Shown here one piece after another: positions 1 to 64,000 of a stretch of DNA of 64,000 nt (positions within the stretch are counted from its first letter, which is position 1; each line of letters starts with the position of its first letter). The DNA is from Polyangiaceae bacterium (GTDB taxonomy: Bacteria > Myxococcota_A > Polyangia > Polyangiales > Polyangiaceae), in contig WQYX01000016.1 of the NCBI GenBank assembly GCA_009781005.1, positions 1 to 64,000 of the forward strand, written 5' to 3'. The position numbers were made by a program, and so were the translations under genes. A model generated the notes under the pieces. The model was given only the letters and a program-made list of their open reading frames with translations, did no database searches and was not told the origin of the DNA.

Positions 1-120
1 ACCGCTTTCGATTTGACGCGATCTCATCGTTGGGGCCTGCGGTGCGGTCCTCAAAGCCTTCAAGGCTGTTCCGGTCCGCTCCTCGGCCCCGCCTCGACCT
101 CGCGTCAACTTGAAAGCGGT
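1..120. repeat. Family A palindromic element, copy A1
   Basis: Complete copy of a dispersed element. It begins ACCGCTTTCGATTTGACGCG and ends CGCGTCAACTTGAAAGCGGT, giving terminal inverted repeats of 20 bp with two mismatches. The interior (about positions 25-100) matches copies A2 and A3 in inverted orientation. The stop codon (TAG on the minus strand, 121-123) of the flavin reductase abuts the right end with no gap. The window starts exactly at the left end, so the left flank cannot be seen. No open reading frame is assigned. Confidence 0.85.
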
Positions 121-1299
121 CTAAAAGATCGACGTGCCGAGCCCCGCGGCAAGACGAAGCTGCGTGATGATGGAGAGCGTCTCGCCACGGTACCAACGTA
201 ACGCGGCGGCGCGCGCATAAGGCGATTGTGCGAGGTAACGGCGCGCGGCGGCTCCGGCGCGTCCGTAGACCCAACGTGCAAGCCACGCACTCTTCAACAT
301 GTGCCGCCCGATATGCGACGAGAAGACGTCACGCGCGTAGCCGTCGAACGAGCGCTCGCCCGTGCGCAACGCACGCGCGAGGTGACGCGCCGCGATCTTC
401 GCCATGACGATCGCCGGGGCAATCCCCTCGCCCGTCGCACGGTCGATGCCCGCCGCTTCACCAACGAGCACTGCGCCGTCGAGACCAAGGATGGACGAAC
501 GAACGAAAGGTCGCGTGCTGAACGGCTTGAGCCTCACGTGCGCGATGTCGATCCCGCGTCGTTCGAGAGCGCGCGCGAGCGATGTCTTGACCGCGCAGCT
601 ATGCGAGAGATTCGCGTGGTAGATGCCGCGACTTGCGTGCGGCACGCCTCCGACGAGGGTCGGGAAATCCCAGTAGTAGCCTTCGACGCCGTCTCCCACC
701 ACGCGTAGATCGAAGTCGGTGAGCCGTCGCTTGACGGCCACATCGCTTGCGACGTGCGGTGTTTCGAGAACGTAGAGGTGCCCTTTGCGCTCGGCTTCGC
801 GCATGCCAAGGAGCTTGCGCGAAGAACTGCCGGCGCCGTCGCAGATGGCGACAAAGCGTGCATCGACGATGCTCGATGCCGTCGTGAGCCGAAAGCCATG
901 CGGGGCGCGCGCGATGTCCGTGACGCCGTTGCCATCGCGAACGACGACACCGTCGTGCCTCGCTGCCGCGAGCAAGGACGCATCGAAATCCAGACGACGA
1001 ATGACGATGCCCATGGGAGCGAGCGTTTCACCGACGCACCCGTCAGTCACGGTCACGCGTGCGCCGGCGAGCGTCACGAAGGGAACATCGATCTCGATGC
1101 CGAGCGCACGGAGAGCCTCGATCCCGAGCTGGCTCACGGCGCCGGCGCACGGTTTGTCGCGCGGGAAACGTGCCTTGTCGAGCACGACGATGCGCCCCGG
1201 CGAGATGCCTTCGGCGCGCACGAGATGGAGCGCCGTGCTCGCGCCCGCAGGTCCGCCGCCAACGATGGCGACGTCGTAGTCGAACACCCCGCGACTCAC
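121..1299 (-). CDS. FAD-dependent oxidoreductase, geranylgeranyl-reductase family
   Basis: A 392-residue flavoprotein of the NAD(P)/FAD-dependent oxidoreductase superfamily. The N terminus has the dinucleotide-binding GxGxxG-type motif (VGGGPAGAST, about residues 13-22). It is followed by DKARFPRDKPCAGAVS, which resembles the conserved PxxKxCGG segment of geranylgeranyl reductases. A second FAD-contact region is VLVGEAAGIDRATGEG (about residues 285-300). Family members reduce isoprenoid or other polyene double bonds, or hydroxylate small aromatic substrates; the substrate here cannot be read from sequence. The start overlaps the end of the upstream DUF4911-like gene by 4 bp, so the two are probably translationally coupled. 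Its TAG stop touches repeat element A1. Confidence 0.82.
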   Translation of the reverse strand: MSRGVFDYDVAIVGGGPAGASTALHLVRAEGISPGRIVVLDKARFPRDKPCAGAVSQLGIEALRALGIEIDVPFVTLAGARVTVTDGCVGETLAPMGIVIRRLDFDASLLAAARHDGVVVRDGNGVTDIARAPHGFRLTTASSIVDARFVAICDGAGSSSRKLLGMREAERKGHLYVLETPHVASDVAVKRRLTDFDLRVVGDGVEGYYWDFPTLVGGVPHASRGIYHANLSHSCAVKTSLARALERRGIDIAHVRLKPFSTRPFVRSSILGLDGAVLVGEAAGIDRATGEGIAPAIVMAKIAARHLARALRTGERSFDGYARDVFSSHIGRHMLKSAWLARWVYGRAGAAARRYLAQSPYARAAALRWYRGETLSIITQLRLAAGLGTSIF

Positions 1300-1559
1300 C
1301 TCCGCGCGGCCTGCGCGAAAGCATCCGGAAGAATGCCGCCGAGTTCGCGTGCGAGATCATTCGCCAAGTCGTCCAATTCCTTTGCGCGATCGAGAGGCGC
1401 CGCGAGCGTGAGATCACCGCCGCTTTCCGCGAAGACCTGCGCGAGACCATCGTGAGCTTCGACGATGCCCTTGAGAAATGCGACGTCCTTCGCTCGCACG
1501 ATGAACCGCCTCGTCACCATTCCTTCACCTACGAGCGGGGGAGTCGATTTGCGCGCCAT
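1296..1559 (-). CDS. DUF4911-like small protein
   Basis: An 87-residue soluble protein without signal peptide or membrane segment. Its layout (FIVRAKDVAFLKGIVEAHDG followed by a Leu/Asp-rich helix near the C terminus) resembles the DUF4911 family, small proteins of unknown function common in Deltaproteobacteria. The family call is by general resemblance only. It overlaps the downstream flavin reductase by 4 bp and is 13 bp from the upstream SDR gene, so the three probably form one operon. No catalytic residues are recognised. Confidence 0.6.
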   Translation of the reverse strand: MARKSTPPLVGEGMVTRRFIVRAKDVAFLKGIVEAHDGLAQVFAESGGDLTLAAPLDRAKELDDLANDLARELGGILPDAFAQAARR

Positions 1560-1572
1560 GATTCATCTCATC

Positions 1573-2646
1573 CTAGTCGCGACGGCGCTGGCGCACGTAG
1601 TCCACCAACCGTTCGACGTAGCTGTCGAACGGCGGGCAACGCACGTCCGTGCCCGCAAGGAGTTCGGTCGTATTCGAAAAGCTGTAAGTTACATGTGTCG
1701 CGAGCGCCTCGACCAGGGCGCGCGGACTCTGCGCAAGCCTGTCAATCCCTGGCGCCCGCAAAACGACTTTCGTGAGGTTCGGAGGGATGAAGCTGTGTGA
1801 CGTGCGCCGTCCTCCGGCCGCCGCAACGAGCTCGAAGACGCGCTTGACGGTCAGAGGCGACGGATCGCCGATGTGGAACGTGCGCCCCGGCGCTCGCGGA
1901 TCTTTACCGATGGCCCGCGTTGCGCGCACGACGTAGTCGACGGGCACGAGGTGCAATGGATTGTCCGCGCGCCCGGGCAACGCGATGGGGAAGTCTGGGG
2001 GCGAGGTCAAGATGAGCGAGATGAAGAAGTATGGACCGTGGAGGCGGTCCACTTTGCCGGTCTGCGAGTCGCCGACGACGATGGTGTTGCGGACGACCGA
2101 GATCGGGATCGTGCGCATCGCTCCGCGCATCATCTTCTCCGCGCGGGCAAGCGTCTCCTCGACGGGATTGCGAAAATTCTGTCCTTTCTCGAGATCCTGC
2201 TCGAGCACCAGCCCCGTACGATCCCCCGAGACGAGCGCACTCGAATGGACAAGGAGACATTTTAGCGTCTTGCACATCGCGGCAAACTCGAGAAGCTCGC
2301 GTGCGCCTCCGATGTTGACTTGCTCGGCAACCTTCTTGTTCGTGCCCGGATACGTGACTTGCGCCATGTGATGGATGCGATCGACGCTGTTCGTGAGCTC
2401 CTTGAACTCTACGCCGGAGAGCCCGAGATCGATCGCGGTGGCATCCCCCGCGATGAGATTCACACGCGGTCGCTCGTCCTCGGCGAGCGCCTCGCGCACC
2501 TCACGCGCTTGCGCCTCGAACCTCGGCGAAACGATCGCGTGCACGAAGGTGTTCGGTGAGCGAAGGAGCTCGGTGCACATCCTTCGCGCGGTGAACGACG
2601 GAAAGCCGGTGAGAAGAACGACCTCGTCGTAACCCGCGTATGCCAT
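1573..2646 (-). CDS. Extended SDR / NAD-binding male-sterility-type oxidoreductase
   Basis: A 357-residue protein with a Rossmann start (VVLLTGFPSFTARRM, residues 9-23), where the usual TGxxGxxG is varied to TGFPSFTA. A GDATAIDLGLS segment follows, as expected for the adenine-binding Asp of extended SDRs, then HMAQVTYP and SSALVSGDR near the catalytic region. The canonical YxxxK is not obvious, so substrate and activity are uncertain. Related families include fatty acyl-CoA reductases and nucleotide-sugar epimerases. It is the first gene of a minus-strand unit with the DUF4911-like protein and the flavin reductase, which suggests lipid or isoprenoid reduction; this is inference. Confidence 0.7.
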   Translation of the reverse strand: MAYAGYDEVVLLTGFPSFTARRMCTELLRSPNTFVHAIVSPRFEAQAREVREALAEDERPRVNLIAGDATAIDLGLSGVEFKELTNSVDRIHHMAQVTYPGTNKKVAEQVNIGGARELLEFAAMCKTLKCLLVHSSALVSGDRTGLVLEQDLEKGQNFRNPVEETLARAEKMMRGAMRTIPISVVRNTIVVGDSQTGKVDRLHGPYFFISLILTSPPDFPIALPGRADNPLHLVPVDYVVRATRAIGKDPRAPGRTFHIGDPSPLTVKRVFELVAAAGGRRTSHSFIPPNLTKVVLRAPGIDRLAQSPRALVEALATHVTYSFSNTTELLAGTDVRCPPFDSYVERLVDYVRQRRRD

Positions 2647-2677
2647 GAAGACCGCAGGCTACCGCCACCTCGCGAGC

Positions 2678-2695
2678 CCGCAATCGATTTGACGC
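2678..2695. repeat. Solo end of family A element
   Basis: CCGCAATCGATTTGACGC matches the terminal repeat of family A (CCGCTTTCGATTTGACGC) at 16 of 18 positions. It lies 7 bp beyond the TGA stop (2703-2705, minus strand) of the Cys-rich lipoprotein, in the same stop-proximal setting as other A copies. Degenerate, so moderate confidence. Confidence 0.5.
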
Positions 2696-2702
2696 CAGGC
2701 GT

Positions 2703-4013
2703 TCAGTCGCCACAAAAGTGAGCGCCGACGGCGCGCAGCCATCTGCCGAAGTTCAGGCCGTACGTGAGTGGACTGCAAAGCTTCCCGGGAAAGAGCGCCG
2801 CGGCTGTGCATGCTGTCTGGGTTACGAACGTTGCGCACGGGCCGCCCGCTCCCTCCACCTGACTGCGGCATGTGCTTCGATTGGCATCAGGGCACGCAGC
2901 GCAGCTCGTGCTCACACAGTCCGTTGCGCAGCCACTTGTGTGGTTGCATGCACTCGACACGAACGGAGCGACGCAGAGATAGAGACCGCTGGCGTCCGCA
3001 AACGCGACGTTGAACTGTGACACGCACGTTTCGCACGCGTCGTTCGCCGCCGCGAGCGCCTGGAAAGCGGCAACGCACGTGGCGGTATTCGGGCCGCCCG
3101 TGCACGCACTTTGAATGGCGTCGAGATCGACCGCCGCGCAGACGCCCTGCGCGTTCGGCGTGACGGGCGTGCTCGTGTTGTCTGGACACGCGTCGTAGCT
3201 CCTCGGGCAAAGATTCTGGCATGTGCGAGGCGCCGCGTTGACGTCGCACACGGAGCCAGGCGACAAGGAGCAGTCCGCGCACGCCGCGCCCCCAGATCCG
3301 CACGCGTCGTTCGCATCGCCCGGCGCGCAGGTGTCGCCGTCGCAGCAGCCCGCGCAGCTCACCGGCCCGCACGCTGGCTCGACTTCGCATTCACCGCCGC
3401 CCGTTGACACGGGCGCGCACGACTGCCCGGCCGCGCACGTGACGCACTGTGCACCTCCGGCGCCGCACGATCTCACGTCCGTGCCGCCCATGCATTGGTC
3501 GCCCACGCAGCAGCCGTTGCAGTTCGTTGGATCGCATTTCGTGATCGTACAGGTGCGCGCCGCGGCATCGCACGAGCTGCCGTCCGACCCGCAGTTGATG
3601 CACGTCGCGCCTCCGCTGCCGCACGCATCGACGGCATCTCCCGCGAGGCACTGTGCGCCGGAGGCTGCGTTCGCGGCGCAGCATCCGCTCGCGCACGTCT
3701 CCGGTCCGCACGTCTCGACGTTGCGCCCGCATACCTTACGGCTGTCGCAGAACTCGAAACCTTGCGCAATGCAATCATTGCACTGTGCACCCGTGCTGCC
3801 GCACGCGCGCGTGTCCGATCCCAGGCGACACGTGCCGTCCGCGTCGCAGCAGCCCGTGGGACACGTCTCCGGTCCACACGCCGCCGGAGCGATGCCATCG
3901 TTGAGCGACTCTGTGTCGAGGCTCGACCGCCCACACCCCGGCACCATCATACACAGAGTGAAAACGACGAACGCAGCGAGCGTGAACAACCAGGCAAGCG
4001 AAGGCTTTCGCAT
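2703..4013 (-). CDS. Cysteine-rich repeat lipoprotein
   Basis: A 436-residue secreted protein. A hydrophobic N-terminal segment ends in the lipobox VPGC (lipidated Cys at residue 27). Residues from about 45 to 270 contain four tandem Cys-rich repeats of about 40-50 residues with the pattern CGPxxC-x(1-2)-GCC, then a Cys, then ACGxGGAxC and xxC. The C-terminal part (about 285-436) has further spaced Cys pairs without a clear repeat. This architecture recalls the disulfide-rich surface or secreted proteins abundant in myxobacteria. No enzyme motif is visible. Function is unknown; an envelope structural or adhesive role is inference. The gene is divergent from the metal ABC permease. Confidence 0.75.
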   Translation of the reverse strand: MRKPSLAWLFTLAAFVVFTLCMMVPGCGRSSLDTESLNDGIAPAACGPETCPTGCCDADGTCRLGSDTRACGSTGAQCNDCIAQGFEFCDSRKVCGRNVETCGPETCASGCCAANAASGAQCLAGDAVDACGSGGATCINCGSDGSSCDAAARTCTITKCDPTNCNGCCVGDQCMGGTDVRSCGAGGAQCVTCAAGQSCAPVSTGGGECEVEPACGPVSCAGCCDGDTCAPGDANDACGSGGAACADCSLSPGSVCDVNAAPRTCQNLCPRSYDACPDNTSTPVTPNAQGVCAAVDLDAIQSACTGGPNTATCVAAFQALAAANDACETCVSQFNVAFADASGLYLCVAPFVSSACNHTSGCATDCVSTSCAACPDANRSTCRSQVEGAGGPCATFVTQTACTAAALFPGKLCSPLTYGLNFGRWLRAVGAHFCGD

Positions 4014-4063
4014 AAACGTTCACAGCGTAGCGGAAGCAAACCTTCGTCGATAGCGCTGAAACC

Positions 4064-4906
4064 GTGGACACCTCGCCGCTCACCTTCCTCACGATCCCCC
4101 TCTTCGAGAGGGCGCTCTTCGCCGGATCCGTCCTCGCCGCGATGCTCGCACTCTTAGGTGTCCTCGCCACCGCGCGCGGCCTTGCCTATCTCGGCGACGG
4201 CCTCTCCCACGCAGCTTTTGGCGGCATCGCGCTCAGCATGTTTCTCGGGATCTCGCATCCGCTCGCCGTTGCCATCCCATTCACGGTAGCTGCCGCCGTC
4301 GGCATCGGGACGCTCCGCCGCCACGCCGGCCTTCGCTCCGACGTGGCCATGGCGTTCATCTTTGCGGTCTGCTTCGCGGCAGGCATCGTCTTGCTCGGCA
4401 GATCGGAGCGCACCGAACAAACGTTCGATCCCGAGCAGCTTCTGTTCGGCAACATCCTGCTCATCGCCGAGGACGATCTCTTCGTCGTGCTCGGCATCGG
4501 TGCTGTCGTTGCCGTCTTCATGGCGCGGGTGTGGACACGGATGGCTTACGCCACGTTCGACGAGGAGCTCGCGCGCCTGTCGGGGATCAACGTCGATTGG
4601 TTCGAGAGCGCCTTGCTTGCACTGCTCGCAGCCGTGGTCGTGGCTGCCATCCGGCTCGCGGGCGTGGTCCTCGTCAGTGCGTTCCTCGTGATCCCCGCAA
4701 CGACCGGGCGCCTCATGGGTCGAACGCTCCTCGGCGTCGCCTGTTGGGCCATGCTTGCCGGCGTGTTCGGCGTCTTCGTTGGGTTCGCCGCTGCGCACGC
4801 GCTGGCATGGCCAGAGGGCGCCACCATCGTTCTCGTCCTCGCCGCCTGCTTCGTTGCCGTCGCCGCCGCCCGGCGCGTCTCGGGCATCACGCGGCGATCT
4901 TCTTGA
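4064..4906 (+). CDS. Metal-type ABC transporter permease (ABC-3 / ZnuB-like)
   Basis: A 280-residue polytopic membrane protein. It matches the ABC-3 family of zinc, manganese and iron ABC permeases: about eight hydrophobic segments, the early ATARGLAYLGDGLSHAAFGG region typical of ZnuB/MntB, and the later FLVIPATTGRLM segment. Such permeases work with a cytoplasmic ATPase and a periplasmic metal-binding protein, but neither is adjacent here. The start is GTG at 4064. It overlaps nothing and is 31 bp upstream of a small lipoprotein on the same strand. Metal specificity cannot be predicted. Confidence 0.85.
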   Translation: MDTSPLTFLTIPLFERALFAGSVLAAMLALLGVLATARGLAYLGDGLSHAAFGGIALSMFLGISHPLAVAIPFTVAAAVGIGTLRRHAGLRSDVAMAFIFAVCFAAGIVLLGRSERTEQTFDPEQLLFGNILLIAEDDLFVVLGIGAVVAVFMARVWTRMAYATFDEELARLSGINVDWFESALLALLAAVVVAAIRLAGVVLVSAFLVIPATTGRLMGRTLLGVACWAMLAGVFGVFVGFAAAHALAWPEGATIVLVLAACFVAVAAARRVSGITRRSS

Positions 4907-4937
4907 TCAGCCTCCAGCGCTATGCCATGAGGCTGCG

Positions 4938-5381
4938 ATGAAGCGCTGGCTTGCTGTCGTCATGATGCTGATCTCCACGCAAGCCGTGGTTGGCTGCCTC
5001 GGCTCGAAGCAAGCGTGGACGCCGGGCGAGCCGGTGGTGACGTCGGACGTGTGTATCGTTCTACAACATGTTTTTCGCAGGAAAAATCGCCTCTTCGTGC
5101 GCATGGTGATGATGAACCTCACGTCGTCAGCGCTGACCGTCCATCGCGATGCCCTGACTTTGCGCCTCAATACCGGGCGAACCCTCCAGCGATCTTCGGG
5201 GATGACGACGACTCATAAGCCCTACGATCTTGCACCGGGTGCATCGCGTGAGGTCTGGGTCGACTTTAGGAGCGACGACATCCCGAAGGGCACGAGCGCG
5301 CAGCTTCTCTGGAAAGATGCGGTCTTTGCCGGTACACGCGCGGTCGAGATCCCAGACACCCCAATTTTTGTGGGCCACTAG
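4938..5381 (+). CDS. Small predicted lipoprotein
   Basis: A 147-residue protein starting at ATG 4938. A longer in-frame extension upstream overlaps the permease gene and looks non-coding. The N terminus is a signal peptide with lipobox VVGC (Cys at residue 20). The remaining about 125 residues look like a beta-rich domain (NLTSSALTVHRDALTL, then LAPGASREVWVDF), which recalls DUF4352-like or copper-chaperone-like immunoglobulin folds, but no family is assigned. It follows the ABC permease by 31 bp and ends 17 bp from the convergent glutaminyl-tRNA synthetase gene. Confidence 0.65.
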   Translation: MKRWLAVVMMLISTQAVVGCLGSKQAWTPGEPVVTSDVCIVLQHVFRRKNRLFVRMVMMNLTSSALTVHRDALTLRLNTGRTLQRSSGMTTTHKPYDLAPGASREVWVDFRSDDIPKGTSAQLLWKDAVFAGTRAVEIPDTPIFVGH

Positions 5382-5398
5382 TGCTCTGAGCACCGCGG

Positions 5399-7726
5399 TC
5401 AGCCGAGCTTTTTCTTGAGCAGATCGCTTACGAGCTTCGGATTCGCCTGACCCTTGCTCGCCTTCATGACGAGCCCGACGAGCGCGCCCATGACGTTTGC
5501 GTTGCCGCCTTTGAAACGAGCCACGGCGTCCGCATTCGCCATGAGAACTTCGTCGACGATCGGCCCCAGCGCATCGGCGTTCGCGATCTGTTTCATTCCG
5601 CGCGCTGCCACGATGGCGCGCGGTGAGCGCTCCTTGCCGTCGATCATCTCGGCGAGCACGTCCTTCTCTTGCTTGGTCGAGATGCTTCCGTCCAACACGA
5701 GCGACACGAGCTCGACGCACGCCGAAGCACCAAACGGCAACGCGTCGAGTTTTCGCGCGTGAAGTTCGCCGAGCACGTCGTTCGCAAGCAAGCTCGCCAC
5801 GAGTTTTTGCGACGCGGGAAAGTCGCGCAGAACCTCGTCGTAGATCGCCCTTAGCACCGGCTCTTGCGACAGCACGCGCGCTTCGTTTTCGGATAGGCCA
5901 TGCGTGACGACGAGCGCCCTCGCATCCACGGAGAGCTCCGGAGGCGCTCCGTCGCGAGGCAGCACGGAGGCAGCGGCTCTCTTCGACGGAGGTCCACTCT
6001 CGAGAGCGGGTTCCCTCTTCGACGAAGGCCCGCTCTCTTTTGCGACGACCTTTGCCCAGCCATCCTTCAATGCAACCGTTCGGTTGTACACGGGCGCGCC
6101 GGGCGCGCTGTCGTCATCGGCGTAAAAGTAGCCGAGGCGCGTGAACTGATAACGATCGCCCGGTGCGGCATCCGCGAGCGCGGGCTCGACGATGGCTCGG
6201 ACGATCTCGAGCGAGCGCGGATTGAGATCGGCGAGCCAATCACGCCCATCTTCGCCCGGGGTCTCGGCGCTGAAAAGTCGATCGTAAAGTCTGACTTCGG
6301 CCTTCTTGCCGTGCGTTGCGCTGACCCATTGAATCGTCCCCTCGACGCGTTTGCCGGGCGTGGGCACTCCTCCGCGCGTGGACGGATCGTGCGTCACGCG
6401 AAGCTCGACGATCTCGCCCGCATCGTTTTTGACGACCTTCGTGCACGTAATGACGTAGCCATAAAAGAGGCGCACCTCACGACCGGGCGCGAGGCGTTTC
6501 CAACCCTTCGGCGGATCTTCGGCGAAGTCTTCGCGTTCGATGTAGATCTCACGCGTCAGTGGAAGCTCGCGCGTGCCGTCTCTGACGCCCGGCGCGTGCG
6601 CGGTGCCTGGCGGCCAGTACGGCGCTGTGAGCATCTCTGCACGTTCGGGGAGGCTTTCGATCACGACCCGGAGCGGGCGCAGAATCGCCATGGCGCGTGG
6701 AGAGCGCGCATCGAGATCTTCTCGCGCGATGTGCTCGAGCATTTCCATCTCGACCGTCGACAAGTTTCGCGACACACCGATGCGCATGCAAAACTCACGG
6801 ATCGCTTCGGGCGTGTAACCGCGGCGGCGGAGCCCCGCGATGGTCGGCATGCGCGGATCGTCCCAGCCGCGCACGTATTTGCCATCGACGAGCGCCTTCA
6901 GCCGCCGCTTGCTCAAGAGCGTGTGCGTGAGGTTCAGTCGCGCGAACTCCGTTTGCTTCGGAACGTGCGGGACCTCGGTGGCGCGAAGGACCCAGTCGTA
7001 AAGCTCTCGCGCGCTCTCGAACTCCATCGTGCAGAGCGAGTGCGTGACGCCTTCGAAGGAGTCTTCGAGACAGTGCGCAAAATCGTAGAGCGGATAGATG
7101 CACCATGCATCACCCGCTCGGTAGTGGTGCGCGTGCTTGATGCGAACGAGAGGGGGATCGCGCATCTTCATGTTTGGCGAGGACATGTCGATGCGCGCGC
7201 GAAGGACCTTCTCACCGTCCTTGAACTCGCCCTTCCGCATGCGCTCGAACAGATCGAGATTCTCGGCCACGCTGCGCTTGCGGTACGGGCTCTCTTTGCC
7301 CGGCTCGCCGATGGTGCCGCGGTAGCTCTTCGAGAACTCCTCGTCCGACAGATCGCAGACGTACGCGCGTCCCAGTCGAATGAGCTTCTGTCCGAGCTCG
7401 TAATAGCGCTCGAAATAATCCGATGCATAATACATGTGTTCGCGGCAATCGAAACCGAGCCACTCGATGTCGCGCCGGATGGCCTCGACGTACGACACGT
7501 CCTCCGTGGTGGGATTCGTGTCGTCCATGCGCAGATGACAGCAGCCGCCGAACTCCCTTGCCACGCCGAAATCGATGCAGATCGCCTTGGCGTGACCGAT
7601 GTGCAGAAAGCCGTTCGGCTCTGGCGGAAAGCGCGTGACCACGTGGCCGCCGTGCTTGCCGGCGGCCACGTCGGTACGGATCATCTCGCGAATGAAATCA
7701 GACGAGGTAGGGGGATTGTCGGGCAT
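5399..7726 (-). CDS. glnS: Glutaminyl-tRNA synthetase with C-terminal YqeY/GatB-like domain
   Basis: Charges tRNA-Gln with glutamine in the cytoplasm. The 775-residue product starts at ATG 7726, chosen because MPDNPPTSSDFIREMIRTDV aligns with the N terminus of known GlnRS; the frame is open further upstream. The class I HIGH signature is at residues 42-45 (PPEPNGFLHIGHAKA) and the KMSKS-like loop is HTLLSKRRLKAL. The catalytic core and beta-barrel anticodon domains run to about residue 555. A linker with two near-copies of ESGPPSKR follows. The last about 140 residues (LSENEARVLSQEP to SDLLKKKLG) form a YqeY/GatB tail helical domain, as known from Deinococcus GlnRS. The total is longer than the about 550 residues of E. 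coli GlnRS. It is divergent from nrdJ. Confidence 0.95.
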   Translation of the reverse strand: MPDNPPTSSDFIREMIRTDVAAGKHGGHVVTRFPPEPNGFLHIGHAKAICIDFGVAREFGGCCHLRMDDTNPTTEDVSYVEAIRRDIEWLGFDCREHMYYASDYFERYYELGQKLIRLGRAYVCDLSDEEFSKSYRGTIGEPGKESPYRKRSVAENLDLFERMRKGEFKDGEKVLRARIDMSSPNMKMRDPPLVRIKHAHHYRAGDAWCIYPLYDFAHCLEDSFEGVTHSLCTMEFESARELYDWVLRATEVPHVPKQTEFARLNLTHTLLSKRRLKALVDGKYVRGWDDPRMPTIAGLRRRGYTPEAIREFCMRIGVSRNLSTVEMEMLEHIAREDLDARSPRAMAILRPLRVVIESLPERAEMLTAPYWPPGTAHAPGVRDGTRELPLTREIYIEREDFAEDPPKGWKRLAPGREVRLFYGYVITCTKVVKNDAGEIVELRVTHDPSTRGGVPTPGKRVEGTIQWVSATHGKKAEVRLYDRLFSAETPGEDGRDWLADLNPRSLEIVRAIVEPALADAAPGDRYQFTRLGYFYADDDSAPGAPVYNRTVALKDGWAKVVAKESGPSSKREPALESGPPSKRAAASVLPRDGAPPELSVDARALVVTHGLSENEARVLSQEPVLRAIYDEVLRDFPASQKLVASLLANDVLGELHARKLDALPFGASACVELVSLVLDGSISTKQEKDVLAEMIDGKERSPRAIVAARGMKQIANADALGPIVDEVLMANADAVARFKGGNANVMGALVGLVMKASKGQANPKLVSDLLKKKLG

Positions 7727-7802
7727 TAGGAAGGCAGGCCAACATAGGCGAAGAGCCTTTTTTTCGCGAGCCGATGCGCGCGATCGCCCGGACGTCCGAT
7801 GG

Positions 7803-7825
7803 TTGTACTCTCTCAAAGAGTACAA
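7803..7825. promoter_or_regulatory. Perfect 9-bp inverted repeat, possible operator
   Basis: TTGTACTCT, five bases, then AGAGTACAA: a perfect dyad in the glnS-nrdJ divergent intergenic region, about 77 bp upstream of the glnS start. It has the form of a dimeric repressor site. The binding protein is not identifiable and it does not match the NrdR box. A rho-independent terminator is unlikely because no gene ends here. Confidence 0.4.
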
Positions 7826-8055
7826 ATTGCACAAAGCAGGGGCCGCACGGAGGGGGCACATCCCATTAAGTTGTGGAAAACCCCTGAACGAACTGGGGCT
7901 GACCTCTTGACTACCCTGAACAGAAGTCAGCGTTCACGCGTGTTTCGCGACGCTGCCTCGTTGCGCGAGGGTCGAGGGAGAAAGTCGTACCACATGAAGT
8001 AGGTTCATTTGGCTGGACACCACAACATCTTGAGTTTAGAAACTCCTCCCCGTTG

Positions 8056-8206
8056 CAGCCGGATACCCGGCTGGTCAAGCTTTTTCGACTCGATTGCCCT
8101 TCGCTTGTTCAGGTGAACTGAAGAGCAGTCCGAGGTCGTGTGATCGGTCTCTTCAGACCCCGACGGAGCGCGGGCATACCGCCGTGATGAACGGCGGGTT
8201 CGGAGG
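8056..8206 (+). promoter_or_regulatory. Structured 5' leader of nrdJ
   Basis: The about 350 bp before nrdJ holds no gene. Its downstream part can fold into several hairpins: CAGCCGG/CCGGCTG (8056-8062 with 8067-8073, loop ATAC), GGTCT/AGACC (8146-8150 with 8155-8159) and CCGCCG/CGGCGG (8179-8184 with 8192-8197). The last lies 4 nt before the ribosome-binding site GGAGG (8202-8206). CTGAAGAG (8118-8125) can also pair perfectly with CTCTTCAG (8149-8156), which would exclude the second hairpin. The first hairpin, with GGATACC in its middle, superficially resembles the 3' part of cobalamin riboswitches, but no B12 box (GCCACTG) was found. A regulatory leader is inferred. Confidence 0.4.
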
Positions 8207-8215
8207 CGATTAAAG

Positions 8216-11200
8216 ATGGCTACATCTTTCGAAATGGGTCCCCGCGACGCGGGATCGAACCTGGGGCATCCTTCAGTGGGTTTCAAGAAGAACGGGCGAA
8301 AAGCTCCGTCCGTAGCGCAACCTCGCGCTGCAACTCGTCCACAGAGTGCGCAAATCAAGGCAACGAAGAAGGGCGAGCGCGCTGCGCGTGGCGTGCGAGG
8401 CGTGACCGTGAACCGCGTCAACACGCGCGCGGGGATCGATCCGCTCGAGAGCGGTGCGCCTGCGCCGAGCACGAGCGGCAACCCCAACGCGAAGCTCGTC
8501 TACGAGCGCCGCTCCAGCATCATTACGAACCCAGATGGATCGATCGTCTTCAAGATGGAAGGCGCCGAGATCCCGTCCACGTGGAGCCAGCTCGCAACCG
8601 ACATCGTCATCTCGAAGTACTTCCGTAAAGCCGGTCTCTTCGGCGATCCGAAACGCGGGGAGAAGAGCGTCCGCCAGGTCGTCCACCGCATTGCGCACAC
8701 GATCCGCGGTGCAGGCGACAAATTCGGCGGCTACTTCGCGACCAAGCACGACGCCGACGCGTTCGAAGCCGAGCTCTCGTACCTCGTGGTTCATCAGTTC
8801 GGCGCGTTCAACTCGCCGGTGTGGTTCAACTGCGGTCTCTGGGCGGAGTACGGCATCGCTGGTTCGGGCGGCAATTGGGCGGCCGCCATGACGGACCTCG
8901 GGCACGCGTCGACGGAGACCGAGATTATCGAAATAACGAACGCGTACGAGCGGCCGCAGTGCTCGGCGTGTTTCATCCAGGCCGTGGACGACGACTTGAT
9001 GGCGATCTACGAGCTGGTCAAAAGCGAAGCTCGCCTCTTCAAGTACGGCTCCGGCACGGGCTCGAACTTCAGCGCCATTCGCGGCAAGCAGGAGAAACTC
9101 TCCGGCGGCGGCACGTCCAGCGGTCTCATGAGTTTCCTCGAAGTGCTCGACCGCGCCGCGGGCGCGACCAAGTCGGGCGGCACCACGCGCCGCGCCGCGA
9201 AGATGGTGTGCCTCGACATGGATCACCCGGAGATCGCGGATTTCATCAACTGGAAAGTCCGCGAAGAGAAGAAGGCGCTCGCGCTCATCGCGGCTGGATA
9301 TTCGAACGACTTCAACGGCGACGCGTATCACACCATCAGCGGTCAGAACTCGAACAACTCGATCCGCGTGACCGACGAGTTCATGAAAGCCGTTCTTGCC
9401 GGCGGCAAGTGGCAGACGATCATGCGCACCACCGGCGAGGTTTGCGACACGTACGAGGCCAAGGATCTGTGGAACCAAGTGGCGAGTGCGGCGTGGCATT
9501 GCGCCGACCCTGGCGTGCAATACGACTCGACGATCAACCGATGGCACACCTGCCCGAACTCCGGAAAGATCAACGCCTCGAATCCGTGCTCCGAGTACAT
9601 GTTCTTGGACGACACGGCGTGCAACCTCGCGTCGATCAACCTCACGAAGTTTCTTCGCGAAGACGAAGCTGGAAACCCGTCGTTCGACGTGGACGGCTTC
9701 CGCCACGCGTGCCGGATCTTCTTCCTCGCGCAGGAGATCCTCGTGGATCTCTCGAGTTACCCGACGAAGAACATCGCGAAAAATAGCCACGACTATCGCT
9801 CGCTCGGCCTCGGCTACGCGAACCTCGGTTCCATGCTCATGCAGATGGGGGTGCCGTACGACTCGGAGGAAGGTCGCACGATTGCCTCCGCACTGACCGC
9901 CATCATGTGCGGACAGGCCTACAGAACGAGCGCGGAGATAGCCGCGAGCAAGGGCGCGTTCAACGGCTTCGCGAAGAACCGCGAACCCATGATTCGCGTC
10001 ATGAACATGCACCGCAACGCGGCCCACCAAATCAACCGCGACCAATGCCCTCCGGCGCTCTACGAGGCCGCGTGCGAAGACTGGGACGAGGCCGTCACGC
10101 TCGGCGAGCGTCATGGCTACCGCAACGCGCAGGCAACGGTGCTCGCGCCCACGGGCACGATCGGCCTCTTGATGGACTGCGACACGACGGGCGTGGAGCC
10201 GGACTTCGCACTTGTAAAATACAAGAAGTTGGCGGGCGGCGGTTACTTCAAGATCGTCAATCAGTCGGTGCCCGCGGCGCTGAAGACACTCGGTTACAGC
10301 GCGAGCGAGATCCAAGAGATCGTCGCCTACGTCACGGGAACCAACACGCTGCTCGCCGCGCCGCACGTGAGCCGTCGCTCACTCAAAGAACGCGGCCTCG
10401 TGGACGCCGATCTCGCGAAGGCCGAAGCGGCGATCCCGAGCGTCTTCGAGCTCGATCAGGCGTTCGCGCCATGGGTCATCGGCGAAGAAGCTTACGATCG
10501 CCTCGGCGTCACCAAGCAGATGGCGAGCGCGCGCGGCTTCAGTCTCCTTCAGCATCTCGGTTTCACGCGTCAGGAGATCGAAGAAGCGCAAGACGCGATC
10601 ATCGGCCGGATGACGATCGAAGGCGCGCCGTACCTCAAACCGTCGCACTACCCCGTGTTCGACTGCGCGAACCGCTGCGGGAAGATCGGTCAGCGATTCC
10701 TCGCTCCCATGAGTCACGTCAAGATGATGGCGGCGGTTCAGCCCTTTCTCTCGGGTGCCATCTCGAAGACCGTCAACCTTCCGAACGAAGCCACGGTCGA
10801 AGATGTTGCGGAGATCTACGAGGAGGGATGGCGTCTCGGCCTGAAGGCCGTCGCGCTCTACCGCGACGGGTGCAAGGCCTCGCAGCCGCTGTCAACGACG
10901 TCCAAAGCCAAATCGAAAGACGACGAAGCGCAAATCATCGAGAGCCCGGAAATGGAGATGCCGGGCCTCGCACCCATTCCGAAAACGAATGCTCCGCAGG
11001 ACGCTACCCAGCTCACGTTGGGCCTCGTTCCTCCGTACGCAACGGGCGGCGCGCGTCCGTCCGGCGTGCGCTGGCGGCTTCCGACGAAGCGCGTTGGCTT
11101 CACGCAGGAGGCGCGCGTGGGCGGCCACAAGATTTTCCTCCGCACCGGTCAATACGAGGATGGCACGCTCGGCGAGATCTTCATCGACATGCACAAAGAA

Positions 11201-11746
11201 GGTGCTGCGTTCCGCTCGATGATGAACTGCTTCGCCATGAGCGTCTCCATCGGTCTTCAGTACGGCGTGCCGCTGCAAACGTACGTAGATCAGTTCACCT
11301 TCACGCGCTTCGAGCCGCAAGGGATCGTTGAAGGCCACCCGTACGTGAAGTTGGCAACATCCATTGTCGACTATCTCTTTCGCACGCTCGCCGTGGAATA
11401 CCTGGGGCGCTACGACCTCGCTCACGTCAAGCCCGAGAGCGACGAAGCCATTCCGCATGTCGGCTTTCTCGGCGGCGGCAACAAGGAGGATCGCGCCGTC
11501 GACTCCGAGCTACCCACGTCGCTCGCCTACACGAAGGAAGCGGTTGCGCGCTCGGCGGCCGAGGCTGCGCCGCTCGAACGCAAGGAGCCCCCTGCGCAGC
11601 ACGTCGCGCCAACCTCGGCGCTCGACGCTCAACTCGACGCCATGATGGGCGACGCCCCGGTGTGCGACGTCTGCGGTCACATCACCGTCCGCAACGGTGC
11701 ATGTTACAAGTGTCTCAATTGCGGAAATTCGATGGGCTGTTCTTAA
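8216..11746 (+). CDS. nrdJ: Vitamin B12-dependent (class II) ribonucleoside-diphosphate reductase
   Basis: Reduces ribonucleotides to deoxyribonucleotides using an adenosylcobalamin-derived thiyl radical, supplying DNA precursors with or without oxygen. The 1176-residue product has the RNR large-subunit barrel with the active-site segments NPCSEYMFLDDTACNLASIN (about residues 457-475) and PTGTIGLLMDCDTTG. The C-terminal region (about 940-1075) carries the TSCPD-type domain found in NrdJ. The last 28 residues form a zinc-ribbon-like CDVCG ... CYKCLNCGNSMGC, which provides the redox-shuttle cysteines. GGAGG lies 9 nt before ATG 8216. The TAA stop abuts repeat element C1. No nrdAB or nrdD gene is in the window. 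Confidence 0.95.
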   Translation: MATSFEMGPRDAGSNLGHPSVGFKKNGRKAPSVAQPRAATRPQSAQIKATKKGERAARGVRGVTVNRVNTRAGIDPLESGAPAPSTSGNPNAKLVYERRSSIITNPDGSIVFKMEGAEIPSTWSQLATDIVISKYFRKAGLFGDPKRGEKSVRQVVHRIAHTIRGAGDKFGGYFATKHDADAFEAELSYLVVHQFGAFNSPVWFNCGLWAEYGIAGSGGNWAAAMTDLGHASTETEIIEITNAYERPQCSACFIQAVDDDLMAIYELVKSEARLFKYGSGTGSNFSAIRGKQEKLSGGGTSSGLMSFLEVLDRAAGATKSGGTTRRAAKMVCLDMDHPEIADFINWKVREEKKALALIAAGYSNDFNGDAYHTISGQNSNNSIRVTDEFMKAVLAGGKWQTIMRTTGEVCDTYEAKDLWNQVASAAWHCADPGVQYDSTINRWHTCPNSGKINASNPCSEYMFLDDTACNLASINLTKFLREDEAGNPSFDVDGFRHACRIFFLAQEILVDLSSYPTKNIAKNSHDYRSLGLGYANLGSMLMQMGVPYDSEEGRTIASALTAIMCGQAYRTSAEIAASKGAFNGFAKNREPMIRVMNMHRNAAHQINRDQCPPALYEAACEDWDEAVTLGERHGYRNAQATVLAPTGTIGLLMDCDTTGVEPDFALVKYKKLAGGGYFKIVNQSVPAALKTLGYSASEIQEIVAYVTGTNTLLAAPHVSRRSLKERGLVDADLAKAEAAIPSVFELDQAFAPWVIGEEAYDRLGVTKQMASARGFSLLQHLGFTRQEIEEAQDAIIGRMTIEGAPYLKPSHYPVFDCANRCGKIGQRFLAPMSHVKMMAAVQPFLSGAISKTVNLPNEATVEDVAEIYEEGWRLGLKAVALYRDGCKASQPLSTTSKAKSKDDEAQIIESPEMEMPGLAPIPKTNAPQDATQLTLGLVPPYATGGARPSGVRWRLPTKRVGFTQEARVGGHKIFLRTGQYEDGTLGEIFIDMHKEGAAFRSMMNCFAMSVSIGLQYGVPLQTYVDQFTFTRFEPQGIVEGHPYVKLATSIVDYLFRTLAVEYLGRYDLAHVKPESDEAIPHVGFLGGGNKEDRAVDSELPTSLAYTKEAVARSAAEAAPLERKEPPAQHVAPTSALDAQLDAMMGDAPVCDVCGHITVRNGACYKCLNCGNSMGCS

Positions 11747-11880
11747 GGGGACCCCTCCGCGCGTCTCGCTTCGCTCCCCGCGCGTGCTCCCCTTGGGCTG
11801 GTGCTCGTCAGGCGGGCAAAGCCCGCCTTCCTGCGCGCCGCCAGGGGAGCCACGTTGTGCCGAGATTGCAAGCGTCATGT
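11747..11880 (+). repeat. Family C element, copy C1
   Basis: It starts GGGGACCCCTCCGCGCG immediately after the nrdJ TAA stop and continues through TCTCGCTTCGCTCC, an internal inverted pair CTCCCCTTGG/CCAGGGGAG, and GCCGAGATTGC. The inverse copy C2 (53655-53799) matches it over almost the whole length; C1 lacks an internal GC-rich hairpin present in C2. Fragments occur at 37628 and 38276. It could serve as a 3'-end RNA structure. Confidence 0.8.
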
Positions 11881-11933
11881 CGTCCGGGAGTCAGCTCACG
11901 ACAAGCATCTCTTAATCACGTATCTTGTGCGGC

Positions 11934-12581
11934 ATGAGTGCCGCGGTCTCTCCCGCTCCCCTGCCCGACCGACTTTCATTCCTTGATGACCGCGCGAAAG
12001 CTCGCGCCGTGGCTGCTGTGCGCGAATTCGAATCGCACACGTCGGCGGAGCTGGTCATCACGGTTCGAAAGCAGGTTCGAAGCTACGCGGAGAGCGACGT
12101 CATCGTCGGCGCGCTGTTCGCGTTTGCCATGCTCATGGTTCTTCTCTTTCATCCAATCGAGTTCTCGATCGACTGGATGCCGCTGGATGTCATCGTCGCG
12201 TTCGCCCTCGGTTTCTCGTTTTCACGCGTTTTGCCACCTGTACGAAGGCTTTTCGTGCGCGCGAAAAAGCGCCGTGAAGCATTGGAGCTCGCTGCCAAAG
12301 CAGCTTTCTATGACCTTGGTATCACGCGCACCAGGGGGCGCACCGGTGTGCTCGTCTTCGTTGCCATTGTTGAAGGCATGGTTGCCATCGTGACCGATAC
12401 GGGTGTGACGGCGGAGGCGAAGAAGGCTGCCGCCGAAGCCCAAGACGCACTCGAGGCGGCTCTCGTGCACAAGGACATGCAAACGTTCGCCGAAACGCTG
12501 GAGAAGCTCGGACCTCTCTTCGGCGCGACCATGGTGCACGCCGAAGATGACGTCAACGAGCTGCCTGACGAGATCGCGTGA
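11934..12581 (+). CDS. TPM-domain membrane protein
   Basis: A 215-residue protein starting at ATG 11934; a TTG nine bases earlier is less likely. The N-terminal part (FLDDRAKARAVAAVREFESHTSAELVITVRK) is typical of the TPM (YgcG/MBB_0) fold. Two membrane segments follow at about residues 48-90. The domain then continues as GRTGVLVFVAIVEGMVAIVTD, with a C-terminal helix. TPM proteins are linked to envelope stress, phosphatase-like activity and photosystem repair; no specific role can be assigned. It is followed after about 11 bp by two Tim44-like proteins, an arrangement known for TPM/Tim44 clusters. Confidence 0.75.
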   Translation: MSAAVSPAPLPDRLSFLDDRAKARAVAAVREFESHTSAELVITVRKQVRSYAESDVIVGALFAFAMLMVLLFHPIEFSIDWMPLDVIVAFALGFSFSRVLPPVRRLFVRAKKRREALELAAKAAFYDLGITRTRGRTGVLVFVAIVEGMVAIVTDTGVTAEAKKAAAEAQDALEAALVHKDMQTFAETLEKLGPLFGATMVHAEDDVNELPDEIA

Positions 12582-12592
12582 GAGAGATTGCC

Positions 12593-14116
12593 ATGAAAGG
12601 AAGATTTCTCTCGCTACTTGGCAAAGATCGCCGCGTGCATGCCGTGGTTGCCATCGTCCTCTTCATGGCGATGTTGCTCCTTCAGGGAGGGCTTGCCTAT
12701 GCATCGCGGCCGGGTGGAGGCAGCTCCTATTCCGGGGGGCACAGCTCTGGAGGTCACAGCGGTGGCGGTGGCGGAGGGGGTGACGGCGCAGCACTGGCTT
12801 GGCTTATCGTGCTCTGCTTCGAGCACCCGCTCATCGGCATTCCGCTCGTCATCGTACTCCTCGTCATCGCATACTTTCGCTTCTCGTCACGAGGAGGGGG
12901 TAACGGGTGGTCGACAGGTGGGAGTTATGCTCCTGCCCCATCTTCGTCGCGTCCGCTGCTCCGCCCGCAGCTCGAGCAAATCCGGCGTACGGATCCGGCC
13001 TTCTCCATCGTTGTCTTCGAGGACTTTCTCTACTTCCTCTATGCCGAGATGCACCGCGCGCGCGGCGCATCGGGTATCGATGCGCTTGCACCTTACCTCT
13101 CCGATAACGCGCGTGCAGCACTCCGTGGCGACGGACGCGTTGCGGAAGTGACAGGGATCATTATTGGCTCTTTGTCTTACGACAACATCGTGGTCAACCC
13201 GGACGGATCGGCAACGGTGACCGTGATCGTTGAATCGAATTACGTGGAGCGTTATCGCCCGCAAGGCGAGCAGCGCTTCTTCGTGAAAGAAGAAATCACG
13301 CTCGGGCGTGCGGCCGGGGCTCGCTCGCGAACACCGGACAAGGCACGCACCCTCAACTGCCCGAATTGCGGCGGCCCGCTCTCCGCCATCCGCGGCAAGA
13401 CATGCAGCTACTGCCATACCCAAATCGACAGCGGGACAAAGGATTGGGCCATCACCAGCATTCGGTTGCTCGAGCGCGAGACGCGCGGCCCCTTGCTCAC
13501 GTCCAATGTGCAAGAAGAAGGGACGAATCTCCCAACCATCGTGGATCCCAATGCGCGGACTGTGTTCGCGCAGATTCAAGCCAAAGATCCAACCTTCACC
13601 TGGGCGCGCCTGGAACAGCGCACTGGCCTCATTTTTCAGGAATTTCATGCGGGATGGGTGGGGCGTGATCCTGCGAAGATGCGCCCGTTCTTGAGCGACA
13701 ACTTGTTTCAGTCGCAGCTTTATTGGATTGACTTGTACCGTGCTGCAAGATGCATCAATCGCACGGACGGGAGCGCGATCACGCGCCTCGAACTCGCGAG
13801 CGCAACCACCGACGCCTACTATGATTCCATCACCGTGCGCCTGTACGGAACGGGCCTTGATTACACCGTGAGCGAAGACGGCAAGGTGCTCTCCGGAAGC
13901 ACACGCCGGCCGCGCGTTTACTCCGAATACTGGACGCTTATCCGAGGCGCGCAGAAGAAGCCGACCGACAAGGGCGATAAGCAATGCCCCAATTGTGGCG
14001 CGCCACTCAATATCAATATGACTGGCAATTGCCAATACTGCAAGGTTAAAGTCACAAGTGGCGAATATGATTGGGTGCTCTCACGCATCGAGCAGGATGA
14101 GGCTTACAGGGGGTAG
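12593..14116 (+). CDS. Tim44-like domain membrane protein with two zinc ribbons (copy 1)
   Basis: A 507-residue protein from ATG 12593; an in-frame GTG at 12578 overlaps the TPM stop. The N terminus is a signal or anchor segment followed by ARPGGGSS-type Gly/Ser-rich sequence (SRPGGGSSYSGGHSSGG), characteristic of bacterial Tim44-like proteins, then a second membrane segment (about residues 65-90). The soluble part contains two related Tim44-like units, each followed by a zinc ribbon: [20 protein letters not shown] with [19 protein letters not shown], and DPTFTWARLEQRTGLIFQEF with [19 protein letters not shown]. Bacterial Tim44 proteins bind membranes or other proteins; the function here is unknown. 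The end overlaps the next gene by 20 bp. Confidence 0.75.
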   Translation: MKGRFLSLLGKDRRVHAVVAIVLFMAMLLLQGGLAYASRPGGGSSYSGGHSSGGHSGGGGGGGDGAALAWLIVLCFEHPLIGIPLVIVLLVIAYFRFSSRGGGNGWSTGGSYAPAPSSSRPLLRPQLEQIRRTDPAFSIVVFEDFLYFLYAEMHRARGASGIDALAPYLSDNARAALRGDGRVAEVTGIIIGSLSYDNIVVNPDGSATVTVIVESNYVERYRPQGEQRFFVKEEITLGRAAGARSRTPDKARTLNCPNCGGPLSAIRGKTCSYCHTQIDSGTKDWAITSIRLLERETRGPLLTSNVQEEGTNLPTIVDPNARTVFAQIQAKDPTFTWARLEQRTGLIFQEFHAGWVGRDPAKMRPFLSDNLFQSQLYWIDLYRAARCINRTDGSAITRLELASATTDAYYDSITVRLYGTGLDYTVSEDGKVLSGSTRRPRVYSEYWTLIRGAQKKPTDKGDKQCPNCGAPLNINMTGNCQYCKVKVTSGEYDWVLSRIEQDEAYRG

Positions 14117-15665
14117 GCGCGGTCTCGCGCGTATCGTCACGGTTCTTGCCGCCATCTTTTTGGCGATATCGCTCCTTCAGAGCGGGCTTGCCTATGCGGC
14201 ACGTCCGGGTGGTGGCAGCTCGCATTCGAGTGGCGGCAGCCATAGTTCCGGCGGCAGTCATAGTTCCGGGGGAAGCTACCATAGCTCTGGGAGCAGTAGC
14301 AGCTCCGGCTCCGGAAGCGACGGGGGCGACGAATGGGTCGCTTACACCATTTTCGGCTTTGCGGGGATAGTGCATGGGGTAGTGTATGGAGTTCGCGTTT
14401 TCCAACGGCGAAAAAATGGGCGAACGTGGACTTCCAGTCTCCTCCCCTACTTTCACGATGAGGAGGACGAAACGTGGACGGCAGGGCGCAGTGCACCCCC
14501 GCCAGCGGTGCCGCGTTCGCATCTCGAGCAACTCCGGCGCACGGATCCGGCCTTCTCCATCGTTGTCTTCGAGGACTTCCTCTATTTCCTCTATGCCGAG
14601 ATGCACCGGGCGCGTGCTGCAGGTCTTGACATGCTCTCGCCTTACCTTACCGACGGCGTGCGCGCCGCGCTTCGTAACGACGGGCGTATCGCGGAGGTGA
14701 CAGGGATCATCATCGGCGCAATGACCTATAACATCATCTCCGTTGGAGCCGATGGAGGGGCCACGGTCAGGGTCATCATCGAATCGAATTACGTGGAGCG
14801 TTATCGTCCGCAGGGCGAGCAGCGCTTCTTCGTAAAAGAAGAAATCACCCTCCGACGCGCGGCCGGAGTACGCTCCCGCACACCGGACAAGGCGCACACC
14901 CTCAACTGCCCCCATTGCGGCGGCCCGCTGTCAGCGATTCGCGGCAACATGTGCGGCTTTTGCCATACGCAAATCAACAGCATGACGAAGGATTGGGCCA
15001 TTACGGACTTTCGGGGATTCGAACGTAAGACGCTCGGCCCCTTGCTCACGTCGGACGTCGAAGAGACGGGCACGGATCTCCCAACCATCTTCGATCCGAA
15101 TGCGCGCTCGGTCTTCGCGCAGATTCAAGCCAAAGATCCAACCTTCACCTGGGAGCTCCTCGAGCAGCGCATTGGCCTCATTTTCCAAGAATTCCATGCG
15201 GGATGGGTGGGGCGTGATCCCGCGAAGATGCGCCCGTTCTTGAGCGACAATTTGTTTCAGTCGCAGCTTTATTGGATTGACTTGTATCGTGCCGCAAGGT
15301 GCACCAATCGCACCGATGGCGCGCACATCACGCGCCTCGAGTTCGTAAGTGCAACCACCGACGCGTATTACGATTCCATCACCGTGCGCCTGTACGGAAC
15401 AGGCCTTGATTACACCGTGAGCGACGACGGAAAGGTGCTCTCCGGAAGCACGCGCCGCCCGCGCGCATACTCCGAGTACTGGACCCTCATTCGAGGTGCG
15501 CAGAAAAAACACACGGACAAGAGCCATACGCAATGCCCCCATTGCGGCGCACCACTCAACATCAATATGACCGGCAATTGCCAATACTGCGGGGCAAAGG
15601 TCACAAGTGGCGAATATGATTGGGTGCTCTCACGCATCGAGCAGGATGAAGCGTATACGGGGTAG
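14097..15665 (+). CDS. Tim44-like domain membrane protein with two zinc ribbons (copy 2)
   Basis: A 522-residue paralogue of the preceding gene with the same order: N-terminal membrane segment, [14 protein letters not shown] linker, Tim44-like unit, zinc ribbon, Tim44-like unit, zinc ribbon. The start ATG 14097 is preceded directly by GAGCAGG and lies 20 bp inside copy 1; the frame extends further upstream without a better start. The linker is longer and Ser-rich, with repeated SHSSGG, and the N-terminal 110 residues differ from copy 1. The last about 250 residues are almost identical to copy 1 at protein and DNA level, which indicates recent duplication or gene conversion of the C-terminal part. 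Confidence 0.75.
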
Positions 15666-15697
15666 GCGCATCTGCCTCGGCCGGGTATGCTCCGCCC

Positions 15698-17089
15698 ATG
15701 ACTACGGAAGCCCAATCTCGGTCGGACGCGCTCGTCTTTTTCGGTGCGTCGGGTGATCTCGCTTACAAAAAGATCTTTCCTGCACTCGACGCGCTCATCC
15801 GCCGGGGCAAACTCGAGGTGCCCATTGTCGGCGTTGCCAAGTCCGGCTGGACGCGGGAACAATTGCTCGCACGCGCAAAAGATAGCCTTATCGCAAACAA
15901 GTGCTTCAATGAAGTTTCATTCCAGAAGCTCAGCGCGCAACTGCGCTACGTCGACAGCGACTACCACGAATCCGCCACATTCGATCGGATCAGGAGCGAG
16001 CTCGGCGCGGCGGCGCGGCCGCTCCACTACCTTGCCATCCCGCCAAGCATGTTTCCAACGGTTGCATCGCGTCTGCACGAAGCCGGGCTCGCCGCGAATG
16101 CCCGGGTCGTGGTGGAAAAACCCTTCGGTCGTGATCTCGCGAGTGCGCGCGTGCTCAACGAAACCTTGCACCAGTTCTTTCCTGAAGAAGCAATCTTTCG
16201 CATTGACCATTATCTCGGAAAAGAGACCGTTCAGAACATTCTTTATTTCCGCTTTGCCAATGCATTCCTCGAACCCATTTTGAATCGCCAGTACGTCGAG
16301 AACGTGCAGATTACAATGGCCGAATCCTTCGGAGTTCGCGGGCGCGGCAAGTTCTATGAAGAGACCGGCGTCATCCGCGACGTCATCCAGAACCACCTTC
16401 TTCAAATCGTTAGCTACCTCGCGATGGAGGCACCCTCGAGCACATATGCCGAGGCCATACGCGACGAGCAGTCGAAAGTCCTGCGCACCGTGCGACCCAT
16501 GAGCGTGGAGAACATGGTGCGCGGCCAGTTCAATGGCTATCTCAAGGAGCCCGGGGTCGCGTCCGACTCGCACGTGGCAACGTACGCGGCGCTGCGCATG
16601 TTCGTCGACTCGTGGCGCTGGGAGGGCGTGCCATTCATCGTGCGCGCCGGAAAATCGCTCGCCGCAACGTGCACGGAAGTGATGGTGGAATTCAAGAACC
16701 CACCGCAGGTGGTTTTCAAGGAGCCAGCGCCAAGCATGGGCAATTATCTGCGTTTCCGCCTGAGCCCCGATGTTGTCATTGCACTCGGCGCGCGCGCCAA
16801 GCAGCCCGGCGAGAAGATGTTCGGATCCCCCGTCGAGCTATCGGTTGTAGAAGAGCCGGAGCAGGGCACCGCCGGACGCATGGAGGCCTACGAGCGGTTG
16901 CTCGGCGATGCGATGGCAGGAGATGCCACCTTGTTTGCACGTCAGGATGTCGTGGAAGCAGCATGGGCGATCGTGGATCCCGTCATCCATGGACCAAGTC
17001 CAATGTTCTCGTATGAGCCTGGTACATGGGGACCCAAGGAAGCCGACAGACTCGTCGCCGACGTGGGTGGCTGGAACCCCCTGCTTTAA
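15698..17089 (+). CDS. zwf: Glucose-6-phosphate 1-dehydrogenase
   Basis: Catalyses the first step of the oxidative pentose phosphate pathway, making NADPH and 6-phosphogluconolactone. The 463-residue protein has the coenzyme motif [11 protein letters not shown] (residues 15-25), the substrate signature RIDHYLGKE (168-176) and the catalytic-base region [10 protein letters not shown]. All are diagnostic of Zwf; the length is slightly under the usual 480-495. It follows the Tim44-like genes by 32 bp on the same strand. Its TAA stop is 28 bp from repeat A2. No 6-phosphogluconolactonase or gnd gene is adjacent. Confidence 0.95.
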
Positions 17090-17117
17090 TCCATGTAGCT
17101 ACAACACACGAGGCGAG

Positions 17118-17237
17118 ACCGCTTTCAAGTTGACGCGAGGTCGAGGCGGGGCCGAGGAGCGGACCGGAACAGCCTTGAAGGCTTTGAGGACCGCACCGCA
17201 GGCCCCAACGATGAGATCGCGGCAAATCGAAAGCGGT
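17118..17237. repeat. Family A palindromic element, copy A2
   Basis: A complete 120-bp copy, inverted relative to A1. It begins ACCGCTTTCAAGTTGACGCG and ends with AAATCGAAAGCGGT. It lies between the convergent zwf and ggt genes; the ggt TGA stop (17239-17241, minus strand) is one base beyond its right end. The flanking GAG and CTC extend the inverted repeat by about three bases. In one frame it is stop-free and would encode RTAPQAPTMRSRQIESG, nearly the peptide translated in the TonB-like gene at 52887. Confidence 0.88.
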
Positions 17238-17238
17238 C

Positions 17239-19050
17239 TCAAGGGGCTGCTGCGAGACTGCCCGTACGTCGTGGCTCGGCAGCACCCCTCCACTCCGCAC
17301 CGAACCGGCCGATGGCAGGTGCATCCGCGAGGTGCCCGCGTTCGGTCAACGTGTACCCCATCTCCTTGAGACGGAAGGCCACGCCGTCATCGATACCATC
17401 TTTCTCGAAAACGACCGCGTCAGGTAAGTGCTGCATATGAAAACGCGGCGCGCCGACAGCAGCACCAATGTCGAGACCGAAATCGATGACATTCGAAATC
17501 TGCTGGAAGACCGTCGTGGTGATCGTGGGGCCTCCCGCAGCGCCGACCACGAGCTCAATCTTGCCATCGGAACCCGTGACGATCGTCGGCGTCATCGAGG
17601 AGAGCATGCGTTTGCCGGGGGCGATGGCATTCGCTTCACCCTGCACGAGCCCGAAACCGTTTGCCTGCCCAGGCGCCGCTGCAAAGTCATCCATCTCGTT
17701 GTTGAGGACGAACCCTGCCCCCTCCACGGTGACACCGGAGCCGTACCAGAAATTCAACGTGGTTGTCATCGCGACGGCATTTCCGTCCGCATCGACCACT
17801 GACAGGTGCGTCGTATGAGGGCCCGTCCCGCTCGGAGTTCCGGCGCTCGGGATCTCACTGGAGGGTGTTGCGCGATCCTTCATCATGGTCGAGCGTTGCT
17901 CTTCGGCCCATGCTTTCGAGAGCAGTTCATCGAGCGGCATTTTCACGAAGTCCGGATCGCCGAGCTTGGCGTTGCGCGCGGCGTACGCCCTGCGCATGGC
18001 TTCGAACATGAAATGCAGTGCCGTGGGGGATTGCCACCCGAGCGTGCGCAGATCGTACGTGTCCAGGATATGGCAAATCATGGCGAGGGTAACACCCCCG
18101 GACGACGGCGGCGGCATGGATGTGACGTGGTGCCCGTGGTAGGTGAACTCCATCGGCGTGCGCCACTTGGCTTGGTAGCTTTGAAGATCGAGATGGGTGA
18201 TTAGCCCCTTCTCGGCTTTCATCTGCCGAACGATCGCATCCGCCGTCGGCCCCTCGTAAAAGCCCTTTGGACCTTTTTCGGCAATACGCTCGAGTACGGA
18301 AGCAAGGTCCGGATTCCGAAAAAGGGAGCCCTTGGCGGGCAACGTGCCATCCGGAAAGAAGAGCGCCGCCGACACGGCGTGCTTTTTCAGCCTTTCACCC
18401 ATGCGCTTGAGTGTTTCGAGAAATCCATCATCAACAAGGAATCCCTTCGAGGCGAGGTCAATCGCTGGCAAGAGCAATTCGCGCCATGTTTTCTTTTTCG
18501 AACCGAGTTTGTCGTAAAGCTCGAAGAGCCCCGCGACGCTCGCTGGGACCCCCACCGAGCGAATCCCGTCGCGCACGTCGGGCACGGGCTTGCCATTCGC
18601 GTCCACGAACGCGTCACGCGTTGCAGCCAGGGGAGCGGTCTCCCGGAAGTCGAGAGCGGTCACGGCGCCGTTCATGCGCGTCACCGCAAAGCCCCCTCCC
18701 CCGAGGTTGCCCGCAGTTGGATACGCGACCGCGAGCGCAAAGGCAGTAGCAACCGCAGCATCTGCCGCATTGCCTCCTGCGGCGAGCACGTCACGTCCGA
18801 CCTTCGTCGATATGGCGTCGTCGGTGACGACCATACCCCGCTCCCCATGAACGACCACGGGCGTTCGGTAGGGCCAGCGTGGAGGCAACGTATTGGTTGC
18901 ATGAAGAGCTTCCGCACGAGCATGAGAGACAATCCCCTCGGCGCTCCGACCCGCGGGAGAATTCCGAGGAGTTGACGGCGCGCCGCACGAGACAATCGCG
19001 ACGAGAACAAGGAGTAACGGAAACGAACCAGCGACGCGGGGTTGGCGCAT
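17239..19050 (-). CDS. ggt: Gamma-glutamyltransferase (glutathione hydrolase), lipoprotein
   Basis: Transfers or hydrolyses the gamma-glutamyl group of glutathione in the envelope. The 603-residue protein starts with a lipoprotein signal peptide (lipobox IVSC, Cys at residue 22). The large-subunit start AISTKVGRDVLAAGGNAADAA and the PTAGNLGGGGFAV segment are typical. The autoprocessing and catalytic Thr lies in HTTHLSVVDADGNAV, with the small subunit continuing NFWYGSGVTVEGAGFVLNNE and LSSMTPTIV. The family normally matures into two chains at this Thr. It is 15 bp downstream of batE on the same strand, so it may be read through from the bat operon. The TGA stop is one base from repeat A2. Confidence 0.93.
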   Translation of the reverse strand: MRQPRVAGSFPLLLVLVAIVSCGAPSTPRNSPAGRSAEGIVSHARAEALHATNTLPPRWPYRTPVVVHGERGMVVTDDAISTKVGRDVLAAGGNAADAAVATAFALAVAYPTAGNLGGGGFAVTRMNGAVTALDFRETAPLAATRDAFVDANGKPVPDVRDGIRSVGVPASVAGLFELYDKLGSKKKTWRELLLPAIDLASKGFLVDDGFLETLKRMGERLKKHAVSAALFFPDGTLPAKGSLFRNPDLASVLERIAEKGPKGFYEGPTADAIVRQMKAEKGLITHLDLQSYQAKWRTPMEFTYHGHHVTSMPPPSSGGVTLAMICHILDTYDLRTLGWQSPTALHFMFEAMRRAYAARNAKLGDPDFVKMPLDELLSKAWAEEQRSTMMKDRATPSSEIPSAGTPSGTGPHTTHLSVVDADGNAVAMTTTLNFWYGSGVTVEGAGFVLNNEMDDFAAAPGQANGFGLVQGEANAIAPGKRMLSSMTPTIVTGSDGKIELVVGAAGGPTITTTVFQQISNVIDFGLDIGAAVGAPRFHMQHLPDAVVFEKDGIDDGVAFRLKEMGYTLTERGHLADAPAIGRFGAEWRGAAEPRRTGSLAAAP

Positions 19051-19065
19051 GATCGCCGGATTCTA

Positions 19066-19902
19066 CTATTTTGACGATTTTGCGAGAGGCAGGATTGTCC
19101 CAACGGGCAAGTAGCCGTCACCCGTAGACGTCGCGACGTGAACAAAGTCAGACCCTTCGTCGAATATGCGAACACGCGCGCCCTCGGGTAACGGCGCAAG
19201 CGCATTCTTGACGATATGGCGATCGTCCAGAAGACGTGCGTGCGATGTGATGACGATTCCCTCGTGGAGATTCTTGCGTGCGTCGCGCGCGATCGAGACA
19301 AAGAGCACAGCGAGCAGGAGAATTCCGCACGCGATGGCGGCTGTTGTCGTGCCGGCGACTTTGCCGCGCGTGCTCTTCGCCCGTGCGCGAACGGCAACAC
19401 CCATGGTGAGCGCAAGGGAGGCGAGGATCGTCAACATGGCCCACACGTTCTCGTTCAGGAGCATCACGATGGATCGACCGAATGACGCTCCGTGTTCGAG
19501 CACGATCGGTTCCCCGGCGCGCGCCCGCCGGCGAGCGATCTCCGCACGCACTTCGCCGAGAGCCTTCGACGCGTCAGCAACGAGCCGAGTGTCGCGCGAC
19601 AGATCGCGCGCTTCCTCGAACCCGGCCACCGCTCGCCCCATGTCGCCCGGCTGCTCGGCACCTGCCCGAACGCGCATGGCATAGGCGAGCCCCCGATCAT
19701 AGCTAACGACTGCATCCACCACTCCTCGATCGCCGAGCGCCTCGAAGTCGGCGATCGCGTCGACGGGCCGATCGTTCGCGAGTGCGTCCACGGCGTGTTG
19801 AAAGAGTGCGTCCGTCTCCGGCAGCGATGATTCGGCGTGCGCGATCGAACCAATGCAGAATACAACCATGGCGAGCGCCATTGTCACGCGGCTCTGCCTC
19901 AT
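19066..19902 (-). CDS. batE: BatE-like TPR/SH3 protein
   Basis: A 278-residue protein starting at ATG 19902, which overlaps the batD stop by 4 bp (ATGA). It has a signal peptide, then TPR-like helices (ALFQHAVDALANDRPVDAIADFEALGDR; YDRGLAYAMRVRAG), then two membrane segments (about residues 145-195). The C-terminal SH3-like domain (ILLLAVLFV, then HARLLDD ... VRIFDEGSDFVHVATSTGDGYLPVGTI) matches the BatE layout. Bat proteins form an envelope complex linked to oxygen tolerance in Bacteroides and to MoxR function elsewhere; the exact role is unresolved. It is the last gene of the operon. Confidence 0.8.
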   Translation of the reverse strand: MRQSRVTMALAMVVFCIGSIAHAESSLPETDALFQHAVDALANDRPVDAIADFEALGDRGVVDAVVSYDRGLAYAMRVRAGAEQPGDMGRAVAGFEEARDLSRDTRLVADASKALGEVRAEIARRRARAGEPIVLEHGASFGRSIVMLLNENVWAMLTILASLALTMGVAVRARAKSTRGKVAGTTTAAIACGILLLAVLFVSIARDARKNLHEGIVITSHARLLDDRHIVKNALAPLPEGARVRIFDEGSDFVHVATSTGDGYLPVGTILPLAKSSK

Positions 19903-21764
19903 TGGGCCTCGCTCTCGATGCGCCCAAGGACAGCTTCGACCCGTGCCCACATCTCGCGCACCGAGGAGATCGAGGCACCGTCAGGCGAGAACTGCGCGTC
20001 CTCGCACGCCCTCAATGCGGCGAGCAACTCATTGGTTGCTTCATCACCCACGCCCGCAGCCCTGAGCTCGCCCCGCGCAGTGTCCGCCGAAACGCCGCGA
20101 AGATTCACGCCCGTTTCGGCGGACACGACAGCGACGATCGCGCGCACGACGGCGCCGAGAGCCGCTTTCGCGTCGTCCCCTTCGCATGCGGCTTTCGCTT
20201 CCGCGCGCCGCGCCTTTGCGACGCGCTCGGGTGAGGGGGCGCGTTCGGCGCGATGCTCGCGCGCGCGGCGCAACATGGAGGTTGCACTGATGGCGAGGAC
20301 GCATGCGACGGGCAGCCCGAGGACGAGCGCCCAGAACCAGGCGCGATCGGACAAAAAACGCTCTGCTGTTCGACCCTCGAGCGTTCTTCGGATCGCGGGC
20401 AAGTTCGCGAGTACAGGTTCGGGTTCCGGCGCGCCCGCATCGTGTGTCGCGCCCGCTCTGACTTCGACGATACCGAGAGGTGCGTGAGCCACGACATAAG
20501 TTTTCTTGTCTGCGTTGTAGAAAGGCAAACGAATCTCGCCGAGATCCACGGCACCAGGCTCGCGAAAACGTACGACGTACGAGAACGTCCGCGTCCCGCC
20601 GAAGCGATCACTCTCCACAGCGCCGAGTTTGTCGTGACTCGATGCATCGAGCCATTCAACGCCGCGCACAACGGGGAGCGTGAGCTTCTCAGGGATATTT
20701 CCCGTGCCTCGGATCTCGAGCGTCACCCCCACGGCGCCGCCTTGATCGACACTTCGCGGCGACACAGTGGCCGAGAGCGCGAAGTCGCCAACGTCGCCGA
20801 CTGCGTACCCCGGAGGGCGACCGGCCACCGGTGGCTCGGTGACATCGACATGCAATGCCTCGCTCTGTCGCCGTCCTGACGGAGCGCCCGCAAGCGTGAG
20901 GGACATCGGCTCGATTTCGAGTCGCCCCGTCTTGAGCGGAAAGAGCGCATTCTTGCGAACGAGTTTCACGCTCCAGATGCGACCGCCAACAAGGGCCGTA
21001 CCGAGATCGATCGCGCGCGATTCATCCTCGATGAGCGAACGTTTGACGAAATCGTTCACCGTTGCCTCGTGGACGTCGGACACTCTGACGGGCCGCGCGT
21101 ACGGATCGGCGTAAAGGTAGACGTTCAGCGTCACCTGCTCGCCCACGACAGCGTGCGTTTTGTCGACCATCGCATGCAAGAACGCAACGGCTCCGCGCTC
21201 CTCGTCGAGATTCAATTTCGGATCGGCGGTGGGCTTCAAAGCCTCTTGTTGCGGCTCTTCCCCTATCCCAAAAAGCCCGCGAAAAGGGCTGTTCGCGAAA
21301 GGATCGAACGGCGAGCCGCCGAACGGCGAATGACGACCGCGAACGCCGCCTCCTTGTCCACGCGGCACCACGATCACGCGCACCGGCGAGGCCGCGCGTC
21401 GCGATCCATTGACGATGGCTGACGCTGGACCGAGCGCGAAAGTGCCAACCTTGTTCGCGCGAAGCGACCATGTGGTGGTCAGGCTGTTCACGGTGCTCGC
21501 GGCACCGTTCATGTTCATATGCATCTGCATAGGCGACGAACTCGCACCAACAATCGTGAAGCCCGTAACGGCTCCGGGCTGAGGATCCGAAGGCATCGCA
21601 CCGCCGCTCACCGCGACGGCGAGCGAGTACGAGAAAGTGTCGCCAACTTCGACGCGATCGGCATCCACAGACGCACTGATTTGTTGCGCTGCGGCCGGGC
21701 GCACAACCAAGAGCACGGCGAGCAGCGCGAATCCGATCGCGATCGAGCGGAGCACGGCGGCCAT
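19899..21764 (-). CDS. batD: BatD oxygen-tolerance family protein
   Basis: A 621-residue envelope protein with an N-terminal signal peptide ending near AAAQQISASVDADRVEVGDTF, the typical BatD start. Repeated beta-sandwich domains follow (for example WSLRANKVGTFALGPASAIV and LPVVRGVEWLDASSHDKLG). A membrane segment lies at about residues 475-500 (FWALVLGLPVACVLAISATSML) and the C-terminal domain is cytoplasmic and helical. It lies 2 bp downstream of batC and overlaps batE by 4 bp. Confidence 0.88.
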   Translation of the reverse strand: MAAVLRSIAIGFALLAVLLVVRPAAAQQISASVDADRVEVGDTFSYSLAVAVSGGAMPSDPQPGAVTGFTIVGASSSPMQMHMNMNGAASTVNSLTTTWSLRANKVGTFALGPASAIVNGSRRAASPVRVIVVPRGQGGGVRGRHSPFGGSPFDPFANSPFRGLFGIGEEPQQEALKPTADPKLNLDEERGAVAFLHAMVDKTHAVVGEQVTLNVYLYADPYARPVRVSDVHEATVNDFVKRSLIEDESRAIDLGTALVGGRIWSVKLVRKNALFPLKTGRLEIEPMSLTLAGAPSGRRQSEALHVDVTEPPVAGRPPGYAVGDVGDFALSATVSPRSVDQGGAVGVTLEIRGTGNIPEKLTLPVVRGVEWLDASSHDKLGAVESDRFGGTRTFSYVVRFREPGAVDLGEIRLPFYNADKKTYVVAHAPLGIVEVRAGATHDAGAPEPEPVLANLPAIRRTLEGRTAERFLSDRAWFWALVLGLPVACVLAISATSMLRRAREHRAERAPSPERVAKARRAEAKAACEGDDAKAALGAVVRAIVAVVSAETGVNLRGVSADTARGELRAAGVGDEATNELLAALRACEDAQFSPDGASISSVREMWARVEAVLGRIESEAQ

Positions 21765-21766
21765 CT

Positions 21767-22786
21767 CTATTTGTCGCTCATTCCACGGACGCGACGCCGC
21801 TCTCGTCCGAGCTGGCGCGCCGCTTCTTGCTGAACCGTCGGCGCATTCTCGAATCGATCGAGCACGCGCTCGTCCTGATTTTGTTTCGGGGGCGGTGGAG
21901 GCGAGCCCGCATCTTCTTCGGGTTTCGGCTCGTCCTTTCCGTCTTCGCCCGCATCTTTCTTGTCTTCGTTTTCGTCTTTCCCTGCGCCTGAATCCTTATG
22001 ATCGTTCTGGCCCGAGTCCTTACCTGAATCTTCGTTGCCGCTGTCTTGAGCACCCCCTTCGCCGCTATCCTGACCCGCGTCGTTCGCGGCGTCTTCGCTC
22101 GCATCGCTGGACGCATCTTGACCCGCGTCTTTCTTGTCCTCGATACGGCGGAGCGCGATCGCCCGGTTGTATGCCGCATCACGACCAACGGGATCCGGCG
22201 CAAAGGTCGCTTTGCCGGAATCGGTCGCGCCAAGGGGACCCGCGTCATCCATGCCTGGAGTAAGTTCGAGAGCCTTATCGTACGCGCTCACGGCTTCTTC
22301 GTAATTGCCATTCAAGAAATGGAGATTCCCTTCGAGGTAATAAGCTCGCGCGCGAAGTTCGATGGGCGAATCCTCCGCAACGGCACGCGCGATGAGGAGG
22401 GCACAGCCAACCTGCTCGCCGCGCCGAGTCTTGAACGATGGATCCTGCGCGCTCGCATCGAGCTCCTCTTCGCCGAAGCGGTGACCGAACGTCTCGGCAA
22501 TCTTGAAGAGCGCCAGCCCCAGATCGAACGATCCGTAGGCGAGTCTGCGCACGCGTGGCGGCGCGCCGATACTGCCTTCCTTGCATGCACCGGTCGTCAG
22601 GTATTCTTCGAGGATGTCCTTCGCAGCGGCTGCGTCTCCGCCATCGAGATGAGAGATGGCTTCCCGCACTCTAGGCGACTCGCGATCGAACGGTTGTGAT
22701 GGATCCCATCCACACGCAACGACGAGTGCGCTCGTTGCGACCGCAGCGACAAAGAATTGGCGGAAGCGTGAGCGACTGCGCTTCAT
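21767..22786 (-). CDS. batC: BatC-like TPR lipoprotein
   Basis: A 339-residue protein with a lipoprotein signal (lipobox VVAC, Cys at residue 25). TPR repeats follow, including ARAYYLEGNLHFLNGNYEEA VSAYDKALELTPG (about residues 143-178). The segment from about 220 to 300 is a low-complexity stretch rich in Asp, Lys, Gly and Ser with repeated DSG and DAGQD units, and then a PPPPP run. Position between batB (4-bp overlap) and batD supports BatC. The acidic stretch resembles the acidic linkers of other BatC proteins and is probably unstructured. Confidence 0.78.
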   Translation of the reverse strand: MKRSRSRFRQFFVAAVATSALVVACGWDPSQPFDRESPRVREAISHLDGGDAAAAKDILEEYLTTGACKEGSIGAPPRVRRLAYGSFDLGLALFKIAETFGHRFGEEELDASAQDPSFKTRRGEQVGCALLIARAVAEDSPIELRARAYYLEGNLHFLNGNYEEAVSAYDKALELTPGMDDAGPLGATDSGKATFAPDPVGRDAAYNRAIALRRIEDKKDAGQDASSDASEDAANDAGQDSGEGGAQDSGNEDSGKDSGQNDHKDSGAGKDENEDKKDAGEDGKDEPKPEEDAGSPPPPPKQNQDERVLDRFENAPTVQQEAARQLGRERRRVRGMSDK

Positions 22787-23868
22787 GGGAGCCCTCTCTT
22801 CTTTGCATCGCGCTCGTCTTTACGCCGCTTTGGCAGTGGCGCTTCAGGGACGAGTCCTTCGATCACGAGCAGCACGACGGCGATCCCGAGCGGCCAACCG
22901 TACTCTTCATCGAAGGCCGTCTCGACGCGCTCGGCGAGATCTTCACGCATCATCTTTTTCAGGCTGCGCGATACTTCGTCGATGCCCGTCTCGCCCCTCT
23001 CCGCCCGCACGATCGCGCCGCCCGTCGCCTTGGCGATCTCTGCGAGTTGCGCCTCGCCCTCGGCCGACAGCTCCGTCGTGATGGCGCGCCCGTCCTCGTC
23101 TCTGCGCATGCCGAGGATCTTGCCATCGGGACCGACATCGGGGATCGGCTCCGGCGCGCGCCCGCCGATCTGCACGACGTCGATGCGTGTTTTGTCGGCT
23201 GCGGCGGCCTTCGCGACGCTCACCGGATCTCCCTCGAGATCTTCGCCGTCGGTCACGAGCACGATGACGCGCACGTGATCCTTCGATTTTTGATCTCGCA
23301 GAAGAAGCTCGCGGGCGCGCTCGAGCGCGCGCGCAATCGCAGTGCCGCCAACGGGCATGTCGTTCGGTTCGAGCTGGCGGAAAAACTGACCGATCGCGGC
23401 TCCGTCACTCGTCAGCGGAAAACTCATGGGCTCGCCCGCGAACGCGATGGCGCCAAAACGAGCGCCGGGCAGATCGCGAACGAGCTTCGACACCTCGGCT
23501 TTCGCACGCGCGATGCGGCTCGGCGCAACGTCGCGCGCATACATGCTCTTCGAGTAATCGAGCACGACGACGACATCGAGATTCGTGGCGGGAATGAGCT
23601 TCGTACCGCGACCCCACTGCGGGCGCGCCAACGCAAAAAAAGCGCTCACGAGAGCGATGACGAGCAGAACGCTCTTGAAGGCGCGTCGCCCCGAGGCATC
23701 GAACGACTCGAGATGGGTAACGAGTTTTGGATCACCGAAGAGGACCGTGGCACGTCCACGCCGAATCGAAGCAAAGAGCAACGAGAGCGAGAAGACGATG
23801 ACGAGGAGGCCGCACGCAAACGCGACGACGAGCCACGGCATGACCGTCAGGTCGTAGAAGAACCTCAC
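22783..23868 (-). CDS. batB: BatB von Willebrand factor A membrane protein
   Basis: A 361-residue protein with N-terminal membrane segments (about residues 10-35 and 63-82). A VWA domain begins LDVVVVLDYSKSMY, whose Asp104, Ser106 and Ser108 form the MIDAS metal site, with TDGEDLEG completing it. A C-terminal membrane helix (WPLGIAVVLLVIEGLV) follows. This matches BatB. It overlaps batA and batC by 4 bp each, so the genes are translationally coupled. Confidence 0.9.
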   Translation of the reverse strand: MRFFYDLTVMPWLVVAFACGLLVIVFSLSLLFASIRRGRATVLFGDPKLVTHLESFDASGRRAFKSVLLVIALVSAFFALARPQWGRGTKLIPATNLDVVVVLDYSKSMYARDVAPSRIARAKAEVSKLVRDLPGARFGAIAFAGEPMSFPLTSDGAAIGQFFRQLEPNDMPVGGTAIARALERARELLLRDQKSKDHVRVIVLVTDGEDLEGDPVSVAKAAAADKTRIDVVQIGGRAPEPIPDVGPDGKILGMRRDEDGRAITTELSAEGEAQLAEIAKATGGAIVRAERGETGIDEVSRSLKKMMREDLAERVETAFDEEYGWPLGIAVVLLVIEGLVPEAPLPKRRKDERDAKKRGLP

Positions 23869-25049
23869 GGAAACCTCCGAACGAGGAAGATCCGCACGAG
23901 CGCCTCCATCGCGAGGAGCGCTGCGACGGGCACCACGAGCAGTGGAAACAGGTCCTCCATCGTCGCTGCCTGCGCCTCGAAACGCGTCTTCTCGAGACTG
24001 TCGAGGATGCGGTGCATGCTCTGCGCGAGTCCCTTCTTGTCCGTTGCGACGAAGGAATCACCGCCCGTGGTCGATGCCATGCGTTTGAGCAGCTCCGGGT
24101 TCACGGGAAAGTGCTCGCGCACGAAGCGAGGTTGCCCGAAGAGATCGACACCCTCCTGCACGTCGACCTCGTCGCCGTTACCGATCTGCACCGTGTAAAT
24201 CTTGACGGCCTGCGTCTGCGCGAGGTGCGCGGCGTAGTCGGGCGCGATGGAGCCAGCATTCGAGTCGCCGTCGGTCAAGAGGATGATGGCCTTCGAGCGT
24301 GCGTTCGAACGACGCAATCGCGCGACTGCAGTACCGACGGCATCGCCGATGGCCGTGCCGTTGCCGTCGATGAGACCGAGCTCCATCTTGCCGACGAGCG
24401 CCGCGAGAAGTGACTTGTCGAGCGTTGGCGGAGAAAGGATGTAGGCTGCACGTCCGAAGACGACGACACCGATGCGGTCCGTCTTTCTGCGCGAGATGAA
24501 GTCCAAGATGACTTCCTTCGCTGTATCGAGACGCGTAAGCCGTCGCGCGGGGCCGCGCTGTCCACCCTGAGCGCGGGCCGCGTCGTCGGCGTCCATCAGC
24601 GCTTTCATGGACTCCGAGAGGTCGAGCACGAGGACGATGTCGATGCCTTTGTCGTCCGCGTTCTCCCCACGGAGCACGTTCTGCGGGCGGGCGAGCGCAA
24701 GGATGCAGAGTGCAATCGTTGCTCCGCGGATCATCCCGGGCACGTCGCGAAAGCGCGTGCGCACGCCTCGCGGACCGATCACGAGCGGCGCAATGGTAGC
24801 GATGCGAAGGCGAGGCGTGCGCGTGTCGGCAGCAAGGGTCATGCGCCAGACGACGGCGGACACGACGACGACGATGATCCCGCCGACAACGGGCAAGCGC
24901 GCGCCGGCCGGGAGTCCCTTGAGGACCGGCGCAGTCCAGATCGCCGTGACCCAGGCATCGCCGCGCGCAAGTGCGGGGTAGACGAGGCCGAGCACGAAAA
25001 AAGAGAGCGTTCCGAGAGCAACCGTGACAGCGCGCAGCGAGCGACTCAC
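23865..25049 (-). CDS. batA: BatA von Willebrand factor A membrane protein
   Basis: A 394-residue protein starting at GTG 25049, which overlaps the previous stop by 4 bp (GTGA); the open frame upstream is within another gene. Membrane segments occupy about residues 8-28, 52-70 and 105-120. The VWA domain has the MIDAS motif DLSES (Asp143, Ser145, Ser147) and LLTDGDSNAG. A C-terminal membrane helix (LFPLLVVPVAALLAMEALV) follows. BatA and BatB paralogues normally sit side by side as here. Confidence 0.9.
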   Translation of the reverse strand: MSRSLRAVTVALGTLSFFVLGLVYPALARGDAWVTAIWTAPVLKGLPAGARLPVVGGIIVVVVSAVVWRMTLAADTRTPRLRIATIAPLVIGPRGVRTRFRDVPGMIRGATIALCILALARPQNVLRGENADDKGIDIVLVLDLSESMKALMDADDAARAQGGQRGPARRLTRLDTAKEVILDFISRRKTDRIGVVVFGRAAYILSPPTLDKSLLAALVGKMELGLIDGNGTAIGDAVGTAVARLRRSNARSKAIILLTDGDSNAGSIAPDYAAHLAQTQAVKIYTVQIGNGDEVDVQEGVDLFGQPRFVREHFPVNPELLKRMASTTGGDSFVATDKKGLAQSMHRILDSLEKTRFEAQAATMEDLFPLLVVPVAALLAMEALVRIFLVRRFP

Positions 25050-26158
25050 GACTGTCCTCCCTCCGCAGGCGGCCCGGGCGCAACCGAGGGCGCGGTCGCA
25101 CGCACGATGTGCTCGCCACTGGTCAACGCGAACGCACATTGCTCCGGCGTGGGCGTGAGGTTTGCAAACTTGACGAGATCACACTCCGAGAGAAACTGGC
25201 TGATCTCGGAGAGCGGCGCGAACCCAGCGGCGTGAGTCTCGAGCGCCGTCAGGATCTCGTCCGTGGTCGATTCGAGGCCGTCGAACCCAAAGCGCGCACC
25301 GAGGTAGCCGCGCACCGCGTCGCTCACCCGATCGAAGTATTCGGCGTGACGCCCGGCATCGAGCAGCCCCGCGCAGCGAACCTCGTCGAGTTTCTCGAGA
25401 GCGATCTCCCATGGCGGTCGTGGTGGCGGCGGTGGAAGGACGGGCTTCGGTCGCTTCAGCCATCTGTAAACGAGATACGCGGCAAGAGCCCCAACGAGGA
25501 CGCCGAGGCTTCCCCAGAGCACCGCCTTCTTCAGCGCCGTCCATTCTTCGCGCTGGGGTCGCGGCGGCGGGTTCGGCTTCGGTTCGGCGTCCGGCGTGTT
25601 TGCGATCGGATCTTCGACGACGATCGAATGCGCATGCGTGCACACCGTCGCGATCTCACCGTTGGCGCGCGCAACGGCGACGGGCAACGGCGGCAACTCC
25701 ATCACGTGTCGCCCCAGGCTTTCGGGAAGCACGACGAGCGGCAGCTCGAGGTGCGTCGTGCCTTGCGTTTTCGTTGGATCATCAGGCTCGGACCAGAGCT
25801 CGGCGCCCGCACCGCCGTCTTGATTTGGAATGATGAATCCCGCTCTGCGAAGGTAGTTCTTCGCGTCGACGGCCGATGCAAGATCGAGCCCCGAGGGCAA
25901 CACACGTTCTCCCTTTCCGTGACGCACGGCAATGGAGAGCGTTGCCGCCCAACCGCTCGTGCCGTGGGTGGGAAACGTCTCGGTGAGCTCGGGCCGGGCC
26001 GCGCCTTTCGGAATGCTCTCGACGCAACCGCCGATCGATCCCGCGTCCGGATCCGCCGCTGGCCCCTGCGCCGCCGCATGGTTCGACGCGCAGACGATAA
26101 GCATGCAACATGCAACTATCGCAGCAAGCGCAACACTCGGGCGCGCCCCACGGCTCAT
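25046..26158 (-). CDS. Bat-operon membrane protein (DUF4381-like)
   Basis: A 370-residue protein: signal peptide (residues 1-30), an extracytoplasmic beta-type domain with Cys45, one membrane helix (about 213-232, VLWGSLGVLVGALAAYLVYR), a proline-rich cytoplasmic stretch, and a helical C-terminal domain (PWEIALEKLDEVRCAGLLD; YFDRVSDAVRGYLGARFGFD). The last part is the pattern seen in DUF4381-type proteins found between the DUF58 and VWA genes of MoxR/Bat operons. It overlaps both neighbours by 4 bp. Function is unknown; assembly with BatA/BatB is inferred from position. Confidence 0.72.
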   Translation of the reverse strand: MSRGARPSVALAAIVACCMLIVCASNHAAAQGPAADPDAGSIGGCVESIPKGAARPELTETFPTHGTSGWAATLSIAVRHGKGERVLPSGLDLASAVDAKNYLRRAGFIIPNQDGGAGAELWSEPDDPTKTQGTTHLELPLVVLPESLGRHVMELPPLPVAVARANGEIATVCTHAHSIVVEDPIANTPDAEPKPNPPPRPQREEWTALKKAVLWGSLGVLVGALAAYLVYRWLKRPKPVLPPPPPRPPWEIALEKLDEVRCAGLLDAGRHAEYFDRVSDAVRGYLGARFGFDGLESTTDEILTALETHAAGFAPLSEISQFLSECDLVKFANLTPTPEQCAFALTSGEHIVRATAPSVAPGPPAEGGQS

Positions 26159-27087
26159 CGCGTCCTCACTCTGCGCGCGCGCCGTGCGAACAAATCTCGG
26201 ATCGGCTTGACGAACGAGCCGTTCGTCTCGATCTCGACCGCGTCGAGACCGAGCTTGAAGAAGAGTTTCTGCTGCGTCTCGCGGATCTTCTTCATCTCCG
26301 CGTGGTGGTGCGCGCGCACGCGCGCATCGGATGTGTCGACGACGATCATCTCGCCGCTCTCGAGATCCTCGAATGTCGCAAGGCCGACGTCAGGTAGCTC
26401 GAAGTCGCGCCGATCGGTGAGCACGACGGGGATGACGTCGTGCTTGGCGCTCGCCAAAGACAGCGCGCGTTCGTAGCCCGACGTGAAGAAATCGGACACG
26501 ACGAACGCGACGCTTCTTCGCCGCGCAACGTGAGCGAGCGCTTCGAGGGTGCTCTTCAGATCCGTTGCGGCGCCGAGCTTCGGCACGCGATTCGTGTACT
26601 CGTCGCGTGCAGGCGCCGGCTCCGGCGCCTCGAACCCCAAGATCTCGCGCACGACACGCATGACGTGCTTTTCGCCCTTCTTCGGGGGAACGATGCGCTC
26701 GACTTTGCTCGTCGACAGGATGAGACCGATGCGGTCGTTGTTACGAATGGCGCTGAAAGCGAGCAGCGCTGCCACCTCGGAAGCAACGCGGGCCTTCGGC
26801 GCGCGCGCAGTGCCGAAGCGTTCGCTCGCGGAGAGATCCACGGCGAGCATGACGGTCATCTCGCGCTCTTCGACGAAGACCTTCACGAACGTCTCGTTCA
26901 TGCGCGCAGAGACGTTCCAGTCGATCGATCGGATGTCGTCGCCCGCTTGGTACGGGCGCACTTCGCGAAATGCGAGGCCTTGACCCTTGAAGCTCGATTT
27001 GTACGTCCCCGATAGCTGTTCGTTGGCGAGGTGCGCTGTGTGAATTTCGATCGTGCGCAGCGCGGCAAGGACTTCGCGAGGGATCAT
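26155..27087 (-). CDS. DUF58 domain protein of the MoxR/Bat operon
   Basis: A 310-residue cytoplasmic protein starting at ATG 27087 (MIPREVLAALRTIEI), which fits the family start. An in-frame ATG at 27099 and residues further upstream are encoded by repeat element B1. The DUF58 core contains FREVRPYQAGDDIRSIDWNV followed by a VWA-like fold (LAVDLSASERFG). DUF58 proteins are usually coupled to MoxR ATPases. No Shine-Dalgarno is visible before either ATG, because the region is occupied by the element. It overlaps the next gene by 4 bp. Confidence 0.87.
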   Translation of the reverse strand: MIPREVLAALRTIEIHTAHLANEQLSGTYKSSFKGQGLAFREVRPYQAGDDIRSIDWNVSARMNETFVKVFVEEREMTVMLAVDLSASERFGTARAPKARVASEVAALLAFSAIRNNDRIGLILSTSKVERIVPPKKGEKHVMRVVREILGFEAPEPAPARDEYTNRVPKLGAATDLKSTLEALAHVARRRSVAFVVSDFFTSGYERALSLASAKHDVIPVVLTDRRDFELPDVGLATFEDLESGEMIVVDTSDARVRAHHHAEMKKIRETQQKLFFKLGLDAVEIETNGSFVKPIRDLFARRARRVRTR

Positions 27088-27093
27088 GGCGGG

Positions 27094-27234
27094 GAGCATG
27101 TTTACCAGCCTGCTGCGCAAATCGATTCGTCGGTTGGGCGCTCTGCTCCGTGCTCAAAGGCAGGCAGCCTGTTCCGCGCGGTGCTCGCGCCCGCCCTAGC
27201 CTCGATTCGCTCGCGACGGCTGGTCAACATGCTC
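27094..27234. repeat. Family B palindromic element, copy B1
   Basis: A complete 141-bp copy with inverted ends: GAGCATGTTTACCAGCC on the left and GGCTGGTCAACATGCTC on the right, one mismatch in 17. Next to the ends are two different sub-terminal tracts, CTGCTGCGCAAATCGATTCG and CCTAGCCTCGATTCGCTCGC. It fills nearly all of the moxR to DUF58 gap: 12 bp from the moxR stop and 6 bp from the DUF58 ATG. It would therefore be transcribed within the bat operon. Confidence 0.87.
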
Positions 27235-27246
27235 CGAGATCGCAGC

Positions 27247-28233
27247 TCAGGGGACCTCGACGACCTCGAAGACACGACGAACGACTTGCTCGCTCGTGAT
27301 CTCCTCGGCGTCCGCTTCGTATGTGAGCACGACGCGGTGGCGGAGCACGTCGGGGCCCACGGCCTTGACGTCCTCGGGTGTGACGTAGCCGCGATGACGG
27401 AGAAATGCGTGCGCGCGCGCCGCGAGGTTCAGCGCGATCGACGCCCGCGGAGAAGCGCCGAACTCGATGAGCGGCGCGAGATCTTTCAGGCCGTGGCTCG
27501 CAGGTTCGCGCGTGGCGAAGACGACGTCGACGATGTAGTCCTTCACTTTGTCGGCGACGTAGATCTGGTTGATGGTCTTTCGCGCTTCGAGAAGCTCCGC
27601 CGGCCGGACAACCTGATCGGCCTTCGCAGGCACGATGCTGATCATCCGGTCCATGATCTTGCGCTCGTCGTCGCGGGTTGGATAACCCACTTTGCACATG
27701 AGCATGAAGCGATCGACTTGCGCCTCGGGCAAAGGATACGTGCCCTCTTGTTCGATCGGGTTCTGCGTTGCCATGACGACGAACGGATCGGGCAGCGAAT
27801 ACGTGCGATCGCCTATGGTGACCTGCCGCTCTTGCATCGCCTCCAAAAGTGCACTCTGCACCTTTGCGGGCGCGCGGTTGATCTCGTCGGCCAAAACGAG
27901 ATTCGCGAAGACGGGTCCCAGCTTCGAGGTGAACTCGCCCTTCTGCTGGTTGTAGATGACCGTGCCAATCACGTCGGCCGGCAAGAGATCTGGCGTGAAT
28001 TGGATGCGCGCGAACTTCGACGCGATCGCATCGCAGAGGGTTCGCACCGTGAGCGTCTTCGCGAGGCCCGGCACACCTTCGAGAAGAACATGACCCCCGG
28101 TGAGGAGCCCAATGAGAACGCGTTCGATCATGTAGGTCTGCCCCACGATGACCTTGCCAACCTCGGCTTGAATGCGATCCACGAACGCGCTCTCGCGCGC
28201 GACGATTTCGTTTAGTTCACGAGCATCCTGCAT
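27247..28233 (-). CDS. moxR: MoxR-family AAA+ ATPase
   Basis: A 328-residue AAA+ ATPase of the MoxR clade, a chaperone-like activator that works with VWA-domain partners. Walker A is GVPGLAKT (residues 53-60), Walker B is VLADEINRAPAKVQSALLEA and the sensor is VMATQNPIEQEGTYPLPEAQ, all typical of MoxR. AGGAGG lies about 11 nt before ATG 28233. It is the first gene of the moxR-DUF58-(DUF4381-like)-batABCDE operon. The next gene is separated by repeat B1. Confidence 0.92.
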   Translation of the reverse strand: MQDARELNEIVARESAFVDRIQAEVGKVIVGQTYMIERVLIGLLTGGHVLLEGVPGLAKTLTVRTLCDAIASKFARIQFTPDLLPADVIGTVIYNQQKGEFTSKLGPVFANLVLADEINRAPAKVQSALLEAMQERQVTIGDRTYSLPDPFVVMATQNPIEQEGTYPLPEAQVDRFMLMCKVGYPTRDDERKIMDRMISIVPAKADQVVRPAELLEARKTINQIYVADKVKDYIVDVVFATREPASHGLKDLAPLIEFGASPRASIALNLAARAHAFLRHRGYVTPEDVKAVGPDVLRHRVVLTYEADAEEITSEQVVRRVFEVVEVP

Positions 28234-28258
28234 CGATCCGCCGGCCTCCTAGCACAAG

Positions 28259-28282
28259 ACCGCTTCGATTTGCCGCGATCTC
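28259..28282. repeat. Solo end of family A element
   Basis: ACCGCTTCGATTTGCCGCG plus ATCTC matches the left end of A1 with one base deleted and one substitution. It lies upstream of moxR (26 bp before its start) and 43 bp beyond the stop of the small membrane protein. The matching right end is absent, so it is a remnant. Confidence 0.55.
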
Positions 28283-28325
28283 GAGCGCCGACCAAACATG
28301 CGAATGCAGCTCGGAATTCCCGCGG

Positions 28326-28490
28326 TCAGGTGCGAGCCATCAACGAGTTTGAGATGCCCCCGTGCACTCCGACGACGGCGCCGAGCGCAATGGCCGCCCA
28401 CCAGTAATTCAGATCGGTGAGCTTGAGGGCGACGACACCGAGGACAATGAGGCCCATCCCGAGGAAAATCTCCACCGATCCGCGCTGCAT
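28326..28490 (-). CDS. Small hydrophobic membrane protein (54 residues)
   Basis: An open frame from ATG 28490 to TGA 28326-28328 encodes 54 residues: a short polar start (MQRGSVEIF), a hydrophobic helix (LGMGLIVLGVVALKL), a turn (TDLNYW) and a second hydrophobic helix (WAAIALGAVVGVHGG). The two-helix hairpin and the typical third-position GC of its codons favour a real gene. The ribosome-binding site is weak (AGAGAAG). It lies alone between moxR and the RND permease. No family is recognised. Confidence 0.45.
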   Translation of the reverse strand: MQRGSVEIFLGMGLIVLGVVALKLTDLNYWWAAIALGAVVGVHGGISNSLMART

Positions 28491-28543
28491 GCGGCTTCTC
28501 TAACCCAAGAGCGAAGTGGATTCCATGGGATCGTGGACAATCC

Positions 28544-31500
28544 TCACTCCGCGGGTGCGGGAGATGGTGCCACTGCAGCCGTGTGAATGTGCTCGCCGGC
28601 GTGGACCTTGGCGATGAGAACGTAAATCACGGGCACGACGAAGAGCGTGAAGAAGCTGCCAATCGCCATGCCGCCAACGAGCACGATGCCGATCGAGTTT
28701 CGCGCAACGGCACCGGGTCCCGACACGAGCGTGAGTGGAAAGTGTCCGGCAATGGTGGCCGTCGTCGTCATCAAAATTGGACGCAACCTGGTGGTTGCAG
28801 CCTTTCGCACCGCCTCGACTTTGCTGAGGCCGAGCTCCTGCTGAGCGTTTGCGAACTCGACGATCAGAATTCCATTTTTCGACACGAGGCCAACGAGAGT
28901 GACGAGCCCGACTTGCGAATAGATGTTGAGCGTCGTCGTCCAGCCCTCCGTCATTGGAAAGCGTAAGCCTGGAGGGCCGGCGAACTTGAGAAAGGTGAAG
29001 ATGAGCGCGCCGAACATCGCGAGCGGCACCGAGCCCGCGAGGATCACGAACGGATCGCGAAAGGAATTGAACTGCGCTGCGAGGACCAAGAAAATGAGGA
29101 GGATGGCGAGTCCCATGGCCGGAAGGAACTTGCCACCTTCTTCCCGGAGCTGGCGCGACTGACCCGTGTAATCTACACGGTATCCTTCGGGCAGCGTCTT
29201 TTCGGCAGCCGTCTCGAGAACCTTCAGCGCCTCGTCGAGCGACTGCGTTGCGACACCGGAGAGTTTCACGGCGTTGAGTTGTTGGAAGCGGTTGAGCGAT
29301 CGCGGCTCGGTACCTTCCTTCAGCGTTGCCACCGAGCTCAGTGGAATGAGCTGCCCCTGAGGACCCATGATGTGCAGATCGCGGAGCTGATTGATCGTCA
29401 GCCGTGCCGCACGCTCGACCTGCGGAATGACTTTGTAGGCGCGCCCGTCGATGTCGAAGCGGTTGACGAAATTCGCGCTGAAGGCCGACGCGAGATCGTC
29501 GCCGACCTGCTGCATGGTCAAGCCCATGGATCCGATCTTGTCTCGATCGAGAACGATATCGGCCTTGGCTTGATCGATCTTCACGTCGAGCGTTGGCGGG
29601 AATGCGAACTTGCCACTCTTGGCCGCCTCCAAGGCAATGCCTTGGGCAAAGCGGACAATCTGCTCGTGTTCGGCCGTGGACGAGATGACGAACTCGACGG
29701 GGAAAGTGCCTGGGTTTGGCAGCGGCGCCGGCAAGAAGACAGGGGCGCGCACACCCGTGAGGACCGCAGTTTTCTTATTCAGATCGTCGACGATCGGAAA
29801 GATCTTCCGCTTTCGCTCGCTCCACGGCTTGACCAGCATGCCGCCGAATCCCTGCTGGGGCAGCGAGATTTGGAACGAGTGATCGAACTCGGGTTCGGAC
29901 TCGAAGATTTTTTCTACCTGCGCCGAGTACGCGGCCACCTGTTCGACGCTCGCGTTCGGCGGCACGTCGATCGCGGTAAACGCTCCGCCTTGATCTTCGT
30001 TCGGCGCGAGCTCCTGGCCGGAAAAGAGATACATCGGAACGACGAGCAGCGAGAGCACGCCCCACAAGACGTAGACCGCGGGCCGCATGCGGAGCGTTGC
30101 ACCGAGCGCCCTGTCGTAAATGGATCGAAAGCGATCGAAGCCAGCGTCGATCATGTGCGTGAGACGACCATGCTTGCCGGCACGAATGAGTTGTGACGAC
30201 ATCATGGGCGAGAGCGTCAACGCCACGAATCCCGAGATGAACACCGCGCCCGCCAGAGTGAAGGCAAACTCGCGGAAGAGCGCACCTGTGAGGCCGCCCT
30301 GCAGACCCACGGGAATGTAGACTGCGGCGAGCGTGATCGTCATCGCAACGATGGGGCCCACGAGCTCGCGCGCGCCTTCGATCGCCGCGTTCATCGGCGA
30401 CAGACCTTCGCGGATGTGGCGCTCGACGTTCTCGACGACGACGATGGCGTCATCCACGACGAGGCCGACCGAAAGCACGATCGCGAGCAGCGTGAGCAAG
30501 TTCAGCGTGAAACCGAATGCCTGCATCAAGAAGATCGCGCCCACGAGCGACAGCGGCACAGCGACGACCGGGATGATGACCGTTCGCAACGAGCCGAGGA
30601 ACAAGAAGATGACGACGACGACGATGAGGATCGTCTCGAAGAGCGTGTCCACGACCTCGTGGATCGCGTCATTGATGTACAACGTCGAATCGTACGCGAC
30701 GAACGCCTGCATGCCTGTTGGCAGCTCGCGTTGAACGGCGGAAATCTCGTCGCGAACTTTCTTGATGACGTCGAGCGAGTTGGCGTTCGGCAGAACCCAG
30801 ACGCCCATGAACGTGGCGCGTTCGCCGGACATACGAACGTCCTGGTCGTACGTCTCGGCGCCGAGCACCACGTCCGCTACTTCTTCGAGCCGCACGAGCA
30901 CGCCCTCATGCTGCTTGACGACGAGCTTCTTGAAGTCGTCGACCGAACGGAGATCGGTGGACGCCGTGAGATTGACTTGAACGAGCGCGCCTTTGGTCTG
31001 GCCAACCGCAGAGAGGTAGTTGTTCGCGGCGAGTGCCCCGCGAACGTCCGCGGGGCTTACGCCGTGCGCCGCCATCTTCTCGGGCTTCAGCCATGCGCGG
31101 ATCGCAAACAGACGGGCGCCAAGGATGTCCGCGCGCTGAACTCCGGAGATGGCCGACAAGCGCGGTTGCACGACGCGTAAGAGGTAATCGGTAACTTGAT
31201 TGTCTTCGAGAATCTTCGAGCTGAAACTAAGATACATGGCTGCGATTTGCGCATCCGAAGGCTCGATGTTGATCGCCGGGATCTCGGCTTCGGGTGGCAA
31301 GTCGGCGCGCACTTGGTTGACGCGCGTGCTGATATCCGCGAGCGCACCTGCGGCATTGAAATTCAATTTGAGCCGGACCGAGATCGTCGACAGCCCCTGC
31401 ACGCTCTGCGACTCGACGTAATCGATGCCGTCGGCCGCAGCGATGGCGCGTTCGAGCGGCGTCGTGATGAAACCGCGAACGAGATCGGCATTTGCGCCAA

Positions 31501-31654
31501 CGTAAACCGTTTTCACGGTGATCGTCGCGCTGTCGATCTTCGGGTATTGCCGGACGTTGAGCGATCGCATCGCTTGAAGCCCGGCAACGAGAATGATCAG
31601 GTTGACGACAATGGCCAGAACGGGGCGACGGATGAAGATGTCTGTAAACTTCAT
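28544..31654 (-). CDS. RND multidrug efflux permease (HAE1/AcrB-type)
   Basis: A 1036-residue inner-membrane proton antiporter of the AcrB/MexB type, the usual length for the family. It begins MKFTDIFIRRPVLAIVVNLI. The large periplasmic loops include the PLERAIAAADGIDYVES region. The proton-relay Asp pair is in VGLVVDDAIVVVENVERH of helix 4, and the second half repeats the pattern up to GLVSKNGILIVEFAN. It works with the upstream adaptor, whose stop overlaps this start codon by one base. No outer-membrane TolC-type gene is adjacent. Substrates are unknown. Confidence 0.95.
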   Translation of the reverse strand: MKFTDIFIRRPVLAIVVNLIILVAGLQAMRSLNVRQYPKIDSATITVKTVYVGANADLVRGFITTPLERAIAAADGIDYVESQSVQGLSTISVRLKLNFNAAGALADISTRVNQVRADLPPEAEIPAINIEPSDAQIAAMYLSFSSKILEDNQVTDYLLRVVQPRLSAISGVQRADILGARLFAIRAWLKPEKMAAHGVSPADVRGALAANNYLSAVGQTKGALVQVNLTASTDLRSVDDFKKLVVKQHEGVLVRLEEVADVVLGAETYDQDVRMSGERATFMGVWVLPNANSLDVIKKVRDEISAVQRELPTGMQAFVAYDSTLYINDAIHEVVDTLFETILIVVVVIFLFLGSLRTVIIPVVAVPLSLVGAIFLMQAFGFTLNLLTLLAIVLSVGLVVDDAIVVVENVERHIREGLSPMNAAIEGARELVGPIVAMTITLAAVYIPVGLQGGLTGALFREFAFTLAGAVFISGFVALTLSPMMSSQLIRAGKHGRLTHMIDAGFDRFRSIYDRALGATLRMRPAVYVLWGVLSLLVVPMYLFSGQELAPNEDQGGAFTAIDVPPNASVEQVAAYSAQVEKIFESEPEFDHSFQISLPQQGFGGMLVKPWSERKRKIFPIVDDLNKKTAVLTGVRAPVFLPAPLPNPGTFPVEFVISSTAEHEQIVRFAQGIALEAAKSGKFAFPPTLDVKIDQAKADIVLDRDKIGSMGLTMQQVGDDLASAFSANFVNRFDIDGRAYKVIPQVERAARLTINQLRDLHIMGPQGQLIPLSSVATLKEGTEPRSLNRFQQLNAVKLSGVATQSLDEALKVLETAAEKTLPEGYRVDYTGQSRQLREEGGKFLPAMGLAILLIFLVLAAQFNSFRDPFVILAGSVPLAMFGALIFTFLKFAGPPGLRFPMTEGWTTTLNIYSQVGLVTLVGLVSKNGILIVEFANAQQELGLSKVEAVRKAATTRLRPILMTTTATIAGHFPLTLVSGPGAVARNSIGIVLVGGMAIGSFFTLFVVPVIYVLIAKVHAGEHIHTAAVAPSPAPAE

Positions 31655-32838
31655 CAGTGATTCTCGGGTTGCGGATTCAATTCTGGTTTTGGATTGCCAG
31701 AGTCCGCGGCTTCATTGATGACGATGGGCGAGCCGTTGCGAAGCTTGAATCCTCCGGAGGCAACCACGCGCTCGCCGCCCGAAAGCCCCATCGCGATCGC
31801 GACGAAATCTCCGCGCGCTTCGCCCGTGCGCACGAATTGTTGGTGCGCAACGTGAACTGGCTTGCCATCGGCCGTGGTGCTCAACCCCGGTGAGCCAGGT
31901 TTCTTGTCCTCGACGATGAACACCGAGTCACCGTACGACGCGTGCATGATTGCCGTGGCAGGAACGACGACCATGGCCGCGCGCTTCGGCAGCTCGATCG
32001 AAACATCGACGAACATGCCAGCCCGAAGCCTCTCTTCTTTGTTGGGTACGGCGGCCCGAAGACGAATGGTTCGCGTCGTCGTATCGACCGCGGGATCGAT
32101 CGCGAAGATGCTGCCGGCGATGGGGACTTCCTTCGTACCCGTGATCTTCGCCTGAATGGGCAAGCCCACCGAGAGATCCGCGAGGCGCTGCTGCGGCAGC
32201 GTGAAGTCGACATAAACCGTGTCGATCGTTTCGAGCGACGTCACGGGTGTGCCCGGATTCAGATATTGACCAAGGTTGACGGCGCGAATGCCAAGCTTTC
32301 CTGCGAACGGCGCGCGCACAGTCTTTCGTTCAATCTGCGCTCTCAGTGCATCGACGTCGCCGATGGAACTCTTTCGCACCGCTTCATCGTTGTCGAGCTG
32401 CGACGGCGACAGCGCCCCGGCATCCACGAGCGCCAACGTGCGCTGCGCATTGACTCGAGCGAGGTCGGCTCGCGCGTTGAGCGCATCGAGCTGCGCGCGC
32501 TCCACGTTCGTGTCGAGCTCCACGAGCACCTGGCCCTTCTTGACCGTCTCGCCCGATTCGAAGTGGATGCGCGTGACGAGTCCTGGAGCGTCGTTGCTCA
32601 CCGCGACGCCCTTGGCCGCCGTCACGCTTCCCACAGCCGAAAACGTGCCTTGCCAATCGTGCGTCTCGGCAAGCGCCGTTGCCACCGACTCCGGAGGCGG
32701 ACCTGCCGCCGCCGCCTTCTTACCGTAGCCGATGAGCGTGCGGATCTGCGCGGCCTTCGTTGCCGCGAGCGCTCCAACGATGACGAGCAGGCCCGCGATG
32801 ACGAGCAGATAGTGGAGGACGTTTTTCTTCGAGGCCAT
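31654..32838 (-). CDS. RND efflux periplasmic adaptor (membrane fusion protein)
   Basis: A 394-residue adaptor of the HlyD/AcrA family. It has an N-terminal membrane anchor (LHYLLVIAGLLVIVGALAAT), then a barrel-sandwich/lipoyl half (VSNDAPGLVTRIHFESGETV KKGQVLVELD), an alpha-hairpin, the second lipoyl half (KTVRAPFAGKLGIRAVNLGQ) and beta-barrel domains. The C-terminal 25 residues are polar and Asn/Pro-rich. It precedes and is translationally coupled to the RND permease. Confidence 0.93.
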   Translation of the reverse strand: MASKKNVLHYLLVIAGLLVIVGALAATKAAQIRTLIGYGKKAAAAGPPPESVATALAETHDWQGTFSAVGSVTAAKGVAVSNDAPGLVTRIHFESGETVKKGQVLVELDTNVERAQLDALNARADLARVNAQRTLALVDAGALSPSQLDNDEAVRKSSIGDVDALRAQIERKTVRAPFAGKLGIRAVNLGQYLNPGTPVTSLETIDTVYVDFTLPQQRLADLSVGLPIQAKITGTKEVPIAGSIFAIDPAVDTTTRTIRLRAAVPNKEERLRAGMFVDVSIELPKRAAMVVVPATAIMHASYGDSVFIVEDKKPGSPGLSTTADGKPVHVAHQQFVRTGEARGDFVAIAMGLSGGERVVASGGFKLRNGSPIVINEAADSGNPKPELNPQPENH

Positions 32839-32863
32839 GGACCTTAGGGCGCGCGAGCATAGT

Positions 32864-33621
32864 TCAGATGCCGAAGCGCGCGAGAAGATCTTCGGTGGAT
32901 CCTGTCAGGACTTCGGCGTCGAAAATGCGTGCGAAGTGAGCGTGCGCTTGTCGTGCGAGCACATCGAGAGCAGGAACGGATCTGCCGAGCGCTTTCAAGG
33001 ACGTTACGCCGAGCTCTTGGATCCCGCACGGCACGATGAGGCCGAAGTTCGCGAGGTCGGTTGCGACGTTGAAGGCGAAGCCGTGCATCGTGACCCAGCG
33101 TGATAGACGCACGCCGATGGCGCCGATCTTCGCGAGGCGTACGTCGTTCGGAAGAAGCTCCAATGCTTGGACACGAGCTTCGTCCCATTGTGTGGGATTG
33201 TCTTCATCAACCCACACACCGATGTGTTTCTGCGAGCCGGGCACGATGCCGGCGGCCACGCCGTGATCATGCGCAAGACCGATCATGACGTTGGAGAGAT
33301 CACGCACGTACTTGCGGACGTCACAGCGATCGGGTTTGAGATCGATGATCGGGTAACACACGAGTTGTCCGGGGCCGTGGAACGTGACGTCCCCTCCCCT
33401 CGCCGTTTCAACGAGCGCAACACCTCGCTCCCGTAACTCGTCGGCACCGGCGAGCACATGGGCGCTCTTTGCACCGCGGCCAAGCGTGATGACGGGATCG
33501 TGTTCGAGCAAGAGCACGACGTCGCCAACGTCACCACGGACGCGTGCTTCCACGAGTTTGCTTTGAAGTGCGTGTCCGTGATCGTACGCGACGCGCCCGA
33601 GCCAATACGCCGTGAACGTCA

Positions 33622-33622
<1 letters not shown>
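32864..33622 (-). CDS. lipB: Octanoyl-[acyl-carrier-protein]:protein octanoyltransferase
   Basis: Transfers octanoyl groups from acyl carrier protein to lipoyl domains, the first step of lipoate synthesis. The 252-residue protein has the LipB signature RGGDVTFHGPGQLVCYPIID. Further on are KIGAIGVRLSRWVTMHGFAFN, where the catalytic Lys lies in the KIGAIG segment, and IVPCGIQELGVTSL, whose Cys is the acyl-thioester residue in the family. Its ATG overlaps the guaB stop by one base. No lipA gene is adjacent. Confidence 0.94.
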
Positions 33623-36694
<3,072 letters not shown>

Positions 36695-36827
36695 GGATAG
36701 AACCGACAAAGTGTAACAGACGCCGGCGTGCGGGATTGCGTGGACAACACACGCATGTAACGGTCCTGCTCCTGACGCACGCAACACTTCGTGCTTCAGT
36801 GCTTCTCCGATGAGGACCGCTGACTTA

Positions 36828-36971
36828 GAGCATGTTGACCAGTCGTCGCGAGCGAATCGAGGCTAGGGCGGAGCGCGAGGAGCCCGCGCAAGCGTACGTT
36901 GTGGTACGTGCGCAGGCACCGCAGCGCCCAACCGACGAATCGATTCGCGCAGCAGGCTGGTCAACATGCTC
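36828..36971. repeat. Family B palindromic element, copy B2
   Basis: A complete 144-bp copy, inverted relative to B1. The left end GAGCATGTTGACCAGTC continues GTCGCGAGCGAATCGAGGC. The right end is CTGGTCAACATGCTC preceded by GCGCAGCAG. The centre holds a hairpin CGTAC/GTACG and differs from B1. It lies between the divergent HD-GYP and CPBP protease genes, 20 bp before the CPBP start. Confidence 0.87.
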
Positions 36972-36991
36972 TTACACGGAGCGACTCCGTA

Positions 36992-37627
36992 ATGACGCGC
37001 CACACCGCAAGCGACCTTTCTGCCTCCGCTCCACTCATTGTCTACGGTGTCATGGCAGCCCTGAGTGTGGGCATTTTATCCGCTTGCAACAGGAGCTCGA
37101 TCGAAACGAGGGCATGGCTGCACATCTCGCCACTCTTTGGTCACGTGCTCAGCATCGCGCTCGGCGGGCTGCTCGCAGCCACGACGATCCGCATCACCCG
37201 GCACAGCGTTCGCCACTGGGATTGGGCGCGCGTGCTTCATGGCCACCTTCAACCTGCAGTGCGCGGCGCGCACGGACAGACGCTCTTCGTGTTGGGTGCT
37301 CTTGGAGCTGCGTCAGAGGAACTCTTCTTCCGCGGCTTGCTCATGACGACACTGGGTCTAACCCTTTCCTCACTCATGTTCGGGTTGTTGCATCAGGTGA
37401 GGGGCCGCGCACGGTGGATATGGGTGGGGTGGGCCACCCTCATGGGGGTCTTGTTCGGCATGCTCTTCCTCGCAACGGGCAGCCTGCTTGGCAGCATCTT
37501 CGCGCACGCCACCATCAACGTCGTCAATCTGCATTTCCTGCGCAACACGGAGCTCGACCCGCCCACTCGAAAACTCGGCGGCCTGCTCGCGATGCCACCA
37601 CGACCTACGAAATCACCACCCTGTTAA
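36992..37627 (+). CDS. CPBP (CAAX-type) intramembrane metalloprotease
   Basis: A 211-residue membrane protein from ATG 36992; earlier in-frame sequence comes from repeat B2. It has about six hydrophobic segments. The family motifs are SEELFFRGLL (Glu109, Glu110 and Arg114), a His in MFGLLHQ and FAHATINVVN near the C terminus. CPBP proteases are implicated in processing of prenylated or secreted peptides and in immunity; the substrate is unknown. GGAG lies about 10 nt before the ATG. Its TAA stop directly precedes repeat C3, leaving a proline-rich tail (MPPRPTKSPPC). Confidence 0.88.
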   Translation: MTRHTASDLSASAPLIVYGVMAALSVGILSACNRSSIETRAWLHISPLFGHVLSIALGGLLAATTIRITRHSVRHWDWARVLHGHLQPAVRGAHGQTLFVLGALGAASEELFFRGLLMTTLGLTLSSLMFGLLHQVRGRARWIWVGWATLMGVLFGMLFLATGSLLGSIFAHATINVVNLHFLRNTELDPPTRKLGGLLAMPPRPTKSPPC

Positions 37628-37668
37628 AGGGGCCACCTCCGCGCGTTCGCTTCGCTCACCGCCGTGCG
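37628..37668 (+). repeat. Family C element fragment, C3
   Basis: AGGGGCCACCTCCGCGCG followed by TTCGCTTCGCTCACCGCC matches the first about 40 bp of C1 and C2. It starts immediately after the TAA stop of the CPBP gene. The rest of the element is absent. Confidence 0.72.
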
Positions 37669-37684
37669 TAAAGAAAAGACATGT

Positions 37685-37984
37685 CTACAGGCGCGGCGTT
37701 CGCCCCCTCTGCGCGCCCCACACCGCGAGGACTGTCACCAGGTCGCGATTCGTGTCGAGCGAATAGTAGACGTGCGTTGCCGTCTTCGGGAGTAACACTC
37801 GCCGGATAATGCGCTGGTTGCGCTCGACGTAGATCAACCCCAGCTCGGGCGCGGTGCGGAGCTGCCACTCGGCGGCGGCCAGCTCGTCGAGAAACAAGCC
37901 GCGCGCCGCAGGTCTGTGTTTGCTCCACCACGCTTGGCGCATCTCGATGTGGCGACGGGCTCGCTTCGAGATCTCGAGCTTCAC
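37685..37984 (-). CDS. ParE/RelE-family toxin
   Basis: A 99-residue protein with the ParE/RelE fold signature: an N-terminal helix (ISKRARRHIEMRQAWWSKHR), the APELGLIYVERNQRIIRRVL segment and the C-terminal beta-strands TATHVYYSLDTNRDLVTVLAVWGAQRG. It starts with GTG 37984, two bases after the antitoxin stop. The family inhibits gyrase or cleaves mRNA; which applies here is not clear. Together with the upstream gene it forms a type II toxin-antitoxin pair. Confidence 0.85.
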   Translation of the reverse strand: MKLEISKRARRHIEMRQAWWSKHRPAARGLFLDELAAAEWQLRTAPELGLIYVERNQRIIRRVLLPKTATHVYYSLDTNRDLVTVLAVWGAQRGRTPRL

Positions 37985-37986
37985 AG

Positions 37987-38229
37987 TTAGCGACGCAGCT
38001 CCGCGAGAACGGTGGCAAAGTCCTCTGTTTCGCCCGCATCGGCCTCCGCCATCGAGGCATCGAGTTCCCGATGCAGCGCCGCTCGTTCCTCATCATCTAA
38101 GTCGTCGCCATCGTCAGCTACCACGACGTCGTCGAGCGGTTGCAAGTAGACGATCTCGCCGTCGGGCAAATTGGTGGGCTCGTCGAGCACGAGTCGGCCA
38201 TTGTGGACGTGGGCCTTGAGCGGATACAT
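37987..38229 (-). CDS. Putative antitoxin
   Basis: An 80-residue protein from ATG 38229; a GTG one codon earlier is possible. The N-terminal part is a short beta domain (MYPLKAHVHNGRLVLDEPTN; LPDGEIVYLQPLDDVVV). An acidic linker (DDGDDLDDEE) leads to a helical C terminus (HRELDASMAEADAGETEDFA TVLAELRR), typical of antitoxins that wrap a RelE/ParE toxin. It precedes the toxin by two bases. The DNA-binding fold (AF2212/DUF104-like) is inferred by resemblance only. Confidence 0.75.
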   Translation of the reverse strand: MYPLKAHVHNGRLVLDEPTNLPDGEIVYLQPLDDVVVADDGDDLDDEERAALHRELDASMAEADAGETEDFATVLAELRR

Positions 38230-38275
38230 CACGTTTCCAGTGTAGTGCCTCCGAGCCCCACAGCCACCTGGGCAG

Positions 38276-38309
38276 CGAGCGAAGCGAGATGCGCGGATGG
38301 GGCCTCCAA
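38276..38309 (-). repeat. Family C element fragment, C4
   Basis: Read on the minus strand, GGAGGCCCCATCCGCGCAT followed by CTCGCTTCGCTCGC matches the start of C1, C2 and C3. It begins directly after the TAG stop (38310-38312) of the outer-membrane-type gene. It is inverted relative to C3, and the toxin-antitoxin pair lies between the two. Confidence 0.62.
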
Positions 38310-38981
38310 CTAAAGCGAGAGACGCAGCCCCAGCCCGTACGTCGGAATAACCTGAGGAACGACGTACGCGACGGTATTACGGAAGGCGTAGGTCGCCCGC
38401 AGGCGGGGCACTTCGATCGAGACGCGCGCTTCAATCGCGAGTTGCTCGAGGATCGAAAAGGCTCCAACTACCGATGCCTGCGGCGTCAGCCATAATCTCT
38501 GCGCGGAGTGGACGTTGGTAACGCGCGATGGCAGGACGGACAGCGCGCCAATCGAAACGCCCGCGCACGGAGCCAGATCGAAGCGGCCAGCGCGATAGTG
38601 CACGGGGCACACCGAAGGCGTTGCGAAGTACCATCGGAAATCGACGACGGAGGAGCCAACCACCACCTCGGATACGCGCGTTTCGAGGGCAAGTCGGATG
38701 CTCGGGCCCGAACGATAGGAGACATCGGCAAAGAGCTCACCGCCGGTCGGCACTCTTACCGTCGAGGCCATCGTCGCATGCATCCCAGCATCCCATTTCC
38801 ATCGCGACGTCTCGGGAGATGAAACACGTAGAAGCGTCCCCGGATTCTTGTCCGACGGAGGCTTCGCGGGCTTGGATTCTTCGTCGGGCCACGTTGGCTT
38901 TTCATGTGCGGCAGCACTGGACACACATGCGATCGACATCGCGACGTTCGCAAGCGCCACGAGCAAGCTTTCGGTTTTCAT
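38310..38981 (-). CDS. Predicted outer-membrane-type protein
   Basis: A 223-residue protein from ATG 38981 (MKTESLLVALANVAMS), with a signal peptide ending near SSAAAHEK. A charged, proline-rich linker (about residues 30-50) is followed by alternating amphipathic segments such as GELFADVSYRSGPSIRLAL, ASVVGAFSILEQLAIEARVS and VPQVIPTYGLGLRLSL. The pattern is compatible with a small outer-membrane beta-barrel, though the last residue is Leu and not aromatic. Two Cys (CPVHYRAGRFDLAPC) could form a disulfide. No family is recognised. Confidence 0.55.
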   Translation of the reverse strand: MKTESLLVALANVAMSIACVSSAAAHEKPTWPDEESKPAKPPSDKNPGTLLRVSSPETSRWKWDAGMHATMASTVRVPTGGELFADVSYRSGPSIRLALETRVSEVVVGSSVVDFRWYFATPSVCPVHYRAGRFDLAPCAGVSIGALSVLPSRVTNVHSAQRLWLTPQASVVGAFSILEQLAIEARVSIEVPRLRATYAFRNTVAYVVPQVIPTYGLGLRLSL

Positions 38982-39084
38982 GGCGATGGTTGACACCCGA
39001 GCCAACGCCCCTTAAAACGCGCCCACTGAATCGCGATTCATTCCGGATCGCATCTGTTTTTCCACTTCGTGATCGGACGCGTCC

Positions 39085-39909
39085 ATGAAGATCCTCGTTC
39101 CGCTGAAGCGGGTTGCCGACCCCGACAACGCCAACAAGGTGAAAGTCAACGCCGGCAAGCTCGAGACCACAGGTCTCGAATGGAAGCCGAACCCCTTCGA
39201 TGAATATGCTGTCGAAACGGCACTTCGCCTGACCGAAAATGGTGCGAATCCAAAGGCGCGCCTCGGCGAGGTGGTCGTCGTCACGTTCGGCGGCAAAGAT
39301 ACCGAGACCACGCTCCGCTCCGCGCTTGCCACAGGGGCCGATCGCGCCATCCGTGTCGACGGAGCGGATGATCAGCTCGACGGCGACATTGTCGCGCGCG
39401 CGCTCAAGGCTCTCGTCGACAAGGAAAAACCAGACGTGGTGCTCTGCGGAAAGCAGGCCGTCGATGGTGACTCGAACCAGGTCGCGCAGCTCCTTGCCGA
39501 ATACCTTGGCTGGCCGCAAGCGACCTTTGCCGGCACGATCAAGAGCGAGGACGACAAGGCCCTCGTCGTCGGGCGCGAGGTCGACGGCGGATCGATTCAT
39601 CTGCGCGTCACGCTCCCCGCGGTTGTCTCGGTCGATCTTCGCATCGTGGCGCCGAAGAGCGTCAAGTCGAAGCACACGGCCGACAGCCATGCCTATCCCG
39701 AAGGGGTTCGCTTCGCGGCGCTCATGGCCATCATGGCGGCGAAGAAGAAGCCGCTCGGGGAGGTGAAGCTCGCGGATCTCACGAGCGACACGGCGCTCAA
39801 GATCACGTACACGAGCTTCGAGCTACCGCCTGCGCGCAAGGCCGGCATCAAGGTCAAGAGCGTGCCGGAGCTGGTTGAGAAGCTAAAGTCCGAAGCCAAG
39901 GTTCTCTGA
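39085..39909 (+). CDS. etfB: Electron transfer flavoprotein beta subunit
   Basis: A 274-residue EtfB. It starts MKILVPLKRVADPDNANKVK, as in the family, and carries GREVDGGSIHLRVTLPAVVS and LRIVAPKSVKSKHTADSHAY. Forms a heterodimer with EtfA that passes electrons from acyl-CoA and other dehydrogenases to the quinone pool. It is followed by etfA after 14 bp. Confidence 0.95.
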   Translation: MKILVPLKRVADPDNANKVKVNAGKLETTGLEWKPNPFDEYAVETALRLTENGANPKARLGEVVVVTFGGKDTETTLRSALATGADRAIRVDGADDQLDGDIVARALKALVDKEKPDVVLCGKQAVDGDSNQVAQLLAEYLGWPQATFAGTIKSEDDKALVVGREVDGGSIHLRVTLPAVVSVDLRIVAPKSVKSKHTADSHAYPEGVRFAALMAIMAAKKKPLGEVKLADLTSDTALKITYTSFELPPARKAGIKVKSVPELVEKLKSEAKVL

Positions 39910-39923
39910 GGTAGGAGCAGATC

Positions 39924-40880
39924 ATGGCAAACACTCTCGTCATCGCAGAGATGCACGAAGGCAAAGTGCGCAAGTCCACGCAGTCGGCCATCAACTTTGC
40001 TCGCCAAATCGGCGCGCCATTTTCGATCCTCGTACCTGGTCCAGGCTCGAAGGCTGCGGCCGCCGAAGTGACGGGGTTCGGAGCGCAAAAGATCCTCGCT
40101 GCCGACGATGCCTATCTCGCCAACGGTGTCGCCGAATGCGTTGCGCCAACGATCGCCGAGGTCGCCAAGAACGGCGGCTATGACGTCGTCGTCGTGACGG
40201 CGAGCTCGTTCGGTAAAGACGTCGCTCCGCGGGTCGCGGCCAAGCTCGGCGCGGGCTACGTGCCGGACATCAGCGGCGTGAAGAATGAAGGCGGCAAACT
40301 TAGCTTTCGCCGCCCCGTCTTTGCCGGCAATGCTTACGGCAATTGCCACGTCAACACGCCCGTTCAAGTCGTCAGCGTTCGGCAGAGTGAATTCTCGGCA
40401 GCCGAACCCACGGGCGGCGCAAGTCCCATTGAGAGCGTGCCTATCGCGGCCAAGGATCCAGCGGCCGAGCGCGTTTCGTTCCTCTCCATGGAAGCCGCAA
40501 AGAGCGAGCGCCCCGATCTTGGGGAGGCCCGCGTCATCGTTTCAGGTGGCCGCGCTCTCAAAGAGCAATTCTCCACGCTTCTCGATCCCCTCGCGAATTT
40601 GCTCGGTGCGGCGGTTGGCGCGAGTCGCGCCGCGTGCGACGCTGGCTATGCAACCCCCGAGTTGCAGGTGGGTCAAACGGGGCGTGTCGTTGCTCCGCAG
40701 CTCTACATCGCCATCGGGATCTCAGGAGCCATTCAGCACCTCGCGGGCATGAAGAGCTCGAAGGTCATCGTGGCGATCAACAAAGATCCCGACGCGCCCA
40801 TCTTCCAGGTTGCCGACTACGGACTGGTTGCCGATCTCTTCACGGCAGTGCCGGAGCTCACCGCCGAATTGAAGAAATAG
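39924..40880 (+). CDS. etfA: Electron transfer flavoprotein alpha subunit
   Basis: A 318-residue EtfA with the C-terminal FAD-binding signature GISGAIQHLAGMKSSKVIVA and NKDPDAPIFQVADYGLVADL. The N-terminal Rossmann-type domain starts MANTLVIAEMHEGKVRKST. GTAGGAG precedes ATG 39924. It forms an operon with etfB and ends 20 bp before a strong hairpin. No ETF:quinone oxidoreductase gene is adjacent. Confidence 0.95.
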   Translation: MANTLVIAEMHEGKVRKSTQSAINFARQIGAPFSILVPGPGSKAAAAEVTGFGAQKILAADDAYLANGVAECVAPTIAEVAKNGGYDVVVVTASSFGKDVAPRVAAKLGAGYVPDISGVKNEGGKLSFRRPVFAGNAYGNCHVNTPVQVVSVRQSEFSAAEPTGGASPIESVPIAAKDPAAERVSFLSMEAAKSERPDLGEARVIVSGGRALKEQFSTLLDPLANLLGAAVGASRAACDAGYATPELQVGQTGRVVAPQLYIAIGISGAIQHLAGMKSSKVIVAINKDPDAPIFQVADYGLVADLFTAVPELTAELKK

Positions 40881-40899
40881 GCCGCGTGCAGGAGGGACC

Positions 40900-40927
40900 G
40901 TAGGGGCGCAGCATGCTGCGTCCCTAC
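40900..40927. terminator. Symmetric hairpin between convergent etfA and prx
   Basis: GTAGGGGCGCAGCA faces TGCTGCGTCCCTAC: 14-bp arms with one G-T mismatch (a G-U wobble in RNA) and no spacer, followed by ACAACG. It lies between the convergent etfA and peroxiredoxin stops and is probably a bidirectional terminator, though no long T-run follows. Confidence 0.6.
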
Positions 40928-40937
40928 AACGAGGTCA

Positions 40938-41663
40938 CTAAAGTTGCTTGAGGTACGCGGCGAGTTCGTCGGCGCCGCCGATGTGTTTCCCGTTGATGAA
41001 GATCTGTGGCGTCGTCGTGCGCCCGCTCGCGGCGCGGAGCCGGCGTGGGTTCGCTTCGACTTCGTCGTAATCCAAGCCGTGTGCCTTGAGCATGCTCTTG
41101 GCTTTGATGCAGAAAGAGCAGCCGGCACGACCGATCAAAAGAATGTCGGGGGGGGTTTTGGCCGACGGATCGAGGTACTTCAACATCGTGTCAGCGTCGG
41201 AGACCTCGAATGGGTCGCCTTCAACGGACGGCTCAATGAACATTTTCTTCACGACGCCGTCTTCGACGAGCATCGAGTAGCGCCACGAACGCTGACCGAA
41301 ACCGAGGTCGGTCTTGTCCACGAGCATGCCCATGCCTGCGGTGAACTTCCCATTGCCGTCGGGTAAAAAGCGCACGCTGTCGGCGTGCTGATCCTTTGCC
41401 CACGCGTCCATGACGAACGCGTCGTTCACCGAGATGCAGACGATGTCGCCTATGCCACGCGCACGCAACGCAGGAGCAAGCTCATTGTAGCGCGGCACGT
41501 GATTGCTCGAGCACGTTGGCGTAAAGGCGCCGGGTAACGCGAAGACGACAACTCGCTTGCCTGCGAAAATGTCATGGGTGGAGACGTCCTTCCATCCACC
41601 ATCTTCGCGAGTGCGGAACGTGGTTTCGGGGATACGTTGACCTTCGATATTCTTCATTTTCAT
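40938..41663 (-). CDS. Hybrid peroxiredoxin-glutaredoxin
   Basis: A 241-residue hybrid peroxiredoxin (Prx5 type) with a C-terminal glutaredoxin. It starts at ATG 41663 after GAGGAG; upstream open frame includes repeat sequence. Peroxidatic Cys51 is in ALPGAFTPTCSSNHVP. The glutaredoxin motif CSFC (residues 182-185) is in GRAGCSFCIKAKSML, and TTPQIFINGKHIGGADEL binds glutathione. Reduces hydrogen and organic peroxides with glutathione. It lies 52 bp downstream of the disulfide reductase gene on the same strand and near oxyR. Confidence 0.93.
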   Translation of the reverse strand: MKMKNIEGQRIPETTFRTREDGGWKDVSTHDIFAGKRVVVFALPGAFTPTCSSNHVPRYNELAPALRARGIGDIVCISVNDAFVMDAWAKDQHADSVRFLPDGNGKFTAGMGMLVDKTDLGFGQRSWRYSMLVEDGVVKKMFIEPSVEGDPFEVSDADTMLKYLDPSAKTPPDILLIGRAGCSFCIKAKSMLKAHGLDYDEVEANPRRLRAASGRTTTPQIFINGKHIGGADELAAYLKQL

Positions 41664-41708
41664 GATTCTCTTTTCTCCTCTCGGCGTTTGATTCACTTGC
41701 GGACTTCG

Positions 41709-41728
41709 ACCGCTTTCAAGTCGACGCG
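41709..41728. repeat. Solo end of family A element, containing a stop codon
   Basis: ACCGCTTTCAAGTCGACGCG differs from the A2 end by one base. On the minus strand, its bases encode the last residues Ala-Ser-Thr and the TGA stop (41716-41718) of the flavoprotein disulfide reductase. The opposite end is missing. Confidence 0.75.
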
Positions 41729-43116
41729 TCGAGCTTGGCCTTCGCATCGCGAAGCGCTGTCCGCAGACCTTCCTCGATCACAGGGTGATAAAAGGGCATT
41801 GCGAGGATCTGCTCGATCGTGAGCTCCGCTTGCAGCGCCCACGCAAGCAAGTGCGCAAGATGCTCGGCGCGCGGAGCGGCCATCTCTGCGCCCAGGAGTC
41901 GACCCGAGCGTGGATCCGCGTAGACGGCGAGCGCACCGCGGTTGTCGAGCATGATGCGGCTTCGACCCTGGTTTTCGAAGCGAACGACGCCGCTGACGAT
42001 CGGACCATGCGCAGCGAGCTCGGCGTAGCTCGGTCCCACTGTGGCGATGCCCGGATCGGTGAACGCGACGGCGAGCAGCGCGCGGCGTGTACCGTGAACG
42101 ACGTTCGGATAGTGCGCCGCGTTCTTGCCCGCGATCTTGCCCTCGTCGGCCGCTTCGTGCAGAAGCGGCACCTCGCCGTTCGCGTCCCCCGCGATGAACA
42201 CGGAGCTCTCGCCGTACTGCAAGGTGTTGCGGTTCACGACCGGCTTGACGTGCACCCCTGCCCGTTCGAGTTCGAGTGCGCCGAGATTCGGCCGCCGCCC
42301 GGTCGCCGCGAGCAGCACGTCGAATGACTCTTCCCGCTCATCGCCACTTTCGCTTTCCCACACGACCGTGACTCCACCCTTGTCGGCCGCGCGAACGCTC
42401 CTCATTTTCGGTCTGGCATGCAACGCGAGCTCCGCTTCGAAGATCTCTCTCGCCGCCGAACGCACGGTCGGATCGGTGATGTGACCAACGCCTCCTCGGT
42501 GTCCGAAAATGCGAACGCGAACGCCGAGCCTGTGTAGCGCCTGACCGAGCTCGAGTCCGATGACGCCCGTGCCAAAGACGACCACTGACCGTGGAAGCTC
42601 TGTCCACGCGAAGACCTCGTCGTTGGTGACGAGTCGGTCGCGTACGTCATCGAACATGGGTGGGATCACATGCGTTGAACCCGTTGCGATCACGACGGAG
42701 CGTGCGTGCACGGTCGTCTCCCCACCATCTTCGGCTCTGATCGCAAGCACCCCCGGCGAGACGAACGACGCCCAGCCTCGCAATCGATCGATCTCCGGGA
42801 TCTCTTCGACGCTGTCGAGAACGAAGCCGACAAAACGATCTCGCTCACGACGCACGCGATCCATCACGGCTCGCCCGTCGATTTCGACGCTGGTCTTGAC
42901 GCCTAGAGCGGACGCGATTTGCGCCCGGTGCGCAGCATCCGCAGCAGCGATGAGGAGTTTGCTCGGCATGCATCCAACGCGCGCGCATGTCGTGCCGTAC
43001 GGGCCACCCTCGATGAGAACCGTGCGTGCACCCTCGGCTTTCGCGGCGCGGTAGGCCGCGAGACCCGCAGTGCCTGCACCTATCACTGCAACATCGACTT
43101 GGATTCGTTCGTTCAT
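41716..43116 (-). CDS. Pyridine nucleotide-disulfide oxidoreductase (dihydrolipoamide dehydrogenase-like)
   Basis: A 466-residue flavoprotein from ATG 43116; a GTG one codon earlier is possible. The FAD motif is VIGAGTAGLAAYRAAK. The redox disulfide is in GTTCARVGCMPSK (Cys44, Cys49). The NAD(P)-binding motif is FGTGVIGLELGQAL, the second FAD contact is VFIAGDANGEVPLLHEA, and the dimerisation domain ends MPFYHPVIEEGL with the His-Pro of the active site. This matches dihydrolipoyl dehydrogenases and their relatives. It is not beside lipoate-dependent complexes but beside oxyR and the hybrid peroxiredoxin, so a role in peroxide defence is inferred. The last codons come from a repeat A end. Confidence 0.85.
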   Translation of the reverse strand: MNERIQVDVAVIGAGTAGLAAYRAAKAEGARTVLIEGGPYGTTCARVGCMPSKLLIAAADAAHRAQIASALGVKTSVEIDGRAVMDRVRRERDRFVGFVLDSVEEIPEIDRLRGWASFVSPGVLAIRAEDGGETTVHARSVVIATGSTHVIPPMFDDVRDRLVTNDEVFAWTELPRSVVVFGTGVIGLELGQALHRLGVRVRIFGHRGGVGHITDPTVRSAAREIFEAELALHARPKMRSVRAADKGGVTVVWESESGDEREESFDVLLAATGRRPNLGALELERAGVHVKPVVNRNTLQYGESSVFIAGDANGEVPLLHEAADEGKIAGKNAAHYPNVVHGTRRALLAVAFTDPGIATVGPSYAELAAHGPIVSGVVRFENQGRSRIMLDNRGALAVYADPRSGRLLGAEMAAPRAEHLAHLLAWALQAELTIEQILAMPFYHPVIEEGLRTALRDAKAKLDAST

Positions 43117-43179
43117 CACGAGGACGGAATCTACAGCCTACCTAGTGAACGGATCCAACACGAAAAATCGATTACCGTG

Positions 43180-43194
43180 ATAGGATCTTCCTAT
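43180..43194. promoter_or_regulatory. OxyR-type binding site between lpd-like gene and oxyR
   Basis: ATAGGATCTTCCTAT fits the ATAG-N7-CTAT half of the E. coli OxyR consensus exactly and is a perfect 6-bp dyad. A second half at the expected spacing upstream (43158-43172) is degenerate (ACAC-N7-CGAT). The site ends 1 nt before the oxyR GTG start, in the 79-bp divergent region. Autoregulation and control of both flanking operons are inferred. Confidence 0.6.
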
Positions 43195-43195
43195 C

Positions 43196-44167
43196 GTGAC
43201 ACCCGCTCTGCAGGACGTATCAGTCCGCCAGCTTCAGTACGTGACGGCTGTCGCCGATACGCTCGGATTCCACCGCGCAGCTGCTCAGTGTCACGTCTCC
43301 CAACCAACTCTCAGCGCACAGATCCAACAGCTCGAACACGTCCTCGGCATCACTCTCTTCGAGCGCGATCATCGCCGCGTCCTCGTGACACCCGCAGGCA
43401 AGGAGATCGTGATGCGTGCGCGTCGCATCCTCGTCGAGCTCGGAGATCTTCTCGATGCCGCCGGGCGCGAGCGCGATCCCTTCAAGGGAACACTTCGCAT
43501 CGGCATCATTCCCACCGTTGCGCCGTACCTGCTGCCCGAGATCACGCCGGCGGCTGCTGCAACGTATCCCGAACTCAGACTCGCGCTTCGAGAGGAGAAA
43601 ACCGAACACGTCCTTGCGCAACTGCGCGAAGGCAAGATCGACGCAGGCATCCTCGTGCTCATGGCCGACCTCGGTAGCCATCTTGCGCACGCCGTCATCG
43701 GTGAAGATCCCTTCGTCGTCGCCCTTCCGCACGGACACCCGCTCGCTCGGAAAAAGCGTCTCGAGATGCGCGAGCTCGAGGGCCACGAGGTTCTCCTGCT
43801 CGACGACGGTCATTGCTTTCGCACCCAGGCCCTCGCTCTCTGTTCGAAAGTGGGAGCGCGCGAAGCCGATCTGCGCGCAACGAGCCTCGGCACTCTCGTG
43901 CAGATGGTCTCGAACGGCGTCGGGATCACGCTGCTGCCAGCGATGGCCGTCCCCGTCGAGAACCGGCGTGCTCAGCTCGAAGTACGTCCCCTTGCACCGC
44001 CCGTTCCGCATCGCGCCATTGCACTCGTCTGGCGCCCTGAATCTCCGCTCGGCAACACGTTGCGCGCACTCGCCAAGGTGTTTCGCGCAGCTCGCCAACG
44101 GTCCGAGAAGGCTCTGGACAAGGATGGTCGACGCAAGAAGGGACCTAGAGTACCAAAGGCGTCGTGA
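43196..44167 (+). CDS. oxyR: OxyR hydrogen peroxide-sensing LysR-family regulator
   Basis: A 323-residue LysR regulator from GTG 43196. The helix-turn-helix lies in FHRAAAQCHVSQPTLSAQIQ (about residues 25-44), as in OxyR. The effector domain carries DDGHCFRTQALALC, with Cys207 and Cys216 nine residues apart like Cys199 and Cys208 of E. coli OxyR, so peroxide sensing by disulfide formation is expected. It is divergent from the disulfide reductase/peroxiredoxin genes and overlaps dnaX by 4 bp, which would place replication genes under the same transcript. Confidence 0.92.
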   Translation: MTPALQDVSVRQLQYVTAVADTLGFHRAAAQCHVSQPTLSAQIQQLEHVLGITLFERDHRRVLVTPAGKEIVMRARRILVELGDLLDAAGRERDPFKGTLRIGIIPTVAPYLLPEITPAAAATYPELRLALREEKTEHVLAQLREGKIDAGILVLMADLGSHLAHAVIGEDPFVVALPHGHPLARKKRLEMRELEGHEVLLLDDGHCFRTQALALCSKVGAREADLRATSLGTLVQMVSNGVGITLLPAMAVPVENRRAQLEVRPLAPPVPHRAIALVWRPESPLGNTLRALAKVFRAARQRSEKALDKDGRRKKGPRVPKAS

Positions 44168-45996
44168 GCTACCTCGTTCTTGCTCGCAAGTACCGTCCGC
44201 AATCGTTCGATGATCTCATCGGGCAAGAGCACGTCTCGAAGACGCTCGCAAACGCGATCGTACAGAACCGCGTCGCTCATGCCTTCCTCTTCACCGGCGT
44301 GCGCGGCGTTGGAAAGACAACGAGCGCCCGCATCCTTGCCAAGTGCCTGAACTGCTTGGGTGCCGATGGCAAGGCCGCGGGCCCCACGGCGACGCCCTGC
44401 CAGGTGTGTGCATCATGCACGGAAATTGCGGCGGGCATCGACATGGATGTGCAAGAGATCGACGCTGCGAGCTACAACGGCGTCGACGAAGTGCGAAGGT
44501 TGCAGGAAGGGCTCGCCTTCCGCCCCGCGCGCGACCGCTTCAAGATCTACATCGTGGACGAAGTCCATATGCTCTCAAACGCGGCGTGGAACGCATTCCT
44601 CAAGACGCTCGAAGAGCCGCCACCGCACGTCAAATTCATCTTCGCAACCACCGAGGTCCACAAGGTTCCAGTCACCATCCTCAGCCGCTGTCAGCGTTAC
44701 GACTTCAAGCTCGTCTCGGCAAAGCGCATAGGCGAGCGACTCAAGGAAGTGCTCGGCAAGGAATCGATCGTCGCGGAGGAAGCGGCCATCAGCGTGCTCT
44801 CACGCGAAGCGGCCGGATCCATGCGCGACGCGATGAGTCTGCTCGATCAAGTCATCGCGTATGGAAGCAGCACGATCACCGCCGAAGATGTTGCGCGCGT
44901 GCTCGGCGTTGCCGATCGCGAGATCATGAACAGGCTGTCGGGGGCAGTGCTCGCGGGCGATGCGGCCACGGCACTCGAGGTACTCGACGAAGTGACTCGT
45001 CAGGGCTTCGATCTCGTTCATCTCTGCCGCGATTTGCTCCACCACGTGCGCAACCTCGTGGTTGCAAAAGTGTGCACCGAGAACCAGGCGCGAGAGCTGC
45101 TCGATCTTGCCGACGAGGAAGTCGCCGACGTCCTTGCACTCGCAAAGAAAACCGACGCCGACGATCTCACGCGCCTTTTCCACGGCCTATCGCGTGGATT
45201 CGATGACATCGTGCGGAGCGGTCAAGTGCGCGCGGCGCTGGAGATGACGCTCGTGCGCCTCGCACGCCGTCCGGCACTTTTGCCTCTCGACGAATTGCTC
45301 TCGCGCCTCGCCGAGCTCGAAAAGCGCCTGGCGAAAGGCACGCCTCCACCTCCGCGCGGTGGCGGCTCCGGCGGCTCGGGATCCGCCAGCGGCGGTCGCG
45401 TTGCGCGCGAGCCGGTGGCTCACGCAGGAGCGGGAACAACGGCGCTTTTCGCGGCACCTTCGCGTCCGCCACCACCCTCGCCGCGGTCCATCCAAGCCTT
45501 CGCAAGCGACGCACAAACCGACGGATCTCTCGCCCTCGCAGAATCTCCACCCGCCATCGTCGCGCCGTCGCCCATCGCGAATGCCGAAAGCGACATGCTG
45601 GCAACCTGGCGCGTGATCCTCGACAAAGTGCGCGCGGAGAATCCCGCCGTGGCGTCAACGCTCGAACTCGCCGCGCCGATCATCGTCACGCCGAGCAAGA
45701 TCGCCGTCGGCTTCGAACCAGAGTCGTTCGAGAACGCACGCAAAATCGACACGGACGCGACGGCCGTTCTGACGCAGGTCGCACGCGCTCACTTCGGCGC
45801 CCCAACGATCGTCTCACTCGAAGTTGCCGCACGCGGGAGCCGCGGCGCCAGTGTTGCTTCGATTGACGCAGCCAAGCGTAAACAGGCCGTCTTCGAAGCG
45901 CGCACCGCGGTCGAGCAACATCCTATGGTTCGGAAGGCGATTGCAATCTTCGACGCCGAGCTACGAGAGGTTCGACTTCCCGCAGAGGAGGATTGA
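44164..45996 (+). CDS. dnaX: DNA polymerase III gamma/tau subunit
   Basis: A 610-residue clamp-loader ATPase starting at GTG 44164 (4-bp overlap with oxyR). It has MSYLVLARKYRPQSFDDLIG, Walker A GVRGVGKT (45-52), a zinc module starting CLNC (61-64) and continuing CQVCASC, Walker B YIVDEVHML and the sensor FATTEVHKVPVTILSRCQRY. After about residue 390 comes a Gly/Pro/Ala-rich linker and a C-terminal domain of about 140 residues (tau-specific). No obvious frameshift signal for a shorter gamma form was identified. It is followed by ybaB and recR, the classic gene order. Confidence 0.95.
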   Translation: MSYLVLARKYRPQSFDDLIGQEHVSKTLANAIVQNRVAHAFLFTGVRGVGKTTSARILAKCLNCLGADGKAAGPTATPCQVCASCTEIAAGIDMDVQEIDAASYNGVDEVRRLQEGLAFRPARDRFKIYIVDEVHMLSNAAWNAFLKTLEEPPPHVKFIFATTEVHKVPVTILSRCQRYDFKLVSAKRIGERLKEVLGKESIVAEEAAISVLSREAAGSMRDAMSLLDQVIAYGSSTITAEDVARVLGVADREIMNRLSGAVLAGDAATALEVLDEVTRQGFDLVHLCRDLLHHVRNLVVAKVCTENQARELLDLADEEVADVLALAKKTDADDLTRLFHGLSRGFDDIVRSGQVRAALEMTLVRLARRPALLPLDELLSRLAELEKRLAKGTPPPPRGGGSGGSGSASGGRVAREPVAHAGAGTTALFAAPSRPPPPSPRSIQAFASDAQTDGSLALAESPPAIVAPSPIANAESDMLATWRVILDKVRAENPAVASTLELAAPIIVTPSKIAVGFEPESFENARKIDTDATAVLTQVARAHFGAPTIVSLEVAARGSRGASVASIDAAKRKQAVFEARTAVEQHPMVRKAIAIFDAELREVRLPAEED

Positions 45997-46000
45997 GACG

Positions 46001-46318
46001 ATGGGCAACTTTGGCGGTGGAATGAACGAAATCATGCGTCAGGCCGCGCGCGTGCAGCGCAAGATTGAACAGACCAAGAAGGAGTTTGGCGACAAAGAAG
46101 TCACGGCCACGGCCGTGGGCGACAAGGTCAAGGCCACGGCCACTTACTCCGGCAAGGTCTCACGCGTCGAAGTGGACCCAGAGTTTCTCAAGACCGAGGG
46201 ACTCGAGCTCGCGATGGACGGCGTCTGCGCAGCCATCAACGCCGCACTCGAACTCGCGAACAAGGCCATGGACGCGGAGATCGCCAAGGTCACCGGCGGC
46301 AAGATCCCCTGGATGTGA
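46001..46318 (+). CDS. YbaB/EbfC nucleoid-associated protein
   Basis: A 105-residue DNA-binding protein of the YbaB/EbfC family from ATG 46001 (GAGGAGGATTGAGACG precedes it). It has the typical GNFGGGMNEIMRQAARVQRK start and the SRVEVDPEFLKTEGLELAMD core. It lies between dnaX and recR as in most bacteria. The TGA stop is followed directly by a half family B element. Confidence 0.93.
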   Translation: MGNFGGGMNEIMRQAARVQRKIEQTKKEFGDKEVTATAVGDKVKATATYSGKVSRVEVDPEFLKTEGLELAMDGVCAAINAALELANKAMDAEIAKVTGGKIPWM

Positions 46319-46352
46319 GAGCGTGTTGACCAGCCTGCTGCGCGAATCGAGG
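46319..46352. repeat. Half copy of family B element
   Basis: GAGCGTGTTGACCAGCC, then TGCTGCGCGAATCGAGG: one full terminal segment fused to GAATCGAGG from the other sub-terminal tract, so the centre is deleted. It begins immediately after the ybaB TGA. Its terminal GAGG lies 7 nt before the recR ATG. Confidence 0.75.
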
Positions 46353-46359
46353 CACTTAA

Positions 46360-46974
46360 ATGCAGTACTCACCCAAGATTCGGCGCTTGGTATCGCTCCT
46401 TTCGCGCTTGCCTGGCGTTGGTGAGAAGACGGCGCAGCGTTACGTTCTATATCTGCTCACGAGCGATCCGCAGATCGCCCGTGACCTTGGGAGTGAGCTT
46501 CACACGCTCCACGACGAGCTTCGCTCGTGCGAGCGTTGCGGAAATGTCGCGGAGATTGCCACGGGCGACAATCACGCCCTTTGCGATATCTGCAAAGATA
46601 CCCGGCGCGATCCGCATATCTTGTGTGTGGTGGGCCGTGTGCATGATCTCCTGGCCATTGAGCGCACGGGTGCAATGCGCGGGCGCTACTTCGTGCTCGG
46701 CCGGCTGCTTTCACCGCTCGAAGGCATTGGCCCCGAAGACTTGCCCCTTCCGCGACTTCTTGCGCGCATCGAGGAAGATGGAATAAGCGAGATGATCGTC
46801 GCGACTCCGCCAAGTGTCGACGGCGAAGCAACGGCGCTCTTGCTCAAACGCGAGTTGGCCAGCACGGGCGTCACGATGACGCGCATCGCGAGCGGCGTGC
46901 CGCACGGCGGAGATCTCGAGTACGCCGATCCCATCACGATGGGACGCGCCCTCACCGGACGTCGGTCACTTTAA
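46360..46974 (+). CDS. recR: Recombination protein RecR
   Basis: A 204-residue RecR, acting with RecF/RecO in gap repair. It has the N-terminal helix-hairpin-helix SRLPGVGEKTAQRYVLYLL, a Cys4 zinc finger (CERCGNVAEI ... LCDIC) and a Toprim domain starting HILCVVGRVHDLLAIERTG. The length is normal. The apparent Shine-Dalgarno GAGG belongs to the half family B element just upstream. The TAA stop is followed after one base by a family A remnant. Confidence 0.96.
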   Translation: MQYSPKIRRLVSLLSRLPGVGEKTAQRYVLYLLTSDPQIARDLGSELHTLHDELRSCERCGNVAEIATGDNHALCDICKDTRRDPHILCVVGRVHDLLAIERTGAMRGRYFVLGRLLSPLEGIGPEDLPLPRLLARIEEDGISEMIVATPPSVDGEATALLLKRELASTGVTMTRIASGVPHGGDLEYADPITMGRALTGRRSL

Positions 46975-46975
46975 T

Positions 46976-46996
46976 CCGCTTTCGATTTGAGGCGGT
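46976..46996. repeat. Collapsed family A element
   Basis: CCGCTTTCGATTTGA followed by GGCGGT: the outer end of family A joined to its own opposite terminus, with the interior deleted. It begins two bases after the recR TAA (46972-46974). Confidence 0.6.
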
Positions 46997-47012
46997 CTAA
47001 AGTGGGCGGCCC

Positions 47013-47390
47013 ATGAAGGCCATCTCGACTCCAAACGCACCCGCCGCCATCGGTCCGTATTCACAAGCCATCAAATCTGGTGATTTGGTTTTTCTGAGCG
47101 GACAGATTCCGATCGATCCGAAAACAGGTGACGTTGTCAAAGGTGACATCGTCACGGAGACCGATCGCGTGCTCGACAATCTCGCGGCTGTCCTCGCAGC
47201 TTCGGGCTGCTCGTTCGACGACGTCGTGAGGACAACGATTTACCTGACCGATCTAAACGATTTTCAGGTTGTCAATGCCACGTACGCAAAGCGCTTCGGT
47301 ACAACGCCGCCAGCGCGCGCCACCGTGCAGGTTTCCGGATTGCCGAAAGGCGTTCATGTGGAGATCGACGCCATTGCTCGCGTGCCTTAA
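47013..47390 (+). CDS. ridA: RidA family reactive intermediate deaminase
   Basis: A 125-residue protein of the YjgF/RidA family, which hydrolyses reactive enamine/imine intermediates such as 2-aminoacrylate. It has [33 protein letters not shown] and the substrate-binding Arg in [20 protein letters not shown], with the final DAIA segment. It is 38 bp downstream of recR. A half family B element follows at 28 bp. Confidence 0.95.
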
Positions 47391-47418
47391 GGATCGATGG
47401 AATTGCGCATCATGCTTA

Positions 47419-47457
47419 GAGCATGTTGACGAGCCGTCGCGAGCGAATCGAGGCTAG
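47419..47457. repeat. Half copy of family B element
   Basis: GAGCATGTTGACGAGCC, then GTCGCGAGCGAATCGAGGC and TAG: this is the other end type of family B, as at the left of B2. It lies 28 bp after the ridA stop. The remaining about 190 bp to the next gene (AT-richer, to 47651) shows no gene. Confidence 0.72.
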
Positions 47458-47651
47458 ATGAATCCCAGAGTTTGGCAATTGCGACGAATCATTGGCGGAT
47501 TGGGAATACGACGGAGCAAGTGGCGAATTGTGAGAATCCATCGAATTTACACTATCACCAGATATGCAGATGCCACTGAGTGGTATTGAAGAATGCGCCG
47601 ATACGCGCCCGGAGACCAAATTCTCCGGGCGCGATCGACACACGCTCGATA

Positions 47652-48341
47652 TTACGACGCGGTCGTTACCTGACCGGCCGACGCTTGGCCCTGTTGCTGT
47701 TCGGCACGAGCGCGCGCCCAGCGCTGAATCGTGCGTCGATCGATGCCGAGGGCAGCCGCCGTGTGCACCTTGTTGCCACCAAAACGGCGAAGGGCATAAT
47801 CGACGTACACACGCTGGAAGCGGTGCATGGGGACGAGCCCTTCGGCGGCTTCGATGAGGGCCTCCATGGCGTCCGGCGTCGCTTCTTTCGGAAGCGGCGT
47901 GGAACGGCGTTGCACCACGCCGCTCGAAGGTGCCGTGACCGACATCGAGCTGTTTGTGCGCGATACTTTTCGTTTCAATTCAACTACTGCCAAAAGCTGG
48001 GTGATTTGCGCAGCGGCGAGTTCGATCGAGCCACTCGTCACCGTGCTTGCTCCTATCTTTGCCGCTTTCACGGCTAGTTCGACGTTGTCCGTGACAACGA
48101 GAACGACCGCGTGGGACGTTGCACGCCCCGCGAAATCAAGAATTTCCTCGTTACCGAAACTGCCTGCGGAGATGACAACGACATCGACGGTGTCGATCGC
48201 CTCTTGAGCCGCTGCGCGCGAAGTCACGCGACGTACGGAGCAACCTTGCTCACGCAGCGTACTTTCGAGTCCCACCCCTTTGTCGCCGTCCACCAACAGT
48301 GCACTGAAACGCGCAGTCGGAATCGTGCTTGCCAGATTCAC
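47652..48341 (-). CDS. Fis-type HTH regulator with degenerate receiver-like domain
   Basis: A 229-residue protein from GTG 48341 (GAGAGGAGCGAG upstream); an alternative TTG at 48386 lacks a clear ribosome-binding site. The N-terminal about 120 residues read like a receiver fold (ARFSALLVDGDKGVGLESTL; DVVVISAGSFG), but the phosphoacceptor position is Ser or absent, so phosphorylation is unlikely. After a polar linker, the C-terminal 55 residues form a Fis-type helix-turn-helix (YALRRFGGNKVHTAAALGID followed by RRTIQRWARAR). Similar compact regulators are common in myxobacteria. Targets are unknown. Confidence 0.7.
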   Translation of the reverse strand: MNLASTIPTARFSALLVDGDKGVGLESTLREQGCSVRRVTSRAAAQEAIDTVDVVVISAGSFGNEEILDFAGRATSHAVVLVVTDNVELAVKAAKIGASTVTSGSIELAAAQITQLLAVVELKRKVSRTNSSMSVTAPSSGVVQRRSTPLPKEATPDAMEALIEAAEGLVPMHRFQRVYVDYALRRFGGNKVHTAAALGIDRRTIQRWARARAEQQQGQASAGQVTTAS

Positions 48342-48825
48342 ACTAAATCTCGCTCCTCTCTCCCCCGGTAGCCGGGATTGGCACAACCGGCAGAGGTCGC
48401 CGTCTCCTCAGCAGTCATCGTGCCACCGCGACAAGGCATCAGAAGCCCGCGATATCTGGCAGCGGGACAGTGTAACCTCTGTGGCCAATCGCGCCGACGC
48501 CGCATTCACATGGGGCAATTCGACACAAAGCCGCAGCGCGCCCTGCTAATTACCATATTGCTGCACTTCGTGAGGAGCCCTATCACAACCAACGGTATCC
48601 CCACGAAAGTCGCGACAAAGCTGCTCTGGACTCCTATTTACGAAATCCAAAAAGAAAACCCTTGGGGGTCCGTCGCCCCTCCAAAAAGGTCCAGCGCTGC
48701 AAAACGAGTGTGGCCAAAGATCTCGCGTCGGGCAATCGCGCACTCGAGATTACCAGCGCCGCCGAGCTACTCCATAAGGAGGAATCGTGTGCCACGATAT
48801 TCCAAATCACGAGAATTGGCTACCC
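48342..48825. other. Intergenic region without recognisable gene
   Basis: About 480 bp upstream of the regulator gene. The open frames here have unbalanced, shadow-like composition (runs of Arg and Ser) and no homology features. A GC-rich segment around 48655-48690 contains short C and G runs but no clear hairpin. It probably holds the promoter of the regulator, which I cannot place. Confidence 0.4.
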
Positions 48826-49036
48826 GCAAATCGAAAGCGGTCATTTAGACCGCTTTCAAGTTGACGCGAGGTCGAGGCGGGGCATGGGATGCGACCGGAC
48901 TCGAACTGTACGGAGTCCACGAAGTGGACGGAGTACAGTGAGAGCGACGGAGCCGAAGGCGAAGTGAACAGCCTTGAAGGCTTTGAGGACCGCACCGCAG
49001 GCCCCAACGAGGAGATCGCGGCAAATCGAAAGCGGT
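48826..49036. repeat. Family A composite: solo end plus full copy A3 with insert
   Basis: A solo end (GCAAATCGAAAGCGGT, 48826-48841) faces the left end of a full copy (48849-49036) across seven bases. GAAAGCGGTC and GACCGCTTTC then form a perfect 10-bp hairpin with a 5-nt loop. The full copy starts ACCGCTTTCAAGTTGACGCG and ends AAATCGAAAGCGGT. Its interior differs from A2 by replacement of a short central segment with about 85 bp containing a nested palindrome (CTGTACGGAGTCCAC and GTGGACGGAGTACAG). The glgX stop TGA (49036-49038, minus strand) overlaps the last base. Confidence 0.82.
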
Positions 49037-51186
49037 CACTTCGTCAGTCGCTCGAGCACCATCACACTCGAGGTGCGAAGCACGATCGTCGAGCCCGGTG
49101 CGAATTCGCCGCCTTCACCTTCACCAAGGGTATCCAGCATGGTGTCAATGCGTACTTTCCACCGGCTGCCCCACGCACTCTCTGGCAACACGAAGAGAAC
49201 GTCAGCGCGCGCGCCGTTGAGGAGCACGAGGAAAGAATCGTCAATCACGGCCTCACCCGCGGCATCACGCCAGTCGAGCGCATCGCCCGAAAGCAAGAAG
49301 CCGAGCGTCGCGTCCGTTGGTTTTTCCCAATCGAGTGCATTCATCTCGCGCCCAGCGGGATGAAACCAGGTGATGTCTTTGAGCTCGCTGCCGCCAACAC
49401 GCGTACCGCGCAAGAAACGGTGACGGCGAAACACCGGATGCTTTGCGCGAAACGCAACGAGATCTTGCACAAAACGCAATAGCTTCTCTTGCCGCTCCTC
49501 AAGATTCCAATCAAGCCACGAAACGGCACTGTCTTGCACGAATGCGTTGTTGTTGCCGTGCTGCGTTTTACCCATTTCGTCGCCGCTGGTCAGCATGGGC
49601 ACACCCTGCGAGAGCATGAGCGTGGCGAGAAAGTTTCGTTGCTGCCGACAGCGCAGCACCTCCACCGTTGACAGGCTGGATTCTCCCTCGACCCCGCAAT
49701 TCCACGACAGGTTGTCATCCCAACCGTCACGGTTGTCTTCGCCGTTGGCCTCGTTTCGTTTCCTCTCGTAGCTGACGAGATCACGCAGCGTAAAGCCGTC
49801 ATGGGCCGTTACGAAGTTGATACTTGCTGCAGGCCGCCGGCCGTCGTCCTCGTAGAGATCGCTCGAACCAGTGAGCCGGTAGCCCATATCGCTCACGGTG
49901 TTCGCCTGGCCAATCCAGAATCTTCGCACGGCATCTCTGTATCGGCCATTCCACTCCGTCCAAAGCACGGGGAAATTGCCAACTTGATAACCGCCTTGTC
50001 CGAGATCCCATGGCTCGGCAATGAGCTTCACATTCGAGACGATAGGGTCCTGGTGAATGATATCGAAGAACGCGCTCATCTTGTCGACGGCGCTCGTCTC
50101 GCGCGCAAGGGTGGAGGCGAGATCGAAGCGGAATCCGTCGACGTGCATCGTGGTGACCCAATACCGAAGACTGTCCATCACGAGCTTGAGCGTCTGCGGG
50201 TGGAGCATGTTCAAGCTGTTGCCGCAGCCCGAATAATCTTCGTAAGAGGACCGGTCGTTTGCGGACAGGCGGTAGTACGCCGCGTTGTCGAGGCCTCGCA
50301 AAGACACGGTGGGTCCGTCGTCGCCACCTTCGCCCGTGTGGTTGTAGACGACGTCGAGCACGACCTCGATACCACGCGCGTGAAGGGCCTTCACCAGCGT
50401 TTTGAACTCCGTGACCTGTGCGCCGGGCTTCGATGCATAACGGTGATCGGGCGCGAAGAAACCCAACGTTGCGTACCCCCAATAATTCTGCATGCCGCGC
50501 GCAGCGATCGGCCATTCGTCCATGTGCTCGTGGATCGGCAGGAGTTCCACCGTGGTGACGCCGAGGCGCACGAGATGATCGACAATGGGTTCGCTTGCGA
50601 GGCCAAGGTACGTGCCGCGAAGCTCGGGCGGCACCGCCTCGTGAAGCTTGCTGATGCTCTTGACGTGCGTTTCGTAGAGCACGGTGTCCGCCCAAGGCAC
50701 GCGAGGAAGACGATCTCCCTCCCAGTCGAAGGAGTTGTCGACGACGATCCCTTTCGGAACTCCGTGCGCGCTATCGCGAGGATCGAGCACGCGATAGTGC
50801 GGCGGAATGTTCGTCCCTGCGAGCCCTGATTTCGGCGACCCCACGTAGCCGAAGACGGGTTCGCGGTAGTCGACGACTCCCTCGATCGCACGGGCATACG
50901 GATCGATGAGAAGTTTGTTCGGATTGAAGCGCAGGCCGGCCGCCGGATCGTACAGACCGTAGGCGCGCAAGCCATAGCGCTGACCGGGCTTCACGCCGAC
51001 CGCGAAGCCGTGCCAGACGTTCAACGTGCGCTCGCGGAACGGAATGCGCGTCTCGCGCCCCTCTTCGTCGAAGAGGCACAGATCCATGCCCGTTGCGTTC
51101 TCCGAGAAAACAGCGAAGTTGACCCCTTCGGCAAAAGCGGTGGCGCCGAGCGGCGCGTGGTGGCCCGGCCTAAGTGTGAATGTCAT
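49036..51186 (-). CDS. glgX: Glycogen debranching enzyme (GlgX/isoamylase type)
   Basis: Hydrolyses alpha-1,6 branches of glycogen or limit dextrins. The 716-residue protein starts at ATG 51186, with 4-bp overlap with malQ. An N-terminal CBM48 domain (RPGHHAPLGATAFAEGVNFA) is followed by the GH13 barrel with NHTGEGGDDGPTVSLRG, HVDGFRFDLASTLAR (nucleophile Asp in DGFRFD), LIAEPWDLGQGGYQVGNFP (acid Glu) and NFVTAHDGFTLRDLVSYE. The architecture matches GlgX/TreX. The stop overlaps repeat A3. Confidence 0.95.
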   Translation of the reverse strand: MTFTLRPGHHAPLGATAFAEGVNFAVFSENATGMDLCLFDEEGRETRIPFRERTLNVWHGFAVGVKPGQRYGLRAYGLYDPAAGLRFNPNKLLIDPYARAIEGVVDYREPVFGYVGSPKSGLAGTNIPPHYRVLDPRDSAHGVPKGIVVDNSFDWEGDRLPRVPWADTVLYETHVKSISKLHEAVPPELRGTYLGLASEPIVDHLVRLGVTTVELLPIHEHMDEWPIAARGMQNYWGYATLGFFAPDHRYASKPGAQVTEFKTLVKALHARGIEVVLDVVYNHTGEGGDDGPTVSLRGLDNAAYYRLSANDRSSYEDYSGCGNSLNMLHPQTLKLVMDSLRYWVTTMHVDGFRFDLASTLARETSAVDKMSAFFDIIHQDPIVSNVKLIAEPWDLGQGGYQVGNFPVLWTEWNGRYRDAVRRFWIGQANTVSDMGYRLTGSSDLYEDDGRRPAASINFVTAHDGFTLRDLVSYERKRNEANGEDNRDGWDDNLSWNCGVEGESSLSTVEVLRCRQQRNFLATLMLSQGVPMLTSGDEMGKTQHGNNNAFVQDSAVSWLDWNLEERQEKLLRFVQDLVAFRAKHPVFRRHRFLRGTRVGGSELKDITWFHPAGREMNALDWEKPTDATLGFLLSGDALDWRDAAGEAVIDDSFLVLLNGARADVLFVLPESAWGSRWKVRIDTMLDTLGEGEGGEFAPGSTIVLRTSSVMVLERLTK

Positions 51187-52745
51187 GGGGCAATTCTTCC
51201 TGATGCGGCGGTGAGCGCGCGCACGCGCTCGAAACGCCGCATGAGTGCGGGATCTCCTGCCAGATCTTCGATCGGACGCGGCAGCCGCCACGTCCAGTTC
51301 TGATCGTTCACGATCCCTGGCGTGTTGATGCGAGACTTGTCGCCGAGCAGCTCACTTGCAAGGAAAAGCGTGAGATCCGATCGCGCCGACAGGAGCAGCT
51401 CGAAGAGCCGGAGTTCACGCTCATCTTCAGGTTGGTTCGCGTGGACGTCGGCGAACGCCGTGAAACTCTCGCGCTCCCAATCCGCGAAGTCGTACCACCA
51501 CTGCGTGATGGGTGCCGTGTCGTGCGTACTGAACGTGGCAACGCTCAGGGTCGGGAACGCTGCGCGCGGATCGCGCAGCGCGGATCGTTCGTCGCGCTCC
51601 CAAGGCAAGACCTTGTATCCAGGGAGATTTAGCCTCGACATGGCCTCGCGCACGAAAGGAGGAATCATGCCGAGGTCTTCTGCGATAACGGCACCCGCTC
51701 CGGCTGCGTCGATGATGGCGCGAAGAACCTTGTCACCGCGCGCTCGCTGATCATCTTCGCTGGACGGAAGGAAGTAGCCGGGTTCGCGTCCCTTGCGTAC
51801 CCATTGCCGAAAGAAGCCGACGACGTGATCGATGCGAAAACGATCGAAGAGCGTTGCGGCGCGACGGCTTCGAGCGCGGATCCACCCGAGGTCGTTGCGG
51901 TCCATCGCGTCCCAGTCGTACGCGGGCAGACCCCAACTCTGGCCCTCCGGGGAGAAAGGATCGGGCGGCGCGCCGAGCGAGACGTCCGTGCGAAACTCGT
52001 TTCGATTCGCCCAAACGTCGACGCTCTCGTTGCCCACGATGAACGGCATGTCTCCCATGAGCACTACGCCGAGCGCGTTCATTCGGCTCCGGGCCCAGAT
52101 CCACTGCTCGTGAGCGATCCACTGCAGATACATTTGCTCGAGGACGCTCGTGCCGAGCGCACCGTCGTCGGTTGGACGACTCGCAAGACGCACGAGCTCC
52201 GGATCGCGATCGCGCTCCGCCACGGGCCACGTGCTCCAGCCCCACGACGCGTGCGATGCGCGCAATGCGCAGTACAGGGCGTGATCGCAAAGCCAGGTGC
52301 TCTCCTTTTCGATGAACGCACGGAAGGTGCGTGCGCGCGAATCATCTCTGGCGAGCCCGGTGGTCCTGAAACGTTGGAACGCCTCGGCAAGCACCCGCTT
52401 TTTGAGCGCGCGAACGGCGCGGTAATCGACACGCGCGCCGTTGCGAACGCGTTCGAGTTCGGCATGCCCCTCGCTCCCAAGCACACGTGCGCGCGCGGCT
52501 TCGTCGAGGTCGGGCACCTGTTCGACATTGATGTAGATAGGGTCGATTGCAAATGCAGAGAGCGCACCGTAAGGACTCGTCTCGCCATCGGTGAGCTCGT
52601 TCGCAGGCAACACCTGAAGCAGGCGTTGTCCTGCGTGCATGAGCCACTCGGCGCAAACGGGCAGATCGGTAATCTGTCCGATGCCCCAATCAGCGCGTGT
52701 GCGAATCGAAAAAAGGGGGATCGTGACGCCCGAAACCCTAGCCAT
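51183..52745 (-). CDS. malQ: 4-alpha-glucanotransferase (amylomaltase)
   Basis: Transfers maltodextrin segments between glucans (GH77). The 520-residue protein has the family opening PLFSIRTRADWGIGQITDLP and TSPYGALSAFAIDPIYI. Catalytic regions include RIDHVVGFFRQW (nucleophile Asp), AEDLGMIPPFVREAM (acid Glu) and STHDTAPITQWW. It forms a two-gene operon with glgX for glycogen or maltodextrin metabolism; malQ is first. Confidence 0.95.
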   Translation of the reverse strand: MARVSGVTIPLFSIRTRADWGIGQITDLPVCAEWLMHAGQRLLQVLPANELTDGETSPYGALSAFAIDPIYINVEQVPDLDEAARARVLGSEGHAELERVRNGARVDYRAVRALKKRVLAEAFQRFRTTGLARDDSRARTFRAFIEKESTWLCDHALYCALRASHASWGWSTWPVAERDRDPELVRLASRPTDDGALGTSVLEQMYLQWIAHEQWIWARSRMNALGVVLMGDMPFIVGNESVDVWANRNEFRTDVSLGAPPDPFSPEGQSWGLPAYDWDAMDRNDLGWIRARSRRAATLFDRFRIDHVVGFFRQWVRKGREPGYFLPSSEDDQRARGDKVLRAIIDAAGAGAVIAEDLGMIPPFVREAMSRLNLPGYKVLPWERDERSALRDPRAAFPTLSVATFSTHDTAPITQWWYDFADWERESFTAFADVHANQPEDERELRLFELLLSARSDLTLFLASELLGDKSRINTPGIVNDQNWTWRLPRPIEDLAGDPALMRRFERVRALTAASGRIAP

Positions 52746-52886
52746 GAATTACGTGCTTCAGCACGAGATATGCCCACATGCAAGAGCAGCGAGCTTACAC
52801 ACGGGGTGCAAAATTTCTGCAGCGCTCGTGTTCGCGCTGGCGCACCCTTGCGCTCGAACGATCAAGCATGAGGAACTTCGGCGCGC

Positions 52887-53639
52887 ATGGTGCACACTAC
52901 GATCGTGCGGCTCGTGTTGACGAAAACGGCGATCCTCTCGTGCACGATGCACGCAGCGATCGGCGCTGCGTTCTTCATCTATCCGCACGTTCCCACGCCC
53001 GTGGATCCACCTCCTCGAATTTCTGGCGACACGTTCGAACTTCCCGCGCCCGAAATCAGCAACATCGCGGCAGCATCGGCGTCACCGGACAACACCGAAG
53101 CAGCGTCGACCGCGGCTCCCGACGACGCACACCGAGCAGCGGACCGGAATAGCCTCTTGGCTTTGAGGACCGCAGCGCAGGCCCCAACGATGGGATCGCG
53201 TCAAATCGAAAGCGGTCCAGGCACGCTCTATGGCGCGGTAGGAGATCGTTCTGCCACCAACCTTGCGACCACCTTCGCGCGCAGTTTCGCGCAGACGGCA
53301 AGCGCAGATCCAGCATGGCAACGAGCGCCGCTCGGTGCCGCGGGGCAAGCCGTCGTGACGCTCACGCTCGACGAGACTGGCCACATCGACAGCGCCGTTG
53401 TAACGGGTTCACCGAGCGCGGCGCTCGCTTCCAGCATTGATCGGACGATGGCGCTCATGAAAAGTCGCTCCTTCGTTGCCCCAACAAGGATCACGAAAGT
53501 GCATCTCATCGCCACGGTCATGAGCGGCGCCGCGGGCGACGACGGTCTCGACGGCGACCATTTCGGCCTTAGCGCGCGCGGCAACAACGCGTCCTTCGTG
53601 TTGCCGATCGGCAAGCGCATTCAACTGCAGGTCAAGTAG
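52887..53639 (+). CDS. TonB-like energy transducer protein carrying an in-frame repeat element
   Basis: A 250-residue protein from ATG 52887. It has an N-terminal signal-anchor (KTAILSCTMHAAIGAAFFIY), a proline-rich periplasmic stretch (HVPTPVDPPPRIS) and a C-terminal TonB-type domain (AAGQAVVTLTLDETGHIDSA; AALASSIDRTMALMKSRSF). TonB proteins couple the inner-membrane proton gradient to outer-membrane receptors. Residues of about 75-110 are encoded by family A element A4, giving RTAAQAPTMGSRQIESG. This insertion lies in the linker before the C-terminal domain, where it could be tolerated. No exbB or exbD gene is nearby. Confidence 0.7.
   Translation: MVHTTIVRLVLTKTAILSCTMHAAIGAAFFIYPHVPTPVDPPPRISGDTFELPAPEISNIAAASASPDNTEAASTAAPDDAHRAADRNSLLALRTAAQAPTMGSRQIESGPGTLYGAVGDRSATNLATTFARSFAQTASADPAWQRAPLGAAGQAVVTLTLDETGHIDSAVVTGSPSAALASSIDRTMALMKSRSFVAPTRITKVHLIATVMSGAAGDDGLDGDHFGLSARGNNASFVLPIGKRIQLQVK
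53109..53216. repeat. Family A element A4 inside a coding sequence
   Basis: The last 85 bp (53132-53216) match A2 closely, through CAGGCCCCAACGATGGGATC and AAATCGAAAGCGGT. The first about 25 bp are diverged from the terminal repeat (ACCGCGGCTCCCGACGACG). At 108 bp the element is a multiple of three and keeps the frame of the TonB-like gene open. Confidence 0.8.
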
Positions 53640-53654
53640 AGGGGTTCCATCCGC

Positions 53655-53799
53655 CATGACATTGGCAGTCTCGGCACGACGGGCTCCCCTGGCGGCGCGC
53701 AGGAAGGCGGGCGGCGCCGTAGGCGCCGCGCCCGCCGACGAGCACCGCCCAAGGGGAGCCGCGCGCGGCGAGCGAAGCGAGAAGCGCGGGAGGGGTCCC
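53655..53799 (-). repeat. Family C element, copy C2
   Basis: A near-complete copy inverted relative to C1. Read on the minus strand it starts GGGACCCCTCCCGCGC directly after the TAA stop (53800-53802) of the membrane protein. It includes CTCCCCTTGGG and CCAGGGGAG and a GC-rich internal hairpin (GGCGCC/GGCGCC region), and ends 15 bp from the TonB-like stop. Confidence 0.82.
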
Positions 53800-55500
53800 T
53801 TAATGACGTTTATAGATCTGCAAGCGGCCTTGCTCGAAGACGAGCGCATACGTTGACGGGATGTGCGCGCGCGCTTCCGGCGTGACGTCCCAGATGAGCA
53901 AGTGGTCGTAGCGAGGCACCGCGTCGTTCCAGAACTCGCGCCAAGCCGCGTCGTACACGCCTTCGCAGTTGTCGACCGTGACACCGCCATCGAGCATGTT
54001 GCGGCAGATCGATCCTGGCTGCGCCATGCTGGGTGCAAAGCCGTCGAGCATGAGTTGGTTGAAGCGCACCGGAGGCGGCGTGCTGTACATGACCGGGAAC
54101 GAGTGCGAGTGCGCAAAAAGCAGCGGAGCGGCCGTGAGCTTCTCGGTCACGTAGTATCCCCACGCATGCATGATGGCGCGCGTGTTGGCGCCCGGCTCCT
54201 TGTGCTTGAAGAGCAGCGGCAAAAGACGTGCGCCTTCCGGGACCGCCGAGATGCCCGCGGTGAACTCCTGGCGCTCACGCTCCAAAAGCGTGTAGTCTGC
54301 ACCAAGTCCGGCGCTGTAAACAACGGCCGAGACGCCGAGCAAGATGGAGAGCTTCCTCGGGATGGTATCCGGCACGCGCAAGAGCAGCGCGATCCACAAG
54401 TACGGGATGACGCGCGAGTTCACGTGGAACCAGTTCGTCATGATGTACGGCAAAAAGCAGTAGAGAAGCGTGAGTGCACCGAGAGCCACGGGCGAGAAGA
54501 ACGCCGGCGACTCCTTGCGGCGCCAGATGCCGATGGCCGCGAGCACCAAGCACGGCACGATGCTCGACGCCTCCTTCTTGGAGAAGCCCCAGAGCCACTC
54601 GGCCCACATGTTGTAACAGAGCTCCCACGGCGGAAGAGTCTTCTTGTGATCGATGAACCCGGTCATCGGTCCGACGGCGTCGCTCATCTGCTGATAAAGC
54701 GATGCTGTCACGAGCAACGTGACCGGCACGAGCGGCACGACCATCGCGCGGGCGTTGGCGAGTCGCTCCTTCCACGTTGGTTTGAGCGCCGCTTCGATGG
54801 CCACGAGCATGTGGACGATGAGCAGCGGAAAGACGTGCGCGTACCACGTGACGATGCCGAGCGCCGTGATGTAGAGACCGTTCTTCACGGTGGGCGCATG
54901 CCGCTGGCGATCGAGCGCCATGAGCAGCTCGAGCGACAGCGGAATTGCCGCTGCGAAGTCGAGCATGCCCATGCTGAAGAACCAGTTGTGGACCATGGGC
55001 CAGATAAACAGGCTCGCCACGAGCATCCGCCTGCGACACCCGGTGATCGCGAGCACGAAACGCGGAAGTGAAAATGCATTGCCCGCGAGCACGACGAGCG
55101 CGAAGAGGCGCGCGGCCATGTCCAGGCCGGTGATCTTCCCGACGACGAAGAGCCATGCGAAGAGAGCAGCGTTCGTCTTGAAGAAGCCGTTGAAAACGAA
55201 CTCGGGATACTGACTCGGATGCTCGATCACTGTGACCGCCGCGAGGTGATTCGGCAGATCTTGCAGCGGAGGCACCTGGACGAGAGCGAGCGGCCACGCA
55301 CACACGACGAAGAGCACCGTCCCGATCAGCCACGCGAGCCTCTGATCGCTGAGACGACTCCACGCACGACGAAGCTCCCGAGCCGCGCGGACGCCCGGCA
55401 TGACTCCCGACGCCACGACGTCCGGTGCAGCAGCACCCACCACGATGGGATCACGGGAGGTGATTAGGTCTGAGACATCGGCAGTGGAGTTCGGCATCAT
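53800..55500 (-). CDS. Polytopic membrane protein, GT-C-like
   Basis: A 566-residue protein with about ten hydrophobic helices starting at residue 55 (LAWLIGTVLFVVCAWPLALV). PPLQDLPNHLAAVTVIEH just after the first helix resembles the conserved loop of GT-C-type membrane glycosyltransferases. The C-terminal about 130 residues are soluble (AWGYYVTEKLTAAPLLF; DHLLIWDVTPEARAHIPSTY), probably extracytoplasmic. A polysaccharide-related role is likely but not proven. The first 40 residues are polar and cytoplasmic. Confidence 0.55.
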   Translation of the reverse strand: MMPNSTADVSDLITSRDPIVVGAAAPDVVASGVMPGVRAARELRRAWSRLSDQRLAWLIGTVLFVVCAWPLALVQVPPLQDLPNHLAAVTVIEHPSQYPEFVFNGFFKTNAALFAWLFVVGKITGLDMAARLFALVVLAGNAFSLPRFVLAITGCRRRMLVASLFIWPMVHNWFFSMGMLDFAAAIPLSLELLMALDRQRHAPTVKNGLYITALGIVTWYAHVFPLLIVHMLVAIEAALKPTWKERLANARAMVVPLVPVTLLVTASLYQQMSDAVGPMTGFIDHKKTLPPWELCYNMWAEWLWGFSKKEASSIVPCLVLAAIGIWRRKESPAFFSPVALGALTLLYCFLPYIMTNWFHVNSRVIPYLWIALLLRVPDTIPRKLSILLGVSAVVYSAGLGADYTLLERERQEFTAGISAVPEGARLLPLLFKHKEPGANTRAIMHAWGYYVTEKLTAAPLLFAHSHSFPVMYSTPPPVRFNQLMLDGFAPSMAQPGSICRNMLDGGVTVDNCEGVYDAAWREFWNDAVPRYDHLLIWDVTPEARAHIPSTYALVFEQGRLQIYKRH

Positions 55501-55810
55501 GAAACCCTTCCCACATCACGGTGGGCGGGGGCGGCTGGGCGACAAGCAATTCCGAGCCCAGGCTGACGAGGCCACGGAAAACAAGAAGTGGCCGACCGTA
55601 TCCCGCAAAAAACTGGGTGTCCACCAAACGTTCACACAATGAAGGTATGACATCGCGATCACTATCATGTGCCGCGAGCTAGCTTCTTTCAGTCGCTGCG
55701 ACTCCCTAAGCACCGTCCTCCATTCCACATCTGGCCGAATCGTTCAGCGTGCTTGTCCCTGAGCTGTCGCAGGCGGGCATACATCATGAAACGTTCGGGT
55801 CATCATCACG
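55501..55810. other. Divergent intergenic region
   Basis: About 310 bp between the divergent membrane protein and protease genes. Only short shadow frames are visible and no hairpin terminator or repeat of families A, B or C. It should contain both promoters; I cannot place them. Confidence 0.4.
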
Positions 55811-56899
55811 ATGGCGACCCACCTTCCTTTCCCGAGCGCGTGCTCCCGAGCCCTCCTGATCTGCCTTGGCCTCGGAGCCTTCGGCTGCGCAAACGAGGTC
55901 GACACGAAAGACACCGTCAACGTCGATGTCGTCGATCCAGCCGCAGATCTCATGGTCTACGGCGGCGTGGAGGACAACGACGATCAGGCGGTGCCTGGCG
56001 TCGTTGCGTTGCGTGTCGGCACAGGTGGCACCTTCGAACTTTGCTCGGGAGCTCTCGTCGCACCGAATCTCGTGCTGACCGCGCGGCACTGCGTGTCGAA
56101 GAATGTGACGACGTCGGTCTCGTGTGACGAGAACGGACGCTCTGCAAACGGCAAGCACATCTCCGGCGAGGGAGATCCGACGATCATCGGCATCTATACC
56201 GGTGCGACACCGAACTTCGCGCGCAGGCCCGAGGCGAGCGGACACGCGATCGTCACACCGAGGGGTTCGTACCTTTGCAACTCCGACATCGCGCTCGTCG
56301 TGCTCGACCAATCTATCGACAGCGTCGCGCCGGTGGCCGTCCGTCTTCAATCAACGGCGCGCGTGGGCGAGACGATCCGAGCGGTCGGCTACGGCCAGAA
56401 CGATCAAGGCGCGCCCATCGGCACGCGCTACCGTAAAAGCGGCGTGAGCGTGCTCGCGCAAGGTCGCGCGGTCTCCGAGAGCGGAACGCCGCTCGGCACG
56501 CACGAATTCGAGGTGGGCCGCTCGATCTGCCAAGGTGATTCGGGCGGACCGGCGATCAGCGAAGGATCCCTCGCCGTGATCGGCGTGGTCTCGCGCGGCA
56601 GCGGATGCGACGACAACTACGGGCACATCTACACGACGACGGCGGGCTTCGACGAGCTCTTCGACGAGGCATTCGCGATTGCCGGCTCGACACCAATCCT
56701 CGAAGTGAGCACGGCAACGGGCGACAACCCGTCTACGCAACCACAATCGACCGGCCAGAATCCAACCGAAAGTCCATCGGCGTCGTCGAACACGGCATCA
56801 TGCGCGATCCATCCTGGTGGATCACGCGCTTCGTCTGCACTCCTCGCTGCCGTCGGTCTCGCGATCTCACTGCTCCTGCGCCGCCGCCACCCACTTTGA
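55811..56899 (+). CDS. Trypsin-like serine protease, lipoprotein with MYXO-CTERM-like tail
   Basis: A 362-residue S1-family protease. It has a signal peptide with lipobox AFGC (Cys26), a catalytic domain with TARHC (His), NSDIALVVLD (Asp) and CQGDSGGP (Ser), and several Cys for disulfides. The C-terminal region is Ser/Thr/Asn/Pro-rich, ending CAIHPGGSRASSALLAAVGL plus AISLLLRRRHPL: a Cys, a Gly-rich spacer, a hydrophobic helix and an Arg cluster. That is the pattern of MYXO-CTERM sorting tails, which are processed at the outer surface. Having both a lipobox and this tail is unusual. The start has no strong ribosome-binding site. It ends 6 bp from the convergent polA. Confidence 0.85.
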   Translation: MATHLPFPSACSRALLICLGLGAFGCANEVDTKDTVNVDVVDPAADLMVYGGVEDNDDQAVPGVVALRVGTGGTFELCSGALVAPNLVLTARHCVSKNVTTSVSCDENGRSANGKHISGEGDPTIIGIYTGATPNFARRPEASGHAIVTPRGSYLCNSDIALVVLDQSIDSVAPVAVRLQSTARVGETIRAVGYGQNDQGAPIGTRYRKSGVSVLAQGRAVSESGTPLGTHEFEVGRSICQGDSGGPAISEGSLAVIGVVSRGSGCDDNYGHIYTTTAGFDELFDEAFAIAGSTPILEVSTATGDNPSTQPQSTGQNPTESPSASSNTASCAIHPGGSRASSALLAAVGLAISLLLRRRHPL

Positions 56900-56905
56900 A
56901 TCCGG

Positions 56906-59743
56906 TTAATGCGCGTCGCCCCAGTGTTGGCCGTGTCCGACATCCACGACGAGCGGCACGTCGAGCGAAAACGCTGTCTCCATCGCCTCTTTGATCCGAA
57001 TCTCCGCTTCTTCGACGCGACGTGTGGGCACCTCGAAGACGAGTTCGTCGTGCACGGTGAGGATCATCCGCGCGCCCGGCACGACGTCACCTTCGCCTAG
57101 CTCGATCATCGCGAGCTTGAGGATGTCCGCCGCCGTGCCCTGGATGGGGGTGTTTCTGGCGACGCGCTCGGCTTCGAAGCGCAAGCCGCGATTTGCAGAA
57201 TGCAAGTTTGGCAAAAAACGCCTCCGCCCAAGGATGGTTCGCACGGCTTCGCCGCTTCGCGCTTCTTCCACCGTGCGCGTCATGAAGTTGCGCACGCCCA
57301 CGAAGCGATCGAAGTACGAGTCGATGAAACGCGCCGCCTCTTGACGCGAAATCCCGAGCTCCCGCGCGAGCCGCGCCTCACCCATGCCGTAGATGAGACC
57401 GAAGTTGATCGCTTTGGCGCGGCGACGCATCTCGCTCGTCACCTCGTCGCGTGGGACGCCGAACACGAGCGACGCCGTGTGCGCGTGAACATCGAGTTTG
57501 TCGCGAAACGCAACGCCGAGCTGCTCGTCTCTGGAGAGGTGCGCAAGCACGCGAAGCTCGATCTGCGAGTAGTCCGCGCTCACGATCTCGAAGCCTTCGG
57601 GCGCAACGAATGCGGATCGCACGAGGCGGCCGACGTCCGAGCGAATCGGAATATTTTGCAGGTTCGGCTCTGTCGACGACAAGCGCCCCGTCGCCGCAAC
57701 CGCTTGCTCGAAGCGCGTGTGAATGCGCCCCGTCTCTGGGTTGACCGCGCGAGGAAGCCCCTCGAGGTAGGTCCCTTTGAGCTTGTCGAGCTCGCGATAG
57801 TCGAGGATCACTTGCGGAAGCGGATGCTTGTCGGCGAGCTCATCGAGCACGGCGGCGTCGGTCGAGCGACCGCCTTTCGCGGTGCGTTTGACGACCGGCA
57901 GCGCGAGCTCGTCGAACAAAATAGCTTCGAGCTGATCGCGCGAGCGAATCGCGAACCTGCGTCCCACCATCTCTTGCGCTTTTGCCTCGAGCGCTTCGCA
58001 CTCGGTCTCGACCTTCGCCGCGATCGTCGCGAGCTTCGAGATATCGACGAGCACGCCTTTTTGCTCCATCGCTGCCAGGACGCGCGAGAGCGGCAACTCG
58101 ACGTCCTCGTAGAGCGATCCGAGTCCATCCTTCGCAACGCGCGCATCGAGCCGTGCGGCGAGCGAAAGCGCGAGTTCTGCGGACGGCGCGGCGAATGCGG
58201 TGGCGCGCTCGACGTCGAGCTCGTCGAAGGCGACGCGCCCGCTCTTCTTCTTTGCGGACGCCGCCCCCTCGTAGAGCGGCAGCTCGGTGCCAAACTCGCG
58301 CCGCACGAGATCCTTCATGTCGTGCGGCGCCTCGGGATCGAGGAGGTAGGCGGCGAGCATCGGGTCCGACATCTTGCCTTCGATGGGCAGGCCGAAGCGC
58401 GCCAGAATGTTTTCGATGCGCTTGATGTCGTAAGCGACTTTGCGCACGTTCACATCACACATGACGGGCGCGAGAGCCGCACGAAATTCCTCCCAGCCGA
58501 TTTGCGCGGGCGCTCCGAGATAGCGATGCATGATCGGCACGTAAAGGCCGTCACCTTCCATGGCGGAGAGCGCGACGCCGATGACTTCGGCGCGTGTCGA
58601 GTCGGGAGAGCTAGCGGCAACGGAGATCCCGAGCGCGCCTCCCGCCCGCGCATCCGCGAGCACCGCGTGGACGTCCGCGATTGCCTGGGCGCGCCGATAG
58701 GTTCGCGCGGTCGGCACCGAGGTTGCGGCGGCGTGCGAGGCAGCCGTTGCGGCTGCAGCACGGCCCCCACCCTTCTCTCTTGACGCCGGGTGCTCGTGTC
58801 CGGCGCCCGCGTGCGCCTCCGTGGCGCCGATTTGATCGAGCAGCCGCGTGAATTCGAGCTCGATAAAGAGCTTGCGTAATGCGTCGACGTCTGCGCCGCC
58901 GTAGAGCAAGTGATCTTGGTCCCAGTCGATGGGGACGTCGGCCTTGAGCGTCACGAGCTCCCGCGAGACGCGCGCGTCGGCCTCGTGCGTCATAAGCATC
59001 TCCCTCAACTTCGCGCGCTTGATTGCGCCGACGTTCCGGTAGATGCCGTCGATGTTCCCATATTCGTGAAGCAGATCTGCTGCCGTCTTGGGGCCAACGC
59101 TCGGAACGCCAGGAACGTTGTCGGACGTGTCGCCCGTCAATGCAAGCAGGTCGCCGAGCTGACTTGGAGGCACGCCAAACTTCGCTTCGACTTCCGCGGG
59201 ACCGTACGCTCGATCGCGCATCGAATCCCAGAGAAGAACGCGCTCGTCGGTATCGCGCACGAGCTGCATGAGATCCTTGTCGGCGCTCACGATGACGACA
59301 CGCAGACCGTCGTCCATGGCGCGTGCAACGACCGCGGCGATGAGGTCGTCCGCCTCGATGGCGTTGGCGCAGTAGATGGGAATGTTGTAGGCGCGCACGA
59401 TCTGTTCGCAGCGAACGATCTGTTGCGACAGATCCGGTGGAGCCGGCGGACGCGTCGCTTTGTAGCGCGCATCGATTTGCTTGCGGAAGCTCGGACGGCC
59501 CGAATCCATCGCCACGGCGAGCATCCGAGGACGCCGCTCGTTGACGATCTTCTGCAGCATGTTGACCGTGCCCATCACCGCGTGAGTGACTTCACCCTTG
59601 GAGTTCGAAAGCGGCGCAATCGCGTGGTAGGCGCGAAAGACGTATCCCGAGAGATCGACGATATAGAGAACGTCTTGGCTCCCGGGCGGAGGGAGTGCCG
59701 CGGGGTTCGAAGGACGGGCGGTTTTGGGTGGCACGCGCCGCAC
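56906..59743 (-). CDS. polA: DNA polymerase I
   Basis: A 945-residue family A polymerase. The N-terminal 5' nuclease domain (about 22-320) includes YIVDLSGYVFRAYHA and IEADDLIAAVVARA. The 3'-5' exonuclease-like domain (about 360-570) lacks the first catalytic DxE: the equivalent segment is GISVAASSPDSTRAEVIGVA. The third motif is also lost, so proofreading is probably absent. The polymerase domain has DYSQIELRVLAHLSRDE, AKAINFGLIYGMGEARLA and MILTVHDELVFEVP intact. It fills Okazaki gaps and repair gaps. The gene is convergent with the protease. Confidence 0.95.
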   Translation of the reverse strand: MRRVPPKTARPSNPAALPPPGSQDVLYIVDLSGYVFRAYHAIAPLSNSKGEVTHAVMGTVNMLQKIVNERRPRMLAVAMDSGRPSFRKQIDARYKATRPPAPPDLSQQIVRCEQIVRAYNIPIYCANAIEADDLIAAVVARAMDDGLRVVIVSADKDLMQLVRDTDERVLLWDSMRDRAYGPAEVEAKFGVPPSQLGDLLALTGDTSDNVPGVPSVGPKTAADLLHEYGNIDGIYRNVGAIKRAKLREMLMTHEADARVSRELVTLKADVPIDWDQDHLLYGGADVDALRKLFIELEFTRLLDQIGATEAHAGAGHEHPASREKGGGRAAAATAASHAAATSVPTARTYRRAQAIADVHAVLADARAGGALGISVAASSPDSTRAEVIGVALSAMEGDGLYVPIMHRYLGAPAQIGWEEFRAALAPVMCDVNVRKVAYDIKRIENILARFGLPIEGKMSDPMLAAYLLDPEAPHDMKDLVRREFGTELPLYEGAASAKKKSGRVAFDELDVERATAFAAPSAELALSLAARLDARVAKDGLGSLYEDVELPLSRVLAAMEQKGVLVDISKLATIAAKVETECEALEAKAQEMVGRRFAIRSRDQLEAILFDELALPVVKRTAKGGRSTDAAVLDELADKHPLPQVILDYRELDKLKGTYLEGLPRAVNPETGRIHTRFEQAVAATGRLSSTEPNLQNIPIRSDVGRLVRSAFVAPEGFEIVSADYSQIELRVLAHLSRDEQLGVAFRDKLDVHAHTASLVFGVPRDEVTSEMRRRAKAINFGLIYGMGEARLARELGISRQEAARFIDSYFDRFVGVRNFMTRTVEEARSGEAVRTILGRRRFLPNLHSANRGLRFEAERVARNTPIQGTAADILKLAMIELGEGDVVPGARMILTVHDELVFEVPTRRVEEAEIRIKEAMETAFSLDVPLVVDVGHGQHWGDAH

Positions 59744-59749
59744 GGTAGC

Positions 59750-59953
59750 TCACTTGAAGGCGCAGCCGCTGGAGAGCCCCAGTTTGCGAAAGATTGTCGC
59801 TGCTGGACAGAAGCCCGTGAAGCTGGATTGCAGCAGGTTCAGTCCTATGAAAACGGTGAAGAGCAGCCACCACGGCGAGACGAAATAGACCAGCACGACA
59901 CTGATAAGAATCATGGTGCCGGCAAACGCAAAGACAGCTCGATCGATGTTCAT
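59750..59953 (-). CDS. DUF2892 (YgaP-like) small membrane protein
   Basis: A 67-residue protein from ATG 59953 (AGAGAGAG upstream); a GTG one codon earlier is possible. It matches DUF2892: MNIDRAVFAFAGTMILISVV, a central helix (WWLLFTVFIGLNLLQSSFT) and the signature GFCPAATIFRKLGLSSGCAF with two Cys. Function is unknown in this family, some members of which are fused to rhodanese. It is 6 bp upstream of polA on the same strand. Confidence 0.85.
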   Translation of the reverse strand: MNIDRAVFAFAGTMILISVVLVYFVSPWWLLFTVFIGLNLLQSSFTGFCPAATIFRKLGLSSGCAFK

Positions 59954-60118
59954 CACGACTCTCTCTTGAAGTTTGGTTGGCGTGGCGTACCACGCTCGGA
60001 AGCCTGTTTTCTAGATGCGTGGTTCGTGTTTTCAAATCATATTTCGATGTCAAGAAGATGGCATTCGTCATTTGAATGCTGGATTCTTCGACAATGAGGG
60101 ACAACGAATTACAAGTTG

Positions 60119-61750
60119 ATGACAATGCGCCGCGGCGCTCGTGCTTCGCTGCCGCTCATGCAAGTCGCCCTGTGTTTCGCGTACTTCGCCGTCCTTCTGC
60201 TTTTGGCGATGTACGGGCTTCACCGTTCGCATCTGGTGCTGACTGTCCTGCGCTACCGCCACAAATTGCGCGCGCTTCGCGACGGCGCGTCGCCACTTTC
60301 ACTCGATGTGGATCCTGCCACGTTGCCACGCGTGACGATCCAACTGCCGCTCTTCAACGAAGCCACGGTCGTAAGCCGCTTGCTCGAGCAAACGGCGCGC
60401 ATGGTGTATCCGCGGAGCAGGCTCGAAATCCAAGTGCTCGACGACTCGACCGATGAGAGCCGCCAGATGGCGCGCTCGAAGGTCATGGCGCTCGCGGCCT
60501 CGGCACCGCCGCTAGAGAGAGGGGCGCGCGCCGATTGGCAGGGCGACCTCGACATCGTTTATCGGCACCGCGTGGATCGCACCGGTTACAAGGCCGGCGC
60601 ACTCGATGCTGGCTTGAAGGTCGCGAAGGGCGAGCTCGTCGCCATCTTCGACGCCGATTTCATCCCGGGCGAAACGTTTCTGCTCAACCTCGTTCCGCAC
60701 TTTGTCGCCGACGCCAAGGTCGGCATGGTCCAAGCGCGCTGGGGCCACATGAACCGCGACCTGTCGTGGCTCACGCGCGTGCAGGCGCTCATGCTCGATG
60801 GTCACCATCTCGTCGAAAATCGCGCACGCTCGGCGGCAGGCTGGCTCTTCAACTTCTCCGGCACCGGCGGCATGTGGCGACGTGCAGCCATCGAAGAGAG
60901 CGGCGGCTGGCAGCACGACACGCTGACCGAAGATCTCGATCTGTCGTACCGCGCGCAGATGGCAGGCTGGAAATTCGTCTACCGCGAGAACGTCGTGACG
61001 CCCGCGGAGCTCCCCGAAGACGTCAGCGCCCTCCGAGCGCAGCAGTTCCGTTGGGCAAAGGGAACCGTGCAAACTGCACGCAAGTTGATGAAGCGCGTGA
61101 TGACGACGCGCGAGCTCACGCTCATGCAGCGCATCGAAGCATTCTTCCACATGACGCCGCACTTCGCGTACCCGCTCATGGTCGTTCTCAGCGTGCTGCT
61201 TTTGCCGGCGCTCCTGCTCATGCCCGCAACGAACCCGGTGACGATGCTCCTCATCGACCTTCCTCTCTGCATCGGCACGACCGGATCGCTGCTCGCGTTC
61301 TACGCGATGGCGGAAGCTGCGCAGGGCCGCAAACGCATGGATGCCGTGCGCACGTTGCCAGCGTTGCTCGCGCTCGGCGCAGGACTCGCGCCACACCTGT
61401 CGAAGGCCGTTTTCGACGGACTTCGCTCAATGGCAGGCGAGTTCGTTCGCACGCCCAAGCACGGTGAAACCCATAGCCGTCGGTACCGCGTACGCGCCGA
61501 TTTGCCCATGATCGAGATCGCGCTCGCGCTCGTCTCGTGCGGAAGTGTCATCGCGTCGATTGAGACCGGTCACTTTTTCGCGACTCCGTTCGCGATGCTC
61601 TTCATGGTTGGCTACGGCTACGTTGCAGCGCTCGTCACGGGCGAACAGTTCGCGCGCCGCAAAGCGGCCCGCCTCGTGCCGGTCTCCGTTTCGCCCTTGG
61701 CCGAGAGCGTTCCGCCGCCTGCCGCAGATGCCGAGGAACTCGCCGCGTAA
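60119..61750 (+). CDS. GT2 family membrane glycosyltransferase (cellulose synthase-like)
   Basis: A 543-residue protein from ATG 60119; TTG 60116 and ATG 60125 are alternatives and no strong ribosome-binding site is visible. After an N-terminal helix (about 15-35), the GT2 domain has RVTIQLPLFNEATVV, VLDDSTDES, IFDADFIPGE (DxD), TLTEDLDLSYRAQM (TED) and QQFRWAKG (QxxRW). Four further membrane helices occupy the C-terminal 220 residues. Such processive enzymes make beta-linked polysaccharides (cellulose, mannan or similar). The sugar is unknown and no partner subunit is adjacent. Confidence 0.9.
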   Translation: MTMRRGARASLPLMQVALCFAYFAVLLLLAMYGLHRSHLVLTVLRYRHKLRALRDGASPLSLDVDPATLPRVTIQLPLFNEATVVSRLLEQTARMVYPRSRLEIQVLDDSTDESRQMARSKVMALAASAPPLERGARADWQGDLDIVYRHRVDRTGYKAGALDAGLKVAKGELVAIFDADFIPGETFLLNLVPHFVADAKVGMVQARWGHMNRDLSWLTRVQALMLDGHHLVENRARSAAGWLFNFSGTGGMWRRAAIEESGGWQHDTLTEDLDLSYRAQMAGWKFVYRENVVTPAELPEDVSALRAQQFRWAKGTVQTARKLMKRVMTTRELTLMQRIEAFFHMTPHFAYPLMVVLSVLLLPALLLMPATNPVTMLLIDLPLCIGTTGSLLAFYAMAEAAQGRKRMDAVRTLPALLALGAGLAPHLSKAVFDGLRSMAGEFVRTPKHGETHSRRYRVRADLPMIEIALALVSCGSVIASIETGHFFATPFAMLFMVGYGYVAALVTGEQFARRKAARLVPVSVSPLAESVPPPAADAEELAA

Positions 61751-61880
61751 TCAGAAATCGCGTCATGAATTCTCCGGGCTAGCCGAGCTCCGAAAAAGCC
61801 TCTACTATCGAATACCTGCGAGTGCTGAGTCGTCAGCCGGGGATGACCCACGCAAGAACCCGTCGGGGGTGGAGACGATC

Positions 61881-62273
61881 ATGACGAAGGCCGAGATCGT
61901 CCAGGCGCTTTACGCAAGGGTTGGTGGATTCTCGAAGAAAGAATCGGCGGACATCGTTGACCTCGTTTTCGAGATGATGAAAGAGACACTCGGCCGCGGA
62001 GAGAAGATCAAGATCAGCGGCTTCGGCAATTTCGTCCTGCGCGACAAGCGGCAGAGATCGGGCCGTAATCCGCAAACGGGCGATCCGATCAAGATTAGCG
62101 AGCGTCGCGTGCTCACCTTCAAGGCCAGCCAGGTTCTCAAGCAGGCGATCAACCCGAAGATGGATGCATGCATCCCTACCTTGAGCGGCGTCGTCGCAAG
62201 CGGATCGAACGCGGGGCGCGGAGCTCCATCCGTATCGTCCGTCGCCACCGCGGCAGACAGGTCGAAAGAATAA
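61881..62273 (+). CDS. Integration host factor / HU family DNA-binding protein
   Basis: A 130-residue protein from ATG 61881 (GGAG six bases upstream); the longer open frame upstream is non-coding. The first 91 residues are a complete HU/IHF domain: TKAEIVQALYARVGGFSKKE, IKISGFGNFVLRDKRQRSGR and NPQTGDPIKISERRVLTFKA. It most resembles IHF-alpha. The remaining 39 residues form a Ser/Gly/Ala-rich tail, longer than usual IHF. Bends DNA in promoters and recombination complexes. Confidence 0.92.
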   Translation: MTKAEIVQALYARVGGFSKKESADIVDLVFEMMKETLGRGEKIKISGFGNFVLRDKRQRSGRNPQTGDPIKISERRVLTFKASQVLKQAINPKMDACIPTLSGVVASGSNAGRGAPSVSSVATAADRSKE

Positions 62274-62303
62274 GGCTCTAAGGGCGCGGCGCGCTGTCAG
62301 AGC

Positions 62304-62966
62304 GTGTTTACAGTGATCCCCGCAGTCGTCGTCGAACCCTTGCCGTCCTGGGATGCTGCGGAGATCGCGCGACCAGCGCTCAGCGAAGGCAGCGGCGCTG
62401 CATTCTCGTCATGGGACGCATGGCGCTCCAAGGGCGACTCGCGCGCGCTCGTCGCAGGCTGCGTTGCCACGCCCATCCCCGGTTGGGTCGAAGAGATGCG
62501 CCCTTCGGTCGTGGTGCGTATCACCGGGATCTTGCTCGCAGCCGCCGAGCGCATCGTATCGAAACCCGTCGTCGTCACCCGCGAGATCGACGATGTCCTC
62601 CAACTCGGAGCGGCGGATGCGCCTCGAGGCAGCGCGCCCGTGGCGGTCGCGCGAAGGTTCATCACCTTCGGCGATCCTTCCGTCGACGACGCACGAGGCA
62701 AGCTCTTTGCGTGCTTCATCGTTTGCGCGGAGGCACTCGACGCCGCCGGAACAGCACCGGAAAGGTCGGCGTGCGCGGCCATCGTGGCAGCCGCCGAACT
62801 TCGCGGATCCGCCCCCCCGCCCCCGCCAGGGTTCGCGCTCGAGGCGATTGCGTGGTTCGTCCACCACGCGCGAAGGACAGCCATCGTCTGCGGAGTCGCG
62901 ATGGCGGTCGCTGGACTTTTGGCAATCGTCACTCGACGTAAGCCTCGAGCACGGATCTCGGGCTAA
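62304..62966 (+). CDS. Hypothetical protein with C-terminal membrane anchor
   Basis: A 220-residue protein from GTG 62304 (alternative GTG at 62313). It is soluble in the N-terminal about 190 residues, with two weakly similar Trp-containing stretches, then has one hydrophobic helix (TAIVCGVAMAVAGLLAIVTR) close to the C terminus. It has no recognised domain. The start lies in a possible remnant of family B (62300-62312). It is the only plausible frame in this region; the codon pattern supports coding moderately. Confidence 0.5.
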   Translation: MFTVIPAVVVEPLPSWDAAEIARPALSEGSGAAFSSWDAWRSKGDSRALVAGCVATPIPGWVEEMRPSVVVRITGILLAAAERIVSKPVVVTREIDDVLQLGAADAPRGSAPVAVARRFITFGDPSVDDARGKLFACFIVCAEALDAAGTAPERSACAAIVAAAELRGSAPPPPPGFALEAIAWFVHHARRTAIVCGVAMAVAGLLAIVTRRKPRARISG

Positions 62967-63009
62967 ACCAGCAGCACCCAGCGGGCGGGTTGTGTTAGAA
63001 GCGCGCCCC

Positions 63010-64000
63010 ATGGTCAAGCGCCGAAAAGCTCACAGTGCGCTCCTTATCGTCTTCTCGGCGTCGGTGTTGGCGTTCTGGGTTTCCATCGCGGCCGCGCAAG
63101 AACCCGCTCCCGCGGAGCCCGCACGTGCCGCAGAACCTGCTCAGCCAGCGGAGCCTCCCACGAAGCCCTCACCGCCCGAGGCCGCGCCGCCGGCCGCCGC
63201 CACAACACCGAAGGTGGACGCGACCGCGAGGGACAACACCGGAACGCTGATGCCGAGCGAGCTCGCCACCACGCCGCCCGGCACGCGGCCCGCCATCGAT
63301 CCAACGAGTGATCAACAGAAGCTCATGAACCAAGGACAAGAGCGTCCTTTTGGCGAAGGCTGGCTAGGTGGTCGGTCGTCGGAGATTTACAGCGAAGATT
63401 GGTGGGGCCACACGCGACCCACCATCGAGATGCACGGTTATTTCCGCACGCGCGGGGAGCTCTTTCACAACTTCGCGCTCGGGCGCCACGATGATCCCAC
63501 GCTCTCCAGCGCCGTCCTCTGGGCGCAGCCACTCGACCAGAGCTACACCCAGTTGAGCGGCCTGCAACGGCAAGTCCTCCTGTGCGGAAGCGACGGCAAC
63601 GGCACGTGCAACAACAAATCGCAAGCCACGGCAAACCTCCGATTGCGACTGAATCCGGAAATCCATATCTCGGACAATCTTCGCATTCTCACGCAAATCG
63701 ATTTGCTCGATAACCTGGTGCTCGGGTCAACGCCCAACGCGTATGCGATGAAACCAGGCTCGAGCAAGAATGGATACGTCAGCGCGGGCTACAATGCTTA
63801 TGCGCCGCTCGGTTTTTTCTCGACAACACAGGGTTCCCCCACGGCGGGCGTCAATAGCTATCAGAATGCCATCAATGTGCAGCGCGTGTGGGCCGAATAT
63901 CTGACGCCCATCGGCCAGCTCCGTTTCGGTCGAATGCCGGACCATTGGGGTCTCGGCATGGTCGCAAATTCCGGCGACTGTATTGATTGCGATTACCAAT
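63010..64000 (+). CDS. TIGR04551-like outer-membrane protein, partial
   Basis: Starts at ATG 63010 and is still open at the right edge, so the C terminus is missing; 330 complete codons are visible. A signal peptide (ALLIVFSASVLAFWVSIAAA) is followed by an Ala/Pro/Glu-rich linker (about residues 30-95). The folded region contains HTRPTIEMHGYFRTRGELFH, LRLRLNPEIHISDNLRILTQ and a strand pattern ending RFGRMPDHWGLGMVANSGDC. This resembles TIGR04551 family proteins, outer-membrane beta-barrels found in Deltaproteobacteria. The family call is by resemblance. Function is unknown. Confidence 0.7.
   Translation, partial: MVKRRKAHSALLIVFSASVLAFWVSIAAAQEPAPAEPARAAEPAQPAEPPTKPSPPEAAPPAAATTPKVDATARDNTGTLMPSELATTPPGTRPAIDPTSDQQKLMNQGQERPFGEGWLGGRSSEIYSEDWWGHTRPTIEMHGYFRTRGELFHNFALGRHDDPTLSSAVLWAQPLDQSYTQLSGLQRQVLLCGSDGNGTCNNKSQATANLRLRLNPEIHISDNLRILTQIDLLDNLVLGSTPNAYAMKPGSSKNGYVSAGYNAYAPLGFFSTTQGSPTAGVNSYQNAINVQRVWAEYLTPIGQLRFGRMPDHWGLGMVANSGDCIDCDYQ

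Follow-up and report, generated by a model that had tools for sequence, protein, structure and literature searches.

The plus-strand gene at positions 52887 to 53639 of the window, the whole 64,000-nucleotide stretch analysed here, encodes a TonB-like protein with an N-terminal membrane helix, a variable linker and a C-terminal domain. The same layout was observed in its orthologues, which occur in each of the 11 congeners searched as well as in further genera of the family, the nearest (61% identity) being that of a second carrier genome, G009 (the window's own genome is referred to as G000, and L-numbers denote sequence stretches, or loci). An earlier note had placed a palindromic element in the linker before a TonB-type domain; by profile the domain matches are weak, with Pfam TonB_2 at E 0.064 and NCBIfam tonB_Cterm at E 0.0013, both under the curated cut-offs. 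The single-sequence structure prediction of the protein (mean pLDDT 59.6) was set aside. The features of the window are as follows:

1..122, minus strand: A1, full copy at the contig end (132 bits)
17117..17238, plus strand: A2, full-length intergenic copy, GACCGC...GCGGTC, 122 bp (130 bits)
48848..49037, plus strand: A3, long variant of about 190 bp with extra central sequence (two-part model match)
52887..53639, plus strand: TonB-like protein gene, open frame of 250 amino acids
53106..53131, plus strand: stretch read as ancestral linker coding sequence (STAAPDDA), earlier taken for the left arm of A4
53132..53217, plus strand: A4, left-truncated element copy of 86 bp, model positions 36-122

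The claim that a repeat is read in frame inside this coding sequence holds, since the 250-amino-acid frame is open, with A4 read in it as HRAADRNSLLALRTAAQAPTMGSRQIESG, and A4 matches a model built from the other copies (nhmmer E 1e-25 at 88 bits, and 83 bits once the model had been rebuilt). A full copy on a different contig is 98% identical to it over 86 bases (2 of 86 differ), and one 21-mer of the repeat occurs at six sites and never in 100 shuffles. The limits had to be revised: the element had been given as 53109-53216, that is 108 bp and a multiple of three, but only the 86 bp of 53132-53217 match the family. The supposed left arm, 53106-53131, shows no match to the element model, and its STAAPDDA stretch aligns in frame, also at the DNA level, with the linker LTSAPNVPSHA of the G009 orthologue. 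Lacking the left arm, A4 itself has ceased to be palindromic (fold z -1.4), in contrast to A2 (-65.1 kcal/mol, z -7.1).

The earlier note had named the presence of the segment as ancestral sequence in orthologues as a ground for refutation; among the TonB-like orthologues of the 11 congeners and the other genera, none carries it. In length, the window protein's linker does not clearly exceed those of its relatives, so A4 seems to replace about 20 linker residues. A translation start downstream of the element, also raised in that note, is unlikely, as the orthologues share the upstream helix and the frame continues into the conserved domain, with dN/dS against G009 of 0.55 before the segment and 0.19 after it (dS near 1). 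Between this gene and the next, positions 53680-53800 are GC-rich with a local inverted repeat, seen by eye only, and have no element-model match.

Structure, copy number and distribution of the element

The full element is a quasi-palindrome of mostly 121-124 bp with a hypervariable tip and the consensus GACCGCTTTCAAGTTGACGCGAGGTCGAGGCGGGGCCGAGSAGCGGACCGGAAYAGCCTnnnnGGCTTTGAGGACCGCASCGCAGGCCCCAACGATGAGATCGCGnCAAATCGAAAGCGGTC. Among 43 full copies, six base pairs have changed on both sides, such as pair 42/83, which is G-C in 33/43 copies and C-G in 10/43. The element can be oriented by an AAG/ATC mismatch that is conserved close to its ends. Three copies (L068, L162 and L171) have these ends and a length of 277 bp, representing another length class. 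Weak internal matches led to two further families that share the inner core but differ at their ends, namely family B (AACGCGTTTGATAACCGTCGCGAGCG...; 45 matches) and family C (AGAGCGTGTT...ACAGCCGTCGCGAGCG...; 97 matches), both counted in 1.66 Mb of G000, with few matches of either in the G009 loci. A family C copy interrupts an RlmB/TrmH-type methyltransferase gene (L163:16768-16919), in frame and between its domains. Rfam gave no match for the window region or for any element.

The end pattern was detected 242 + 232 = 474 times in G000 (4.77 Mb, 199 contigs) and 0 times in the control, which corresponds to roughly 240 copies; in G009 the counts were 187 + 203, i.e., about 195 copies. High copy number was found in only these two of about 460 Myxococcota genomes searched; in the overlapping sets of 108 family genomes and 379 phylum genomes, all the others yielded 0-2 stray matches each. 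The carriers have genomes of 4.8 Mb (G000) and 4.2 Mb (G009), and the element-free congeners range from 6.6 to 11.9 Mb. G009 is taken to be the metagenome-assembled genome Polyangiaceae bacterium Emb289P4bin44, on account of the high-copy repeat common to both; that genome was recovered from the humus-feeding termite Embiratermes neotenicus, gut compartment P4 (PMC7024585).

Copies inside genes and their reading frame

The genomic context was surveyed with a home-made gene finder in 1.66 Mb of G000 in stretches, 20 of which had been chosen for containing copies. By a simple coding model, 42 of 53 elements in the first 459 kb are intergenic, though 83% of this sequence is coding; this model cuts the window gene short at its start, and A4 is consequently counted as intergenic. 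Besides A4, the following in-gene copies, with coding sequence on either side, were observed, in both orientations:

L002, antisense: LigD, in-frame copy of 121 bp between the phosphoesterase and polymerase domains
L026: TsaB, in-frame copy of 121 bp
L056, antisense: ImuB-like polymerase, in-frame copy
L058: membrane protein, in-frame 235 bp variant
L062: LuxE-like enzyme, in-frame copy
L065: thioesterase, in-frame 187 bp variant
L147: ApaH-like phosphatase, in-frame copy
L055: pseudouridine synthase tail, in-frame 36-bp fragment
L106 (G009), antisense: MFS transporter, in-frame copy between the transporter halves

Most of these host identities were confirmed by Pfam and NCBIfam, the ImuB-like assignment being weak. 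The two reading frames give DRFQVDA...SRQIESG in sense and DRFRFDA...SRQLESG in antisense.

Seven insert-bearing genes (TonB-like, TsaB, LigD, ApaH-like, LuxE-like, thioesterase and ImuB-like) were compared with their orthologues, and no relative has the insert. The LuxE-like site is gapless in 11 orthologues from 11 genomes, with 42 additional residues in G000. TsaB contains 41 element-derived residues that are absent in 13 relatives including G009 (72%); it is the sole copy found in G000, its score across the insert is above the NCBIfam equivalog cut-off, and the protein is normally essential. The ApaH-like insert occupies a loop of variable length and the catalytic motifs are kept (G009 orthologue 79%); the ImuB-like and thioesterase inserts also lie in variable loops. 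In LigD the element is located exactly at the junction where G000 lacks a central part of about 215 residues that congeners (L226-L232) possess, and a chimeric assembly is unlikely here because the two flanks are parts of one gene, with order and frame preserved. In TsaB, LuxE-like and ApaH-like, the sequence on either side of the insert has a low dN/dS against G009 (0.10-0.28), values that say little on the time since insertion, as most G000-G009 divergence predates the insertions (A4 differing at 2/86 bases from another copy).

In 59 full-length copies, the length from GACCGC to GCGGTC modulo 3 was 0 in 33, 2 in 15 and 1 in 11. All five in-gene copies of this sample (ImuB-like, membrane protein, LuxE-like, thioesterase and ApaH-like) belong to the modulo-1 class, which keeps the frame (5/11 vs 0/48, Fisher p 9e-5), the LigD and TsaB copies agree with that class, and no frame-shifting insertion was seen within recognisable genes. 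This shows that frame matters for the in-gene copies; it does not demonstrate benefit, as purifying selection alone gives the same pattern, and the in-frame copies may be mere survivors of random insertion, most copies being intergenic.

Some copies directly adjoin stop codons. The right end of A3 overlaps the stop codon of a minus-strand glycogen-debranching-like gene ending at 49036, and further copies are located at L056:10807 and L070:14085; the latter two were considered as in-frame insertions containing a stop and ruled out, as the elements sit just after the stop codons.

Proposed origin and fate of the segment

The segment in the TonB-like protein is very probably a truncated copy of a high-copy mobile element whose surviving in-gene copies keep the frame and become translated. 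The element has terminal inverted repeats and a high copy number, like a miniature inverted-repeat transposable element (MITE), and would be non-autonomous and MITE-like, having spread in one small-genome Polyangiaceae lineage. In-gene copies would persist only where the frame is kept and the site is a variable loop or linker, and would then be translated as about 29-62 extra residues, which are probably tolerated rather than useful. In the window gene the copy would have lost its left arm along with about 20 linker residues, and for both A4 and the LigD junction a later deletion, or recombination between copies, following insertion is the likely reading.

The element presumably moves, or once moved, by transposition. 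The left flanks show a one-sided (T)TA preference, and target-site duplications in 53 copies tested were not in excess over shuffled pairs. No autonomous partner with the same ends was recognised among the end pairs of G000 (1.66 Mb covered) and G009 (0.35 Mb covered); end-to-end pairs of 917, 1867 and 2734 bp were considered as autonomous elements and are most simply solo ends. For a RAYT-type Y1 transposase, one IS200-like Y1_Tnp match was obtained in G000 and none in G009, and such a transposase was rejected as not matching. Away from stretch ends, right-end-only fragments outnumber left-end-only ones (25 vs 10 in G000; 10 vs 6 in G009), a truncation bias from which no retro-type mechanism is claimed, given the G009 counts.

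Other explanations were weighed against this evidence. An ancestral linker that resembles the repeat by chance or convergence would suit a linker that is variable in all orthologues and similar in total length, but it has next to no probability given the near-identity of A4 to a copy on another contig, the recurrence of its peptide at unrelated positions of six or more other proteins, and the orthologue comparison, which refutes it. The segment could also act as an RNA that splices itself out or is bypassed, being lost before or during translation and hence absent from the proteins, as splicing is known for some intragenic mobile RNAs of other kinds, and the fold covaries strongly and the core is conserved across three families; this is very improbable, since in-gene copies occur in both orientations (antisense in LigD, ImuB-like and the MFS transporter) and fall in a frame-keeping length class that splicing would not need, two observations on which the splicing reading was rejected, and Rfam holds no match.

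Decay of the interrupted genes into pseudogenes, in a shrinking genome and with open frames as leftovers, is quite improbable, because each of them keeps its frame intact on either side of the insert, no frame-shifting insertions were seen within recognisable genes, and TsaB is single-copy and normally essential; the small genome (4.8 Mb against 6.6-11.9 Mb in congeners), the recent insertions and the truncated copies would fit such decay. Recruitment of the translated segments for function, as selected new protein parts beyond tolerance, is likewise unlikely: the same two frames are used recurrently and give the same peptide in unrelated proteins, as recruitment would have it, but the inserts occupy variable loops and linkers, the majority of copies is intergenic, and purifying selection alone explains the frame restriction.

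Relation to known palindromic elements

Rickettsia palindromic elements (RPE; Ogata et al. 2000, 2002) are described as about 105-150 bp long with a long imperfect stem-loop (PMC2229807, PMC10969869). The present element shares with them terminal inverted repeats, the occurrence of several families and an imperfect palindrome folding into one long stem-loop, here seen as 121-124 bp, z -7.1 and covarying pairs. In both, insertion is in frame at tolerant sites of conserved proteins (here in seven genes and absent from relatives), with target duplication not established. The comparison with RPE made in the earlier note, as elements adding protein segments, gains its support mainly from full-length in-frame copies in at least six other conserved genes. 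Four element peptides compared with the Pfam and NCBIfam profiles gave no match at E up to 10; the element is RPE-like in mechanism and, judged by sequence, not a member of the RPE families in these profile libraries. It differs from RPE, nearly half of which are in genes (PMC10969869), in that most of its copies are intergenic, and also in its different, GC-rich phylum and its three families with one inner core. A Rickettsia conorii guanylate kinase with an RPE insert has been shown to be made and active (Abergel et al. 2006, as cited in PMC2229807).

Among other systems, the protein-coding palindromic repeats of Wolbachia (Ogata et al. 2005, cited in PMC2229807) are likewise translated within genes of a host-associated bacterium, a likeness by description. 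The enterobacterial MITEs ERIC/RU-1, RU-2 and RU-3 (Delihas 2007, PMC2759123) are also mostly intergenic, with open frames fused in frame to genes, but many of these fusions yield small or terminal segments, whereas full-length internal insertions in conserved enzymes were observed here, and ERIC has a target duplication (PMC2229807), of which none was found for this element. REP/BIME sequences with RAYT transposases are likewise hairpin repeats with a one-sided target preference and no target duplication; the full element is much longer, and a single IS200-like Y1 transposase was seen in G000 and none in G009.

Translated palindromes were once called unique to Rickettsia and then found in Wolbachia, and a recent review asks whether they exist elsewhere too (PMC10969869); a literature search largely outside subscription journals turned up no description of a comparable system in myxobacteria. 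This way of altering proteins would now appear in a distant, GC-rich phylum, within a single reduced-genome lineage of which one member or more is gut-associated. The large-genome close congeners serve as clean controls, by which the origin of such elements, the protein sites that tolerate them and any role in DNA deletion can be tested by comparison. A wider reading, somewhat more doubtful than probable, is that protein-coding palindromes evolved independently in Myxococcota as at least three families that share a structured core but differ at their ends. These would enter core genes in frame and, through inter-copy recombination, remove internal domains (LigD), leaving a translated scar during genome reduction.

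The repeats also mark the G000 assembly, in which the window (1-122) and contigs C1, C2, C5, C6 and C8 start at or inside repeat copies; the repeat family probably fragments this 199-contig draft, which breaks at copies.
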